From contig JAEMWC010000058.1 in NCBI GenBank assembly GCA_016490735.1, positions 585,001-649,000 of the forward strand: a DNA stretch of 64,000 bases. The letters run 5' to 3'. Position numbers and translations under genes: made by a program. Positions 1 through 64,000 of the stretch are shown here, piece by piece. Source of the DNA: Pachyseris speciosa. Its lineage: Eukaryota; Cnidaria; Anthozoa; Scleractinia; Pachyseridae. The notes beneath the pieces were generated by a model, which had not been told where the DNA came from, did not search any database, and saw only the letters and a list, made by a program, of their open reading frames with translations. How positions within the stretch are numbered: position 1 is the stretch's first letter; each line of letters starts with the position of its first letter.

Positions 1-387
1 CGAGCGTGAGCTCACATGGACAAGCATTAAAACTAATATAAAGCGGAGCATATCCAGCATGTCAATGCACGTGACCTCGAAATCTGGACATCGTCGGACG
101 CGTTCTATTCGACCAGCGAAAACTGATTCCGAAAATTTGTCCCGGTGATTTTTGTTCTAAGGAAAGCGCCCTCCGACAATCTAGTTTTCACTAGATCATA
201 AGCGATGGAGTCATAACGGAATCAGTATCTCGCTTCCGACCCCATCGCTTTTATTTTCGCTAGAACATAACGCTCCACACTTCTGATTATGACTCAGACT
301 CCGTCGCTAGTGAAAGCAGCATTAAATTACGAGTATGAAATGTTATTTTCCATTTAATTAGTTTGATAATCGTTTTTCTGCTTGCAG
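1..387. other. 5' flank or intron of the plus-strand AKR copy
   Basis: No coding exon is recognised here. The stretch ends in a splice acceptor (pyrimidine-rich run, then gcttgcag) directly before the first visible AKR exon at 388. The exon that should encode the N-terminal MPVIGLG strand of the reductase is not found, so it probably lies to the left of the window. Confidence 0.5.
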
Positions 388-573
388 GACATGGCAAATT
401 TCTAGGAAGGGTGAGGTGGACAGAGCTGTGAAACTCGCTTTACAGTATGGATACAAACACATTGATTGCGCGCACATCTATGCAAACGAGGTTGAAATTG
501 GTGAAACACTTACTGAAGTCTTTAATGAGGCAAAAGTGAAACGTGAAGATATCTTCATCACATCAAAACTCTG

Positions 574-1322
574 GTGAATACTGGCAAAATGCTATATCCT
601 TTCCTGGGGTCACACTTATTAACTGCCCTGTTTTTCAATGTGTGTTACTGGCTGTAAATCTTAAGGGGTCAAAGTTTTCAAGATGCGAGTTTTGTGCTCT
701 ATGGCTAGATGTAGAATAAATGTGGCAATTGGCGAAAGCAAATTTACAAAATGAGTAAAAGAACAAGGAAAGACATTGTTCTGTTGTGTGACCCCACTAT
801 TTTTGTTCCAGTTGTTGTTTTTGTTTTATAATATTACACTGTCTACGCCTTCACTAATGTATTTCGACGCTGACTACCAAGACAAATTGAACTAAACTCT
901 AATTAACTCCAGTGTGTGAGAGAGAATATGTATGAAATATCACATAATTGAACTGCGAATTAAAGAATGAATATGTGTCTGAGTGATCTTCGCAGTTCAC
1001 TTCACTTCATATATTTATTTGATGTAACCTCGTTCATTAAATGAATGGTATTATTTTCATCTCGGGTCAGCGGATTCCTAGAGAAACGTAAATAGCAATA
1101 ATTTGCGGAACTTAGTGTCGTCCGCAGTTTCTACAACATTATGTGGTAGATTATTCCAATCTCTAATTGTGCGTGGCACACACCACCACATAACTTTATA
1201 TTTAATAGTTAATATTGATTTATCACTTTAATTATTCATTGATTTAATTATTCCTTAATTTTTTTTCTGTCTATTTATTTAATTTTTATATGCACGCCTA
1301 GGTAAGGCCTTTGCAGTGTTAC

Positions 1323-1364
<42 letters not shown>

Positions 1365-2208
1365 TAACAATAATAATGACTTTATAACAGTATTTCCACT
1401 GAAAGGTGGCTCTTCATCTGTAAAATTTACATTAATACTAAAAAATAACAATAGTTATACTAATATTAATAAATAGCCATAGATATGTATAATATTAGGG
1501 ACGCTACAACAATGTTAAAATACAGGATGCAAAAAGGTCAGACGAGTCAGACAGGAGTGCATTTAAATGCTACATACAGCCCTGACCCTGACAGCACTGA
1601 CTTGCTGAACAGGCTGTTGTGAAGTATTAAGATAGATGTAGGTCAATAAAACATTAGCACTTACTAGTTATATATATTCAGATTTGCCTCTCCTCTGTTA
1701 CACTTGCACTGCTCAAGGGTCCTCAAGATTTTATAGTTCCGATCTTGCTTAAAGGAGCTCGGTTAGGATATTTTGGCATCAAAAATGCATTTAAATAATA
1801 GGAAACAGTGAAATGACACTTTGTCAGGGAAGACAAGCACCAAAGAGACAAGAAAAAATGCAAATATGGCAAGGATGGTGAAGGATGGAGAAGATTGAAA
1901 CAGAATTACAAATGACCTTTAGGAAAAATTGAGGCTAAACTTTTCAAAATCCAAAGACCGTGACCGAGCTCCTTTAAGTTGATACTCGTATACACATGTA
2001 CAGCATTACATGAAAAGACTGAGATGAATTATCTGGCCAGGGTTACCAATTACAACCAAATGCTCCTTAATCATAAGAAAATTCAAAAGCCTTCTAAGCA
2101 AGGTGGTCTGGTGGTTTGTTTAATGTTTGGGACTGTATTTTGGATAAAACGGTTTGAGATTATAATCACGACCATAATTATTCAAGTCAGTTATTGTTCC
2201 CTCGACAG
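574..2208 (+). other. intron of the damaged AKR copy
   Basis: A+T-rich sequence with an (AAT)n microsatellite at about 1322-1362. The exon expected here, which in the paralogue encodes the segment ending DYLDLYL, is not visible in either orientation. No other coding signal was seen. Confidence 0.6.
1322..1362. repeat. (AAT)n microsatellite
   Basis: About 13 consecutive AAT units lying within a longer A+T-rich stretch. Confidence 0.95.
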
Positions 2209-4692
2209 ATCCATATTCTAAATCCTTTCAAAAAAGACGCCACTTTTCCACATTGTGTAGCCGATGGAGTTCTTGGTTATTCACCAGACAGAATGGCTAA
2301 GACATGGCAGGTAAGATATTGAATTCGTAGGCTGACGTTTTGGCAGACACCGTTCTTAATTTAAGACCTCCGCAGTGTGAATTAGGCTGATCCGTTAAAA
2401 TCTGCCTAAATTCTGGTGTCTGGCTTCCTTTTTGCAACTGCATAATGGTATAGTTACTAATTCTGTCAATTATTGTGATCAGGGCTTCTGATATTTTAAG
2501 AGGTCGCGATTTCAAGAAATTCACTTAAGGCTTAAAATCACCCATACAATCGAGTAGTTTGCTCATTTCCGCGTAATTCCATGACATTCGTAGGATAAAC
2601 ACCAACATGACAAAACATTAACTCTTTTGCGCTTTATTTGAAAACTGGACAAATATTAGCAATATTCTTACCTCTGAAAACGTCCCTTTGAAAACCGTTC
2701 AAAACACGACATTTTCATCGAAGTTCATTTTGAGGGCCATACCTCTAAAAATGAGCAGCAAGGCCTTGGGTGTGCAGAGAGATCAGGGAGTCTGGTGATG
2801 GTAGTCGGAAAACGTTGTCAGAAAGCAGTCACCAATCGTCACCAATTGGCTCATGAAATTGTTAGTAGCGCGCGCGGAGCACCATGGGTAAGAAAATATG
2901 GTAACCCGGCTGTGCGAGAAAATTTGGTTTTGGCCACCGTACGACCGACCAACCGACCATACGTACATACGTCCTCCCCTCCATGTACGACAATGTGAAA
3001 GACTCACTCGAGATAAATCTGTGCCTTTTCCGCATTTTGGAAGGAAATCGGAAAAAAGAAATGACAAACTGCCGTATGTGCATTAAAAGCTTTAATTTTA
3101 TTGAACACAGAATTCAAACTCGAGGGGCCGGGGGAGGGGGAAAGCCGATCAAATGCAAGTGCATGTCTCAAAAGTTGTTAACAATAAGTTGTTAATTTAT
3201 GATAGTTAAAACAATATATGTGAATGATATATGAAATGAATCAATATCATTACAATCATAAAATTATCTAGTTATTAACATACAAAAGAGAAATAATTCG
3301 AAATAGAAGCCTACCTAATCTTAATTTCACTGGAGCCGGGGAAGGTTCCAGATTCCTTTTTGTCTTTTCTTCGGACATTTAAGCTTAATAATATGTCAAA
3401 GTTGCTTAGCAGTTTTCTAACTAACTGCGAGATATGTTTGTTACTTGTCTAACTGATTTCTCCAGCTTCTCCAAGAATCTTCGAAGAAACGTGCGCATCG
3501 TACTTTGTTTTCTTGTAGTGTTTTGTGGTTTTTGAACCGCGGTCAAATCCTGTTGACTGATCTAAACTATCATGTTCGTACTCCTTTTCGTCTTTTTTCC
3601 GGACCTTTACGTCAAAATTGCTTAGCAATTATTCTAGCTTAGTACAATTTATGTTTGTTACTGTCTAATTTCTCCACCTTCTCCAAGAATCTTCGAACAA
3701 TGATATGCGTCATACTTTGTTTTCTTACAATGTTTTGTTTTTGATCCGCTTTGAATTCCTTTACGCTTTCATCTGAAGTAGTTTGGGCTCAAGAATGTAT
3801 ATTTTTTGTTTTTATTCCAAACTTTTACCATCGAATAGTTCATCTAGATCGTAAAACTCATCGTTTTCAATACCGCTGCTCAATTTTTTGGTCACAAAAT
3901 TGGCCCAAGGAAAGGCATGCAAAGTTGCTCGATGCCAGGAAAAAAACAATAATCGTGTAGCTCCGCTTTTAGGCTTGGCTAAATATATATATATATGAGA
4001 ACTTAATATATTTTAACACGACCAAAGTTAATTAAATTAATTTTGTAAACACATTACAAAGTACATTCACTTTTAAATTGTGTTTTGGATGGTTTTCGCA
4101 AACTGAATAAAAAGCAACAGTAAGATCAAGACTTTAGATTGGGAAAGTTAGATCCTAATCTCAAATTTATAAATTAAATGCCAGAGGGTCTGAGAAAGCA
4201 CCCTATAAGATTTTTTAATTTTTTTCTCACATTGTGTCCGATTTTATACTTACTTCTTGAGTAAAGGCATCGACGTTTTGCATTAAAATTCAGATAGACT
4301 TGCTAGGCGCTCATTACACTGTATATATTTTGTGTGAGTGACGAGGTAAAATAAGATCAAAGAAAAATTGCTCAATTTTCCTCGCAATAGGCCTCTCCTC
4401 CCTTGCAATGCCGCGAAATTTGCCATCAATGCCATGCTGCTTCTCCAATTGTTTTCGTGAATTATCAGACGTCCTGTGTGATGATCTTATCTTCCCTTTT
4501 TGGAAATTAATTTTGTTAATCAAGTTGATGCACTGTTTTTACATTGAAGGCCATGGAGAAGCTGGTAGAGCAAGGTCTTTGTAAAGCCATTGGAATCTCC
4601 AACTTCACCATCAAGAAGACAAAATCTCTTCTGAAAACTGCCAAGATAGTGCCGGCTTGTGGTATTAGCCACATGCACCTCTGCCTCTCTAA

Positions 4693-4875
4693 TACACCTT
4701 ATTCCAAAATGGCGGCCAATTTGTTTTTCTTTTGTTTGCATGTTCATTAGCCCTCTTTGCCTCATTTTCACTTCAAAATTCTTTTGTATTTTGTACATGC
4801 TGACGAGGCAAAGAGGGCTAATTAACATGCAAACAAAAGAATAATAAATTGGAGGCCATTTTGGAAAAAGGTGTA
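4693..4875. mobile_element. MITE with about 70-bp terminal inverted repeats
   Basis: The left end (TACACCTTATTCCAAAATGG) and the reverse complement of the right end match over about 70 bp, leaving a short A+T-rich loop. A possible TA target duplication flanks it. It lies in the intron just after AKR exon 4550-4661. There is no coding capacity. Confidence 0.85.
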
Positions 4876-6120
4876 TACCTCTCGAATTATATGAAGTACT
4901 GTAGCATTAAAGAATACTCCTGAAATAATTATTGCAGATAATTGCAAGAGACGTCTCTTAACGGTATGCTGTTGCTGAAGAACTATTCCATAGGCTAGAT
5001 CCCATGCAGGTCATCAGCATTGGTACAGTATTGGTCAGCGATAGTAGTTAAATTAAACTTTTACCAGGTATTTGTCTTAAATAAATTACTCAACAAATTA
5101 GTTTTTTACTCATCTGCAACCTTGGGTAGATAATGTTGGCTACCTGTGCGCAAATCAAGGTGGTACTTTGGCTCCCAAAACTATTAGATACAAACAGTTT
5201 CAATGGATTTCTTGTTGTCTAAGAATATTATTTGAAATATGATTACTATTGGAGTTCCAGTGGTATTTGTGTTAAACTGATCTCTTTTTTTTCTTCTTAG
5301 TGGAACTGCACCCATATTTACCTCAGCCAGAGCTGCTACAGTTCAGTGATAGCAAAGGTGAGTCAAATGTAAAGTGTGTCACACTGATGTTAGATGTATT
5401 CTTGGGTGCATGGGGGCCATCAGCGCAATATTTTCACCTATCATATATTATGAACTCGCTTTGTTTTAAGCACTTTTCAGTCTTCGAATATATCATACAC
5501 AAGATTTTAGGTTGATTGTCGCCGTCAGCTGATTATCGTTTTCAAGAATTCATTTTGGCCTGTTTTGGACCAAATGGCTTTGGAGTCATTGTCTTTTTAC
5601 TTGGTATAAACAAATGCCTCCAGCTAGACTAGCTTCTCTCCATACCAGTTTACTTTAACTTAATCCTTTTTTCCAATACAGGGATTGTAGTTACAGCATA
5701 TTCTCCACTGGGGTCACCTGACCGACCAGCTTCTAACAAGAAAGATGAACCGATCGTGCTGAACAACCCCGTGCTGCAAAAGATTGCTGGTAAGCACAAC
5801 ACCACCATCGCTCTGGTGAGTCCTTTCTGTCCAATATCCTTCCATTATTTAGCCTGTAAAAGAGCAAAGCAACCCCGAAGAGAATTACTCTTTGTGTCAA
5901 CCTCGTTCCCAGGGTCTTTCCTCTTCCCGCCCCCTGGAGCGAGAGAGGTTGTCTTTGTGTTTGATTGATTGGTATTGGTCTACTGAGTTTTGGAGGTGAT
6001 TCTCCCAGCTGTGATTAAATCAACTTGATAAGCAGTTGAGAAAGTAAATCTGAAAAAATTCAAACTCGACTGGGTTTCAAACCTTCCAGTCATTTCTTAT
6101 TGCTGTCTGACCTTACACAC

Positions 6121-6228
6121 AATGTCATCATCATCACCATTATTGTCATTATAATCATCATAATAATAACAATAAACACAACACAGGGGAAATCATCATC
6201 ATCACCACCACCACCACATCATCATCAA

Positions 6229-6262
<34 letters not shown>

Positions 6263-6360
6263 GTCGTCGTCGTCGTCGTCATTATCATCATCATCATCAT
6301 TACCATCATTTTCATCATCATTTTCAGCATCAGCATCTTTACCATCATCATTTTTCTGAC
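6121..6360. repeat. (CAT)n/(CATT) microsatellite
   Basis: A long imperfect run of cat/att/cgt triplets in the last intron of the plus-strand AKR copy, ending about 20 bp before the acceptor at 6377. It creates long His-rich or Met-rich spurious reading frames on both strands. Confidence 0.95.
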
Positions 6361-6596
6361 CTTTTTGTTTTCGATAGGTTGCCCTAGCATGGGGAATAAA
6401 GCGTCGGACTCCAGTCCTTCCAAAAGCTGCCTCTGAGAATCACATCAGAGAAAACCTGGAAGCCATGAATGTTAAACTAGACGATGACGACATGGAGGCG
6501 ATTGAAAACATCAGAATACGTCACCGATATACGAAACAAACGTTTATGTACAGACCGGAGGAAGTTCCTGAGGATCACTGGGATGGTGAAGAGTGA

Positions 6597-7619
6597 TTAA
6601 AAAAATCCGAATGAAGAAAAGTCGCAACAAGAGCGGTCAGGTTGTTAATAAGGGAGTGTCAGTTCAGTTCTCTGGGGCAGTGTGTTCGAGACAAGCACTT
6701 TTTAGTTGAAATGTTTTGACAATAGCTAGCAATAGCAATCGTCCAAATCAACGATTTTATCGATATGTTCGGTATAGTCACTGAAAAGGTAAAAGAAATT
6801 AAAGGCCGATTTTTTTCTTTCAGTTTTACAAAGATTTAAAAATATTGTGACAATAGTTAGTAATTGTGAATTTATTACTTAAAAGTAAAGGATAAAATAG
6901 AGTAAAGGCGTTTTTACGGTGGGAAACTTTGCGTCGTAATCTTGTTGCAGCACAATTTTTCCTGTGTTAACATACATCTGTACCCTCAAATGACCATGTC
7001 TCGCACTTTTTGTTGTTGTTGTATTTGCCGTAATCTTTACAAGAAGCACAAGGAGGTTCTTGCATCTTGCAATGCAACTTGTCGAAAAGTTTAAGGTGGT
7101 TCTGAATCTGCTCCCGCTTCAATTATCGTTTTTTTTTAACTATTGTGCTAATTATTTTCCGACGATAAAAACGGGGACTCGTGCTCGAGTTAATGCCGCT
7201 TAAAGATTAAATAAGGCGTCTGATTAATTTCGTTTGTGTAAATGGCCCTAAAAAGCAAAACGCGAGGAGTTCTGGTAGATGAACAAATGAAGCCATCCTT
7301 AGCTGAAAATACCATTTTTTCCTTCCTTAGGGGGGAGGGGGGGAGGCAGAATAAGATACCGCGCGTGGCCATGAAAGCTCAAGCCTAATGAGTCTCGTAG
7401 CGATTATCAACAAGTCAGTGGCACTAAAAAATATAAGACAGAATAAAGAAGGATTTAAAGGGTAAAGATGAAAAACGATTTGAAAAGAAGAGAAGGAAAG
7501 AAGGAATTTGGTAAGCGGGCAAGAAAAGTAAATACGGGCAGCAAACCAGACATGAAAAGCACCAGTTAAATGCTATTCGTGGTTAGTCAATTTTAATGAG
7601 TCAATTCTTAGATCAGTTT
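6597..7619. other. shared 3' spacer between the convergent AKR copies
   Basis: About 1 kb between the two stop codons, presumably containing both 3' UTRs. It is A+T-rich. No further gene, tRNA or clear repeat was recognised. Confidence 0.6.
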
Positions 7620-10600
7620 TCAATCCTCTCCGTCCCAGAGATCTTTGGGTATCTCTTCCGGTTTGAACATCCAGTTCATTTTGATATAGCGATATCGAAC
7701 TCCGATATTTTCAATCGCCTTCATGTCATCTTCATCCAGTTTAACATTTATGGCTTCCAGGTTTTCTTTAATGTGGTTCTCAGAGACAGCTTTTGGAAGA
7801 ACTGGAGTCCCAAACTTTATTCCCCATGCGAGGGCAACCTGATTGGGAAATGAGAAGAATGTGTTATTCAGAAGTCTCTTAGCCCCGCTCTAATCCAGGC
7901 GTTCACCGAGAAAATGGTCTTCAAAGTGCGAGGAAACGTTTACTCGGCTTTTCCTAGTAATTAAAATATTTTAATCATTATAATTTTTTTACTCAGTCCC
8001 TACTGTTTAAACGCTTGAAGGGCTTCAGTATATCACAGCGCAGTAACAAATTACAATCATCGTGAAGACTAAATTGTAACCTACATTATTAAGATCCTGT
8101 TCAAGCTTGAGCCATAACCGGTAAAGGCTACTTAATTAAAACTACCACGGAAACATTTGTGTAGACTTGTCTCTGTGATTATAGAACTGGTTGGGTTGTT
8201 TCTTGAGTGAGGTACTATACGACTACACAAGAGCTAAGCTTGCGGAATTTGCGATTCTTGTAGTGTTCAACCTGCGAATCGCCTTCTCTGTCACATACTA
8301 GCTCGTTAACGAGCTGCTTATCGGGAAGAGAACAAAGTCGGTGAGCCGAGCGAAGACCCCTCTCCAGGCCTCGCTCGGGTCGTTGATGTTTCTTGCCTCG
8401 CCGCTCTCTTCGCTTGTCCAGTGCCCTATTGTACAGCCTACTGTTCACAGGCTAGTAGCCCGTAGCCCGTAGCAACCCTGACCCTGTTTAGGACAAAAAT
8501 AACCTTAAATACCTACAGTATATAGGACAACGCCCTTTATTTTAAGACCCTCTTTAGGACAAAGGACAACATCGCATATCCACACTCTATTGTGTTACAC
8601 AAGTGTTTTACTGGCAATTGTGAACCCACTTAAAGGCCCACTGTCACTTACCAGTGCAACGGTTGTCTTGTGTTTGTCAGCGATTTTCTTCAGCACTGGG
8701 TCATTCAGTAGAACAGGGGCGGCCGCCTTGTTTGGGTGTGGTCGATCAGGTGACCCCAGGGGCGAATAAGCAGTTAATACAATGCCTGAAATGAAGAAAA
8801 TGTTCAGATGCCTTGCGCAAAAAAAAAAAAAAAAAAAAAGAAAAAGAAAAAAGAAAAAAAATGCCTAAGGCCCAACCCGGACGCGCTTGCATTTTAGAAA
8901 GGATCGTTTCTTGGGCCCTTCCCTTCGGAGACGAACTATTACTCGTGACCGTGATTCACAATTGGTTGGGTTCGACAATAAAACCGACTTAAAGTACCTC
9001 GAAACACTATTTAAGCCAAAAATTAAGACCTACATCTGCCAATCTTCTAAGAACCTAACAGAAAAGCTTTTGATTGAGGGTTGCTGCTGCTATTGTTGGG
9101 GTGCTGCTTGCAATTTACACCGGTATGTCCATTATAAATTGCCCTGAGCGAACAAAGAAAAATATTGCAGTTGAAGACTTTTGCTAATACGTTCTCTTTG
9201 GTGACGTTTACCTTGGAAAACGCCTCATGGAAAATGCTAAGAAAAGGAAACCTGTACAGGAGTGAATGCATCGATACCCATGTTCTGACAGTAAGGCAAA
9301 GTACAAGGAGAAACAAAATGAGAGTTACCTTTGCTGTTACTAAATTTCTTTAATGCTGGTTGAGGAAGGTATGGATGAAGTTCCACTGGAAAGGTAAAAG
9401 CAAAGAGTTAGTCTACGCTCATTGATGAGGAACATACTAAGACTTAACTCACTAAGAGGTTTGTCAGAGTTCCGTTCATCAAGCTATAGTCAGGTCCGAG
9501 TGGATACCGCAGGGGGGGATCTAGGGGAAGGGTGCAGAGAGGTGCGCGCACCCCCCCCCCCCCTCATCCTAGATGACCTGCGGCTTTCTAATATGACTTG
9601 TATTCTGCCAAAAACGCTATGTGGTTTATTGGTGCTGAAGTAAAGCATGGTGCACCCCCTCCTGTACAGTGATGTTTGGTTGGTTCCTACAGAGAAAAAC
9701 TCAGCGTAGACTTGGCTTGCTTGCGACAACTATCTGAAAACGTAAGTTACTTGCGCTTTTGCTTCGTAAAAGATGTCGCGATCGCTGTCAGGTCGTGTAA
9801 AAACTACATGGCACTTACAACTATGGTGCAAAATCATTGCTTATGCGTCTTTGCTAGAAGGTTCTAGACTCTTCTACAAGGGAAAGCATTAAAACAATTC
9901 TATTGTAAAAAACCTACGTAAAAGCTTTCTATCGTAAACATTAAATTGCGATCGATAAAAAATAAACACATTTTCTTGCGGTAGCTACACATCCGACTCC
10001 CTTTCAAAAACGTTTCTCTTGTTAAGTGACATAGCCTCCCTACAATGTGCATTTTTAATTGTACAGCATATTACCTTCCGACGGTGATTCTAGCTTATTG
10101 AGTGAAAATAAAACCTATTTCATTAATACCTTGGTTACAAGCTGGAACTATTTTAGCAGTTTCCAAAAGAGCTGTTGTCTTCTTGATGGTGAAGTTGGAG
10201 ATTCCAATGGCTTTACACAGACCTTGATCTACCAGCTTCTCCATGGCCTGCCAACAAAACATAGCAGCAGATTAATACTTTGAATTTCTCGTTAGGAAAA
10301 ACGCGGGAACTTAGGCCGGAAAGTTTAACATTGTTGAAAGAAAAAGAGAAAGGCTACTTTCCGTTGAAGCAATTTATCATGGCTCCCACAAGAGCTACAA
10401 AAACAACTACAACAAAGGAAAATATTTATATACAAGCAACAAAGAGTTTACAAGTTTTTTTTAGCTTCCACCCGCAAGCAGAGAAGCTTAATCGAGGTGG
10501 GTGAAAAGCGACACAAATACTGAGCAATGAAACGAATATTGAACACAGCTGAATCATTTGTTAAAGTCATCACCTGCCAGGTCTTTGCAATACGCTCCGG

Positions 10601-13600
10601 TGAATAGCCCAGGACCCCATCAGCTACGCACTGGGGCCTCAGAGGTGCGTCTTTTGTGAACGCTAGGGGTATATGGATCTGGAAGAAAAAAAAAACGACA
10701 TTATTTCTCGGTTGAAAAAGCATAACAACGACTTGGTTAGGATACAAAGGGATAGTAACTTATCTCATACCCAGGAGACTGAGCGCGGGAAAACAAAAAG
10801 TTCAGCCACACCTACAGTGTACGTTGGTCTCCATCAAAGGCCCTGGCAAACAAGGACACATTGTTGCGGACACAATTTTTCCCTGTTTGCCCGCGAACGC
10901 AACATTTGTTGCGGACTGAAAATTTGTGTCCGAGACGCACAAAACGTTTCTGATTTTTTTCAGAAACATTTTGTGTCCGCAACAAATGTTTCCCAGTTTG
11001 CGCAGCATGGAAACACAACATTTGTTTTGTATCCCGTTCTTTTGCTCACCCAAGAAACATCATGAGCAACAATGTGTCCCCAACAATGTGTCGTTGTTTG
11101 CCAGGGCCTTAAGATAATTAATTCAATTTTCCGAAGAGCATCCCTGTAACCTTTTAGACCATTTACGTCCGCCCTCCCCCACTACCGGAGTACTTAGGAT
11201 CCAAGGGTAAGCTTAGCATTTTATTTTGTTGAAAATTGTCACATTATTCAAGTTGTTGTTGTATACCAGATATAGATCCAGGTAGTCTGTTTGTAGATCT
11301 TTCAGCGTCTTCTGACATGCGGGAAGAACATCTTTAGGGGCGTGGCTATACGACCTAAAATGGAGACAAAGGAAAAGAAAACTAAAAACTCGTGTACAGC
11401 TTACTACAATACTGAGTACACAAAGAGGAACAAACGCGCAACTCTTGAAATAAAAGGGATTGGACAAAAGATAGGGGCTCAAACAGCCATGATTCTGAAA
11501 TATCTCTGTTTTCTGCCCGATTACGAAAAAACACTGGAATCACCCTTTTCTCTGGTAGGAACAGAGATACAAAGTGGCTACAGGAGCTAACAAAATCTAG
11601 TCTTTGGGGCTTCTTGCATCTCTATAGCGATACAAGCAGACAGCAATTTTTACGTTCAAGCTGGTTACCCAGTTAACTTTCCGCCTTCGCCCCTTATTGC
11701 AATGCGAGGTGAAAAAATATTGATATACTGTCCAATTTTGAGGAAAAGGAAGAAGTGGTAGACGAAGAAATAAAAAAGAAGAAATACAAAAAAACGTAGC
11801 TCTTTACCAAAGTTTTGATGTGATAAAGATGTCTTCACGCTTCAGCTTTCCTTCTTTAAATACTTCAGTTAATGCCTCTCCAATTTCAGCCTCATTTTGG
11901 TAAATATGTGCACAATCAATATGTCGATAGCCATACTGCAGAGCAAGCTTTACTGCTTTTCCTACTTCTCCTTTAGCAGACTTCCATGTCCTGTGAAGGT
12001 TAATCAAGATGATACATTTCTAATTATAAGCTGGTTTACATTTCGCTGCTTTTTAATGAACACAGAGTTTGCTACTATTACAGGACTGACTTGCTTTAAA
12101 GCTGCTTATTATTTCTTCTTTTCAACCGGTCAATACATGTAAGTGTTATTACAACCCTATTCAATTAAGTTTTTTTCTTCTCTCTGCAGGGCTACATCCC
12201 CTACTCAAGCTAAATCCCATTTCTTTGCCATTCCTGCGCTTTAAACTTAACCTATTGACAACTGATTTTTGAAACGCTTTCCCACATCCTATTGATTAAC
12301 AATACAAGTTCTGTTCACTTCCCCTTTCTCCCGTTTTTCTTGCAGTTACGGTCAGTTTTTCTTCTTACCACCTCTCTGCCTCCCTTAGCATTTATTAAAT
12401 ATTCATCATGCTTTCCCCCAACTTAAAGGGGCAGTGTCACGCTATTGTACCATCACTTTAAAAAGCTTAAAACTGCCAATGCATCAGTGGAAACCTTAAA
12501 ATAATGGTCTAGTTTTGTTGCCAAACACTGTGGTACTGCATTGACACCATAAACTTCTGTATTCCATGTAAGATGACGAGGATGGAAATGGATTGAAATT
12601 TGAAAAAAATTGCCAGTTTTTTCAAAATTTCAAGCTATGCATTGAAAAATCACCAAAAAAATTATTATGGTTAGCTCTTCCTGCTAAAATTTCATTGGAA
12701 TTCATCTTGCTGATTCTGTAGAAGCATTTTTTGCACGATAACAGGTAAAAGGCAGTAAATTTGGCAGAACTGAACCAAAAACAGCAAAAATCCCGGTGAC
12801 AGTGCTCCTTTAAGGCTTACACAATGATAAAGACAAACTAGTTGATACATGCATGCAGAAGCATTCAGCTGATCATGAAAATTCCAAGACACCTACCCCA
12901 AACCGATGACTGGCATCACTGCTCCAGTGTGAAATTTCACGGAATCAGAGGCCTTTAGAGTAAAACATTGACTTCATAAGTGCACTGCCTTTCAAATTAA
13001 TATTTCTAATGAGTTTAAAGCCCAGTCGATTCCGTTCAACCATCGGCCAGTCTGATTCTGTTTGATTAGTTTAAGTTCCCCGAACCGGTCAATATAAAAT
13101 ATGAAATATAGAATATTTGGACTGCAGACTACGTACGCAAGAAAAGAATGCTAGTTTAAAATTTGTCCAAACAGTTTGCTCACGTTGTTTTACAATGCTG
13201 GTCACGTGTTCAAGCGGTTCTTATCTGAAGGCAATGAAGTCAGATTTATTTACTTATCATTTTATGTGCTTTTCTCGTGAGCAAGCGATCGGCGATAGCT
13301 GTAAAAAGTTAGATCATCGGGCGCAATAGAACTTGATGACGTGTCAGTGCCTTGCCTCAGACATACATATACTTTATTTACCCTCAGATTTTAGAGTAGT
13401 TTATACAGCTAATATTTCCGAGCATTTACCAAACCAAATATAAGATGAGAGATAGATCACCACACCGGGAACTTCCCTATTCTTTTCGAACAGTGTGTGG
13501 TAGATAAAAAAACAGCGATTTTTACTTAAACCTGTGTTTTCTCCCTCTTATAAATTTAGAAACTAAGCCATTTCTTGCTTTGTTGAATTGCCCTTGATTA

Positions 13601-14584
13601 TCAAAAATTCAATGCAAATCTATCGTGGCCTAATCTCGTATATTTGTTCCGTCGTGATGACTTTGCAATAAAGTTAATGCCAACGCGGTTCACGGTACAG
13701 TTACAGGCTAGAAATAAATTTTGTTTTTGCAATTTTCCTGTTCAGCATACTTTATTTACTCAAAAATTTGGGCCACAATTACTTTTTGCACATGCTGTGA
13801 TCACCGGCTGTGATCTCATCGGCCAGCTACCTTTGATAATAACCGAGCATATGGCGTGACATACAGTTCCAAAGACTTCGAATCTGCATTTCTACTATTA
13901 AAGTAGAAAGATTCGAATGATTCATAATGAACTGTTTAAAACGTTCCCCGTTTGCTGTTCTGTCGTAGCGTTAACACTTTCTTCAACTGTGCAAAAAAGT
14001 GTTTATGTCGATCATTGCAAAGTTACAACCTAAAGCTTAAGCTTTAATACTTCATTCCCATAAATATATCGTTACTGAACTATACAATTTTGGCTGTCAG
14101 CTCACCTATAATTATTGGCTATACCATACCACTATGCCACCCCTGTCGACGACTGGCTATAAATCGAAGAGGCAAAGCTTAACTCCAATTAGTTCGCCTC
14201 TCTGGCCGAACTGGAATCTAGCTAGTATGACTGTCTAGTCTTCGGTTTCACTGCGAAGCGTTGGAATGAGATCTGGTGTGACACTCTCAGTTAGAAATAC
14301 TTCATTACGTAAAGATAAACATACGTTTAGAATTATACTTTGCTAAATAAACAAGCATGAACAAGGATCGAGACTCAGTGAGAGCCACGTTATCCTAGCC
14401 CGCGTACAGACGTCTCGTATTTCCTTTGCCGCGTGCAACAAAGGAAATAGGAGACGTCTGCACGCAGGCTACGTTATCCTCATTCAGAAACATCGCGTTG
14501 CCTACTGAATGCTTTTGTTATTCCGGTGTTATTAGCTTCGAGATTTTACATTTTCAACTTCTAAAGGAGAGGGGCACTTACCAT
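7620..14584 (-). CDS. aldo-keto reductase, AKR1 family, complete
   Basis: Nine exons, listed 5' to 3' on the minus strand: 14584-14582 (start ATG only), 12952-12897, 11990-11808, 11354-11267, 10678-10574, 10247-10130, 9385-9329, 8785-8652 and 7838-7620 (stop TGA). All phases agree and give 320 residues, the usual AKR1 length. It should be a cytosolic NADPH-dependent carbonyl reductase. The tetrad is Asp45, Tyr50, Lys79 and His112, with the spacing of AKR1 enzymes. Ser162-Asn163 (ISNF) and Gln184 (CNQVELHPY) bind nicotinamide, and VLPK near the C-terminus marks the cofactor loop. The substrate cannot be told. The start is inferred: the second exon opens with ASDS and no in-frame ATG, and the only good upstream candidate is an ATG followed at once by gtaagt at 14582-14577. 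The remaining exons are supported by close identity to the plus-strand copy. Confidence 0.9.
10837..11110. mobile_element. MITE, TIR AAGGCCCTGGCAAAC
   Basis: The left end AAGGCCCTGGCAAACAAGG is mirrored by GTTTGCCAGGGCCTT at the right. Inside are several inverted copies of a GCAACAAATGT-like word. It lies in an intron of the minus-strand AKR gene. Reading frames crossing it are spurious. Confidence 0.8.
12425..12811. mobile_element. MITE with TTAA flanks, TIR AGG(G/A)GCA(G/C)TGTCAC
   Basis: The left end AGGGGCAGTGTCAC and right end GTGACAGTGCTCCT are inverted copies. Both are bordered by TTAA (12423-12426 and 12810-12813), the duplication left by piggyBac-type transposases. It is non-coding and sits in an AKR intron just 3' of exon 12897-12952. 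Confidence 0.8.
14398..14474. repeat. hairpin repeat
   Basis: Two arms of about 32 bp (left agacgtctcgtatttccttt, right aaaggaaataggagacgtct) separated by a 12-nt loop. It lies in the first intron of the minus-strand AKR gene, close to its start codon. Confidence 0.75.
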
Positions 14585-16197
14585 TTTTGTTCCTTGTTCC
14601 GGCGTTTGCAGAGCTCTGTACAAGAGCTGAATGTCAAAGTCTGTTATGTTAAGTCATATAGTCACGCAATACAGCAAGACCGAAAGGTAACATGGAAGTT
14701 GGTCCTTGATTCACGCGCGTACACGATTCACCATTTCCCTCGCTTCACGCACGCTACAGATCAATGTCGTTCCCAGAGTCCACGTTTTCCTTATTGGGGA
14801 AGGTGGGCTCTGGGAACGAGATTGGCTACAGATTCCTCTGGTCTCTCGCTTCACGCACGCGCCTGACATCCCACCCCTCTACCCTCGCTTCTCGCGCACA
14901 CCCGATTCCATTGGCCTTCTTCCGTCGCTCTCACACGCACCTTTCGCGACGTCCACGCACTAAAAGACGAGGATGTTTTCTTTCATTTATACGATTCTGA
15001 AAGTGAAACATGATAATAAAGGGCGGTTGATTTTACAGTAAGGACAGAAGCGAAGTTGACTCGTTTCTACCTTACAAAAAAATTTTCTGCCTTCTACCTT
15101 ACCAAAAAGTCTGGAAGTATCTGAAGGCACTGTGATGAGGAAATCTAATGAGCAGTGTCCTCGTATTGAAGCCACCCCCCTCCCCGCCACCGCAAAATGC
15201 TTTACCAACAGGTAAAGGAAAAATGTTCCTTGTGGAATACCCCATTGTGTCAGAGGTTTCTTCCTCTTTCATTTTATTTCCCCTTCTATTTTTTTCTTTT
15301 TTTTTTATTTCTCTCCCCTTCTTAAGGCTTGTGGCCGCCTTCCTGGCTCCATTATGGTGTGAGGACAAAGAAAGAGAGCTTATGGGATCACAGTGTTTGC
15401 GGAGCGTGGTTAAGAGTCAATGCCTCGATGATGCTTTACTGCCTCCCTGAACTCTTCCAGTCCCAATACAACAACCACTGATTATTATGTCTCTTTTCAA
15501 TCTCATCACTTGATCCAGGAAAAGAAAATGGACAGCAAATATAAACTGCTGCTTTGTAAACAAATTCTCCAAGTGGTATCATAAAATACAGGGAGCATGA
15601 AATGTGCAGAGTGTTATCCAAGCCGAAAGTGTTAAGTGTTGGTAAACCAAAATAAAACCCTGCAGGTTACTCTGGACAGTTGACAGCAAGGACTGCAAAA
15701 ACTGTAACACACATTACCCTGGAAGCTGAAATTTTATTTCTTGTGCAAAGATGCTGCAACTCTTCAAGTTTCCAGGTACATTCCAAGGTACACTTCTCAC
15801 AAAGCTGACAACAGTGAATTCCAAAGCAGTTTTGAAAAATTCAGGTTTGTGACTCAAGTAACGTGAAAAATGTTCCTACCAAACAACCATTTCAGGGATC
15901 ACAGAGACCATTATTTTTAAAGCAGTGGGGCTAAAACGTTGCCAAGTTCAAGTGATAAAATTCAAACATATTCCAAGTCATCTGCAGCCTCCTTTGCAGC
16001 CGTTAAGGCTATGTCATCTGGAGCCCTAAAAAGTCAATCCAATAAAAAAGAATTGCCCCTCCCCCTCTGTGGTCCCTGCATTTTACTTTGCAAATCTTTT
16101 GGTAAAGGTAAATTGCATGCAGTAGATCAGAACAAATTGTTAGGCTGCCTATTTTACAACCTTTTCAAGCTGACGGTTTCTTCATATTTTATTATTT
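14585..16197. other. spacer between AKR 5' end and PRDX4 3' end
   Basis: Presumably holds the AKR 5' UTR and promoter near 14585-14960, a CpG-rich stretch with a repeated cgcttcacgcacgc word, and the PRDX4 3' UTR towards 16197. Open frames here are short and unconvincing. Confidence 0.5.
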
Positions 16198-16704
16198 TTA
16201 TTTCTCTGTTTCCTCCCCTTTTTCTGCTTGTTTGGCAAAGTATTTCTTCTTTTCTGTTGGGTCTGGAATGATCGTCTCTTTACCAGGTTTCCAGCCAGCC
16301 GGACACACTTCACCGTGTTTGTCAGTATACTGGAAGGCCTGAACCAAACGCAGAGTTTCATCAACAGATCGCCCCACCTGGAAACAAAAACAAAACAAGT
16401 CAAAACAAGTCTCACACTGAATGGAGTGCCACCATTTAATGTGATGCCTCATTGGCTTTACTGATTTTGATGATGATGACAATGATGATGAGGAAGGCAA
16501 TGACGATGATGATTGTAAAGAAGAAGAACGAGATGATGATGATGATGATGATGATGTTGACGGCAATAATGATGATGTTCATCTTAAGTGATGATGATGA
16601 TCATCATTTCAAAGTAAACAAATGTGTGTGGGTTATTGGCTAAAGAAACTGCAGTGCCTTGTTGATGGGGGAGTGGATATGAAAGTTTGGCTCTGTTGAC
16701 TGAG

Positions 16705-16760
<56 letters not shown>

Positions 16761-17503
16761 TATTATTATTATTTAAGTCTCAAATCTATTTAGCCAAGCA
16801 CAGATGCTCTACTAATTGGGGAGACTAAATCAAATCAACTCTAAATAAATCAAATCAAATCAAATGTGGGTTTTGGGGGAGGGGGAAAAACTGGAGTGCC
16901 CAGAGGAAAACCTCTCGGAGCGGAGTAGAGAACCAACAAACTCAGCCCACTTATGATGCCGAATCCGGGAATCAAACTCGGGCCACATTTGTGGAAGGCG
17001 AGCACTTTCACCACTACGCCTACCCTGCTCCCTAAACATAACATGACAAGAATCCCAACTGGAAGGAGGCAAACTAGTTGGCTATTTACAAGGATGACTG
17101 AGAAGTTCAACCAGGGACTTCTCAGAACAACACCAGCTAGCAGCCAGAAAGGGATTTGAACCCGGGGCAACCACATTGAAATCTAGTGCCCTAACCGCTC
17201 GGCCATCCTGCCTCCTAAACCTGCTGACTTTTCAAATGGAAGTCCTTCATCAACTAAGTTGACGAAACCAAACATTCTAAAAGAGGATCAACAGTATGAT
17301 GCTGGCTGTACTAAATATATTTTGTCTGAGTTCAAAAACTTGTGTCATAGGTTGGTTGTTAAGCTGTTCTCATTGTTTCCTATGGTCTTGCCATACTTAA
17401 AAATATCAAGTTTAATAGTGCTTTATAATCCCAGCAAGGAAGGGTGAAGGCCCCCTCACAACAATAAAGACTTTTTGATATATTAATAAAGGGGATTAGT
17501 TTG

Positions 17504-17534
<31 letters not shown>

Positions 17535-17543
17535 GTGAAACAT

Positions 17544-17591
<48 letters not shown>

Positions 17592-17724
17592 TGGGGATTC
17601 GATTAGCTGACGTTTTGAGTGTTAGCCCTTTGTCGGAGCGAATCCCAATTTGGATTCACTCTGTCCAACGAAGGGTTAACGCTCGAAATGTCAGCTAATC
17701 GAATCCCTGTACGCTGGTCAAATG

Positions 17725-17757
<33 letters not shown>

Positions 17758-20700
17758 TTGACAAATTAATGATGCATAGCACCCTGTGTTATGTTCTGAT
17801 CTTTACATGTACACATGTTTATTCACAGACTGTTTAAGGAGCTGTTTACATGGAGGCAGGAAGATCCTAGCACTAGGAAGAACCAGAGGGTGAACCAACT
17901 TTTTGTTTGGTTTTCATGCAGAAAGTTCGGTCGGAAATTTCGACAAAACTGTCACACTCTAGCTACTGATCGCCCAGCTGCCACCATGTTTGTCTGGTTT
18001 GTTCTTTTGTCCCTGGTACTAGGATCTTACTAGTGCTAGGATCTTCCTGCCTTTCAGCTAGAAAGATCCTAGGACTAGGAAGATCCAAGCGCTAGGGCCA
18101 AGTACAACCCTTTGCATCTAAACTGAACACAGAATATATATCGGCACTTAAGGATGATCTGCCTCCTAGGATCTTCCTTCAGGTAGTGCTAGGATCTTCC
18201 TCCCTCCATTTAAAGGAGGCCTAAGTGAGTTAATTGCCAAATGGGGTCATGACAGGACCTCGTCCAACACTTCTTACACTAGGTGGTTTTGACCAAAACT
18301 GCAATTGAAAGTATGCACATTAAAATTTGGATAATATAAAAATTATTGACTGCTTAATATTATTATCACTAAACAAGTTATCATGACTCACTGGAAGGTC
18401 ATTCATGGTTATTTGGCGCAAAGTTCCTTTGTCATCAATAATGAAAAGACCTCTAAAATAAGAAAAATGAAAAAGTTAAATAGCATGCACCACAAGCAAC
18501 AGTGAAAGCAAATGTACTGAAAAATTGCATGTTCTCAAATGTACATGTACATGCACATCCACTTGTAAGATAAGGAAGTCATGAATGTCATATTTTTAAC
18601 CTGGATGAAGACCTTGCAGACCTGGGATTTACATCAACTCTACTTGTTTGGCAGCCTCAATTTTTGTTAGTGTGAATTAAAAGCAAAATGTCCTTAAAGT
18701 ACAGTTGTACTATGGCAACTATGAACTTAAAGGCACAGTGGTTACTCAAAAAATGTTTGAATAATGACAGTAGTATAGGATACAGTACATATGTGTAACG
18801 TACATACACAGTACACATATGTACTGTATGATTGCTTGTAGGCAAATAGGTATCAACTCACCTAAGGGTGTGACCTTCATTCTCAAGCAGTACTCCGTAA
18901 TCTTTAGCAATTTGGTGGTTCAAGTCTGACAGCAACGGATACTCAAGCTTTCCAAGACCACCCTCTTTCCTTGGAGTGTTAATCCTAGATCAAATTGGGA
19001 GGAAACAAGAAGTTGCACCATAAAAGCAAAGTACAGAAAAAAATGTCCTACAGAAAATGAATAGCACTTCACTGAAACAATATTCTAATGGCCCATAACT
19101 TAACCCCCAAATGACATCTCTTTTTAAAACCCAAACTATACCCAGAAAATAGGGGCATATCGGCTATTAGTATATACCACACATTCGAATAGACAGTGCT
19201 TTTTGCACACTCTGATTGGTCAACTCGGAGGTGATTAGCAAGTACTATTCACCTCCGACCAGCTGGCATACGAGGTTTTACAATTTCCGACCGCTTGTCA
19301 GTAAAGTAATGTTTTGGTACGCTAATTATTCAGCTTGTGTGGTATATACTAAAACAATTATTCACCTCAGTGTCAGTGAAAGTGGTGGATACTTACCTTG
19401 CTGCTTTGCAGCTCGGCAAATATCCACCACTTATCACCTCAACTTTGGTGAATAATTATTAATTATTATATGCATGATTTCATGTCTGATTTTTGTGGCG
19501 TATTCCTTTGATTCAGCCTTAACAGGGCAATAGTGTTACTGGAAAAACATTTTGAAAAAGATTTGGAGATAGTTTAGCTTAAAAGTTATTTTGGATGACC
19601 TGTTACTGTATGTATAAAATTAATATGAATATTAATGAGACAAAATGAAACTGAAATAATTAGGAAATAGGAATTTAATGCAATGCCATACTGTATCACT
19701 CAAATTGTGTTTCCAGAAAATATCCATACCCCCACTACCTGAGGGAATTGGAAATTCCAGAGGGGGGGGGGGAGGGGGTTATTGTTTTCTTGAAAAAATG
19801 GAAAATCTGGGGAGGTGGGGGTCTTAAACGAAATTCCCTCCATGGTAGGGGCATGGATATTTTCTGGAAACACACAATTGAACTTCATGCAAAAACCCTG
19901 GCTGCCTTGGTCTAAATTGTTTGCTATTTGAAAGGAAACAAACCTTTTATATATAACAATAATTTAAACCTAATAACCTAAATTAAAAAATAATAATTCA
20001 TAAGATGATAGATTCTATGGATCTTCATCCTGCCTTGCTAATATTCATGAAAAATTTGGGGCCAGAGGAAACAGTGCAGATAATCAAGAAGTCCAGATAA
20101 TCAAGGTCCAGATAATCAAGGTTTGACTGTCCTACATAGCACTGGCTGTACATCTACTTACCAAGCTAAATGGGTAAAAACTGAATCTACTGAGCAGCCA
20201 ACAACCTCTGTGTTGATCTCACGGAATTCCTCAATTCGGTCACTGAAAGCAATTATTTCCGTAGGACAGACAAACGTACTGAAAGATACAAAATATTTCT
20301 AGAAAGGTTAATGTCACTGTTCCTTAACAAACCCCACCATATTAAACAAAGACAAAGAACAACACAAGTTGGCGTTAATGGGGGAGCACTGCCTTGCGTT
20401 AGGTTAGCCTGTGCGACTTCCGGCTATTGCGTGACAAACGAACCTCACTTATCTCCCCAACACTACGAGCTGAATGCAAAACAGCACGTGCTGGATCGGA
20501 CAAGAGTATTGGTTAGCAAGGCGATATTCAAAGCAACTATGTCAACAAGCTTGGGGGAAGTCGCTACGCAGACTTAACCAAAACACGTAGGAGTGACCCT
20601 TGTTTAATAAATTGCAATAATACGACCAACCCCATCTCCAAAGGGAGGGAGGGAGGGAAAAATTTACGATAGTTTACAACAAGTACTAACTGCGCTGTAC

Positions 20701-23700
20701 AACAGAACACTAAAGTGAACTCTGAACAGTTCGTTTGAGCTTATATAGCTAGACTAACGTCTACAAAATAGCCAGTAGAAAGAGCTGTACTACAGAATGG
20801 CTTGGCATTACACGTGAAATAACATCACCATGAATAGTGCTTTAATATTTTTGGCCAATGCCATGACTCGTTATAAAATACTAAAGGTAACGAAGCCATA
20901 ATGTTAAAACCTAATATACAATGAGTCTCAGAATTTAGCAACCTTTGGAGCTTGGCTACACAATCGTTTCATTGAGAGCTGTGCCGCCATGAAAGACCTA
21001 AAGATACGCGCGTCACGTTCCATTAACTATATTTTACTGGGGTGACAGTAAAATGGCATTTAAAAAAGGCACTGCTTATTACCAGTTTTGATGTGCAAAA
21101 GAAAGAAGATTCAAAATAACAAGCACTTTTGCTTAGATTTATTTCATACCCTCTTCCTCCTCCCCCACCCTCCCCCCCCCCCCAAAAAAAAAATGGCTCA
21201 GTGGGGATGAGATGCTAGTCCACTACAAAGATAATCCTCCATCAAATTGCTTTCATCAGTCAAAAAAGGGCAAAAAACCACTGAGAACATAAAAAATGAG
21301 TTTGTGAAATATCAGATTTGATGACCTCTTTGGAAAGAGAATTATAACAGGTATTGACTGGGTGATGAGGGGGAAGTCTACTACAATTTCACGGAACAAA
21401 CTGGATCATAAATATTGCATTAGTTTTTGGTGTGTTTTTAAAGCAAAAAAGCAGTTTCTACACCATAAGGTTGTACAGAGGAATAAGCAAAACATTAGGC
21501 TGGATGAACACCAAATAACATTTTGGATATTACAGTAGTGAACAAAATGTGCAGGAATAAAAATATCTACTTCCATGACAACTTCACAGCCTATTAAATA
21601 CAAGTACACAATTTTGACATGTACATAAACATAATGAGCTAGAGCTTTACAGAAATAGCATTAGCTGGAAAGAACAGCATAACACAAAATACCAAATACA
21701 TCTACAGAATATGTAAAGAACACTTACAAGTCAAGCGGATAGAAAAAGAACACCAGGTATTTTCCTGCATTAAAAAAGGAGATCAAGTTACACTCTGAAT
21801 AGAGGGTCTTTCTTTAATCTCTAGGCATGACGATCATTATTATCCAAATTAATATTAATGAAAGCAAGCAAGGTGGTAGCACGATTTACAACAGATCATT
21901 ATTATCCAAATTAATATTAATGAAAGCAAGCAAGGTGGTAGCACGTTTACAACAGATCATTATTATCCAAATTAATATTAATGAAAGCAAGCAAGGTGGT
22001 AGCACGTTTACAACAGATCATTATTATCCAAATTAATATTAATGAAAGCAAGCAAGGTGGTAGCACGATTTACAACAGATCATTATTATCCAAATTAATA
22101 TTAATGAAAGCAAGCAAGGTGGTAGCACGATTTACAACAGATCATTATTATCCAAATTAATATTAATGAAAGCAAGCAAGGTGGTAGCACGTTTACAACA
22201 GATCATTATTATCCAAATTAATATTAATGAAAGCAAGCAAGGTGGTAGCACGATTTACAACAGATCATTATTATCCAAATTAATATTAATGAAAGCAAGC
22301 AAGGTGGTAGCATGATTTACAACAGATCATTATTATCCAAATTAATATTAATGAAAGCAAGCAAGGTGGTAGCACGATTTACAACAGATCATTATTATCC
22401 AAATTAATATTAATGAAAGCAAGCAAGGTGGTAGCATGATTTACAACAGATCATTATTATCCAAATTAATATTAATGAAAGCAAGCAAGGTGGTAGCACG
22501 ATTTACAACAGATCATTATTATCCAAATTAATATTAATGAAAGCAAGCAAGGTGGTAGCACGATTTACAACAGATCATTATTATCCAAATTAATATTAAT
22601 GAAAGCAAGCAAGGTGGTAGCACGATTTACAACAGATCATTATTATCCAAATTAATATTAATGAAAGCAAGCAAGGTGGTAGCACGATTTACAACAGATC
22701 ATTATTATCCAAATTAATATTAATGAAAGCAAGCAAGGTGGTAGCACGATTTACAACAGATCATTATTATCCAAATTAATATTAATGAAAGCAAGCAAGG
22801 TGGTAGCACGATTTACAACAGATCATTATTATCCAAATTAATATTAATGAAAGCAAGCAAGGTGGTAGCACGATTTACGACAGATCATTATTATCCAAAT
22901 TAATATTAATGAAAGCAAGCAAGGTGGTAGCACGATTTACGACAGATCATTATTATCCAAATTAATATTAATGAAAGCAAGCAAGGTGGTAGCACGATTT
23001 ACAACAGATCATTATTATCCAAATTAATATTAATGAAAGCAAGCAAGGTGGTAGCACGATTTACGACAGATCATTATTATCCAAATTAATATTAATGAAA
23101 GCAAGCAAGGTGGTAGCACGATTTACGACAGATCATTATTATCCAAATTAATATTAATGAAAGCAAGCAAGGTGGTAGCACGATTTACGACAGATCATTA
23201 TTATCCAAATTAATATTAATGAAAGCAAGCAAGGTGGTAGCACGATTTACGACAGATCATTATTATCCAAATTAATATTAATGAAAGCAAGCAAGGTGGT
23301 AGCACGATTTACGACAGATCATTATTATCCAAATTATATTAATGAAAGCAAGCAAGGTGGTAGCACGATTTACGACAGATCTAAGAAGGAAAAGCTCAGG
23401 GTTTTCTTTTCTAATGTAGTTTGAGTAAAAGAACAGAGAACAAGTAGCAAAATTGCAAAACCGTTTTGAGATCCCTCTACTAATAACATGTATATCCTTT
23501 TTTATAATATATAAACAGCAATGAAATACCAGGTGAGTTTTCACATGAAAACATGATATCTTCACACATGAAAATAACATGTTATCTTAATTTAATTCCC
23601 AAGTGAAAAGATCACCAATGGTATGGCTACATAATAAATTATGCCTTCCACAGAAAAAATGAAATGGTTTGGTATTTTATTGGCATTTTTAATGATAAAT

Positions 23701-26240
23701 AGAACCTTACAGGGTCGCTTGGAGATACGGAATTTCTCTTCTCTTGTTGAAAAATATTTCACTTGTTTGCTGCGCTCAGGTGTAAAATATTTTTCAATGC
23801 TGATGAAGAGAAATTTCGTATCTTCATGCTGCCATGTATTATCCTCTATGTAATGAAAGTGAGAGTCGCAGTCGAATTTGTTGCTTACAGCTGGTGAAAA
23901 TTGCCTGTCATCTACCTAAAGGAAAACCCTGAGCTATAACATTACATATCGAAAAAGCAATTGATAGATTATAGATGAAACACAAAATTAATGAACTTTA
24001 CATGCAAATTATATGTTCAATAGATATAAAATAATACATCAGTACTGAAAAATTATTGGAATGACTAGCTCTTTTGAAAACATGGGCATTTCCAACACGA
24101 CATAAAATGCTTCCTCTATGTTGAAATTCACTTGGATCATAAGTTATTTCTATATACTGTAGTGTAGAATGACTTCAACATTATATAATGCTAAAAAGCT
24201 CACCTGAAATCCAAGATATATGAAATAAAATTGCAGCATCACAAAAAGTTACTGGACTTAGTAGTACATTGAAAATTTGCATTATGGGTACCACTGTAAA
24301 TTACAGTTAGCAACTACAGCAGCTGTACTTTGAAATTCTCTTTGACATGGATTTCAAATTGATTTTTTTTTTGTAACACTACGAAGCTCACCTTTAAAAT
24401 CTTCTAATTTCAGTTCTTTAAACTCTCCTCTTACCACAGCAGTTCCTTCCCAATGTGGTGCAGGCTTTGAGACTATTTAGATAAACGTACAGTTACTATA
24501 GAGTGGTAAGATGTATAAATATATTAAATTAATAAACAAATTGAATCCTCAAAATTACAAAATTATGCCAAGGAATTAAATAAGAAGGAGCATATAAAAA
24601 AATGAATAATACCCAACTCTTTATTACAAATATTTGTGGCTGAGATATATAGACAACACTGAGCCACAATGGTCGCGTGGGGAAAGACAAAGCATAAGGG
24701 TCTGTCCCTGACAATGAAAGTTTTTATTGCATCAAATTGCATCAGATTTTGGATAAACAGGACCTACTTTCAAACTTGATCTAGCTGAAGCCTAGACTTG
24801 CTCCAAGTAGCCCTCTCCTAGCTCTTCAATTCATAACTCTTGATGAAAAAAGAATTTAAAGGACTTTGAAAAAGTCTAGCTGAAGCCATTGGACAGGCAA
24901 ACTCTTAGGCTATGTCTACACTATGCCGGATAGCATTTTATGCCGTTGTGAAAAATACTACGGCCTGGTGTGAACGGCAGTGGCCCAAAACCGCCGCTAT
25001 CTTTCCACTAGAATCCAATTTTCAGAATTTTTGCTCCTCGTTGTTGATTTCCGTTTCGGTTCGATTCTTTGTTCACACTACTCCAGAAAGTGGCACGAAA
25101 ACCTATCCGATATGTGACGATTCACTTTCAAGACCGCAGCGGCCCAGCATCGCTCTGACGCAAAAATCGTGCCGAAATCATCGTTTTGAATGTGAACAAA
25201 AGCCCTATCCGATATGGTTTTCGTGCCGGCACAAGAGCTATCCGGTATAGTGTAGACATAGCCTTATTCCACCCTGCACAGTAATTAGAGCTGTTTTCTT
25301 CCCACTTTTTCATTCTGTATTCTGAGAAATTTTTAAAGAACTCTTTCCTCTAATGCAACCATCATAATCACATTTGAGCAATGAAACTTCAGAAAACGTG
25401 TAAATCTATTTCCGTGGGATGTACACGATAATCTTGCGTGACTTTCAGAGGCGTAACTGTAACGCAACTTAGTCCAAGCGAGTTTTATTTTATTTATGAA
25501 AATCTCTGACTCCTCCGATCGTTTACCTATTTCGATCAGTCCTGAGTTTATGCGAGGCCAAACTTCAATCAGTATGGCGTATTTTAACACTGAATTTCAC
25601 CCATTTGAGGAACAAAAGCGCCAGACAAAAGGCACATATTATATTCAGCTTTTTCGTTCCGATCCAGTGGTTCACAAATAAAGGCTAACATCAACAGTCG
25701 ACGGAAGGCTTTGATTGTTAAGTACTTCAGCGGTATAAACAACCAATGTTGGCTTTGATATCCTTGTCTTTGTAATTTCCTTCGATCAAAGACATTGAAA
25801 GCAGGCTAATTCCTCAACGAATATCATAGGAAACTTGAACCACAAATTAACCTCTCGCAACAATCTTATCACGAAACTAAACCTTCGACAAAAATAGTGG
25901 AAATTTTAAGATTTTCGCTTAGATACGGGATATAGAGGCGGGATATACAAAATTTTCTTGCAAATCTTAAACAGCAAGAAAGCAAGACAACTGCTTTTCT
26001 CCTAAGAGGACGATTTCAAGCTAAATAAACACGTGGTTCAAGACACACTTCATTAATAAGTTACTTACTTTGGGCTTTGCTCCAGTGCACAGCATGTTCA
26101 GAAATTGTGGTCTTTTCTGGATAAACCTGACCATTAGCATATCGCCTACAAGTTTCTTCCTCATCTACCTTGTTGGCAAAAATGTGAGTGGGCACAAGAG
26201 CCAGGAAAAATAAAAACAAGGCCTCACAACTTGGGGCCAT
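16198..26240 (-). CDS. PRDX4: peroxiredoxin-4, secretory typical 2-Cys peroxiredoxin
   Basis: Seven exons, listed 5' to 3' on the minus strand: 26240-26069, 24472-24392, 21764-21728, 20278-20162, 18984-18862, 18452-18392 and 16377-16198. Together they encode 256 residues with consistent phases. The protein reduces hydrogen peroxide in the ER or secretory route. It starts with a signal peptide (about residues 1-22, hydrophobic LFLFFLALV). The ETCRRY...NGQVYPE segment next is typical of Prx4 and carries its extra N-terminal cysteine. The peroxidatic Cys101 lies in FVCPTEI and the resolving Cys222 in GEVCPAGW. The GGLG and YF motifs that mark peroxide-sensitive eukaryotic enzymes are both present. 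After YF there is a charged tail ending EKGEETEK, longer than the usual end. No KDEL-type signal is seen. The start ATG is the one that gives a signal peptide; an in-frame upstream ATG at 26312 is less likely. Confidence 0.96.
16452..16600. repeat. (GAT)n microsatellite
   Basis: An imperfect gat/gac triplet run in the last PRDX4 intron. On the minus strand it produces a spurious Ser-rich N-terminal extension to the last exon. Confidence 0.9.
16706..17033 (-). mobile_element. tRNA-derived SINE with (ATT)n tail
   Basis: Read on the minus strand, the head at about 17033-16950 has a Pol III A-box-like GTAGTGGTGAAAGTGCTCGC and a B-box-like GAGTTTGATTCCCGG, resembling tRNA-Gly. The body follows, and the copy ends in the triplet run at 16706-16780. 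A second copy lies at 51006-51293. It sits in the last PRDX4 intron. Confidence 0.8.
17034..17216 (-). mobile_element. second tRNA-derived SINE, tRNA-Leu-like head
   Basis: The minus strand begins with GGATGGCCGAGCGGTTAGGG, which is like the D-arm of tRNA-Leu or tRNA-Ser, followed about 30 bases later by a B box CCGGGTTCAAATCCC. It directly abuts the SINE at 16706-17033, so the pair may be nested or dimeric. Confidence 0.7.
17546..17748. repeat. fold-back element
   Basis: The arms begin GTTTATCAACAGAGTTGATA and end TATCAACTCTGTTGATAAAC. Both contain the word attcgattagctgac in opposite orientation. The arms are about 95 bp with almost no loop. Confidence 0.8.
17828..18226. mobile_element. 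MITE with AGGAAGATCCTAGCAC arms
   Basis: A left end with aggaagatcctagcactag is mirrored by tagtgctaggatcttcct near the right end, and further copies of the word lie between. Outer flanks (ggagctgtttacatgga / tccatttaaaggaggcc) are also imperfectly inverted. It lies in the last PRDX4 intron. Confidence 0.7.
19168..19457. repeat. two adjacent inverted-repeat elements
   Basis: The first (19168-19351) is bounded by TTAGTATATACCACACA and its reverse complement. The second (19358-19457) is a palindrome built on attattcacct...gtggtggata and its mirror. Both are in a PRDX4 intron. Confidence 0.7.
19707..19873. mobile_element. MITE, TIR GTGTTTCCAGAAAATATCCA
   Basis: Ends are GTGTTTCCAGAAAATATCCA and TGGATATTTTCTGGAAACAC, a near-perfect inverted pair of about 27 bp enclosing a G-rich centre. 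PRDX4 intron. Confidence 0.85.
21832..23381. repeat. 62-bp minisatellite, about 25 copies
   Basis: The unit starts gatcattattatccaaatt and ends acgatttacaaca. Copies are nearly identical. Variants are a 61-bp form with cgttt for cgattt (5' half), catgattt (twice, middle) and acgaca for acaaca (mostly the 3' end); the last full copy has a 1-bp loss in its aattaatatt word. It lies wholly in the second PRDX4 intron, between exons 21728-21764 and 24392-24472. Spacers are not unique, so it is not CRISPR-like. Confidence 0.97.
23721..23825. repeat. hairpin repeat
   Basis: The arms ggagatacggaatttctctt and aagagaaatttcgtatcttc enclose a central gtttgctgcgctcag. Arms are about 45 bp. PRDX4 intron. 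Confidence 0.7.
24907..25265. mobile_element. MITE, TIR AGGCTATGTCTACACTAT
   Basis: The left end AGGCTATGTCTACACTATGC is mirrored at the right by TATAGTGTAGACATAGCCT. A CCGGATAGC word next to each end extends the arms. There is no coding capacity. First PRDX4 intron. Confidence 0.8.
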
Positions 26241-28007
26241 TTTGCGAAGAAAAGACACCAAAGAAAGCGCCTGCGCACTAGAATAGGGTATTTCCTGACG
26301 TGGACCAATCAAATTGATTAACAGAACTCGCGCGGAAAGGCTATTCTTTTAATTCCATCATTTCAATAATTTATATATATCGATTTTAGTTGGACGATTG
26401 GAAATTAGCAGTTTTTTCATTACGTATCGCAAGGATATTAATATATAATAAAATACATCAGTACGCTGAAATTGTTTCTAATCACTTATCGAATTCGGGT
26501 CAAACTCCTTGCGTCATAATCCGAGTTTTCCTTGGTTGCATGTGTCTACGTCAATGAAATGAAAGTTTGCGGTCATGATTTGTATAAAACTCGAGAACAT
26601 CACCTAATCGAATAATTACCCATAAAAGTCTAACCGCCGACTGGTTAGAGCACCGGTCTAAGGCGCGGGAGGTCGCCGGTTCAAACGTCGGCCGGCAGGA
26701 CGAACACTCAGGGTCGCATCAGTTCGGTTCCTAATAAACTGTGGGACGTTATTAATGTGACCCTTTTTTTCAACTCGAAGACGGAGTACTGTAGTTAGTT
26801 CCGGTGTTGTGGTCCATCTCTTCCTCGGATTTCATCTGCTTTCTCATTCATTCACCGAAGTTACCGACCAGTTGGGTAGGTGGGTGAGATCGAACATGGA
26901 GTAATATACATGATAGCGGCGGCCAGCGGCACCTTTACAGGCTGACGTCCGATCTCACCCAGAATTGTAAATCGCCATGAGACTATGCGATATGTGCGGT
27001 ATATAAATCCGTTGCCACAAGGGTTGGACATGGAAGTATGAGAGGACCTTGTAAGAAGGCGCCGCTCACCTTGGCACGGCTCATATTTATTTTATTTGAT
27101 GGCATTTCCGGGAGTCCGGGATCTTTCGATCGTGAAGCTGACAAAAATCACTCTAAGTTACCGATCAGGCCGCGACAAATGACGCGAATAAAAAAGCCAA
27201 ACTCGCACTCCAGGCCCCAAAGAAGTACAATTTTATTCTTGTAATTTAGCTCTTGAACAAAATTATACGTAGCTGTAATTTCTTCTGCGACATTCTAGAG
27301 CGCACATGCCCACCAACTGACGCAAAAACTCAACAAAATTTTAATTATTATCTCAATTGATAATGCAAACTGGCCACCGTATATGAGAGTTTCTGACGAG
27401 TGGCTATCTCTTTACGCCGGCCAGTTCCTTATATTACGAACTCAGCCGGAGAATTTTATTCATACACAGATACCGGTTGCGCCACAAAATTACCATATAC
27501 CCCCCCACCCCTTCCTCACCCATCGAAGACTCATCAACTTTGTGATATCTCCCCTCGGTCCTTAAAGAACCCAGGTCTACATGTGAAATAATTGCCGTGT
27601 ACTGAAGTATTCTCTCGTTCCGATTCTGGTGTGAGCGCGTTTTCCTTTGTTCCTTCATGGTTTCACGGCGAGTCACGTCCCGCCATTGAGTAAAGCAAAA
27701 GTTACGTGGTCAGCTTTATTCCCTCGGGTCATTTAGCGGCTGATTAATTGCGCGAGCGATTTGATCCATTGTGATTTAAATGAGCTCCAAAATAAACTTT
27801 CGCGGTATTGAGTAATGATTACATTTTTTATTTACCAGTTTGTTTGACATCTTATCACCCGCTAAGTACTATGTTTGCGTGAAACAGTCAGGATCAAGAC
27901 GAAATATGATAAGATGACCCCAAAATGAACTTCGTTACGGTCATGCAAGGACAAAGCATTATCATCAAGAGCTGAAATACCGTATTGTTTAATGTTTTGC
28001 AGTTGCC
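26241..28007. promoter_or_regulatory. divergent intergenic region between PRDX4 and the ARM gene
   Basis: About 1.8 kb between two start codons on opposite strands, so it must hold both promoters unless 5' UTR exons lie elsewhere. No TATA box or factor site can be assigned with confidence. A SINE occupies 26633-27015. Confidence 0.5.
26633..27015 (+). mobile_element. tRNA-derived SINE
   Basis: The head contains a tRNA-like A box (ctggttagagcaccggtcta) and B box (ggttcaaacgtc) with pairing ends GCCGAC/GTCGGC. A body follows with the word ggacgttattaatgtgaccc, and the copy ends near a tatataaatcc sequence. A related copy on the other strand is at 45690-45965. It is not a functional tRNA because it lacks a proper anticodon arm. 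Confidence 0.7.
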
Positions 28008-30470
28008 ATGAACTCATCCTTGCCGACTATCTGTTCAGTCCAAAATGACCAGCGCTCTTTCTCCATGGGACTTCAAACACTTGGAAGTTGTGGGCACAAG
28101 AGTTTCCTCTCAGGCGAATTTGCCGAGATCCGCGATCGAATTCCTCAACTGAAAGTAGAAACAAGAAAATGCAGTACTGACAGGAAACCGGCGGAATAGT
28201 AGGACAGAGAACTCCACGCTCTCCAATTAAACGACGAAGTTTGCGGTATGTGAAGCCGCAAAAAGAAAAAGTCGTGACGGTCAAAGTTGTGTCACCCAAG
28301 AAGATATCAGAAGTTATCGAGAGAAATTACATGTGTTCTTGTGAAGAGGAACACAGCGCCCATATTAAAGATGATGAAACAGATGAAATCGAATTTAAGG
28401 TGCTCATGGACGTTTTTGTTAAGTTCAGTGTGGGACCAACAAAAGAATCGTCGATGAAGCTAAAGAATATCGCGAAAGGTTTCCACGGGAGTAAAATTTT
28501 AACAGACAATGAAGCTACTGAGGTATGTATGTCTGTTAAACTTTTATCCAAGACCAATACACGCTAAATCGAGACGACGATAAAACTTGGCTGCAAAATC
28601 AGAGGAGCTCTGGCTTTATGGATTATAAACTTTTGTGTTTGTTGGTGAAATCCTTTAATTTAGTGTCATGATTCAAATGCAATCCCTTAGCGCACGTTCT
28701 TGTGGCTTTATTGATTCTGCGCATTTTTACAAATTCGAAGTTTGGAATTTTTGTTCCAATTTTTAAGTTTCGGCGTTCATCGCCTTGGGGTGGCCAGGGG
28801 CTTGAAGAGTTAAGGGTCTCGTCGCCTAAAGGCGGAAACTCGTGGGACTGTTTGCGTAGTTTGTTTCTTCTCATACGTTCCTCTGATGACAATGAAGTGT
28901 CAATGGGACTTATCAACTTTAGATTTCATGATTTTGTTGACTTTTAACGCGTTAACTGTGTGTTAACATTGTGTGACGCTGACAAGTATTTGCGCAATTA
29001 GATGTCGATCAATATAGCGTTTGATCGGTCCGTAGATTACAGGCGACGACCTACAATTATCTCAAGTTGTCAGTTAAATTGTTATTTTTGCTTTGATTTT
29101 ATTATATCGCGCGTGACAAATCGCTTGGACTTGGACCGAACCGGTTAAAGATGCGAAAATCGGGCGGGTGAGTTTGTGAAACATCGATCGTAACAGGTCT
29201 GATCGCTCATGAAAAGCGAATTTCGCTTCAACTGCGTGTATTTGCATCGGCATCAATTACTTTTATCCAGCTCTGTGTTGGCGATCAGGCAAATAGAATT
29301 TCGGCCGCAGCATTTTCTTTGGCAAACGAGTACACAAACAAGTGTTGACATTTTGATCGTCAATGACTTTTATAATGAACCAGGTGGGCTGTATTTAAAT
29401 CTCTTTGGAGGAGATATTTCCTCATTTATATGGTGAAACTAACTTTACTTAACCTAACAAAACGAGAACTCTAATTTTTCGCGCTACTCAGCAGGATGCA
29501 GGCTAATCCGAGGTTTTGTTTATCTCCATCGTTTCCGCCAACCATGGGAAAACTATGGGAGGCTACTAGAAGTGCTCAACATCTCCGTTGTAATTTGGTT
29601 TCATTCGACATCTACCTCCTCTGATGTGGTTTTTGTTTGAATTAAAGGAATTTGCGAGCTTTACAAAGCTTAAAAAAGGAAGAATAAAAAGAAGAGGAAA
29701 AACGTAGAACCGTTAATGGGAAATTCTATTGATATCTCTTAACAAGTTGAGTTTCAGTTGACTTTTAGCCGAATAAGGACGAGAGAAGGAGGATCGTTGA
29801 AACTTTTACAACAATAATTCAACATCCTCCGAGTGCGCTTCTAACCTTTCAGTCCCGTTGTGTGAATTTAGAAGTTGACTTGATGTGCGCAAGCATGACA
29901 AGTACCAGTTCGGCCGGTGGAGTTAGCAAAGTTTGTTTCCCTGCATGTGCCGATATATTTGTAACGTACATGTAGTTTTCTGCTAACCTCAGGTGTATAC
30001 GCACATCAGCTTAAGGGTCTGTAGATTGAAAGTAGTCATTTTGTTCTCCCTTTAGCTAGCGGGAGTGATCCTAGTGAAAAAAAAGTGCGAAGTTCAGCTC
30101 CACTTTGTTTCATATAGTGTGACTTATGTGCCAGTCACCACAAAAGATTATAATTTGGGTCTTCTTCCAAGTACCCCTTTTAAAATTTTCCTTTGTTTTA
30201 TTTTTTGTATAGTATATCAACGAAGATTTATTTATTTATTTATTTAGTTTGGAACATAGGATATTCCCTTATCCTCGATTTAGCTTTGGGCTACTCAACA
30301 AAAGAAATCCTTTCACTGCTATGATTTGCTTTGTGTTGTATTTTAGACCCTGTTACAGTGTACTTTACAAGAAAGGCGGGATAATTTGTTGGCCACAAGG
30401 ATTATCGGGGTCGTTAAGTTTTATGTACTTATTGACTGAGTGAGAGGGCCGGACGGGAAAATATTTGGCT

Positions 30471-30520
<50 letters not shown>

Positions 30521-33500
30521 GAGAGCCAAATATTTTCCCGTCCGGCCTCTCACTCAGTCAATAAGTCTTTTATCATATGGCTTCTTTAGACTGTTCATGA
30601 GCACGTAGAAGATGAATTTTGTTACAAATTAAAAAAATCGCACAAATTTGCACAGAAAATTGATCTAATATGTTGTTTGTATTTGTTTACTGGTTGTAAA
30701 ATCAATTTACGTAGTTAGACGCGACGAAACCCTCTAAATTCGTATCGCTCGGGCCGTACGTGACCCTAACAGAGCCGTACAGCTTTTACCGGTCCTGCTC
30801 GCGCTAAGGTGTACGGCTCTCATACGGGGATTTTCATAAGTTTCACAATGAAAGCGCGCGCGGGCCGTACGGGTCATATGATAATATAAGGTATGCTGTA
30901 ACAGTTTTCTTATGGATACAACTGATCCGTAATAGTTTTACCTCTTCTTTGCTTGTAGGTCTTAAAGTTACTCGATACGGACAATTATGGACTTAAGGTG
31001 CGTGCAATTCCTTATTAACCTGCCTTGAGTGATCGCACATCATTAAAAAATACACGTGCCAATTCGGGAAAAATCTGAAAAATGCTACTAATTGATGTCT
31101 TATGGCTAATTGCTCCTCAAATAAAAAATATTTAGTTTTAGTTGGCCATTTGACACGGTGAGGGTAAAAGATGGAATGAGTTTGCGGAATAGCATGTGGC
31201 ATGACTTGCGGAATCGCATAATTATGTGGAATGTAACATATGCAAAATGGCGCGAAGAAATTAATTCAGCTCAAAGAGTTAATTATTCTACAGCCTAACA
31301 GAGAGAATAATCGCAAGCTAACTGTCGATCTTGGTCACAACTACTCTTCACTGGGCTTGCTTTCTCATGAACTCTTGAGGTGATTAAATTTTACCTTGAG
31401 TTTTGCTTTCATAGGATTAGTCTGTTCGGGAATGATAGTCAATGATATTTGCAGTGTATTTGTGCGAATCGTTCGCGGCTGCGAGACAAGCGAGCTTTTG
31501 CCATCTTGTCAATTTCACAGTGAAGGTCAAACTCTTAGACAGTTTTGAAATGGCTTAAATAAAATTTTATTTTTCCGGGTCGATTGCAAGAGATTTAGGA
31601 ACGGAGCCTCGTAGAGGCTTATTGAAGTTACGGTTTTCAGAGTTTTACAAGAGTCTCACATGGGTCGCGTGTTGTTATGATATGAATAACTGAACTCAGT
31701 GCTTGCGTTCAAGAGTCGCCTCATCGAAGATCGAGTACCCTAGGTACCAGATGTGAGGGTCCCCCAGGGGGGTCTGTGTTCCCGTGTTCCCTTCAAAATT
31801 TTAACTCTGTTCCCTTGTTCCCGTCCAAAATTACACCTTGTTCCCTTGTTACCCTTTCAAGATTAAATTTTATCTCTTATTCTTTGCATATACGTCCTAA
31901 TTAACCAATCTGAACAAAACAAAATAACTGATTGAAGGTCTACAGTGTTGCTGATAAATTTTGATCATTATTTCTGTGATATTTTTGACTTTGTGAAAGT
32001 ATTCCGTAACAAAACAGCAGAAAATCTTCTATCACCCCCACGTTTATGTAAAAAACGTAGGGCCTTGTAATTTTTTGTGTTTGTTCCCCTGTTCCCTAAC
32101 CTATTTGATGTTCCCTTGTTCCCTACGATTTTTTTGCTTTGTTCCCGTGTTCCCATTGCCAAATTTCCCGTGTTCCCTTGTTCCCCAAAAACCCCTGGGG
32201 AACCCTCAGATGTTATAAAATTTCTCGGTCAAATCCAATTTGTTTTCAGCAAATTGTTGTTAACAAGATCAAAAAATAGCCCCTCTCTAGATAATAATTT
32301 TACGGTTAATAATCTCGATCTTGCGTATTGGAGCTCGCGCAATATTAATCGCGTCTGCCAGCCTGACACAGTGAATAATCGCAAGCTAGTTGCTGATCTC
32401 GGTGACAACAAAATGTTGAAAACAAATTGGATTTGACCGAGAAATTTTTCAGTGTAGAGCACTGCTCTACACGGGATTTGTGCTTTGATAGACTTGATAT
32501 AAATATTACAAAAGAACCCGCTTGAAGTGATTTGTCTTGAGTTTGTGTTTAAGATTAGTCAGTTCGCAACTGATTTATAATATTTTCCTCGTTTGTCGCT
32601 CGGTCTTCGAGAGTTCAGTTATTCATATCATAACAACAAAAGCAGCTCGACCGATCTGAGACTCTTGTAAAACTCTGAAAACCATAACAAGCCTCTGCGA
32701 GACTCCGTTCCTAAATCGCTTACAATCGACTCCGGAAAAATAGAAATTAATTTAATCCATTTCAAAACTGCGAAAAGAGTTTGACCTACACTATGAAATT
32801 GATAAGATGGTAAAAGCTCGCTCGATTCTTTCGTCATTCGTGCATAGCTTTTCAAATATGCTGCAAATATCATTCGCGAACAGGCTAATCCTATGAAAGC
32901 AAAACTCAAGGCAAATTTAATCACCTCAAGAGTTCATAAGTGTAATATTTATACGAAAGCAAGCCCGGTGGAGAGTAGTTAATTGTTGTGACCGAGATCG
33001 GCAACTACCGATAGCTTGCGTTTTGGCTGTTGAAAAATTAACTCCTTCAGTTGAATTAATTTTTCCGCCATTTTGCATACATTACATTCGGCATAATTAT
33101 GCGATTCCGCAAGTCATGCCACATGCCATGCCGCAAACTCATTCCTCCTTTTACCCTCACCGCATTTGACAATGGTGTTTTCCTTTGTTTTTATACTTTC
33201 AGTGTTCATCGGAGGACCATTAAAAGACTGATAATTAATAGGATTAATCACAGTAGAACAGGAATATTGGCTGTTCATTTTTATTCATTTCAATAAGCTT
33301 CCTGGGAAAAGTGTTCCCACTGCGATGCAACATCAAATAATATATTTTTACTTACCTAGTTTCAAAGTACAGAGAATGCAGTTATTCCTAAAACGTTTTG
33401 TTTCAAAAATTAACGAGGCAGTTTTGTTTCGTCGCTCTGTGTTAGCCGGCTTTTGCACTCGCCTGCCGGGCTGTTACTTTGCTTGCGTGTTAATTTGATA

Positions 33501-36500
33501 AATACGAGGTGTGTGAGCCGCGCGCTTCCGAGTGGCTTGTGAGAAAGAGGGAGAAATGCGAATAGTAGCGAAGCGCTCAGTCGTTACCCCACTCCTACAT
33601 GAGAGCCTTTTGCTTGTTCAAAAGCCATAACTTCAAATTAGAACATGTGTTACTTAGATTTTGCTGTTTCGATGACACAATTTTTTTTCCAGAGGTTTCA
33701 TCGGTGTACCGGCATATTTGTTCATATGATGTTTGATTATTCATTTGATAGGAAAGTGTCTTGCTAACTATCAGTCGACTCTGCACCAGTACCTTGAATG
33801 TCAAGAGGTTCTTAGAGAATCGACTAATGGATGAGTTAATCAATCTAATGTTGCTCAGCGGGGAAGAAAGCATTAAGAGAGAAGCAGTGATTTGTCTTAG
33901 CGAGGTTAGTGGACAGTAATGGCATCTTTGGAACTAAGGTACTGATTCCTCGAAATTTCTGCATATATAAGCCTGAACATATAAGTGGTTTTCACGTTAC
34001 GTCATCGCCGCTATGCTGATCCCTCATTAGCTCCTTTTGTTCGTCCACCAGCAGTTGTTCATTTCACCGTTGTTATCTGTGTCTCCATAGATTGGCTGCA
34101 AACCACCCACACCTACTGTTTTTGATAAGGTTGTAGCCAGGTCTGATTAAAAGAATTCCTGCGACAGATAATTAAGGAAACGCAGCAAGATGTTGGGCAT
34201 AAGCTTGCGATGTTGAAGAGACGTTTTACTCCGGCCGAAGGCTCAACTTGTGACGCGAGCAGTACTTAATATATCATTGCTACACTGGTTAAGAGAATGC
34301 CTGCGTTTCTAGGGGGGTGAGAGTGGGGAAGGGGGCTGGGGTGGGGTGGGGCAAAGTGGGTTGGGGAAGGAGCTATGCTTGAGGACAGAGTAAGGAATTA
34401 AGGACGATGGGGGGAAATGAAAAATAAAATAGAAAATGTTTTAAAATCTTTAGGGCCGCTTGAACCAGGCAACACTAAAGCGCATGCCCTTTGTAGGTCG
34501 TAGAGAAGTCCGAACACGCTGGTCTCTGGCTGGAAGTGATGACCATATCTGGAGTGGAGGCACTCTTCGGTCTCATAACGTCATCAGGACCTCTGCAAAA
34601 GGCGGCGCTCCTTGCGGTCAAGAATCTCGCAGCTCATCCAAAAATGGCACAGGTTCTCATGGAGTATGACTTGGACTGCGTCACACAATTAACAGCTTGC
34701 AAGGTCGAATGCTTTGTTCTGTTGTTCTTCCCTCATATTATTCTCAAAATTCACCTGATTCACTGCATTATTTCTCTGTTTGTTCAATTAGCACACTAAT
34801 GTCTATATGCTTTCCACTGTTTTTCGCTGAGATATGCCCATTTTTACTCCATCAATCGATCCCTTTTTGGTCATATTTTACGCCCAGTTTTTAATTTGTT
34901 TTTTCGGCTGTTTCTGATCATTGTTCCTATATGAAATATAAGTCTGGAGAAGCTGTTACGTGAATATCTATTTTTATTTTCTATTTGAAGTTATACCCTG
35001 CATGTTTAAGACTATAAGAGGCAACCTCTATTAATTTCCGTAATAGCTCAATTTGCGTACATGAACTAGAACGATCTAGCATCTACATAGTAGGGCCGCA
35101 ATGCAAACTACTGGGTCACCATTAATTGTGTTTAATTAACCAAAAGAGTTGTTGTCGTTAATAATGTAAAGCTTTGCATTTTACAGTTATGATAAAGTTA
35201 CCCAAATATCATAGCATTTGTCTTTTTCCCTAGAATTCTCAAGGGAAGTACATAGGCAATCCAGAAATACAGGTAAGTGTAAGTGTTGAGGTTCAATTTT
35301 ATCCTTGGTTCAATTTTTATTTTCCTTTGTTTTGTACTCATTATCATACATTACCATACACAAGAACAAAAGAAAATAAAAATTGAACCATGGATAAAAT
35401 TGAACCACAACATAAGTACTACAGGTACCACAGATAATTCAGGTAATTCATATTACAGCGGAACCTCGATTTAAACCTCTATATAACGAAGTCCTCGATA
35501 TAACGAACGATATTTTTCAGTCCGACCTTTTTAAATGTATTGATAAGGATCTTGATATAACGAACCCTCGATTTAACGAACGAAATTCCCTAGTCCCTTG
35601 GTACTTCGTTAAATCGAGGTTCCATTGTAATACAGGTAATACCTGCCTTATTACTAACAACGAATTTGTTTCTTATTTTTTTGTTTGCTTTTCTATGCAG
35701 GGCCTGGTTACGCATGCATTAACAAATTTAATTTCCCATGACTCCTCTACTGTCGAAGCGTTTCTTTCAAAGTATGACGACGCCATTGGAAATGTTGTGG
35801 ATCTGTTGCAGTATAGCCCATGGTAAGCCGTCTTTGTTCAGTCAGGGTTAGTAGTGTTCTGGCCGTTCAATGCCTAGACAAATGTTGAAGAAGTGTCTCT
35901 CTTAAATGCATTATATAAATTGGAAGTGACGTTGGAGGCATTCTTAAGTTAAAAAAAAGGAAAGAAAAGAAATTCTTGCATGTGCGGTGCCTTGTGAAAA
36001 AGATTAATTTGACATTAAAAAGTTATGCGAAACTTTAATTTTTTGGTCCATCCACAAAAATTAGGAAAAAATGTCTAAAATATATTATGACCGAAAATAC
36101 GCATAACACGAAGGGAGTACTGCTGAGATGCGTTAAATTTTATGCTTAATTTTTCATCTTCGTTGTTTTCGTTAATGTTTCACCTTATTAGAATTTATTG
36201 TTTTCCATCAAAAAATGCATGTCTTGTTTTCTCTCTCAGTCCTCAGCAACAGCAATCTGCACGTCTCCTAGCAACCTTAGCCTTCCATAAAGCGGGTCTC
36301 GCAGCGTTGATATCCCATAATGCCACAGAGCATCTGTTGTGGGCGGTCACGTGTTCACATTGCAGGTAAGAAAAATGTTCGTTGACGTCAACAAAGTTCA
36401 GCTGGGAAACTTGCTTTTCCGTACGCTTAACATAAGCGGTATACAAGTACTCTTTGTACTTGCTGTCAATATTGGTGTCCCAAGGCACTGCTACATCAAT

Positions 36501-36669
36501 GATCTTTATGTTGTTATCCACATTGTCTACCAATACAGTGTCAGGGCGACGTTGATGGATGGTACGATCGGTGAAATTGTTGAAATCCCAGAGAATTTTA
36601 CAGCTCTCGTTTTCAAGAAATGTTTCCACTTAATATTGCCACCACTTTTATCAATCATCATCATCATCA

Positions 36670-36711
<42 letters not shown>

Positions 36712-37587
36712 CAGGGAAAGTCCATGTTCTAATAAATTAAGGATACATGTAAATATATTTTTTATCATACATTCTGTAATTAATGTAAATATTTTGAAGT
36801 AGAAATAAAGTCTGTGATTAAATTTATTATTATTATTGTTATTGTTATTATTATTATTATTTATGTGTACATGATCTGTTGCCCATTAAAAGTAAGTTCA
36901 AAATTTACCGTTCAGTGTATGAGGATTGTCTTTTGTGTTTTTTCAACAGACGCTTTAGGAAACAAGCAAGCATAGCCTTGAAAAACATATCTACGAACCC
37001 AGACAGAGAATCTGTTTTGTCGGCCTTAAGCCAAGTGGCTGTAGCGAGAGCACCTTCACAAGATGAAGCAAGTTTAATTTCTGGCAATTTAGGAACAGTC
37101 TCTTCTGGTGAAAAGAATGTGCAAAGAGCATCAACGGATCATTTGTCACGGACCCCCAGTAAGGGAGCTTTGATGACAGACATGTCAACTCGACACTTCA
37201 GAGGACTAGCTCGGACCTGACTTCATTGTTAACTCTAGTCTTTCAAAGTGACACTCTGTGGAGAAATGGTTCGGAGAGACAATTCTTAGGGCCGACTCAT
37301 GTAGCCGATCGCAGGCTGACAAGACTTAAACAGGCGAATAGCTTTGCTGAGAAAGATAGATATTTGAGCAGTTTAAGCGTTCTAACTAACACACTAGTTG
37401 TGATGTCGAATCTGATACTGATAAGTGGAAGTACCGAAGACAAAAGTGGTGAAGTTCCAGTGGAAGTAAGGTGGGTCTGTTTCTGTTAATTGTAATATAA
37501 ATAAATCAGCTAGTCAATCAATCCTGAATCAATCGATCGATCAGTCAGTCAGTCAGACCGTCAGTCAGTCATTTAATCAAACAACCG

Positions 37588-37651
<64 letters not shown>

Positions 37652-40600
37652 GGCAGGCAGTAAGTCAGTCAGTTAGTCGCTCAATCAGTCAGTCAGTCAT
37701 TCAGTTTGTCAGTCAGTGAGTCGGTCAGTTAGTTGCTCAGTCAGTCGGTTAGGTAGTCAGTCAGTCTGGTAGTCGGTCGCTCTGTTATAGTCGGTCTGGC
37801 AGTCAGTCAGTCAGTTAGTCAGTCAGCCAGCCAGCCAGTCAGGGCCCAGTTGCTCGAACCATGGTTAGCTCTAACCGTGGTTAAATACCATAACAACCTA
37901 TAGGTTTTAATACATCTTAAGCAATGGTTAACATTAACTATGTTTTGAGCAACTCAGCCCAGTCCGTTAGGTAGTCAGCCAATCAGTCGGTCAGTCGGTC
38001 GATCAATCGTTGATTTACTCCGTCAGTAACTCATGATCCGTTAAATTGCTGAACTGTAGCTTAGGTGAAGACATTTAATATCTACGTCTTATTTTAAAGT
38101 CCAGATTGCAGGTTTTGCATCCTAAAAAAATCTGTCTTTCGCATGTAGGAGGCTAAACCAGGTGGCTGCCATAATTCAAAAACGGTGGACTTAAATTTCT
38201 TCACGAGCTGGAGTTTCTGAGCAACAAATTGTTAAAGGTGAACCCACCTTCGTTCCATAACATTGACCCGACCACTCTTCCCCGAAAGAAATTGTAACGA
38301 CTCTGAAAAACGCAAGGACAGACTTGATATTTTGAGAGTACGAGTGCAAGAAGAAAAGAATCCTGTAAAAGGTATGCGGATTATGGATTTGAACCGAACG
38401 AACTTGAGTTTGTAAAGGCGGCACTTAATTTGTTGTGCCTGTTCGCTGAGACCACGGCTCCAGAGTTTGATCCTTGTTTGGAAGACATTAGAGTGCTGGA
38501 GGGATCTCGTCGGAAGGCTGCAAAACGACACATTTCGTTCCACAGTCAGCATTGCTGGTGAAAAATGCTATCAAGATTACGAAAGGAACCGATGGCCGGA
38601 AAATGATGCTGAGAAGGTTTGTCAGTAATGTCTACCTCTCTGAGGAATAAATTGTGATCATCCTGAGGGCGTTTTGAACCAAGACTCCCGGCGACAAAAC
38701 ACCATTTTGCTAATGATCAGTTCCTGGTGAATTGTGGGTAGATCTTGTCCTTTGTGGGGGCAAACGACGTAATTTGAAATTGTAAATTTGCCCGTTTGCC
38801 CCCACAAAGGACTGGATCTACCTACAATTCACCGGGAACTGATCATTAGCAAAATGGTGTTTTGAGTCTTTAAATTCTCTTCTGTGGGTTGCTCAAGGTT
38901 TGTACATTTATGTAGGAGGTAAGAGGTATAATTCTTACTAAATTATCACTTTTTTTTTACCAGAAAGTCATTTTTCCCACACAAAGAAAGTGTATTTACA
39001 AACTGTATAAACTTGGTTGTTTATTACCATTTTAGCAATGATAAGGTTTTGAAAATGCTGCATGCCGTTTTTGAAGAGTGGGGCAAGGGTATTTTCGTGA
39101 CGCCGTGATCCGGTTTTTTTTGTGCTCTGTGAATCGTGATTGAAGTGTATTCCGTGAGGCGTGAAATGCAAAAGTCCTTGGCTGTGAATCGTGAATAGAT
39201 AAGAAATAAATCGTTAATGTCTAAAGTTGAGTTCGTAGCTGAATTTCACTGCATTGTGATCAGATTTTTTCCGTGACCTTAGTGAATTTAACACTTGAGT
39301 CGTGATTCGTGAAATCGAAAATTTACTATCGTGACTTCGTGACAACCCCCCCTTGCCCCCCCTCTTAGAAGGGCTTTTTTATGATAGGGGAAGAAAACTC
39401 TGATCCAACATAATAGTGCCCTGTATATCCAATTTATATTCAGCGTCTACGCAAGACTCTTAGCTTAACGTCGAAGAGTCGAAGAGATCTTTGAATGAAA
39501 AACAGATCAGGACTGCTCGATGGAGCCGATCTGCAAAATAACCGCTCTGCAGGCCGATTTTGGGCTGGCTGGCAAAATGTTTGCTGAAATAAAAATCTTG
39601 CTGGCAGTGTTATTTTAACGAAATCTTGCTAGCATTTGTGTCCGTAATGAGTCTTACTGGCTGACACGAATCAAAACACGTCATTTCTGGCAGTTGTCTT
39701 ATTTCAGTTTTCATGCTGACTGAGAGTACTGAGGGCGCACTTTTATCTGCGTGAGATTGAAAATAAAGTTAATGAAAAACAAACTGTTTTAATATCTTGG
39801 GCTCGTAACGCAACTTTCAAAAGTCTCAACTTATTGAATAGCATGTGCTGTCAGTTGGCTTCGTATTTTGGTGGATTTTTATCTGCGAGAAGATAGGACT
39901 TCGGGAAAAACTAAAAGTAAACAACACGGGATACAGATAGAAGCCTACTGCCCGTCTTGGGGACTATCTGACATCCGAAATAAACATTTGATATATTTTG
40001 CCCAAAAATTTAGTTAAAATCAATACCCAGCTGGCTGGGTTTTTTCTTCCTTACGCGACTGCTGGCTGGCAAACTGGAAAGATTCCACCCGTGTTGGCTG
40101 GCATTTCGTGTTTTGTGGCATTTTCAACTTTGCTGGCTCGTTGAGAAACGACACGCTCGTAGCTGGCTGGATCTTTATTTCTCAAAAGTTTTGCTCGCTG
40201 GCATTGAAGAGCGGTTATTTTTTTCCCAGGAAAGTTAAATATTAACGAAGATTGGCAGGGGGACACTCAGCTAGTGTTAAGTACATCGTACGATAAAAAT
40301 TCTCAGAAAAGGTCGTTGGGTACTCCTGACAGATCCCTGTTTGGATCGTGGTACGAAATTATTGTGGTGCGACGAACTGCTTGTGTGTAGAATTCTTCAT
40401 CGAGGGTTCATTCTCTTATTTTGTCCTTCCAGATCGTTATCCCGTAGTCTTTCTCAAACCAGTATTGATACTGCGACCTCATCCAAACCGTCTCCGTCCC
40501 CTTTGGTGAATGACACGTCAACGCCATTGGTTCAAGCTACTGCTGCCCATGACGCGCGGACACAACACATTATGTAAAGCAAAGTTTACTTGATGCCAAG

Positions 40601-43600
40601 GTGATCTATTGTTTAGCACCATGGATAATGTGCGGGATTTACGAGATCCAGGTAAATACATGGTATTTTTTTAAGTTGCAGTTACTTACGGACGTTACAG
40701 TACATATTACCACTGTTACAATCAATTATGTTCTAAAAAAGAAGAAAAAACTAGTACAGAGTACAGGCCTTTTGTACAAAAATGATTATTTAATTATGTA
40801 TTGAATTGAATGAGAGTGCAGTGCTGAGAGGAGGAAATGGCTTGCAAGATCAATGCAGACCGTGATGCTGAAAAATGATTGTCTCAAAACGTGGGGAGAG
40901 CGTACAGTAAATAATGATCAAGATCGGTTGTAGGAGGCTAGTTGGTGTTAAGTTAGGAGGATCAAAGGTCCCCATGTCTTCGGTGTTGAGCCAAATTTGT
41001 AGGTTTCAATATTAAATTGAGATTTTAAAATCGCCAAAAACGTTTTTAGTTGGGGATCTTATTACTGGCCTTGGAACACCATATGTAGTATCTCGCTAGA
41101 AGAAAACAAAAGTTTAATTGCAGCGAGAATTTCGTAGAATCCGACCTCAGGCCTAAAAAAACTGTGATGTCTCTCGGGTAGTTTTGAGGTGTTAAGTTAA
41201 CGTCCAGAAGTTTTTCCATCAATTTGTCCAAAATAGTTTGACTTTCGTACATTGCCAGAAAAGATGTTTATAATTCTCGGGGCGTTACTGCAGAAAGAGC
41301 AGTTTGTGTCCTGTTTGATACCTTTTTTGTTAAAAATATGTTGGTGGGCAGAATTCTACGAAGAAGTCTGTATTGAAAACTGACAAGAGTCGAACTTTTT
41401 GTGCACGTGGATGCCAAGGTACAATGTTTATGCGGTTTTCCAAACAGCAGTATGGTGGCCTAGAACTGCCATAAGGATTTTTGGTGTTTTTTTATCTTTT
41501 TCCTTTTCATATTTTATTTCATTTTATTTTTTTATTCAGTTTATTATTTTTATTTATTTCATTTCATTCGTTTGATTTGATTTTATTTCATTTTCAAAAA
41601 ACAATTTTTTTATGAAAATGAAATTAAAGCAAATAAAAACGCTTTGTCTAAAATGAAATTAATATGAAAGTAAAGTCAATTGAAAATGAATTAAATTAAA
41701 AGCAAATGAAAAATTTATCACCGTGGCCTAAAACTGCCATAGACCAAGATACCTTGGGGGTGGCTTGTGCTTCCAAGATGGCGGCGGCAAGGATAAGGAA
41801 GGATTCTAGGAAAGAGGACTTAAAGTTGAGAGAAAAGCTGAAAGATTATGTGACTGCAAGTCTTCGCCGCGAGGAGATTTTAGATTTTATGTTAAGAGAT
41901 TTCGATTGGTATGCTTGGAGCATAAGAACTTTAGAGAGGCGTCTTCGATACTTCGATATAAGATCGACGTGTCTAGATACCCATCAGCCGGGAACTAATT
42001 TCAAAAAACTAGATACGCAGCAGCCAGAAATATTGACCAATTTTCTCGAAGCAGTTCGTTTAATATAAAATTTTCGTTGTTTGTAACTCAGAGGAACATT
42101 TCTATAGAGAATATCTGGTTAGACTATAGACTCTTAATAATTTTACATAGAAATCGAGTAGACTCTGCAGATGCCGAGACAGATTTTCGTGAAAGTAGAT
42201 TGAGAGTTTCCAACCGCGGGCATCTTGTATTTTGAAAGCCGTGCCCGTAAGTGAAGATTCCAAAGAATATGCTTTGTGTAGGCACGAAAAATTCATGCAC
42301 TGAAATACCAAAACTTCCTTAAGAATAGCTTGGGATTTATGCCAACGAACATGAAATGTAACCCCTCCCCCTGTCAAAAAAGAAGCCCTGCCGATCTCTC
42401 ATGCGAAAGTCTTTCCGATAATGATCCGTACAGAATGTGAAAACATGAAGGTGCTGCTTCACATTGTTCAATGTCATAGCAAACCATTTCGAGTGCCAAA
42501 TTTCCTCTAATCACTCCGTACTCCTCCATCCTAGAAGGTGGCTTTCTCCATGCAGAGATATAAAAAATATTTCTTTTTTAAATGATTATGTTATGTCGTA
42601 TCAGACGAATTTTCTTATTCTATAAGTCACCCCTTCGGCCCCTCACTATGGCCGTGTTGGTTTCTCTACGGTAGGCGGAAAGCTCTTTTAAAAAGTTTCT
42701 GCTGTGCATCTTCCTGTTCTTGTCTTACATGATGTTTATTTCCTACAGGCAAGTGTCCTGAAGGTTATTCGGTATCTCCAACACAGCAAATACTCGTCCA
42801 GTGGACCAGTTCAACCCGGTAACCCTTCGCCGAGAGACGCCTGGGCCCCTAAAGCACCTTCAAATCTAACGTCCCGAAGTAGCACTCTTAGTCAGCGGTC
42901 TTTGAATGCTGGGACACCAGGTCGCAATGGCATGAACAAATCAAAGTATCTTGGAGTCACGTGTGTTCGGCATGTCATTCAACACTGCGGGGGATACTTG
43001 CTGGACTCGCTGGGGCCTCCTGCGCCACCTACCTTAGGAAAGACGACTTTGATGGTGATACGGGAAGCCATAATAAACGGAGAGGTGACAAAATAAATGG
43101 ATTTAATATATACAGCTGTATCAACGTGGTACTATTAACTTGTTAGTCTGGGGGATGAAAGTATGACAAATAAAAGAAGGGTTATTGATCAGTACTCTCA
43201 CCTGAGTTTCCCGTTGCCTATGATTAATGCGGCGCATGCATCGGCGGGTCTAATCATTGGTCTACGAATAAGGCACTTAGGAGTGGCCATCCAGAGGACT
43301 GATCTTTTGCCAAACGAGTGGAACTTGGTTTTGGTTCTGCGTGCTTGTTTTCCCGAAAAAAAAAAAAACTTGGCACTCTTTGAAACAGAACTGCTACTGG
43401 TAATAATTCAAATCTTCTACTTTTAGCTGGACACGCGCCTCAAAATCGTCAAGCTTGGATGCTTTGCCCAGGTGATTGAATACATCCGGGGAAATGAAGA
43501 TGACGAGGCGCTGCAGGCGCTAGGGATTGTGGTTATTAGGATCCTTGTTGGAAGTGACATGTCGTTAAAGCAGCTGTTTTTAGCGCACGGAGGAATGAAC

Positions 43601-44525
43601 TTGATCATGGCTTTACATCAATACAAGGAGGGAATTGCAAAGGAGGAGGCAGCTCTAACAATGGTCACTTTTCGAAGGGGTCAGTTTAGCACTGCTTGTT
43701 TTCTTTTAATAACGTTTTGTTCACGTTTCTAAGAGCACAACGTATAAAATGGCCATTCATGGTGCCAACCGTAAGCATACCTCTAGGAAGGTTTTCGGGG
43801 CACTTTGGAGGTTGGAGGGGGAGGAGTGGTGGTGATACACGTAATAGCTTTGTTCCTTTGAGAGCAAAATGAACATACAGCAATCAAGCTCACTCCTAAC
43901 ACAGGCGCGGATCCAGGATTTTGAAATGGTGGGGGGTGGGGGGGGGGGTGAATTTTCTCCACCTCAATCATAGAAATCAGAGAAATCAAATATTATTTCA
44001 ATATTTGAGGGATAAGAAAAAAAAAAAAAAAAAGAAAGAAGGGGGGCTCAGAAAAAGGGGGGGGGGGGGGGGGTGAAAATTCACCCATTTCACCTCCCCT
44101 GGATCCGCGCCTGTAACATCTAGGTCCTGTCAAGGTTATTCAACTGTAAGAGGTGTCATGGGTTACAGCTTTTCATGGCGGCTCTGCATAAGTAAGCAGG
44201 AAGCACAGAAGTAACCTGCTACTGTTCAATTCAAACGTTTAATCAGCTGTGTTGTATATCTCTTAAGCAACCATGTGCGCAGGCTATAAAGCGTTCTTTT
44301 AAAGATCGAGGGAAATGAACACAATCCTACTTTATCGTTACTTTTCTTGTAGAATTCAAAGGAGGAGCTGCTAGAACGCACCGAAGGTCCAGGACAGCTG
44401 ATCCAAAACTCAGGAAGCGACAGAAATCGAATGGGTATGGAGACATCTGGCAAGAAGTGGGAGAAAAATGGAAAAGCCAAGATCAAGTTGTGAGAGTGTT
44501 AAGAAAGTTCAACGTGCGATATTAA
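28008..44525 (+). CDS. armadillo-repeat protein, unnamed, about 850 residues
   Basis: Exons: 28008-28522, 30959-30997, 33752-33904, 34497-34703, 35234-35272, 35701-35822, 36240-36365, 36950-37470, 40433-40505 (3' end uncertain), 42749-43084, 43427-43679 and 44353-44525 (stop TAA). All have GT-AG ends, and phases agree from 28522 onward if one base is restored near 37160. The translation is a series of helical armadillo-type repeats, for example EESIKREAVICLSE, LQKAALLAVKNLAAHP, QQSARLLATLAFHKAG and RKQASIALKNISTNP. A Ser-rich linker (exons at 36950 and 40433) separates these from a second helical block (DEALQALGIVVIRILVG) and a basic C-terminus. ARM proteins are scaffolds that bind other proteins; no enzyme motif is seen. 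I cannot name the orthologue. One base also seems missing near 28193, between the ATG-containing frame and the frame used afterwards. The exon at 40433 could instead run on to a TAA at 40575, as an alternative end. Confidence 0.8.
28523..30958 (+). other. first intron of the ARM gene
   Basis: Donor gtatgt at 28523 and acceptor cttgtag before 30959. It contains the hairpin repeat at 30427-30566. No other coding or RNA feature was recognised. Confidence 0.6.
30427..30566. repeat. near-perfect 140-bp palindrome
   Basis: The arms start ACTTATTGACTGAGTGAGAG and end CTCTCACTCAGTCAATAAGT, each about 65 bp. They enclose a short loop around accgagcgcagcgaggt. One mismatch region is seen in the arms. 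It would form a stable hairpin as single-stranded DNA or RNA. Confidence 0.9.
31754..32208. mobile_element. element rich in tgttcccttgttccc, with TIRs
   Basis: Ends are TGAGGGTCCCCCAGGGG and CCCCTGGGGAACCCTCA, a 17-bp inverted pair with one mismatch, flanked by gatg on both sides. Inside, the words tgttccc, cttgttccc and cgtgttccc recur many times near both ends. No open frame. Nested in the 2-kb fold-back. Confidence 0.85.
32217..32452. repeat. inner inverted repeat
   Basis: The ends aaatttctcggtcaaatcca and tggatttgaccgagaaattt are exact inverses. The arms continue as aatttgttttca/tgaaaacaaatt before diverging. It sits in the loop of the 2-kb fold-back. Confidence 0.85.
35285..35411. repeat. 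hairpin repeat next to an ARM exon
   Basis: The arms are gttgaggttcaattttatcc and ggataaaattgaaccacaac, followed inward by inverted gttcaatttttattttc. It starts about 12 bp after the donor of exon 35234-35272. Confidence 0.85.
35456..35627. mobile_element. Tigger/pogo-like MITE
   Basis: The TIR CAGCGGAACCTCGATTTAA is mirrored by TTAAATCGAGGTTCCATTG, flanked by TA on both sides. Internal tatataacgaa and gatttaacgaacga words are typical of Tigger-type non-autonomous elements. It ends about 70 bp before the acceptor at 35700. Confidence 0.85.
36379..36629 (-). mobile_element. LINE reverse-transcriptase C-terminal fragment
   Basis: The minus-strand frame encodes ILWDFNNFTDRTIHQRRPD followed by a short gap and KIIDVAVPWD. 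This is the well-known tail that follows the reverse transcriptase in many animal non-LTR elements (a WDF...RRPD...IDxAxP pattern). It is open over the whole match but has no RT core, so it is a relic. It begins about 14 bp beyond the donor of ARM exon 36240-36365. Confidence 0.75.
36656..36712. repeat. (ATC)n/(ATT)n microsatellite
   Basis: A triplet run next to the LINE fragment. A second (ATT/GTT) run lies at about 36822-36861. Confidence 0.9.
37500..38030. repeat. tetranucleotide (CAGT/CAAT)n tract
   Basis: A long imperfect array of cagt, caat and cggt units, almost pure (TCAA)n at about 37585-37650. It is interrupted by the MITE at 37842-37960 and resumes after it. It lies in the ARM intron after exon 36950-37470. 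Confidence 0.9.
37842..37960. mobile_element. small MITE inside the tetranucleotide tract
   Basis: The left end GGGCCCAGTTGCTCGAACCA is mirrored by TTTTGAGCAACTCAGCCC. Internal halves carry inverted ggttagctctaacc/ggttaacattaac words. Tetranucleotide repeats continue on both sides, so it inserted into an existing array. Confidence 0.85.
38695..38864. repeat. fold-back with about 75-bp arms
   Basis: The arms caaaacaccattttgctaat and attagcaaaatggtgttttg continue inward through gatcagttcc...gaattgt and gtttgccccc words. The loop is short and A+T-rich. Confidence 0.9.
39069..39370. mobile_element. MITE with cgtgaatcgtga words
   Basis: The left end tgaagagtggggcaagggt and the right end (ccccccttgccccccctctta) are inverted copies. 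The interior repeats gtgaatcgtga-like words. ARM intron. Confidence 0.7.
41454..41740. repeat. 19-bp direct repeats flanking an A+T palindrome
   Basis: GTGGCCTAGAACTGCCATA near 41457 and GTGGCCTAAAACTGCCATA near 41723 are direct repeats with one mismatch. Between them is an A+T-rich inverted repeat (tttcatttt...aaaatgaaa) without coding content. Confidence 0.6.
41706..42068 (+). CDS. possible mobile-element ORF fragment
   Basis: An open frame with a good start context at the internal ATG at 41779 (aagATGG). It encodes a basic N-terminus, then LREKLKDYVTASLRREEILD and WSIRTLERRLRYFDI. Repeated leucine and arginine with a WSxRTLxRRL helix resembles the helix-turn-helix lead of integrase-type proteins common in cnidarian repeats. 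This is from recall of the pattern, not from a search. It stops at 42068 with no catalytic domain, and it lies in an ARM intron. It could also be a chance frame. Confidence 0.35.
   Translation: MKNLSPWPKTAIDQDTLGVACASKMAAARIRKDSRKEDLKLREKLKDYVTASLRREEILDFMLRDFDWYAWSIRTLERRLRYFDIRSTCLDTHQPGTNFKKLDTQQPEILTNFLEAVRLI
43902..44113. mobile_element. MITE, TIR CAGGCGCGGATCCAGG
   Basis: The left end CAGGCGCGGATCCAGGAT is mirrored by CTGGATCCGCGCCTG, flanked by TAACA on both sides. The middle is poly-G and poly-A rich. Last ARM intron. Confidence 0.9.
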
Positions 44526-45689
44526 ACATTTTACTCCACCAAGAGCTCAAGTTCATTAAATGATAATAATGACACTTTACACCTAAGCTAGGATCTCATC
44601 TGCAATACGTAAGTCTGTAGATGTAGCACAAAACACCAAGGGCTAGCGGTGCTCAGCGGTATTCACATGTAAGTCACTGTTTAGGATTTTATAGTTCAAC
44701 GGTCAATCAGTGAAGCATGATGAAGAGAAAAAGATGAAATTGCTCCTTTGCACCTCTATTTTGGTGGTTATATGTCGTGGTGGTTTCATCTACAGTTTCA
44801 TAATTCAGAGCTTTAGTAATTGACTCGAGAACTGTAGATAGAGAAGGAGCATTCACTCTTTAGTATTGACGTAAATTCACAATCTGCTTTTAATTCGCCA
44901 CTTAAGAGACCTTCCAAGGGGTGGTCTGGTGTCTCTTTGTCACTCGTTTACGACTCTGTCTCTCGCTTGTTTCGTTAGGAACAAATGTCACTGTCGCAAA
45001 GAAAACAGAGGAATGGAAAGTGAATTGTCGCTGTCGCAAACTGTCGCGTTTTTTCTGTCAATTTCTGTTGGCTGTCGGCGTTTTGGGAGAAGATTGTCGC
45101 CTTTTTTCGGAGCCATGTCGCTTGTCGCCTCTACCCCTTGGAAGGCCTCACTTAAAACTTTTGCTCAAAAATTGGACTTGCCTTCGAAGGTGAAACAAGG
45201 AATTGAAAATTAGCGGAAAATGAGAGCTAATATATTTATTTATATGAACTATTGAGGGAGGGACTGAACGTTTCAAACAGTCATTGATGTATTTATTTTA
45301 TATAATAAACAATTTTGTATTTAGACGCCAATTAAACAAGCATTTTATCTACTTTGTAGTTTTGACTTCTTTTTCATCTATAACTGGGGAAGAGAATGTT
45401 TCTTCGCAGTGGGGTGGGAAGAGGAGAGACCCTGGGAACGAGGTTGAGTCATTCGTTATTGTATTCAGTCTCCGTTATTGCGCATCTCTATCACTTGTGC
45501 CTATGAAACCGGCTGAAAAAGTCAAAACCCGTGATTCAGGATGCGGAAGAGAAGATGGGACTGATCGGCTTTCTGCGACGTCCCTACAGTTTCTGGAAAT
45601 AAATTGTAATTCTCTGCTTGATTTAAAAGAAGTGAAATTCACTTACACGGCAAAATATCGTTCATCCCCCCCTCCCCCATCCCCATAAC

Positions 45690-45965
45690 CAACAGAGCGA
45701 AAGACCAGATGGGTCTACGTCCCCTACCATGTCTTTGTGAACAGTGTGTAGGTTCTTTAACGTCCCAAAGAGTTTAAAAGCAAGTGTTATGAGTCGGGAC
45801 CTACGGTTTATCGTCCTTACGTGAGAAGACTGGAAAGTTTAACCATTTGCAGATGTTATTTCAAAGGCAACATTTTCTCCTAAAGACTCTGAGTGTTGGT
45901 CTGGCCGGGGTTTAAACCTGCGACCTCCCGCACGGTAATACGATGCTCTACCAAACACTAACCTA
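45690..45965 (-). mobile_element. tRNA-derived SINE
   Basis: The minus strand begins near 45955 with ttggtagagcatcgtattac and a B-box-like gcaggtttaaaccccgg, then gaccaacactcagagtc. The last word is shared with the plus-strand SINE at 26633 (gacgaacactcagggtc), so the two are one family. The copy tails off around 45690. Confidence 0.7.
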
Positions 45966-46840
45966 AAAACAACAACCCACGAGTTTATCTTTCGAAGGGC
46001 GTATCATCGAAAGGAATTCAACGTGCTAGAATTGGGAGAATTTCATCTGGAAGGGGCTTGCGCTATTAGCGACATACATCCTGTACGTGATTTCAGGCGT
46101 GTGTCGGGGATGAAAAAGTGGCACCGTTCCCTCTTTGCTGTAGTATCAGTGCGTTGAATAACAATCGGTATTAAATGGGTTATCATCCGGGTTTTGATTG
46201 CTGAGCGATGAGTGTAACTATCATAACAGAAGAACTACAACAGCACCAACGACAACTTAAGCATCACAGTTTGTGCTTTTTTATTATGAAAACGCACGGC
46301 GGCGACATGAAACAACTGACAATACAATTTCAATAACAGCTGGTTTAGGCTCAGTATATTTGTATCTACAGACATTTTTTATTATCTTGTTTCATTATTC
46401 AACACATTGTGACAATGGCCAAATACAGTATGGTAATAGCGTGCTCAATATATGTTAAAGGGGCGTTATACCTGGATGTTGATGAAATAAGAAGTGATTT
46501 GATGAAGAAATTAGGAAGGAGAATGAGGCATACACAAACACTCAGGCAGTTCACTACAACACGGGTGCATGTCAGGTTGAGGGCTAACTGTTTGGTGGTG
46601 TGTTGCCTATTAATTTTTAACCTGCCAATTTAATCTTTAATCATCTTACAACATGCATTTTTCTTATCTTCCCTTAAATCACTCCCCCCCCCCCGCCCCA
46701 TACTCCTTCTTCATAAACACTATAAAAATCACTCAAAAATTCTGAGATATTTATGACTGGATTGCATGAAATATCGAGAGGATAACAAGACGAAAAGGTC
46801 AAAAGGTGACAAAAACGTAGCATTCAGGTGTAACTCCCCC

Positions 46841-47271
46841 TTAAAGGCGGCGAAATACGAGATACAAAAACCCTCAACTTGTCGCGCAACATTGTTTCGT
46901 TGCAAGTTTTCGTCGATGTTTCCCGTTTTTCACCTTGCGTGATCAACTTGTCGCGCAACAAAAACATTTGTTGCGGGTTGAAGAAATTTGTTGCGAAAAG
47001 TAGAGCGCGGGTCTACTTTGAGCAACAAATTTTGGCTTTGTTGCTCGTTTTTCATCAAACTCACAACTTGTCGCGCAACAAATTTGCTCGTGCCTTAACA
47101 AATCAACCAATCAGCGCGCTGCATTTCTTCAACCCGCAACAAATGTTTTTGTTGCGGGTCAACTTGATCACGCAGCAAGGTGAAAAACGCGAAACATCGA
47201 CCAAAACTTGCAACTTAACAATGTTGCGCGACAACTTGAGGGTTTTTGTATCTCGTATTTCGCCGCCTTAA
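46841..47271. mobile_element. 430-bp MITE flanked by TTAA
   Basis: It is bounded by TTAA, with inverted ends AGGCGGCGAAATACGAGATA and TATCTCGTATTTCGCCGCC. The arms go on for about 120 bp with several cttgtcgcgcaaca words. The TTAA duplication suggests mobilisation by a piggyBac-type transposase. The 130-codon frame across it is spurious. Confidence 0.9.
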
Positions 47272-47775
47272 GCTCGTCATGCACACTCAACAGATATCCG
47301 GATATTCCAGGTTTTTGGCAATAAACGTACAAAATTGTGCTTTGTTATTAATGTGTTGAGTAATAAAACAATTATCCTGCTCAATCTTGCAGAATATCAC
47401 CTGACTTTAGCCAACTTTTCCTACGGCCTCATAGGATAAGTATCACGCGATATGCGATATTCCGCGCCATTTAATCGGTCTTATGATGCGTTGTTGGTGC
47501 TATAAATCCCGTAAGTCGAGAACCTTAAGATAGGATCTACTTCATGCACTGGGAACGAATTCATTATAACATTAGTTTTCGCGTATTATGCCTCATGATC
47601 AAGAACCGGAAAATGCCGTTTGTATTATTAAAACATTGGTATAATAATTTGCTGCTAAAAACCTGATGAATCAAGTTCTTTTATTTTCATGTGGCTCGTT
47701 ATATAGAAGGATAAATAATAAATATAATATGTGTATTTTGTACATTATTTTGTACTCAACATTTGCCTGACCAGG

Positions 47776-48001
47776 AGCCCGTTTCTCGAAAGTCCCGAAA
47801 CCTTTTCGGGCCCGAAAAGCAATTTGTAAAACTGCAACTCCGGTTATCCTAAAAGCTGGTAATTTAGTATGTTTTCAAGGTGAGAAAGAGCAGCGTTATT
47901 GCAAGATTTGATGCCTAAAGAGGTCTTCGTTTTAAAGATACAGTGCGAATCATGGTACCCGAAATAGGCCCGAAAAGTTTCGGGGCTTTCGAGAAACGCA
48001 C
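47776..48001. mobile_element. MITE, TIR CCCGTTTCTCGAAAG
   Basis: The left end CCCGTTTCTCGAAAGTCCCG is mirrored by CGGGGCTTTCGAGAAACG. It is flanked by ccaggag on both sides, a 7- to 8-bp duplication compatible with hAT-type mobilisation. Confidence 0.85.
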
Positions 48002-48203
48002 GCCAGGAGGGTAATGGGCTCCTGGCCTGACACGTTTTTACAAGCCTATGAGATGCAATCACGGGCCTATGTCACCGTACTAAATCATGGGAGATGCGTA
48101 CGTTCGATTTATGCATTCGCTAGCAAGACGAGCTCCTTAAGATCGACAGTCATAACAAAGATGAAATATCTAAAAAGGTGTAAAATCAACAGCTAATTCA
48201 ATT

Positions 48204-49708
48204 TCAAAATGTGTCGTCCGGTTGAAACACCCATTCAATCGGTGGAACAGGTGACTCGGGAACCCTAAGGTAACGGCATTTGCCTCTTCGGTCTTGATAA
48301 TACCATGACCTGTCCTGATCTATCAGATGCGACGTTGAGGGGCATGTGTCCGTGTTTACGAACACTCGGCTTTCGCTTCTTTGTTCTCGGATCGAGTTGC
48401 TTGGCAAAACGGGCCTAGTCTTTTTAGCCTCTTTTACTTTCAATGTTTCCGGGCTCGCCATTGGCTGGTTGCTCCTCAAGAAAGTCAAGACTCTGAGATT
48501 CAACTCTTCCTCGGAGATTGTAGGTGAGGAAACCTTCACACTGGTTGTCTCTTTGCCAGAAGACATCCTGCCCTTTGGCCTGAGCTTGGCTTCCCTCTGC
48601 GGGCTTATCACTGCTTTTCCGACTGTAGGCTGCATTATTCTGCCCGAGCTCGTCCTCAAATCGTTTTCAGGGGAATTGAGGTGTACACCATGCATATTAA
48701 AAATCTGTTTCCCTTCGATCTTTATTTTCCGGGTTGCTTCGGTCGAATTTTGAATTGACGAATTAAAAAATCGCGAGGAAACAACATCTTGCTGTTTAAC
48801 GTCAAAAGTAGTTGCCATTATCTTGCTTTCGTAGGATTGTGTTTCTTCCTGGTCATTAGTATTTCCTTCCGATCTTGCGGTCGGCGATGACGTCATCTTA
48901 TTGTCATTAGGCCAAAATAGAATTTGATCCGCAGATTTTTCCGAAATAAAACTTCTCGGCGATGATGATTTGCTTGACCGCATTTCATCAATTCTTTCGT
49001 TCCCTGAAGATTCATTTTCTTCTTTAGTTTTCAAAGTTTCGATGGATTCAACGATTTTGGGCAAAATATAGCGTGAGTCATTGCTTTTGACTTCCAAGTG
49101 GCGCTTCTCTTGTGCAAAGGGACGTAATATCCGCTTGGGCACTGCGTCCTTTGCAGAAGATCCAGATCTTTCGTTTGTAAAGTTGTTTGAAAAATTGTCA
49201 GAAAAAGACATTCGTCTGCTGGCTTTTGGAGGTGTCTTACTGGCTTGACTATGCAGTTTATAGCTTCTTTCCACAAAAGGTCGATTCTTTTCCTTGCTTG
49301 CCCGTGATATCCGTCCCAGCGGGGTCGTTGTCGTAAAGACCCCGGCTCGAAAACGACGCCTCATTGCTGATGTTTCAGGCGATTTGTTTGAAATTGAAAC
49401 ATCATCTGACCGTTCAGGACGGCGTCCTTCGCGACGAAAAAGTGAGCCTAACTTTTCAAGATCCATTTTCTTGTCTTCAGTGAATTCTGCGGGTTGTTTG
49501 TAGCCATTAGTAAGTCGTATAACCCTGTTATCGGAATATCCTCGGGTGTGGTATCGGTCGTTAGCCGATAATACATCGTTGCCTTGAGTTTGCGAGTCTG
49601 TTTCTGCCTCTCCCAACACCTTCGCCGCTGTCGTTGCGTTCATTTGACCTGTAGGAAATTTTTCGTTTCTCTCTGCGACAGAGAACGTGGCCCTTGCACG
49701 GTGGATTG
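48204..49708 (-). CDS. unrecognised disordered protein, terminal exon
   Basis: One uninterrupted frame of about 500 codons ends at TGA 48204. On the minus strand a good acceptor (attcttcacag) precedes 49708, so this is probably the last exon of a longer gene whose 5' exons were not found. An internal start (MNATTAAKVLGE) is also possible. The product is rich in Ser, Arg, Lys and Glu, and it is predicted to be mostly disordered, with no signal peptide, membrane helix or enzyme motif. It has basic patches such as AMRRRFRAG and a compact, aromatic-rich C-terminus (WYYQDRRGKCRYLRVPESP, then PPIEWVF) that looks like a conserved peptide or small fold. I do not recognise the family. The frame length in A+T-rich DNA makes it very unlikely to be chance. 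Confidence 0.8.
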
Positions 49709-51005
49709 CTGTGAAGAATGAGTAGATCAAGAGTAATAATTACTGAGAGTCATGCGACTATGCCATGCGTGACTTCACTTTAGCACAATTTGTAATTACA
49801 GAGGAAATGAATAACAAGGTGTTAATAATAGAAACCGCCTGGGGTGCGCCGCCAGTCACGCTTTCTGTACACTTTTAACCTTTTCTAACAACTTAAGAGC
49901 GTTGAAGTGCGAAATTCTTATTTCTTTCAGCAAGAAATTAGTAATGAAAGATTGTATACTGGTCACAGAATTCAATCATGAACCGGCGAATGGTCCTTCG
50001 TGACGGGATTTCAACCGCAGACTGAAGCACTTAGGTCCACAGAAACGTGATGGCCACCCTTTGACGCTGCAATTTCATCCACAGTGTCAAATGTTTGTAT
50101 AAAAACCACAAGTCAAGTGTTGAGATATTTGTCCGTGGGAGAAAATTCCATCATTATTACAGTTTTGCATTTTGTTCTGTCGGTCGATCGTCGAGAGACC
50201 ATTGCATTAATTTCCTAGAGATAAGAGTGACAAAACAAGAGAAAGGAAGTTTATCCCGAAACATTAATGGTAATTGACACAAGCTTAATGCGGTATCGTA
50301 CGTTGGTACTAAGATCAAATATTTCATGCGATTTTCATCAGTGGCAAGCGTTATTAGATAAGCCGACTTTCTACGAACTCAACTCGCCTGGGGTCCTGAC
50401 TTACCCTCTCTCTGTCTGCAAAAACAGCAAATTGGATCGCCTAGAGCATTGCTCAAAAATATATTATTTTAAGGAAACGTGTACGCCAAATCGAAGGAAG
50501 GGTTTGGTTTTGAGTTGCCAAAGTTCTATTTTGTATCATATATTACATACACTGCGGTTTCGTTTGCCCAAATGAATGGCGTGATAAAAACTAATCGTCG
50601 GAAGTCACTTTATTGGTAATTAACAAGGAATTAAGTTAAAATTTTTAATATACATTGTCGAAACCACTCAAAAAATGCAAACCATGACGGAAGTCACGTA
50701 AGGAATAAAAAAAGATTTGAGAAGAATGTCGGACATATCTGTCAGCGCTTCTTGCCAGCCATGCAAACGCGCTAGACGGCTCTTCCAGATTAGGTTGAAA
50801 AGTTTTGTCCTTTGAGTGTCAATTTACCAAAGTTTCAACTTAATCAATGAAAAGCTTTCTTGGCCCTAAGGCGGTGACAGTTTTTATTAATATGTGCAAA
50901 ATCTTTGCATTCTTTCATGGTGACGATCACTTCAAATATCGGAAAACAGCGCGCAAACATTGATCTTGTCCGCCATTAGTCATATATGCAAGTGTCATTT
51001 TCAAG

Positions 51006-51293
51006 TGCTTTATAATAATAATAATAAATAATAATCACTTTATTTAAGTCTCAAATGTATTTAGCCGAGCATAGATGCTCTACTAATTGGGGAGACTAAA
51101 TCAAATCAACTCTAAATAAATCAAATCAAATCAAATGTTGGTTTTTTTGGCGAGAGGGGAAAACCGGAGTACCCGGAGAAAAACCTCTCGGAGCAGAGTA
51201 GAGAACCAACAAACTCAGCCCACTTATGACGTCGAGTCCGGGAATCGAACCCGGGCCACATTGGTGGAAGGCGAGCGCTCTCACCACTTCGCT
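51006..51293 (-). mobile_element. tRNA-derived SINE, second copy
   Basis: Same family as 16706-17033: the body words ctctactaattggggagact and aaaacctctcggagc are shared. The minus-strand head has GTGAGAGCGCTCGCCTTCCA and a perfect B box GGGTTCGATTCCCGG, so this copy is better preserved. It ends in an (ATT)n-type tail and is truncated at the head. Confidence 0.85.
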
Positions 51294-51612
51294 TTCAGAA
51301 AGTTTCGAGCAAATACGCACTTAATGCAAAGGAATGAAATTAGAATGTTTGTACTGCTGTTAATAAGCCTCTTTGCTTTACACTGATCAGGATGACACAA
51401 AACTGGTACAAACTTTGTTCATCACGGCTTGTCCTTTCATTTTGTCACCATGAAATTTCTTACCGTGTCACCTAGTCAGAATTAGCTAAAATGTTTGATG
51501 TTTCGTACAAATACACTTCAACCACTTGTTCGGTGGTTTCGATAACATGATGATGTCAACTTGGTTCATGAATAAGCTAGCTTTGGTTAATATTTGTTTT
51601 GCGATATCATTT

Positions 51613-52546
51613 AGGGACTATGTCAGCTGGGACACATGCGCAGTAGGGACCGGCTGGCATTAATTTGCATACAGCTCATCACAACAGTCTCGCTCACCCG
51701 GACGCCAGCCATTGTTTCATACGTGCCGACAACACTTTCATTACAAAGCGGCCTGTTTTTTCGAAATCATGGAAATTGTCGTTGCTGTCGTCGAAAGCGA
51801 GTCCATTGTGGTGAGTCTAGCCTGTTTATTCGCGTTGTATGTTGTCTGACGTGAATACTGCTGTCATTTTCTCTTCGGATCGATATCGGCAAACACTTTT
51901 GATGACAGTGACTCTTTGTTTCCCTTTGGTTTTTAGACCGATCCTTGCATCTGCAAGAATACTTGTTCTCGAAAAACTACCTTAAAACCAATGGTTTCCC
52001 CTGTAAAACTACAAAGTGCATTGCACCGATTTATGTACTTGTGGCACGATGAAATTAAAGTCATGTTAAAACAAACCGCTAAGCTTGAATGTTTTATCAA
52101 ATGCAAAGCATCAAAGAAGATGTCCCGCGAACTTGGAATCGGTGGAATAAACGCACTTTAATTTCGCCGATACCCAAGAAGAATAAATTAAACAATCCAG
52201 ACAAATCCTCTGATTTCCACGTTCCCAAACTTTGCGACTTAACGGCGTTGCTGTCGTAAATTCTCTTTCGTCCGCTGCCAACACGACGACCGCCGCTAGT
52301 AGACATCACAATTTCACGAAAATAATTCTTCCAAAGCCAAATCTCAAAAAGATATTACTGCAAAAGGCCGTCTGTATTTCCTTAAGACTGATTGTGAGCA
52401 AAAACTTCCTCAATTTTTCTCAAGATTGACGGGATTCAAAACAGATGAAATCGGCTACTTGGAACCTTCGACAGCATTTGAAAAAGTTAGGCTAACGTTT
52501 TCAAAAGTTTTCTGACCAACTCGCGCATGCGCGTTGGATGATATAG
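51613..52546. mobile_element. about 0.93-kb TIR element, non-autonomous
   Basis: The ends AGGGACTATGTCA and TGATATAGTCCCT are inverted copies with one mismatch, and each is near a gcgcatgcg or acatgcgca word. On the minus strand (52303 downward) a frame begins MSTSGGRRVGSGRKRIYDS, which resembles the basic start of cnidarian transposon proteins and then loses sense. It looks like a deletion derivative. Confidence 0.65.
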
Positions 52547-52574
52547 TCCCTTTAAGTAGCTTTAAGTAATAAAT

Positions 52575-52665
52575 AAAATATGAGCGGGAGACCTTTATGG
52601 GCATTTAAAACGGCGAGCCGCAGGCGAGCCGTTTTAAAGCCCATAAAGGTCTCACGCGAATATTT
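52575..52665. repeat. palindrome
   Basis: The arms gagacctttatgggc and gcccataaaggtctc, then ttaaaacggc(g)agccg and its inverse, surround a very short loop. Arms are about 35 bp. Confidence 0.85.
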
Positions 52666-52877
52666 TGTTACTTGTGAAATGAAACAATAGATTGTGTTTG
52701 TCGTGTTTGTAATGTTAATCAGTAGAGATCTGTATGAAAGTTAATGCATACTAATTAGCGGAGCAGGGCACTTTTATGAAAGTTAATGATTTTTATTGGG
52801 GTTTAGAGAGCTATACATGTGACTCAAATACTACCCGTAGATTGGTCGTTAGTCTGATGAATTATTAATGAATTTTA

Positions 52878-53255
52878 CAATGGTGTTCAAAGTTCTGAAC
52901 GATCTGGCTCCTGAGACTCTACAAACAAATTAAATTTCCCCTTACCCAGAACCAACTACCTAAAAAGGAGTTTTAGCTATAGAGGAGCAACTCTCTGGAA
53001 CAGTCTACCCTGCAATCTAAGACAAGTGAAATCTCTAGATCTTTTTAAGCATTGTTAAATCTTCATTTTGTTAATTAAGTTATATAAACGGCATTCATGG
53101 AAAACAGGTCTAGTTTAGAGTAGTATTTTTTACGGTAGAGACTTTTTAGGTGTGTATTTATCGTTATTAGGAATTATTATGTAGTTGTATTTTATACTGT
53201 AAATCACCTGATGAATTTTACCGTGTTAAAATAAAGATTTTGAAATTTGAGACCT
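52878..53255 (+). mobile_element. LINE 3' end
   Basis: The plus frame encodes VFKVLNDLAPETL, then after a break SYRGATLWNSLPCNLRQVKS. This is the C-terminal signature of many animal LINE reverse-transcriptase proteins. It has at least one internal stop. A 3' UTR follows, ending in aataaagattttgaaattt. Confidence 0.75.
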
Positions 53256-53559
53256 TCGTTTACAGATTATGTTAAGTGTGATTACAAGTTTATTTTGTCA
53301 CTAAACCCTTTCTCTAAATTCTTGAATCGAGTTGAAAAGTGTAGAAAAGGATATTACTTGATTTTTTGAGTTGATAAAATATGTTAACTGCTGGACAAAG
53401 CTTACAAATTCAACGGGATTATATATATGCGTTTTAATTATTTTAGAGTTAGTCCCCTCCCCTCACTTGAAAATGCGGGTGCGGCCCCCCACTTTGAAAA
53501 CTATTCCGCGGGCCCAGAATTAAGTATCAACATCTATTTCCTCCTGTATCAGTGCTCAC

Positions 53560-54075
53560 GTCATACTCTTTAGCTTGGTCAAGTCCTCCGCCGTTTCAGA
53601 ACATAGCAACGCGACCGGACATTATCCGCTCTGGGACGAAGTTAAATTTATTGACCGAAACCCACATTGGTACACCCGTAGGGTAAAAGAGGCTATTCAC
53701 ACAAGACTTCACCCTAACAACATTAACAGGGACAGCGGAATTGAAATTCCTGGAGCGTGGATGCCCACGATCAAACAACACAACAGCCGATCAGTACCAA
53801 AGCGGACCGCTGAGGGAACAATTTCTAGTCTGAACGATAAGGATCGAAATCCTCCAATCAACAACAGCCTAAGCGAGGATCGAAACGCACCGATCACCAC
53901 CAGCCACGGGGCTTCTTATACTCATACGCAGCCAGTCGACACCATCGCCTGATGAAGATCAGTAGTATAGCGGTTGAAACGTTGCGATCCACATCTTTGT
54001 GACTCAATCGTGAGACAAAAGATTAACTCAGCTATCATTTGAAACCACGATGACTGGCGAACACCTTTCATAATA
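53560..54075 (+). mobile_element. Penelope-like retroelement C-terminus (likely)
   Basis: The open frame 53575-53952 encodes EHSNATGHYPLWDEVKFIDR and HWYTRRVKEAIHTRLHPNNI. This is the end of the GIY-YIG-linked region in Penelope-like or related retroelement proteins, where a His, a Trp and an Arg-Val-Lys-Glu-Ala helix are conserved. The reverse transcriptase and most of the nuclease are absent. The frame ends in a TGA within a tcgcctgatgaagatcagta 3' region often seen after such elements. The assignment to family is from memory. Confidence 0.6.
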
Positions 54076-57000
54076 AATATATTACATATCGAATGACGAG
54101 GCTAAAACAAATCTTCAAGCTTGTTATATTGTAGTATTATTTCGAGAAAACAGTTAGTTTTGATTTTACAGTTTTGCATTGTACCAGCATAACCTCACCT
54201 AATCAGTAACAGATAATTTGTAAAGGGCTTAGATATGCAGGCACCAATGACCTGAATTTAAATGTTCAGGTACCACAGTTGTAATAGGGTTGGTATATCA
54301 GCTCACTTCTGAGCATTCCTCTAGATCTGAAAGCTGTACAGGTCTGTACGCCATAAAGAGTATTAGTTTACCATAAATTAATAATCTTTAACACAAGCTC
54401 ACATGAAGCTTACATCAGCCATCTTTTCGCTGTTAAACCAAAACATAAAATTTCCTCAATTTTCAAAACTCTGTTGAAAGTCCGCTAGTGTACAGACCTC
54501 TTTTACAGTCCCAGAGTTTTATGATAAACTTGGATAACATTTTAACCATAACACTTGGATAAGTTTTTAACCATAACACTTCGCTGCACAAGAAAGTGGA
54601 GTTGCCAGTATTTTTGCGGGTACAAAACAGTCAAACGAATGTAGAGTAATATGTACATCACACATACCGGGTCTTCGATCAGTACTCGTGAGCAATAACA
54701 CGCTAGACGCCCGTTTTTGACTGAAAACTTCGGCTTTTTGAACGACTAAAGTAAAGCGCGAACCATTTTTTGGTGTAAATAAACTACAGAGTCAAAATAA
54801 AATAAATATGACATACACTCATGGTGTAAACAATTTTGGGGACGATGAAAGAAGAAAGTTACAGTGAAGTTTTCTGTTGAGTTAGCACTTTAAGAGGAAA
54901 AAAGCATTGACGCCAAACAAGGCAAAAACCAATGAAAAAATACGCGGAAATGAAACCATAATCAAGTAAAATTTCAATAGTGATATTCGTATGTAGCTAA
55001 TCACCTTGTGTCACAGACTTGATCAGCAATCGACCAAAGATCTCCGAGATCCATGACTTTCTCAAACACTCCTGAATCTCCCGGACGCAAAATAATAATC
55101 AGGGGAGCGGAACCATTTTTTAAGTCTGGAATTCCATGTCACTGAAAAGAGAACGGAAAGCCAACGTTGACCGAGGTAATTTAATCTGGGGGACGGCAAA
55201 ACCTTTGAACAAATTGCCATCGAAGTTGAAGCAAAATCAGGTCAGAGCAAAAAACATTTCTTCCAGACACAGACGTATATCTCACGAACGTTTTAAGATA
55301 CAAGATTGCCCTTCTAGGTAGGAAAAGTCCAATATCTACACCCTCACCTCCATTGTTTGTCTTCTTGTATGAGCTTCGTGATGTGGAGTGATCCCTTGGT
55401 AAAATCCCTTGACTTGGTGCCTTTTTCCTTCCACAGCGGAACTTTGATCAATAAAATCTGGAGACCGAATTGAGCCACAAATACCTTAACAGGTCATGGT
55501 GTTAGCACTATATGTATACATAATATTTCCTCTCATTTCGTTTAATGGAATCCACCTGTAGGCGTAGATCCTAGAGTTAAAACCTCTCACAGTGAGCTCG
55601 AGACAACAAAATGGCGCACGAAGTTCCATCTCGTCTGGCGCATGCTCATTTTTCATGGATGACGTAGTCATGCCATGAGGTATAGGAGGCACCCGATGTC
55701 ACTCACTCACTCTCTCGATTCTGATTAATTTATTCATTAAACTTGGATGAAACATTTCTTGTGTCCCTCCCCTGGTAAGTATTGTATTTGTCCCCGGAGT
55801 CCTCTTTGCTCAAGGTTTTCAAGTTTCAGGGGGTAGTAGAAATGCGTAGATTCTTGCTCGACTGTTTATGTATCATGAAGTGAATATGAATTAATGGCGT
55901 CGATCAGAGCATGTGAAGATTGAAAAGCGGATGATTTTTCGTCCTGTCTTCTTGAATATGCTTTTGCGGAGTTGGAAAGTGGAAAGCTAATACGATTACG
56001 TACACAAGCTGCGAGAAATGAAGATGGAAATCGACGATATTTGCACGCTGATATCTTAAAAGCGATGATGAAATTGCTGTTCCTATCGGCTTGTCACCTG
56101 GCGGAAGAAGCAGGGAGGAGTGAATGTCTTAATGATCAAAGCAAGTTATTTCGATATCACTAGCACTGAAGAGCGTGGTTGGAGTTCAAGACAAGGGAAC
56201 AGAAAGAAAACAACGCCAAAAGCATATGTTTATATAGCAAAACTAGGCATGCTATGGCCACCGAGTGTTTGAAAATAAATATTCTGCGACCCTAAGTAAG
56301 GAAATACATGTAAGACATTCCCTATCCCCAGGAGCTTTAGACAAGGACCAAAAGCAACTAATTCGTTTGAGCAAGGGATTGGACCATATTCCAACAATGA
56401 ATTGAATCCCTCATCGCGTAATAAGTACTGTGTGTTGTTGCATATCAGGTTAAACACAACATACATTCACGCCGCAATCGCTACAGTGAATCAAATATAA
56501 ACAACTGAAGTAACTAGCAGAGCTTTTCTACCAGAAAAAACCCCTATTTAGACATGCAACACATTTGTTTTGGGAGAAAAATATGATCGATTTTACTGCT
56601 TAAACTGAGACAGGCACGTATTGGATTCTTATCGAAGACAAGATCGGAAATTTCTGAAATGTCTCAAATAGCTTCAATGGTATGTAAATGAAATGGCCGC
56701 GGTATTCTGAAATCTAGCCGCCAAAACACCGATCTTGTTCAGAAAGTCTATATCCTTTGGCTTAAATAAACGATCAGTAATAAAAATTATTTTAAAAGTA
56801 GTTCAATATTCTGGTAAAAAACAGTTACAATTCTGTAACATAGCTGCAGATTTCTTTAGGTCATACGATTTTCGGGGTGTCACACAACGCTCTCTTTGAC
56901 GGGAGGTTGCGTCGAGGGCGGGAACACATCCGTCACAATAATAAGTTTGATAGACTCTACGAAAGAGGTTGCATTACTTACCAAATGCAGATCGCAATTT

Positions 57001-57102
57001 GTGTAGCAAAATGCATCCATGAGCTAGCTCACAGGAGCCTTTGATTCTAACCATTTTTCTATGTATCGTACTAGTTTCAGTCCTCTTGGTTTTGGCCGAG
57101 CG

Positions 57103-57563
57103 TACTACTGAAACAGGTAGACTGCAAATTCAAAGGCAAGCGTGCCAGATGACTTTGGCGTCGAACGTCAACGATTTTGGTCACCTGGCTTTGTTTGTCA
57201 AATCGAAAAAAGGTGAACGCACGCGGTCACATTCCTTTCTCCACAACTTTGAAACAAACTGATTTGAAACTCGAAAGCGATCTGCAACATTGGAATATCT
57301 TCCTGGAAGAATCCTGATGCCGGGTCTCCGCCTTCCGCGATGATGGGTCTAAAATGCTTCCTGTTAAGCTTTCATCTATGGATTTCCCGCGAATTAGAGT
57401 TCGCCGTTTGCTGTTTACAGAATACGCCATTGTTCAATTCCGCACAGGAATGTGAACACATGCGTTGAAAAACAAAGCCACGTAAACAAAATCGTTGACG
57501 TTTGGCGCCAAAGTCAACTGTCACCTTTGTCTCTGAATTCGTGGTCAACCTGTTTCGGTAGTA
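57103..57563. mobile_element. inverted-repeat element in the NLR promoter region
   Basis: The left end TACTAC(T)GAAACAGGT and right end ACCTGTTTCGGTAGTA are inverse. The arms go on for about 95 bp through gactttggcgtcgaacgtcaacgatttt and its mirror (gttgacgtttggcgcc). It ends 127 bp before the NLR start codon. A CCAAT box (57571) lies between them. Confidence 0.8.
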
Positions 57564-57690
57564 ATCTATCCAATCAGCGAGAGCAACGTGACAATCTGGT
57601 ATTCACCACCCCGGGCGGTCTTTTCACGTAACTTAGCCGGCATCTGCGAGCGGCAGGTTCGCCAGCAGGCTTCGCAATCTTCACGCTATA

Positions 57691-60600
57691 ATGGAAACTT
57701 TAAAGGAATATTTGCTTTCAAAGTACTTCAGTTCGTTTGGCTATGTTGTAATTATCTTCCACGTCCCAGCGTTAGTAACATTTGCCGCCTTCACAGGCCA
57801 GCTGAGAACAAGCCAACGGAGATTATTTCGCTGCGATGACTTCGACTGTCGCGACGACTGTCTGCGAGAATATGACAACCAGTTCAACTCTCCTTTTCCT
57901 CTCTATGGCTTTGCCTTGTTGTGTTTCGTTCCTCAGGTGGTTGTATCCATCGCCTACTCCTGGTGCTTTGTGAAATCCCGAGTTGATGAAATAGAAATCG
58001 CCATGAAACCAGACCCTGAAAACCCTCGTCCCAGACCAAGAGTCACTTCTCGAAAAGTGTTTTGTTCTTACTTCGTACATCTGCTCATACGACTCGTACT
58101 GAGGATTTTGTTTATAATTCTGCAGAACTTCGTCTTTTATGCAACTGGTTTTCCAACAGAATTCGTTTGTCGTCTCTGTGATGTGCAGGCTGCAGTAAAG
58201 ACGACAGTAAATTCCACACATTTCAACAACACGAAAGCTGATTCATCCGCTGTCAACTGTGACAACTCTGTTGGATCTGACTTTGCTCTGTGGGCAAAAG
58301 GAATTTGGATCGTAAACGCTCTCTTTACCGTTCTTGAGTTGGGAGAATTGTGTTATCTTCTCGTTCAAGTACGAAACAATGATGCATTCACTTTTGACTC
58401 CGAGTTTTGCCTGAAATACTTTTTCAACAACAGTAGGACTCCAGTCACACTTCCTGACTCGGTTTTCCGCTTTAAAAGGCGATTTCGAGACGAAACGCAG
58501 TATCTGGAACCATTAATTGCTTCTTTCAGTGACAGCACAGACAACAAAGCTTTGGACGACATTTTTGTCCCACTTACTATTCAAACTGGAAGAGCAACCA
58601 ACAAGCCGGATTACACATTAGAAAGACATGAAATCTATAAGATTTATCTAACACCTCAACAAGGATCCATCGCCATAAAGAAGCTTGAAGAGTTGATTCT
58701 TCCCAATGAAGATACCCAAGATCCTAAAAAAATTCTTATTGTTGGTCGACCAGGGATCGGAAAGTCTTTACTGTGTAAGAAACTATTGCGTGACTGGAGC
58801 AACGATAAAATCTTCCGTGACAAACAAGTCTTCTTATTCCAATTCAGGCATTTCAATTCTGAGGCACTAAATGAGAACAATATTTCTCTTAAAGAGCTGC
58901 TTAGTCGTGACCATGGCGTGTTTCAGTATATTTTAGATAACCCAGAGAGAGTAGTTCTCATATTTGATGGCTTGGATGAATTTAAACACCATGAAACTTG
59001 TTTGGAGGATGAGCAGGGAGTAGCTGGAGATGGACCAACAGAGAAGATGAACTTTGCTGCTTTGTATGTGAAATTAATGAAAGGCAAACTTCTTTCTGGG
59101 GCCACAATCATAACAACCTGCAGAGCCAATGTTGTACAGAGTGCTGAAAACTTGACCTTTCATAGGTTAGTGGAAATCATGGGATTTACACCAGAGAAAA
59201 TCCAGGAATATGTACAAAAATACTGTGCACTAAACACAGAGATGATGAGCAGGATATGGGTACACATCAGCAGCAATGCAGAACTACTGTCGTTATGCTA
59301 CATACCAGTAAACTGCTTCATCATCTGTTCTCTTCTTGAAAAGTGGATTTCACTTGAAGAACAGAATTCAAAAGGTACGTTACCAAAAACAACAACAGAA
59401 GTTTTCACAGGAGCTCTGAGATTGTTCATTTTTAAACATCACTCAGCATTTAGAGGAAGACCATTAACTAGAGATTACCTCATGGGAATTACTGGCTTCC
59501 CTGACCCAGTAGAAGGGACTTTGGCCCAAGTGGGATCATTGGCAAAAAAAGGAATAGAATCACAGCAGCTTGTATTTGGATCAAAAGAAGTTCAGGGAAT
59601 GGAAAACTGTGGCCTTTTTCATCGATTACCAGACGCTGAAGTTGAACCTTGGAGGTTTGAGTCTCACTTCTGCTTCCTTCATCTGACTCTGCAAGAGTTA
59701 CTTGCAGCCAGAGAAATTGTAAAGATGCCACCCACTGACCTGAGAAATTTTATCTCCTCGAATGCTGCAGATCCAAAGTGGCAGTTGGTTATACAGTTTG
59801 TAGCTGGTTTGCTTCATGGTCAGAAAAATGAAGCCATTAACACCTTTGTCCAAATTCTTCTTGACTCAGTGAAGGGCAACTCTCCATCAAGAAAAGAAAA
59901 GGTCCTGCTGATGGTAAAGTGTTTACATGAGCACAACAATGAGGAAACTGTAAAGAAGGCAGCTTTTGAACTGGAAAGGAACAATGCAGTTTCTGAAATA
60001 AAGTTAAATGACTGTCAAGTCACACCTCTTGATTGTATAGCAATCACATATTATGTAAAGCATCTCAAGAAACCAACTGCATTGAACCTTTCTGTTGACA
60101 GCATAACAGATCAAGGTGTACCACACCTGTGTGATGCACTAAAACATGCAAATTGTAACCTTAATGAGTTGAACCTTTCAGGTAATGGCATAACAGATCA
60201 AGGTGTATCACACCTGTGTGATGCACTTAAACATGTAAATTGTAAACTCAATAAGTTGAACCTTTCTTACAACAGTATAACAGATCAAGGTGTATCACAC
60301 CTGTGTGATGCACTAAAACATGTAAATTGTAAACTCAATGAGTTGAACCTTGACTGGAGCAGTATAACAGATCAAGGTGTATCACATCTGTGTGATGCAC
60401 TAAAACATGTAAATTGTAACCTCAAAAAGTTGTACCTTGGCTCGAACGATATAACAGATCAAAGTGTGTCACACCTGTGTGATGCACTAAAACATGTAAG
60501 TTGTAACCTAACTGTGTTGAACCTTAGTTTTATCTGTATAACAGATCGGGGTGTATCACACCTGTGTGATACACTAAAACATGTTAATTGTAACCTCAAT

Positions 60601-61392
60601 GGGTTGAACCTTTCTCTCAACGGGGTAAAAGATCAAGGTGTATCAAACCTGTGTGATGCACTAAAACATGCAAATTGTAAACTCAATGAGTTAAACCTTA
60701 GACAGAGCTTTATAACAGATCAAGGTGTATCACACCTGTGTGATGCACTAAAACATGTAAATTGTAACCTCACTGAGTTGAACCTTTCAGGTACCAGTAT
60801 AACATATCAAGGTGTATCTCACCTGTGTGATGCACTAATACATGTAAATTGTAAACTAACCAATTTGTACCTTGGTACTTTAAGAATAACAGATCAAGGT
60901 GTATCATACCTGTTTGATACACTTAAACATGTAAATTGTAAACTCCGTAAGATGAACCTTGCTGTTTTTCACAGGTTAACAGATCAAGGTGTATCACACC
61001 TATGTGATACACTTAAACATCTAAATTGTAAACTCAATGAGTTGGACCTTAGTATGAATGGTATAACAGATCAAGGTGTATCACACCTGTGTGATGCACT
61101 TAAACATGTAAATTGTAAACTCAATAAGTTGAACCTTAGCATGAACGGTATAACAGATCAAGGTGTATCACACCTGTGTGATGCACTAAAACATGTAAAT
61201 TGTAACGTCAATGAGTTGAACCTTTCATATAACAGTATAACAGATCAAGGTGTATCACACTTGTATGATGCACTAAAACATGTAAATTGTAACCTCAATA
61301 AGTTGGACCTTAGCGTGAACAGTATAACAGATCAAGGAAAGAGGGAGCTAATTAAGGTGGGAGAAAATAACTGGTGTGATGTTATCTTTTGA
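57691..61392 (+). CDS. NLR: connexin-like 4-TM module + NACHT + 15 LRRs
   Basis: Single-exon gene of 1,233 residues. Residues 1-228 form a four-helix membrane module: TM1 about 17-36, TM2 about 70-94 (with Pro81), TM3 about 128-151 and TM4 about 202-226. The first loop has Cys48, Cys53 and Cys57; the second has Cys160, Cys163 and Cys190 plus sequons at Asn174 and Asn179, placing both loops outside. Three cysteines per loop and the TM2 proline match connexins; innexins and pannexins have two per loop. The NACHT ATPase follows: Walker A GRPGIGKS (352-359), Walker B VVLIFDGLDEF (421-431) and a sensor arginine in TTCRAN (475-480). Helical NLR-type linker regions lead to 15 LRRs (about 797-1225), mostly of 28 residues and the ribonuclease-inhibitor/NLRC type. 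Known NLRs oligomerise on ligand binding; here that could cluster or gate the membrane module (inference). The start ATG is the first in frame and leads directly into the amphipathic N-terminus. No death-fold, TIR or CARD domain is seen. Confidence 0.95.
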   Translation: METLKEYLLSKYFSSFGYVVIIFHVPALVTFAAFTGQLRTSQRRLFRCDDFDCRDDCLREYDNQFNSPFPLYGFALLCFVPQVVVSIAYSWCFVKSRVDEIEIAMKPDPENPRPRPRVTSRKVFCSYFVHLLIRLVLRILFIILQNFVFYATGFPTEFVCRLCDVQAAVKTTVNSTHFNNTKADSSAVNCDNSVGSDFALWAKGIWIVNALFTVLELGELCYLLVQVRNNDAFTFDSEFCLKYFFNNSRTPVTLPDSVFRFKRRFRDETQYLEPLIASFSDSTDNKALDDIFVPLTIQTGRATNKPDYTLERHEIYKIYLTPQQGSIAIKKLEELILPNEDTQDPKKILIVGRPGIGKSLLCKKLLRDWSNDKIFRDKQVFLFQFRHFNSEALNENNISLKELLSRDHGVFQYILDNPERVVLIFDGLDEFKHHETCLEDEQGVAGDGPTEKMNFAALYVKLMKGKLLSGATIITTCRANVVQSAENLTFHRLVEIMGFTPEKIQEYVQKYCALNTEMMSRIWVHISSNAELLSLCYIPVNCFIICSLLEKWISLEEQNSKGTLPKTTTEVFTGALRLFIFKHHSAFRGRPLTRDYLMGITGFPDPVEGTLAQVGSLAKKGIESQQLVFGSKEVQGMENCGLFHRLPDAEVEPWRFESHFCFLHLTLQELLAAREIVKMPPTDLRNFISSNAADPKWQLVIQFVAGLLHGQKNEAINTFVQILLDSVKGNSPSRKEKVLLMVKCLHEHNNEETVKKAAFELERNNAVSEIKLNDCQVTPLDCIAITYYVKHLKKPTALNLSVDSITDQGVPHLCDALKHANCNLNELNLSGNGITDQGVSHLCDALKHVNCKLNKLNLSYNSITDQGVSHLCDALKHVNCKLNELNLDWSSITDQGVSHLCDALKHVNCNLKKLYLGSNDITDQSVSHLCDALKHVSCNLTVLNLSFICITDRGVSHLCDTLKHVNCNLNGLNLSLNGVKDQGVSNLCDALKHANCKLNELNLRQSFITDQGVSHLCDALKHVNCNLTELNLSGTSITYQGVSHLCDALIHVNCKLTNLYLGTLRITDQGVSYLFDTLKHVNCKLRKMNLAVFHRLTDQGVSHLCDTLKHLNCKLNELDLSMNGITDQGVSHLCDALKHVNCKLNKLNLSMNGITDQGVSHLCDALKHVNCNVNELNLSYNSITDQGVSHLYDALKHVNCNLNKLDLSVNSITDQGKRELIKVGENNWCDVIF
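60082..61340 (+). repeat. 84-bp tandem LRR-coding array, 15 units
   Basis: Units of 84 bp share words such as ataacagatcaaggtgtatc, cacctgtgtgatgcac and aaacatgtaaattgtaa almost without change. Differences cluster in the roughly 15 bp after ttgaacctt. One unit (about 60955-61040) is 3 bp longer. Confidence 0.97.
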
Positions 61393-62334
61393 ACTGCGCC
61401 AGTTGGGTTAGAATTGTATTTATTATTAGGTTATTGTTTCTGATCATTTCCTAGGGGTGCCCATAAACAATTTTTGCATACCTACAATGTTGGTTATTAG
61501 CTAGAGCATAGGACACTTGTCAAACTGGAGGGAAAACTAGCAATCTAGACACTGCATTCTTCTATCCTTATAACAACAACAACACTTTATTTCGCTCTTG
61601 TACTTTACCAATTTAACATATACACAGAAATAAAGAAGAAATTCAGAAAATGTTACCTTATGGAGAACCTCATCCATTGGCCAGGCCACCGAAAGGTAAC
61701 TGCATTCGGATATATATGTAGTCGCCAAAGAAATGCGGCGAGCACACACGGGACCGGCTTCGATGGCGAGAGACTGTGAATAGCTCACTGCCACGGAAAT
61801 CCTATTTCCTCAACAAGTTTCGTCTTATTTTACAGTTTTCGCCGCGAAACTGCGACGGTAACTGCTGGTGAGGAAAGATGCGCTTGAAACAGAGGAACAA
61901 GTGAATATCTCTGCGCAAATGACCGTGGTTTTCCGTACATCAGCCACCCAATTCTTGTAGATCCGCATATCCGGTAGGCGCTATGCTATTTGGTGAAAAG
62001 CCAAGAAGGTTAGAAAACTGTGTGAGGAACTACTTCCGGGGCCGAGCCTAACGTTTCGAAAGAAATAGTCATAAATAGCCCTCCCGCAAGAACTAGTAGT
62101 CCTCCTCGTTCGTTAACATAAAAGAACCTTATATTTTGCATAGATACAGTTAAGTTTCCCGTTTCTATTTCCCCTTCGAAAGAAAGGTGGCCAAGTAGGA
62201 ATACAAGATATCATAACATCATAACTTTGGAGGAAAGAAGCAGTTTAGAAGCAGTTTAGAACGAGCTCACGTAATTAAAGTCACTTGAAAATTGCCGTGT
62301 TAATCAGCGTCGAGTTCGGCGTCGACAAAACCAG

Positions 62335-62410
62335 GATCGGATCGGATCGGATCATGGATCGGATCGGATCACGGATCGGATCGGATCACGGATTGGGAAT
62401 TGGATCACGG
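62335..62410. repeat. (ATCGG)n-type short tandem repeat
   Basis: About a dozen imperfect ggatc or ggatcac units in a row, ending ggatcacggatggg. Confidence 0.9.
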
Positions 62411-62507
62411 ATGGGAAAAGAGTAATAAACAAAAAGTATATTACAATGAACATTGGAGAAATGCTGACACATTGTGACATATTGCGTGACATATTCGAGC
62501 TTAGGGC

Positions 62508-63428
62508 CTACTGAAAGTGATTTCCCGCCATGGAAAGTGATTTCCCGACATGAAGTCTCCTTCACGGCTGTCGCCATGGGCGAAAGCAAGTGGAAGGGAC
62601 GCATTATTTTATCATTCAGTCATAATTTCTTTTTTTAATATCATCTCACGTGTTTATTTACTTTTTCTATATTTGATATTATTTTAGCAAGGGCAAGAGA
62701 AGAGACGAACGCCGACCAGAAGATGACGAACGCCGACCAGAACGGCGTCAGACAGGTCGAGCACGTGCGTTGCCATTACAGTCTGGAGGCTTTTTTCTGG
62801 AATGTTTCAATGACGGTCGACGAGATTTTAGACTTTAAGACATTTTTTCGAAAACTTTAGACCATAAATCGAATTCTATTCCACACACTGAGAAAACTCA
62901 TTTTAAGAAAATCCCTAGCCCTCCGGGGTTTCCTAAAGCTCCACTGGCGAATTCGCGCCGCTGAAAAAATACTTGTCGCTTTCCATATAAAATAATTTAT
63001 CAACGAGCATGATTTTGGTCACAGTGGTTATAGTATATAACTATTAAAAGAGCCAAGGGGGTTGTAAAGATTATTATAATATTACAATACGAAAAATACG
63101 TGATGATTTCACAACTAGACGGCCAAAATTATTGTGCGATCTCTAACTGTTCATCACTGAGTTCCATATACTAGTGGAATTTAAGTCGTTTGGCGTGTAA
63201 TAATCGCGATTTAGGTTAAGAGGAGCTGAGCGAGTTCATAGAAGAAGCCAACATGGATTTAACTAAATAAATCACTCGCGTACACTACACTTTAATCGTC
63301 ACATCTAAAAAACGTTACTCCTCACCTCGTTTTTCGTCTCTTCTCTTGCCCTTCTCTTGGCCATGGCGACGACTACATGTCGGGAAATCACTTTCCATGG
63401 CGGGAAATCACTTTCAGTAGGGCCTACC
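62508..63428. repeat. inverted pair of about 75-bp segments
   Basis: 62508-62590 and 63355-63428 are reverse complements: agggcctactgaaagtgatt in one reads aatcactttcagtagggcct in the other. Each arm contains the word gaaagtgatttcccg twice. They may be the ends of one 0.9-kb element. Confidence 0.8.
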
Positions 63429-63436
63429 GTGTAGCA

Positions 63437-63545
63437 TGAAAATTTTGCGGGTTCTAATTTTTGCGAATTTTGCGGATTGACCTCGATCCGCAAAAATTAG
63501 TTCCCGCAGAAAAAAAAACCGCAAAATAAAACGCCGCAAAAATTA
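63437..63545. repeat. gcaaaaatta-type inverted repeat
   Basis: Alternating inverted words (aatttttgcgaattttgcgg and ccgcaaaaattag, ccgcaaaat, cgccgcaaaaattaa) form an imperfect hairpin. There is no coding potential. Confidence 0.65.
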
Positions 63546-64000
63546 ACTCTCTTCAGTCAAAATAAAAACTCTGCTTTTAATGGACTTGTGCCACTGGGGC
63601 ACATGTTCGAGTGGCGCTTCTGCGGCGGCCTGCACAGGTGTTGTTTCAATTCTTGAAACTTCAACTGAACAAGAAAGTGTTATTATTATCGACTGAATCT
63701 GCCTGCCAGGTTTTGCATTTTATAGGCTGTTCCCAGTTAGATCTCAAAGTTTAATACTACATCTTTTGACTCGAAATCCCCTCTGCATTCTTACATTCTT
63801 ACATTCATACTGCTTTCTTGTAAAATAATAATTGATAATATCGGTCGTGGAAAACCTCATTGCCGTATTAACGAAAGAGTGTTTTGTTGTGCATGGTAGG
63901 GATACGGTAGGCTTTTGTTTTGTTTTGCTGTTGTTCAGTCCCTTTGTGCAGTAAGATATTACAGTGATTACCGTATTATTCTACATTAAATATGTAAGTA

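Follow-up and report, generated by a model that had tools for sequence, protein, structure and literature searches.

A NACHT-LRR receptor gene of the stony coral Pachyseris speciosa with an N-terminal four-helix membrane module probably related to connexins

Connexins are called chordate-specific in an excerpt of the earlier literature (PMC4685580). A BLAST survey of all non-chordate taxa by Welzel and Schuster, 2022, reports in its excerpted part no connexin-like protein, with one unconfirmed sea-urchin transcript as the sole exception (PMC8769644). NOD-like receptors (NLRs) are called cytosolic in a passage of a coral genome paper, in which a domain census of the NLRs of five corals by InterProScan tags long N-termini without domains as 'noneDetected'; the word connexin is absent from the excerpted main text (PMC10236652). 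The open-licence PMC literature yielded no paper on connexins with cnidarian NLRs, and its titles and abstract starts report no cnidarian connexin. Among the plant resistosomes, the N-terminus of ZAR1 forms a channel after ring assembly, its soluble coiled coil being inserted on activation. The ring of plant NRC2 is a hexamer according to an excerpt of PMC11540030.

The window, i.e. the whole stretch of 64,000 nucleotides of Pachyseris speciosa DNA under study, contains an NLR gene with the following features (window coordinates, strand):

57691..61392 (+): single-exon ORF of 1233 aa with connexin-related 4-TM module, linker, NACHT, helical region and LRRs
57691..58374 (+): 4-TM connexin-related module, residues 1-228
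57691..57744 (+): predicted cytosolic N-terminal segment, residues 1-18 (from hydropathy and alignment, the topology being inferred)
57745..57801 (+): TM1, residues 19-37, hydropathy peak at 25
57802..57900 (+): E1 outer loop, residues 38-70, with C48, C53 and C57
57847..57849 (+): Cys53 codon, covarying with Cys163
57901..57966 (+): TM2, residues 71-92, with Pro81 and, at its end, C92
57967..58059 (+): predicted cytosolic loop, residues 93-123, basic and proline-rich (8 K/R in 31)
58060..58143 (+): TM3, residues 124-151, with R134 and Q145; the Pfam Connexin match covers 115-162
58144..58287 (+): E2 outer loop, residues 152-199, with C160, C163, C190 and N-glycosylation sequons N174 and N179
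58177..58179 (+): Cys163 codon, covarying with Cys53
58288..58359 (+): TM4, residues 200-223, GELCYLL aligned to connexin TELCYLL
58360..58731 (+): linker between TM4 and NACHT, about residues 224-347, of which 231-343 are conserved in relatives
58732..59226 (+): NACHT domain, residues 348-512 (Pfam PF05729, E 3.1e-24)
58744..58767 (+): Walker A, GRPGIGKS, residues 352-359
58951..58980 (+): Walker B, VVLIFDGLDE, residues 421-430
60061..61389 (+): LRR region, about residues 791-1233 (Pfam LRR_6, E 6.1e-40, 12 stretches; limits set by us)

The start codon of the ORF lies at 57691 (ATG, flanked by A at -3 and G at +4), and its 1233 codons run in an unbroken reading frame to the TGA stop at 61390-61392, with NACHT and LRR_6 in the same frame as the 4-TM module. 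Hydrophobic peaks are centred near residues 25, 85, 140 and 208/216. The protein shares with metazoan NACHT-LRR receptors the NACHT domain with Walker A and B motifs and the LRR C-terminus, and is in this respect an NLR. In contrast to classic NLRs, its N-terminal part is a 4-TM module and not a death-fold or TIR effector: CARD, PYD, DED, death and TIR were all without a Pfam match, the whole protein lacking any death-fold or TIR match at E<=10 in a search from which HMMER drops most weak matches. The original prediction that on this NLR a 4-TM module replaces the death-fold domain thus holds for one intact ORF. The details it listed are likewise present, i.e. outer-loop cysteines at exactly 48, 53, 57 and 160, 163, 190, the FRC motif (46-48) before TM2, Pro81 in TM2, Gln145 and aromatic residues where TM3 ends, and the LELGELCYLL of TM4. 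Because of this 4-TM N-terminus the coral NLR is probably membrane-resident. Only the module itself was found when a second copy was sought with tblastn in the 64-kb window. Elsewhere in the window, an open frame of 511 aa (48204-49739, -) has no Pfam match at E<=0.1, and another with a long isoleucine run (36321-36740, +) is probably a simple repeat and not a gene.

A search with residues 1-290 found 133 relatives at E<=0.01 among 1061 candidates; 120 of these 133 were listed and used. NACHT is present in all of these 120 and is accompanied by LRRs in 116 (P0034, P0108, P0111 and P0113 list NACHT only). Nine named relatives among those listed come from Oculina patagonica, Desmophyllum pertusum, Pocillopora verrucosa and Stylophora pistillata, four genera that are all stony corals. 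The fused 4-TM/NACHT/LRR architecture is a conserved family, and the proposal that it is a new architecture is supported. The cold-water coral Desmophyllum pertusum has no algal symbionts, and its membership indicates that the family does not depend on photosymbiosis. Walker A occurs in 120 and a Walker B-like motif in all of 121 proteins. Median identity to P0001 amounts to 60% in the module, 63% in NACHT and 45% in the LRRs (80/120 rows), rows with less than 80% coverage of a region having been dropped (118, 120, 120, 119 and 80 of 120 kept in the five regions, 79 in common). These values suggest a conserved front end and core and a fast-changing sensor end.

For the module alignments, 41 representatives at 88% identity were chosen from 118 of the 121 proteins; three without an aligning N-terminus were left out. 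Q145 and R134 are invariant in two module alignments (23/23 and 14/14), as is E219 in 23 of 23 representatives. Cys92 (57964-57966), which closes TM2 on the side predicted to be cytosolic, is invariant in the 41 NLR-type representatives and not in the stand-alone proteins described below. Four relatives (P0095, P0100, P0110, P0120) bear the public names 'NACHT, LRR and PYD domains-containing protein 12' or 'Protein NLRC3'; PYD (PF02758) is absent from their precomputed Pfam domains.

The coral module shares with connexins (PF00029; Cx26, Cx32, Cx43, Cx36) the four TMs, the FxC start of E1, the register of the first and third E1 cysteines, a cysteine after TM3, a cysteine before TM4, the ELCYLL of TM4 and a colinear profile match; its ends and loop may likewise be cytosolic. 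Unlike connexins, the coral family has two conserved cysteines per loop with a third pair, differently spaced, in one subclade, and it is not from a chordate. Its E2 is longer and bears sequons, and the module is followed by an NLR part of about 1000 residues. When 177,635 PDB sequences were searched with a profile built from 23 modules, six matches came out at E<=10, all of them connexins, with marginal E-values of 0.0066-0.019 (best single stretch 0.41, large bias correction); the best one is colinear (15-225 against 19-218). A wider profile of 14 sequences gave 16 matches, 15 of them connexins, with a best E of 0.0068. The weight of these searches would lie in their specificity for connexins. 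A single-sequence phmmer search of the PDB gave one weak match, NDH-1 subunit 3 (E 0.68), set aside as irrelevant.

Profile-profile comparison by hhalign aligned 49 sequences with six connexins at a score of 49.35 (probability 90) over 185 colinear columns, reached by none of 300 column shuffles (maximum 36.2). The alignment, unprompted, sets the FRC of E1 on Cx26 FVC and GELCYLLVQ on TELCYLLIR, and the first and third cysteines of E1 align to connexin E1 C1 and C3. Separately, 44 NLR-type sequences (41 plus P0138, all with NACHT, and two fragments lacking that label, P0150 and P0151) scored 33.7 and five stand-alones 42.9, each with 0/200 shuffles as high; a first set of 41 sequences scored 30.5 against the connexin profile, with 1/100 shuffles as high. 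As single sequences, Cx26, Cx32, Cx36 and Cx43 exceed all of 60 shuffles, Cx46 (2/60) and Cx50 (4/60) are not clear of theirs, and PANX1, LRRC8A, fly Inx1/ogre and claudin-1 fall within their own, the rival families being represented by one sequence each and connexins also by the six-sequence profile. CD81 scored 21.6 (3/60 shuffles as high) in a match of only 39-40 columns, and CALHM1 18.8 over 17 columns (8/60; 18.5 and 12/100 with the earlier set), so that the 4-TM module has no CALHM profile match above its shuffles. With the five stand-alones PANX1 reached 22.4 and CD81 23.8, values without shuffle control. Among the comparison sequences, Cx43 was confirmed by its letters and PANX1 by a full-length match.

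Other comparisons are less favourable. The window protein reaches 16.2-18.4 bits on Pfam Connexin, below the gathering score of 31.3, and a Connexin label is absent from all 120 listed relatives. The suggested Pfam check of the module returned Connexin, at 18 bits, as a match under the cut-off and listed neither Innexin nor Pannexin_like; nor were these two listed for the 23 representatives or for the ten further proteins mentioned below. At a threshold of E<=10, Connexin hits occur for 17 of the 23 representatives (best 5.3e-5). UPF0542 is matched by 7/23, up to 1.5e-5, and membrane composition alone can therefore yield Pfam E-values like those of Connexin; membership in UPF0542 was set aside as a likely match of this kind. 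When one profile was compared one-sidedly with single sequences, only Cx26 exceeded all 500 shuffles, the score being reached by 2 shuffles for Cx36, 9 for Cx32, 20 for Cx50, 22 for Cx43, 37 for Cx46, 20 for CD81 and 36 for PANX1; in bits, CD81 (3.2) and PANX1 (2.4) scored above Cx50 (2.0) and Cx46 (1.9). LRRC8A and the innexin stayed within their shuffles in this comparison and, like PANX1, in hhalign with the first set of 41. In the tree, the branch to the connexins is long (2.86 plus 1.46 changes per column) and drew a long-branch warning, so that the tree does not fix their position. Prokaryotic genome contigs and IMG/VR contigs gave 12 pattern matches each, none of them confirmed as a relative.

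A colinear, full-length profile relationship to connexins beyond that to other 4-TM families is nevertheless found, although weaker in two tests, and common ancestry of module and connexins appears likely. We class the module as a sister family related to connexins that lies below the Pfam membership score; neither score nor cysteine pattern makes it a connexin. The profile comparisons thus support the predicted relationship to connexins and not to innexins, pannexins or LRRC8. Innexins and pannexins share four TMs, two cysteines per loop and glycosylation sites on the outer loops (PMC8769644, in excerpt), and differ in the shuffle results of PANX1 and fly Inx1/ogre and in the Pfam result given above. 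LRRC8 (VRAC) likewise joins a 4-TM large-pore module to LRRs in a single chain (topology from an excerpt of PMC9130832); unlike LRRC8, the coral protein has a NACHT ATPase between TM module and LRRs, and its module lacks a sequence match to LRRC8A.

Relatives with the same N-terminus had been proposed for a search with and without NACHT, and both kinds exist. The stand-alone P0147 was found by a profile of NLR-fused modules (1.4e-18), and a second search seeded with P0147 gave 13 hits, two of which (P0153, P0154) carry a precomputed Pfam Connexin label. Against the version of Pfam Connexin searched here, P0153 reaches 30.0 bits (E 5.5e-7) and P0154 26.9 bits (E 4.8e-6), with a cut-off of 31.3. 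Six of ten proteins tested match Connexin at E<=1, P0138, P0152, P0155 and P0158 being without a match. NLR-type modules and stand-alones align by hhalign with an E of 5.6e-39; P0152, P0156, P0157, P0159 and most of the 28 hits from the NLR-module profile were left out of the extended alignment. The stand-alone relatives, presumably cnidarian, appear to link the NLR-fused family and connexins. P0147, P0158 and P0155 (the last by eye) have an extra hydrophobic segment near the C-terminus and a shared end, and may be a separate 5-TM branch; P0158 carries additional E1 cysteines.

C48, C57, C160 and C190 occur in all 41 representatives, and two cysteines per loop are the family norm. C53 and C163 are each present in the same ten of the 41. 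Over 147 rows (P0001-P0159 without a gap at 48 or 160, near-copies included, sequences and not events being counted) both are present in 19, neither in 124 and a single one in 4. The ten sequences form one clade, with values of 99/98 when both columns are included and 100/98 when both are removed and P0158, with its long branch and odd composition, is left out. Two-cysteine relatives outside this clade are found on both sides of the tree, the deepest NLR branch order differing between the two trees. Most simply, a disulphide C53-C163 would have been gained once, as a pair, inside one coral subclade. In Cx26 the middle pair is C60-C174, which C53-C163 would match in order by convergence. Connexin loops have the spacing C-x6-C-x3-C and C-x4/5-C-x5-C, visible in the Cx43 sequence; the window protein has C-x4-C-x3-C and C-x2-C-x26-C and does not show the connexin three-cysteine pattern.

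Since the third pair is most simply a paired gain restricted to a subclade, three cysteines per loop, originally offered as connexin evidence, do not speak for connexin membership: the statement is true of the window protein and its subclade and not of the family. The connexin claim would be carried by the whole-module profile. Of the two readings left open at the outset, distant relative or convergence, the former is favoured for the module and the latter for the third cysteine pair. The contrast of three cysteines in connexins with two in innexins is weak as well, because a figure legend of Welzel and Schuster gives cnidarian innexins with more than two EL1 cysteines (PMC8769644, in excerpt).

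N-glycosylation sequons are present in E2 of 48/49 sequences (107 in total). Elsewhere in the 49 sequences there are none in E1, three in the cytosolic loop, three in the C-terminal stretch and two in TM4, with loop limits set by us; sequon N246 of the window protein falls on the predicted cytosolic side. Together with the four hydropathy regions, the E2 sequons in 48/49 fit the connexin topology predicted here, with both ends and the middle loop cytosolic, and their distribution agrees with E2 outside or lumenal and NACHT-LRR cytosolic. Glycans on pannexin loops are held to prevent docking (excerpt of PMC8769644). Given this precedent and the E2 sequons, a hemichannel seems more likely than a gap junction.

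The explanation we prefer, and consider somewhat more probable than its opposite, is a membrane-resident NLR with a large-pore module that shares ancestry with connexins and is opened as a hemichannel by the NACHT ring. The N-terminus, the middle loop and the NACHT-LRR half would face the cytosol, whereas two loops, presumably tied by disulphides, would point to the outside or to an organelle lumen, the second bearing sugars. The LRRs would sense a cytosolic or membrane-associated cue, upon which the NACHT ATPase would switch and the subunits assemble into a ring. Ring assembly by NLRs is established elsewhere. In the coral protein the ring would gather or twist the 4-TM modules into an open hemichannel, and the signal would be a flux of ions or small molecules. 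Plant resistosomes are alike only in this proposed mode of working, without a claim of homology, and the membrane module is built in here.

A rather unlikely alternative is that the module is related to connexins and does not conduct, serving as a membrane anchor that may preset the oligomeric state, with signalling through NACHT-LRR or partners. It draws on the fact that the channel role is predicted from sequence, and on an E2 that is unlike that of connexins and bears sequons, suggesting that docking constraints are gone. However, module and NACHT are conserved to a similar degree, the loop cysteines, TM3 Arg and Gln and TM4 Glu, invariant in the representatives, exceed the needs of a bare anchor, and Pfam found no death-fold effector. 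We judge it improbable that the module is a member of some other, unrelated family of cnidarian membrane proteins and resembles connexins by convergence. The apparently convergent third cysteine pair, the score of the window protein under the Connexin cut-off, the CD81 alignment, which demonstrates that weak 4-TM resemblance occurs, and the one-sided test with CD81 and PANX1 above Cx50 and Cx46 all point that way. Against it stand the full-length colinear profile match with 0/300 shuffles, a PDB-wide search that yields connexins alone or nearly so, and the Pfam Connexin matches of P0153 and P0154. That two genes or an assembly joint were mistaken for one protein is very improbable: although the single-protein reading derives from a genomic ORF, this ORF is single and uninterrupted, and the same fusion recurs in separately annotated corals (Desmophyllum pertusum, 1238 aa, and Oculina patagonica gene models).

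BLAST would probably miss the coral module family. The origin of connexins would become testable through a coral family that is related to them at profile level and has stand-alone relatives. It is possible, although we hold this broader view only tentatively and with slightly less than even confidence, that the connexin superfamily dates from the cnidarian-bilaterian ancestor or beyond and is not a chordate invention, with stand-alone and NLR-fused branches in cnidarians, and that in corals one branch was taken up as the inbuilt effector of a large family of NLRs, the immune receptor itself being a ligand-gated hemichannel. With an NLR that carries a large-pore module, a single animal protein would couple sensing straight to membrane permeability, an effect comparable to that of plant resistosome channels and achieved with a different part. 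Models of localisation and signalling for this coral gene family would change with respect to the view of cytosolic NOD-like receptors, and its sequences suggest that a presumed coral immune sensor may itself open a pore.
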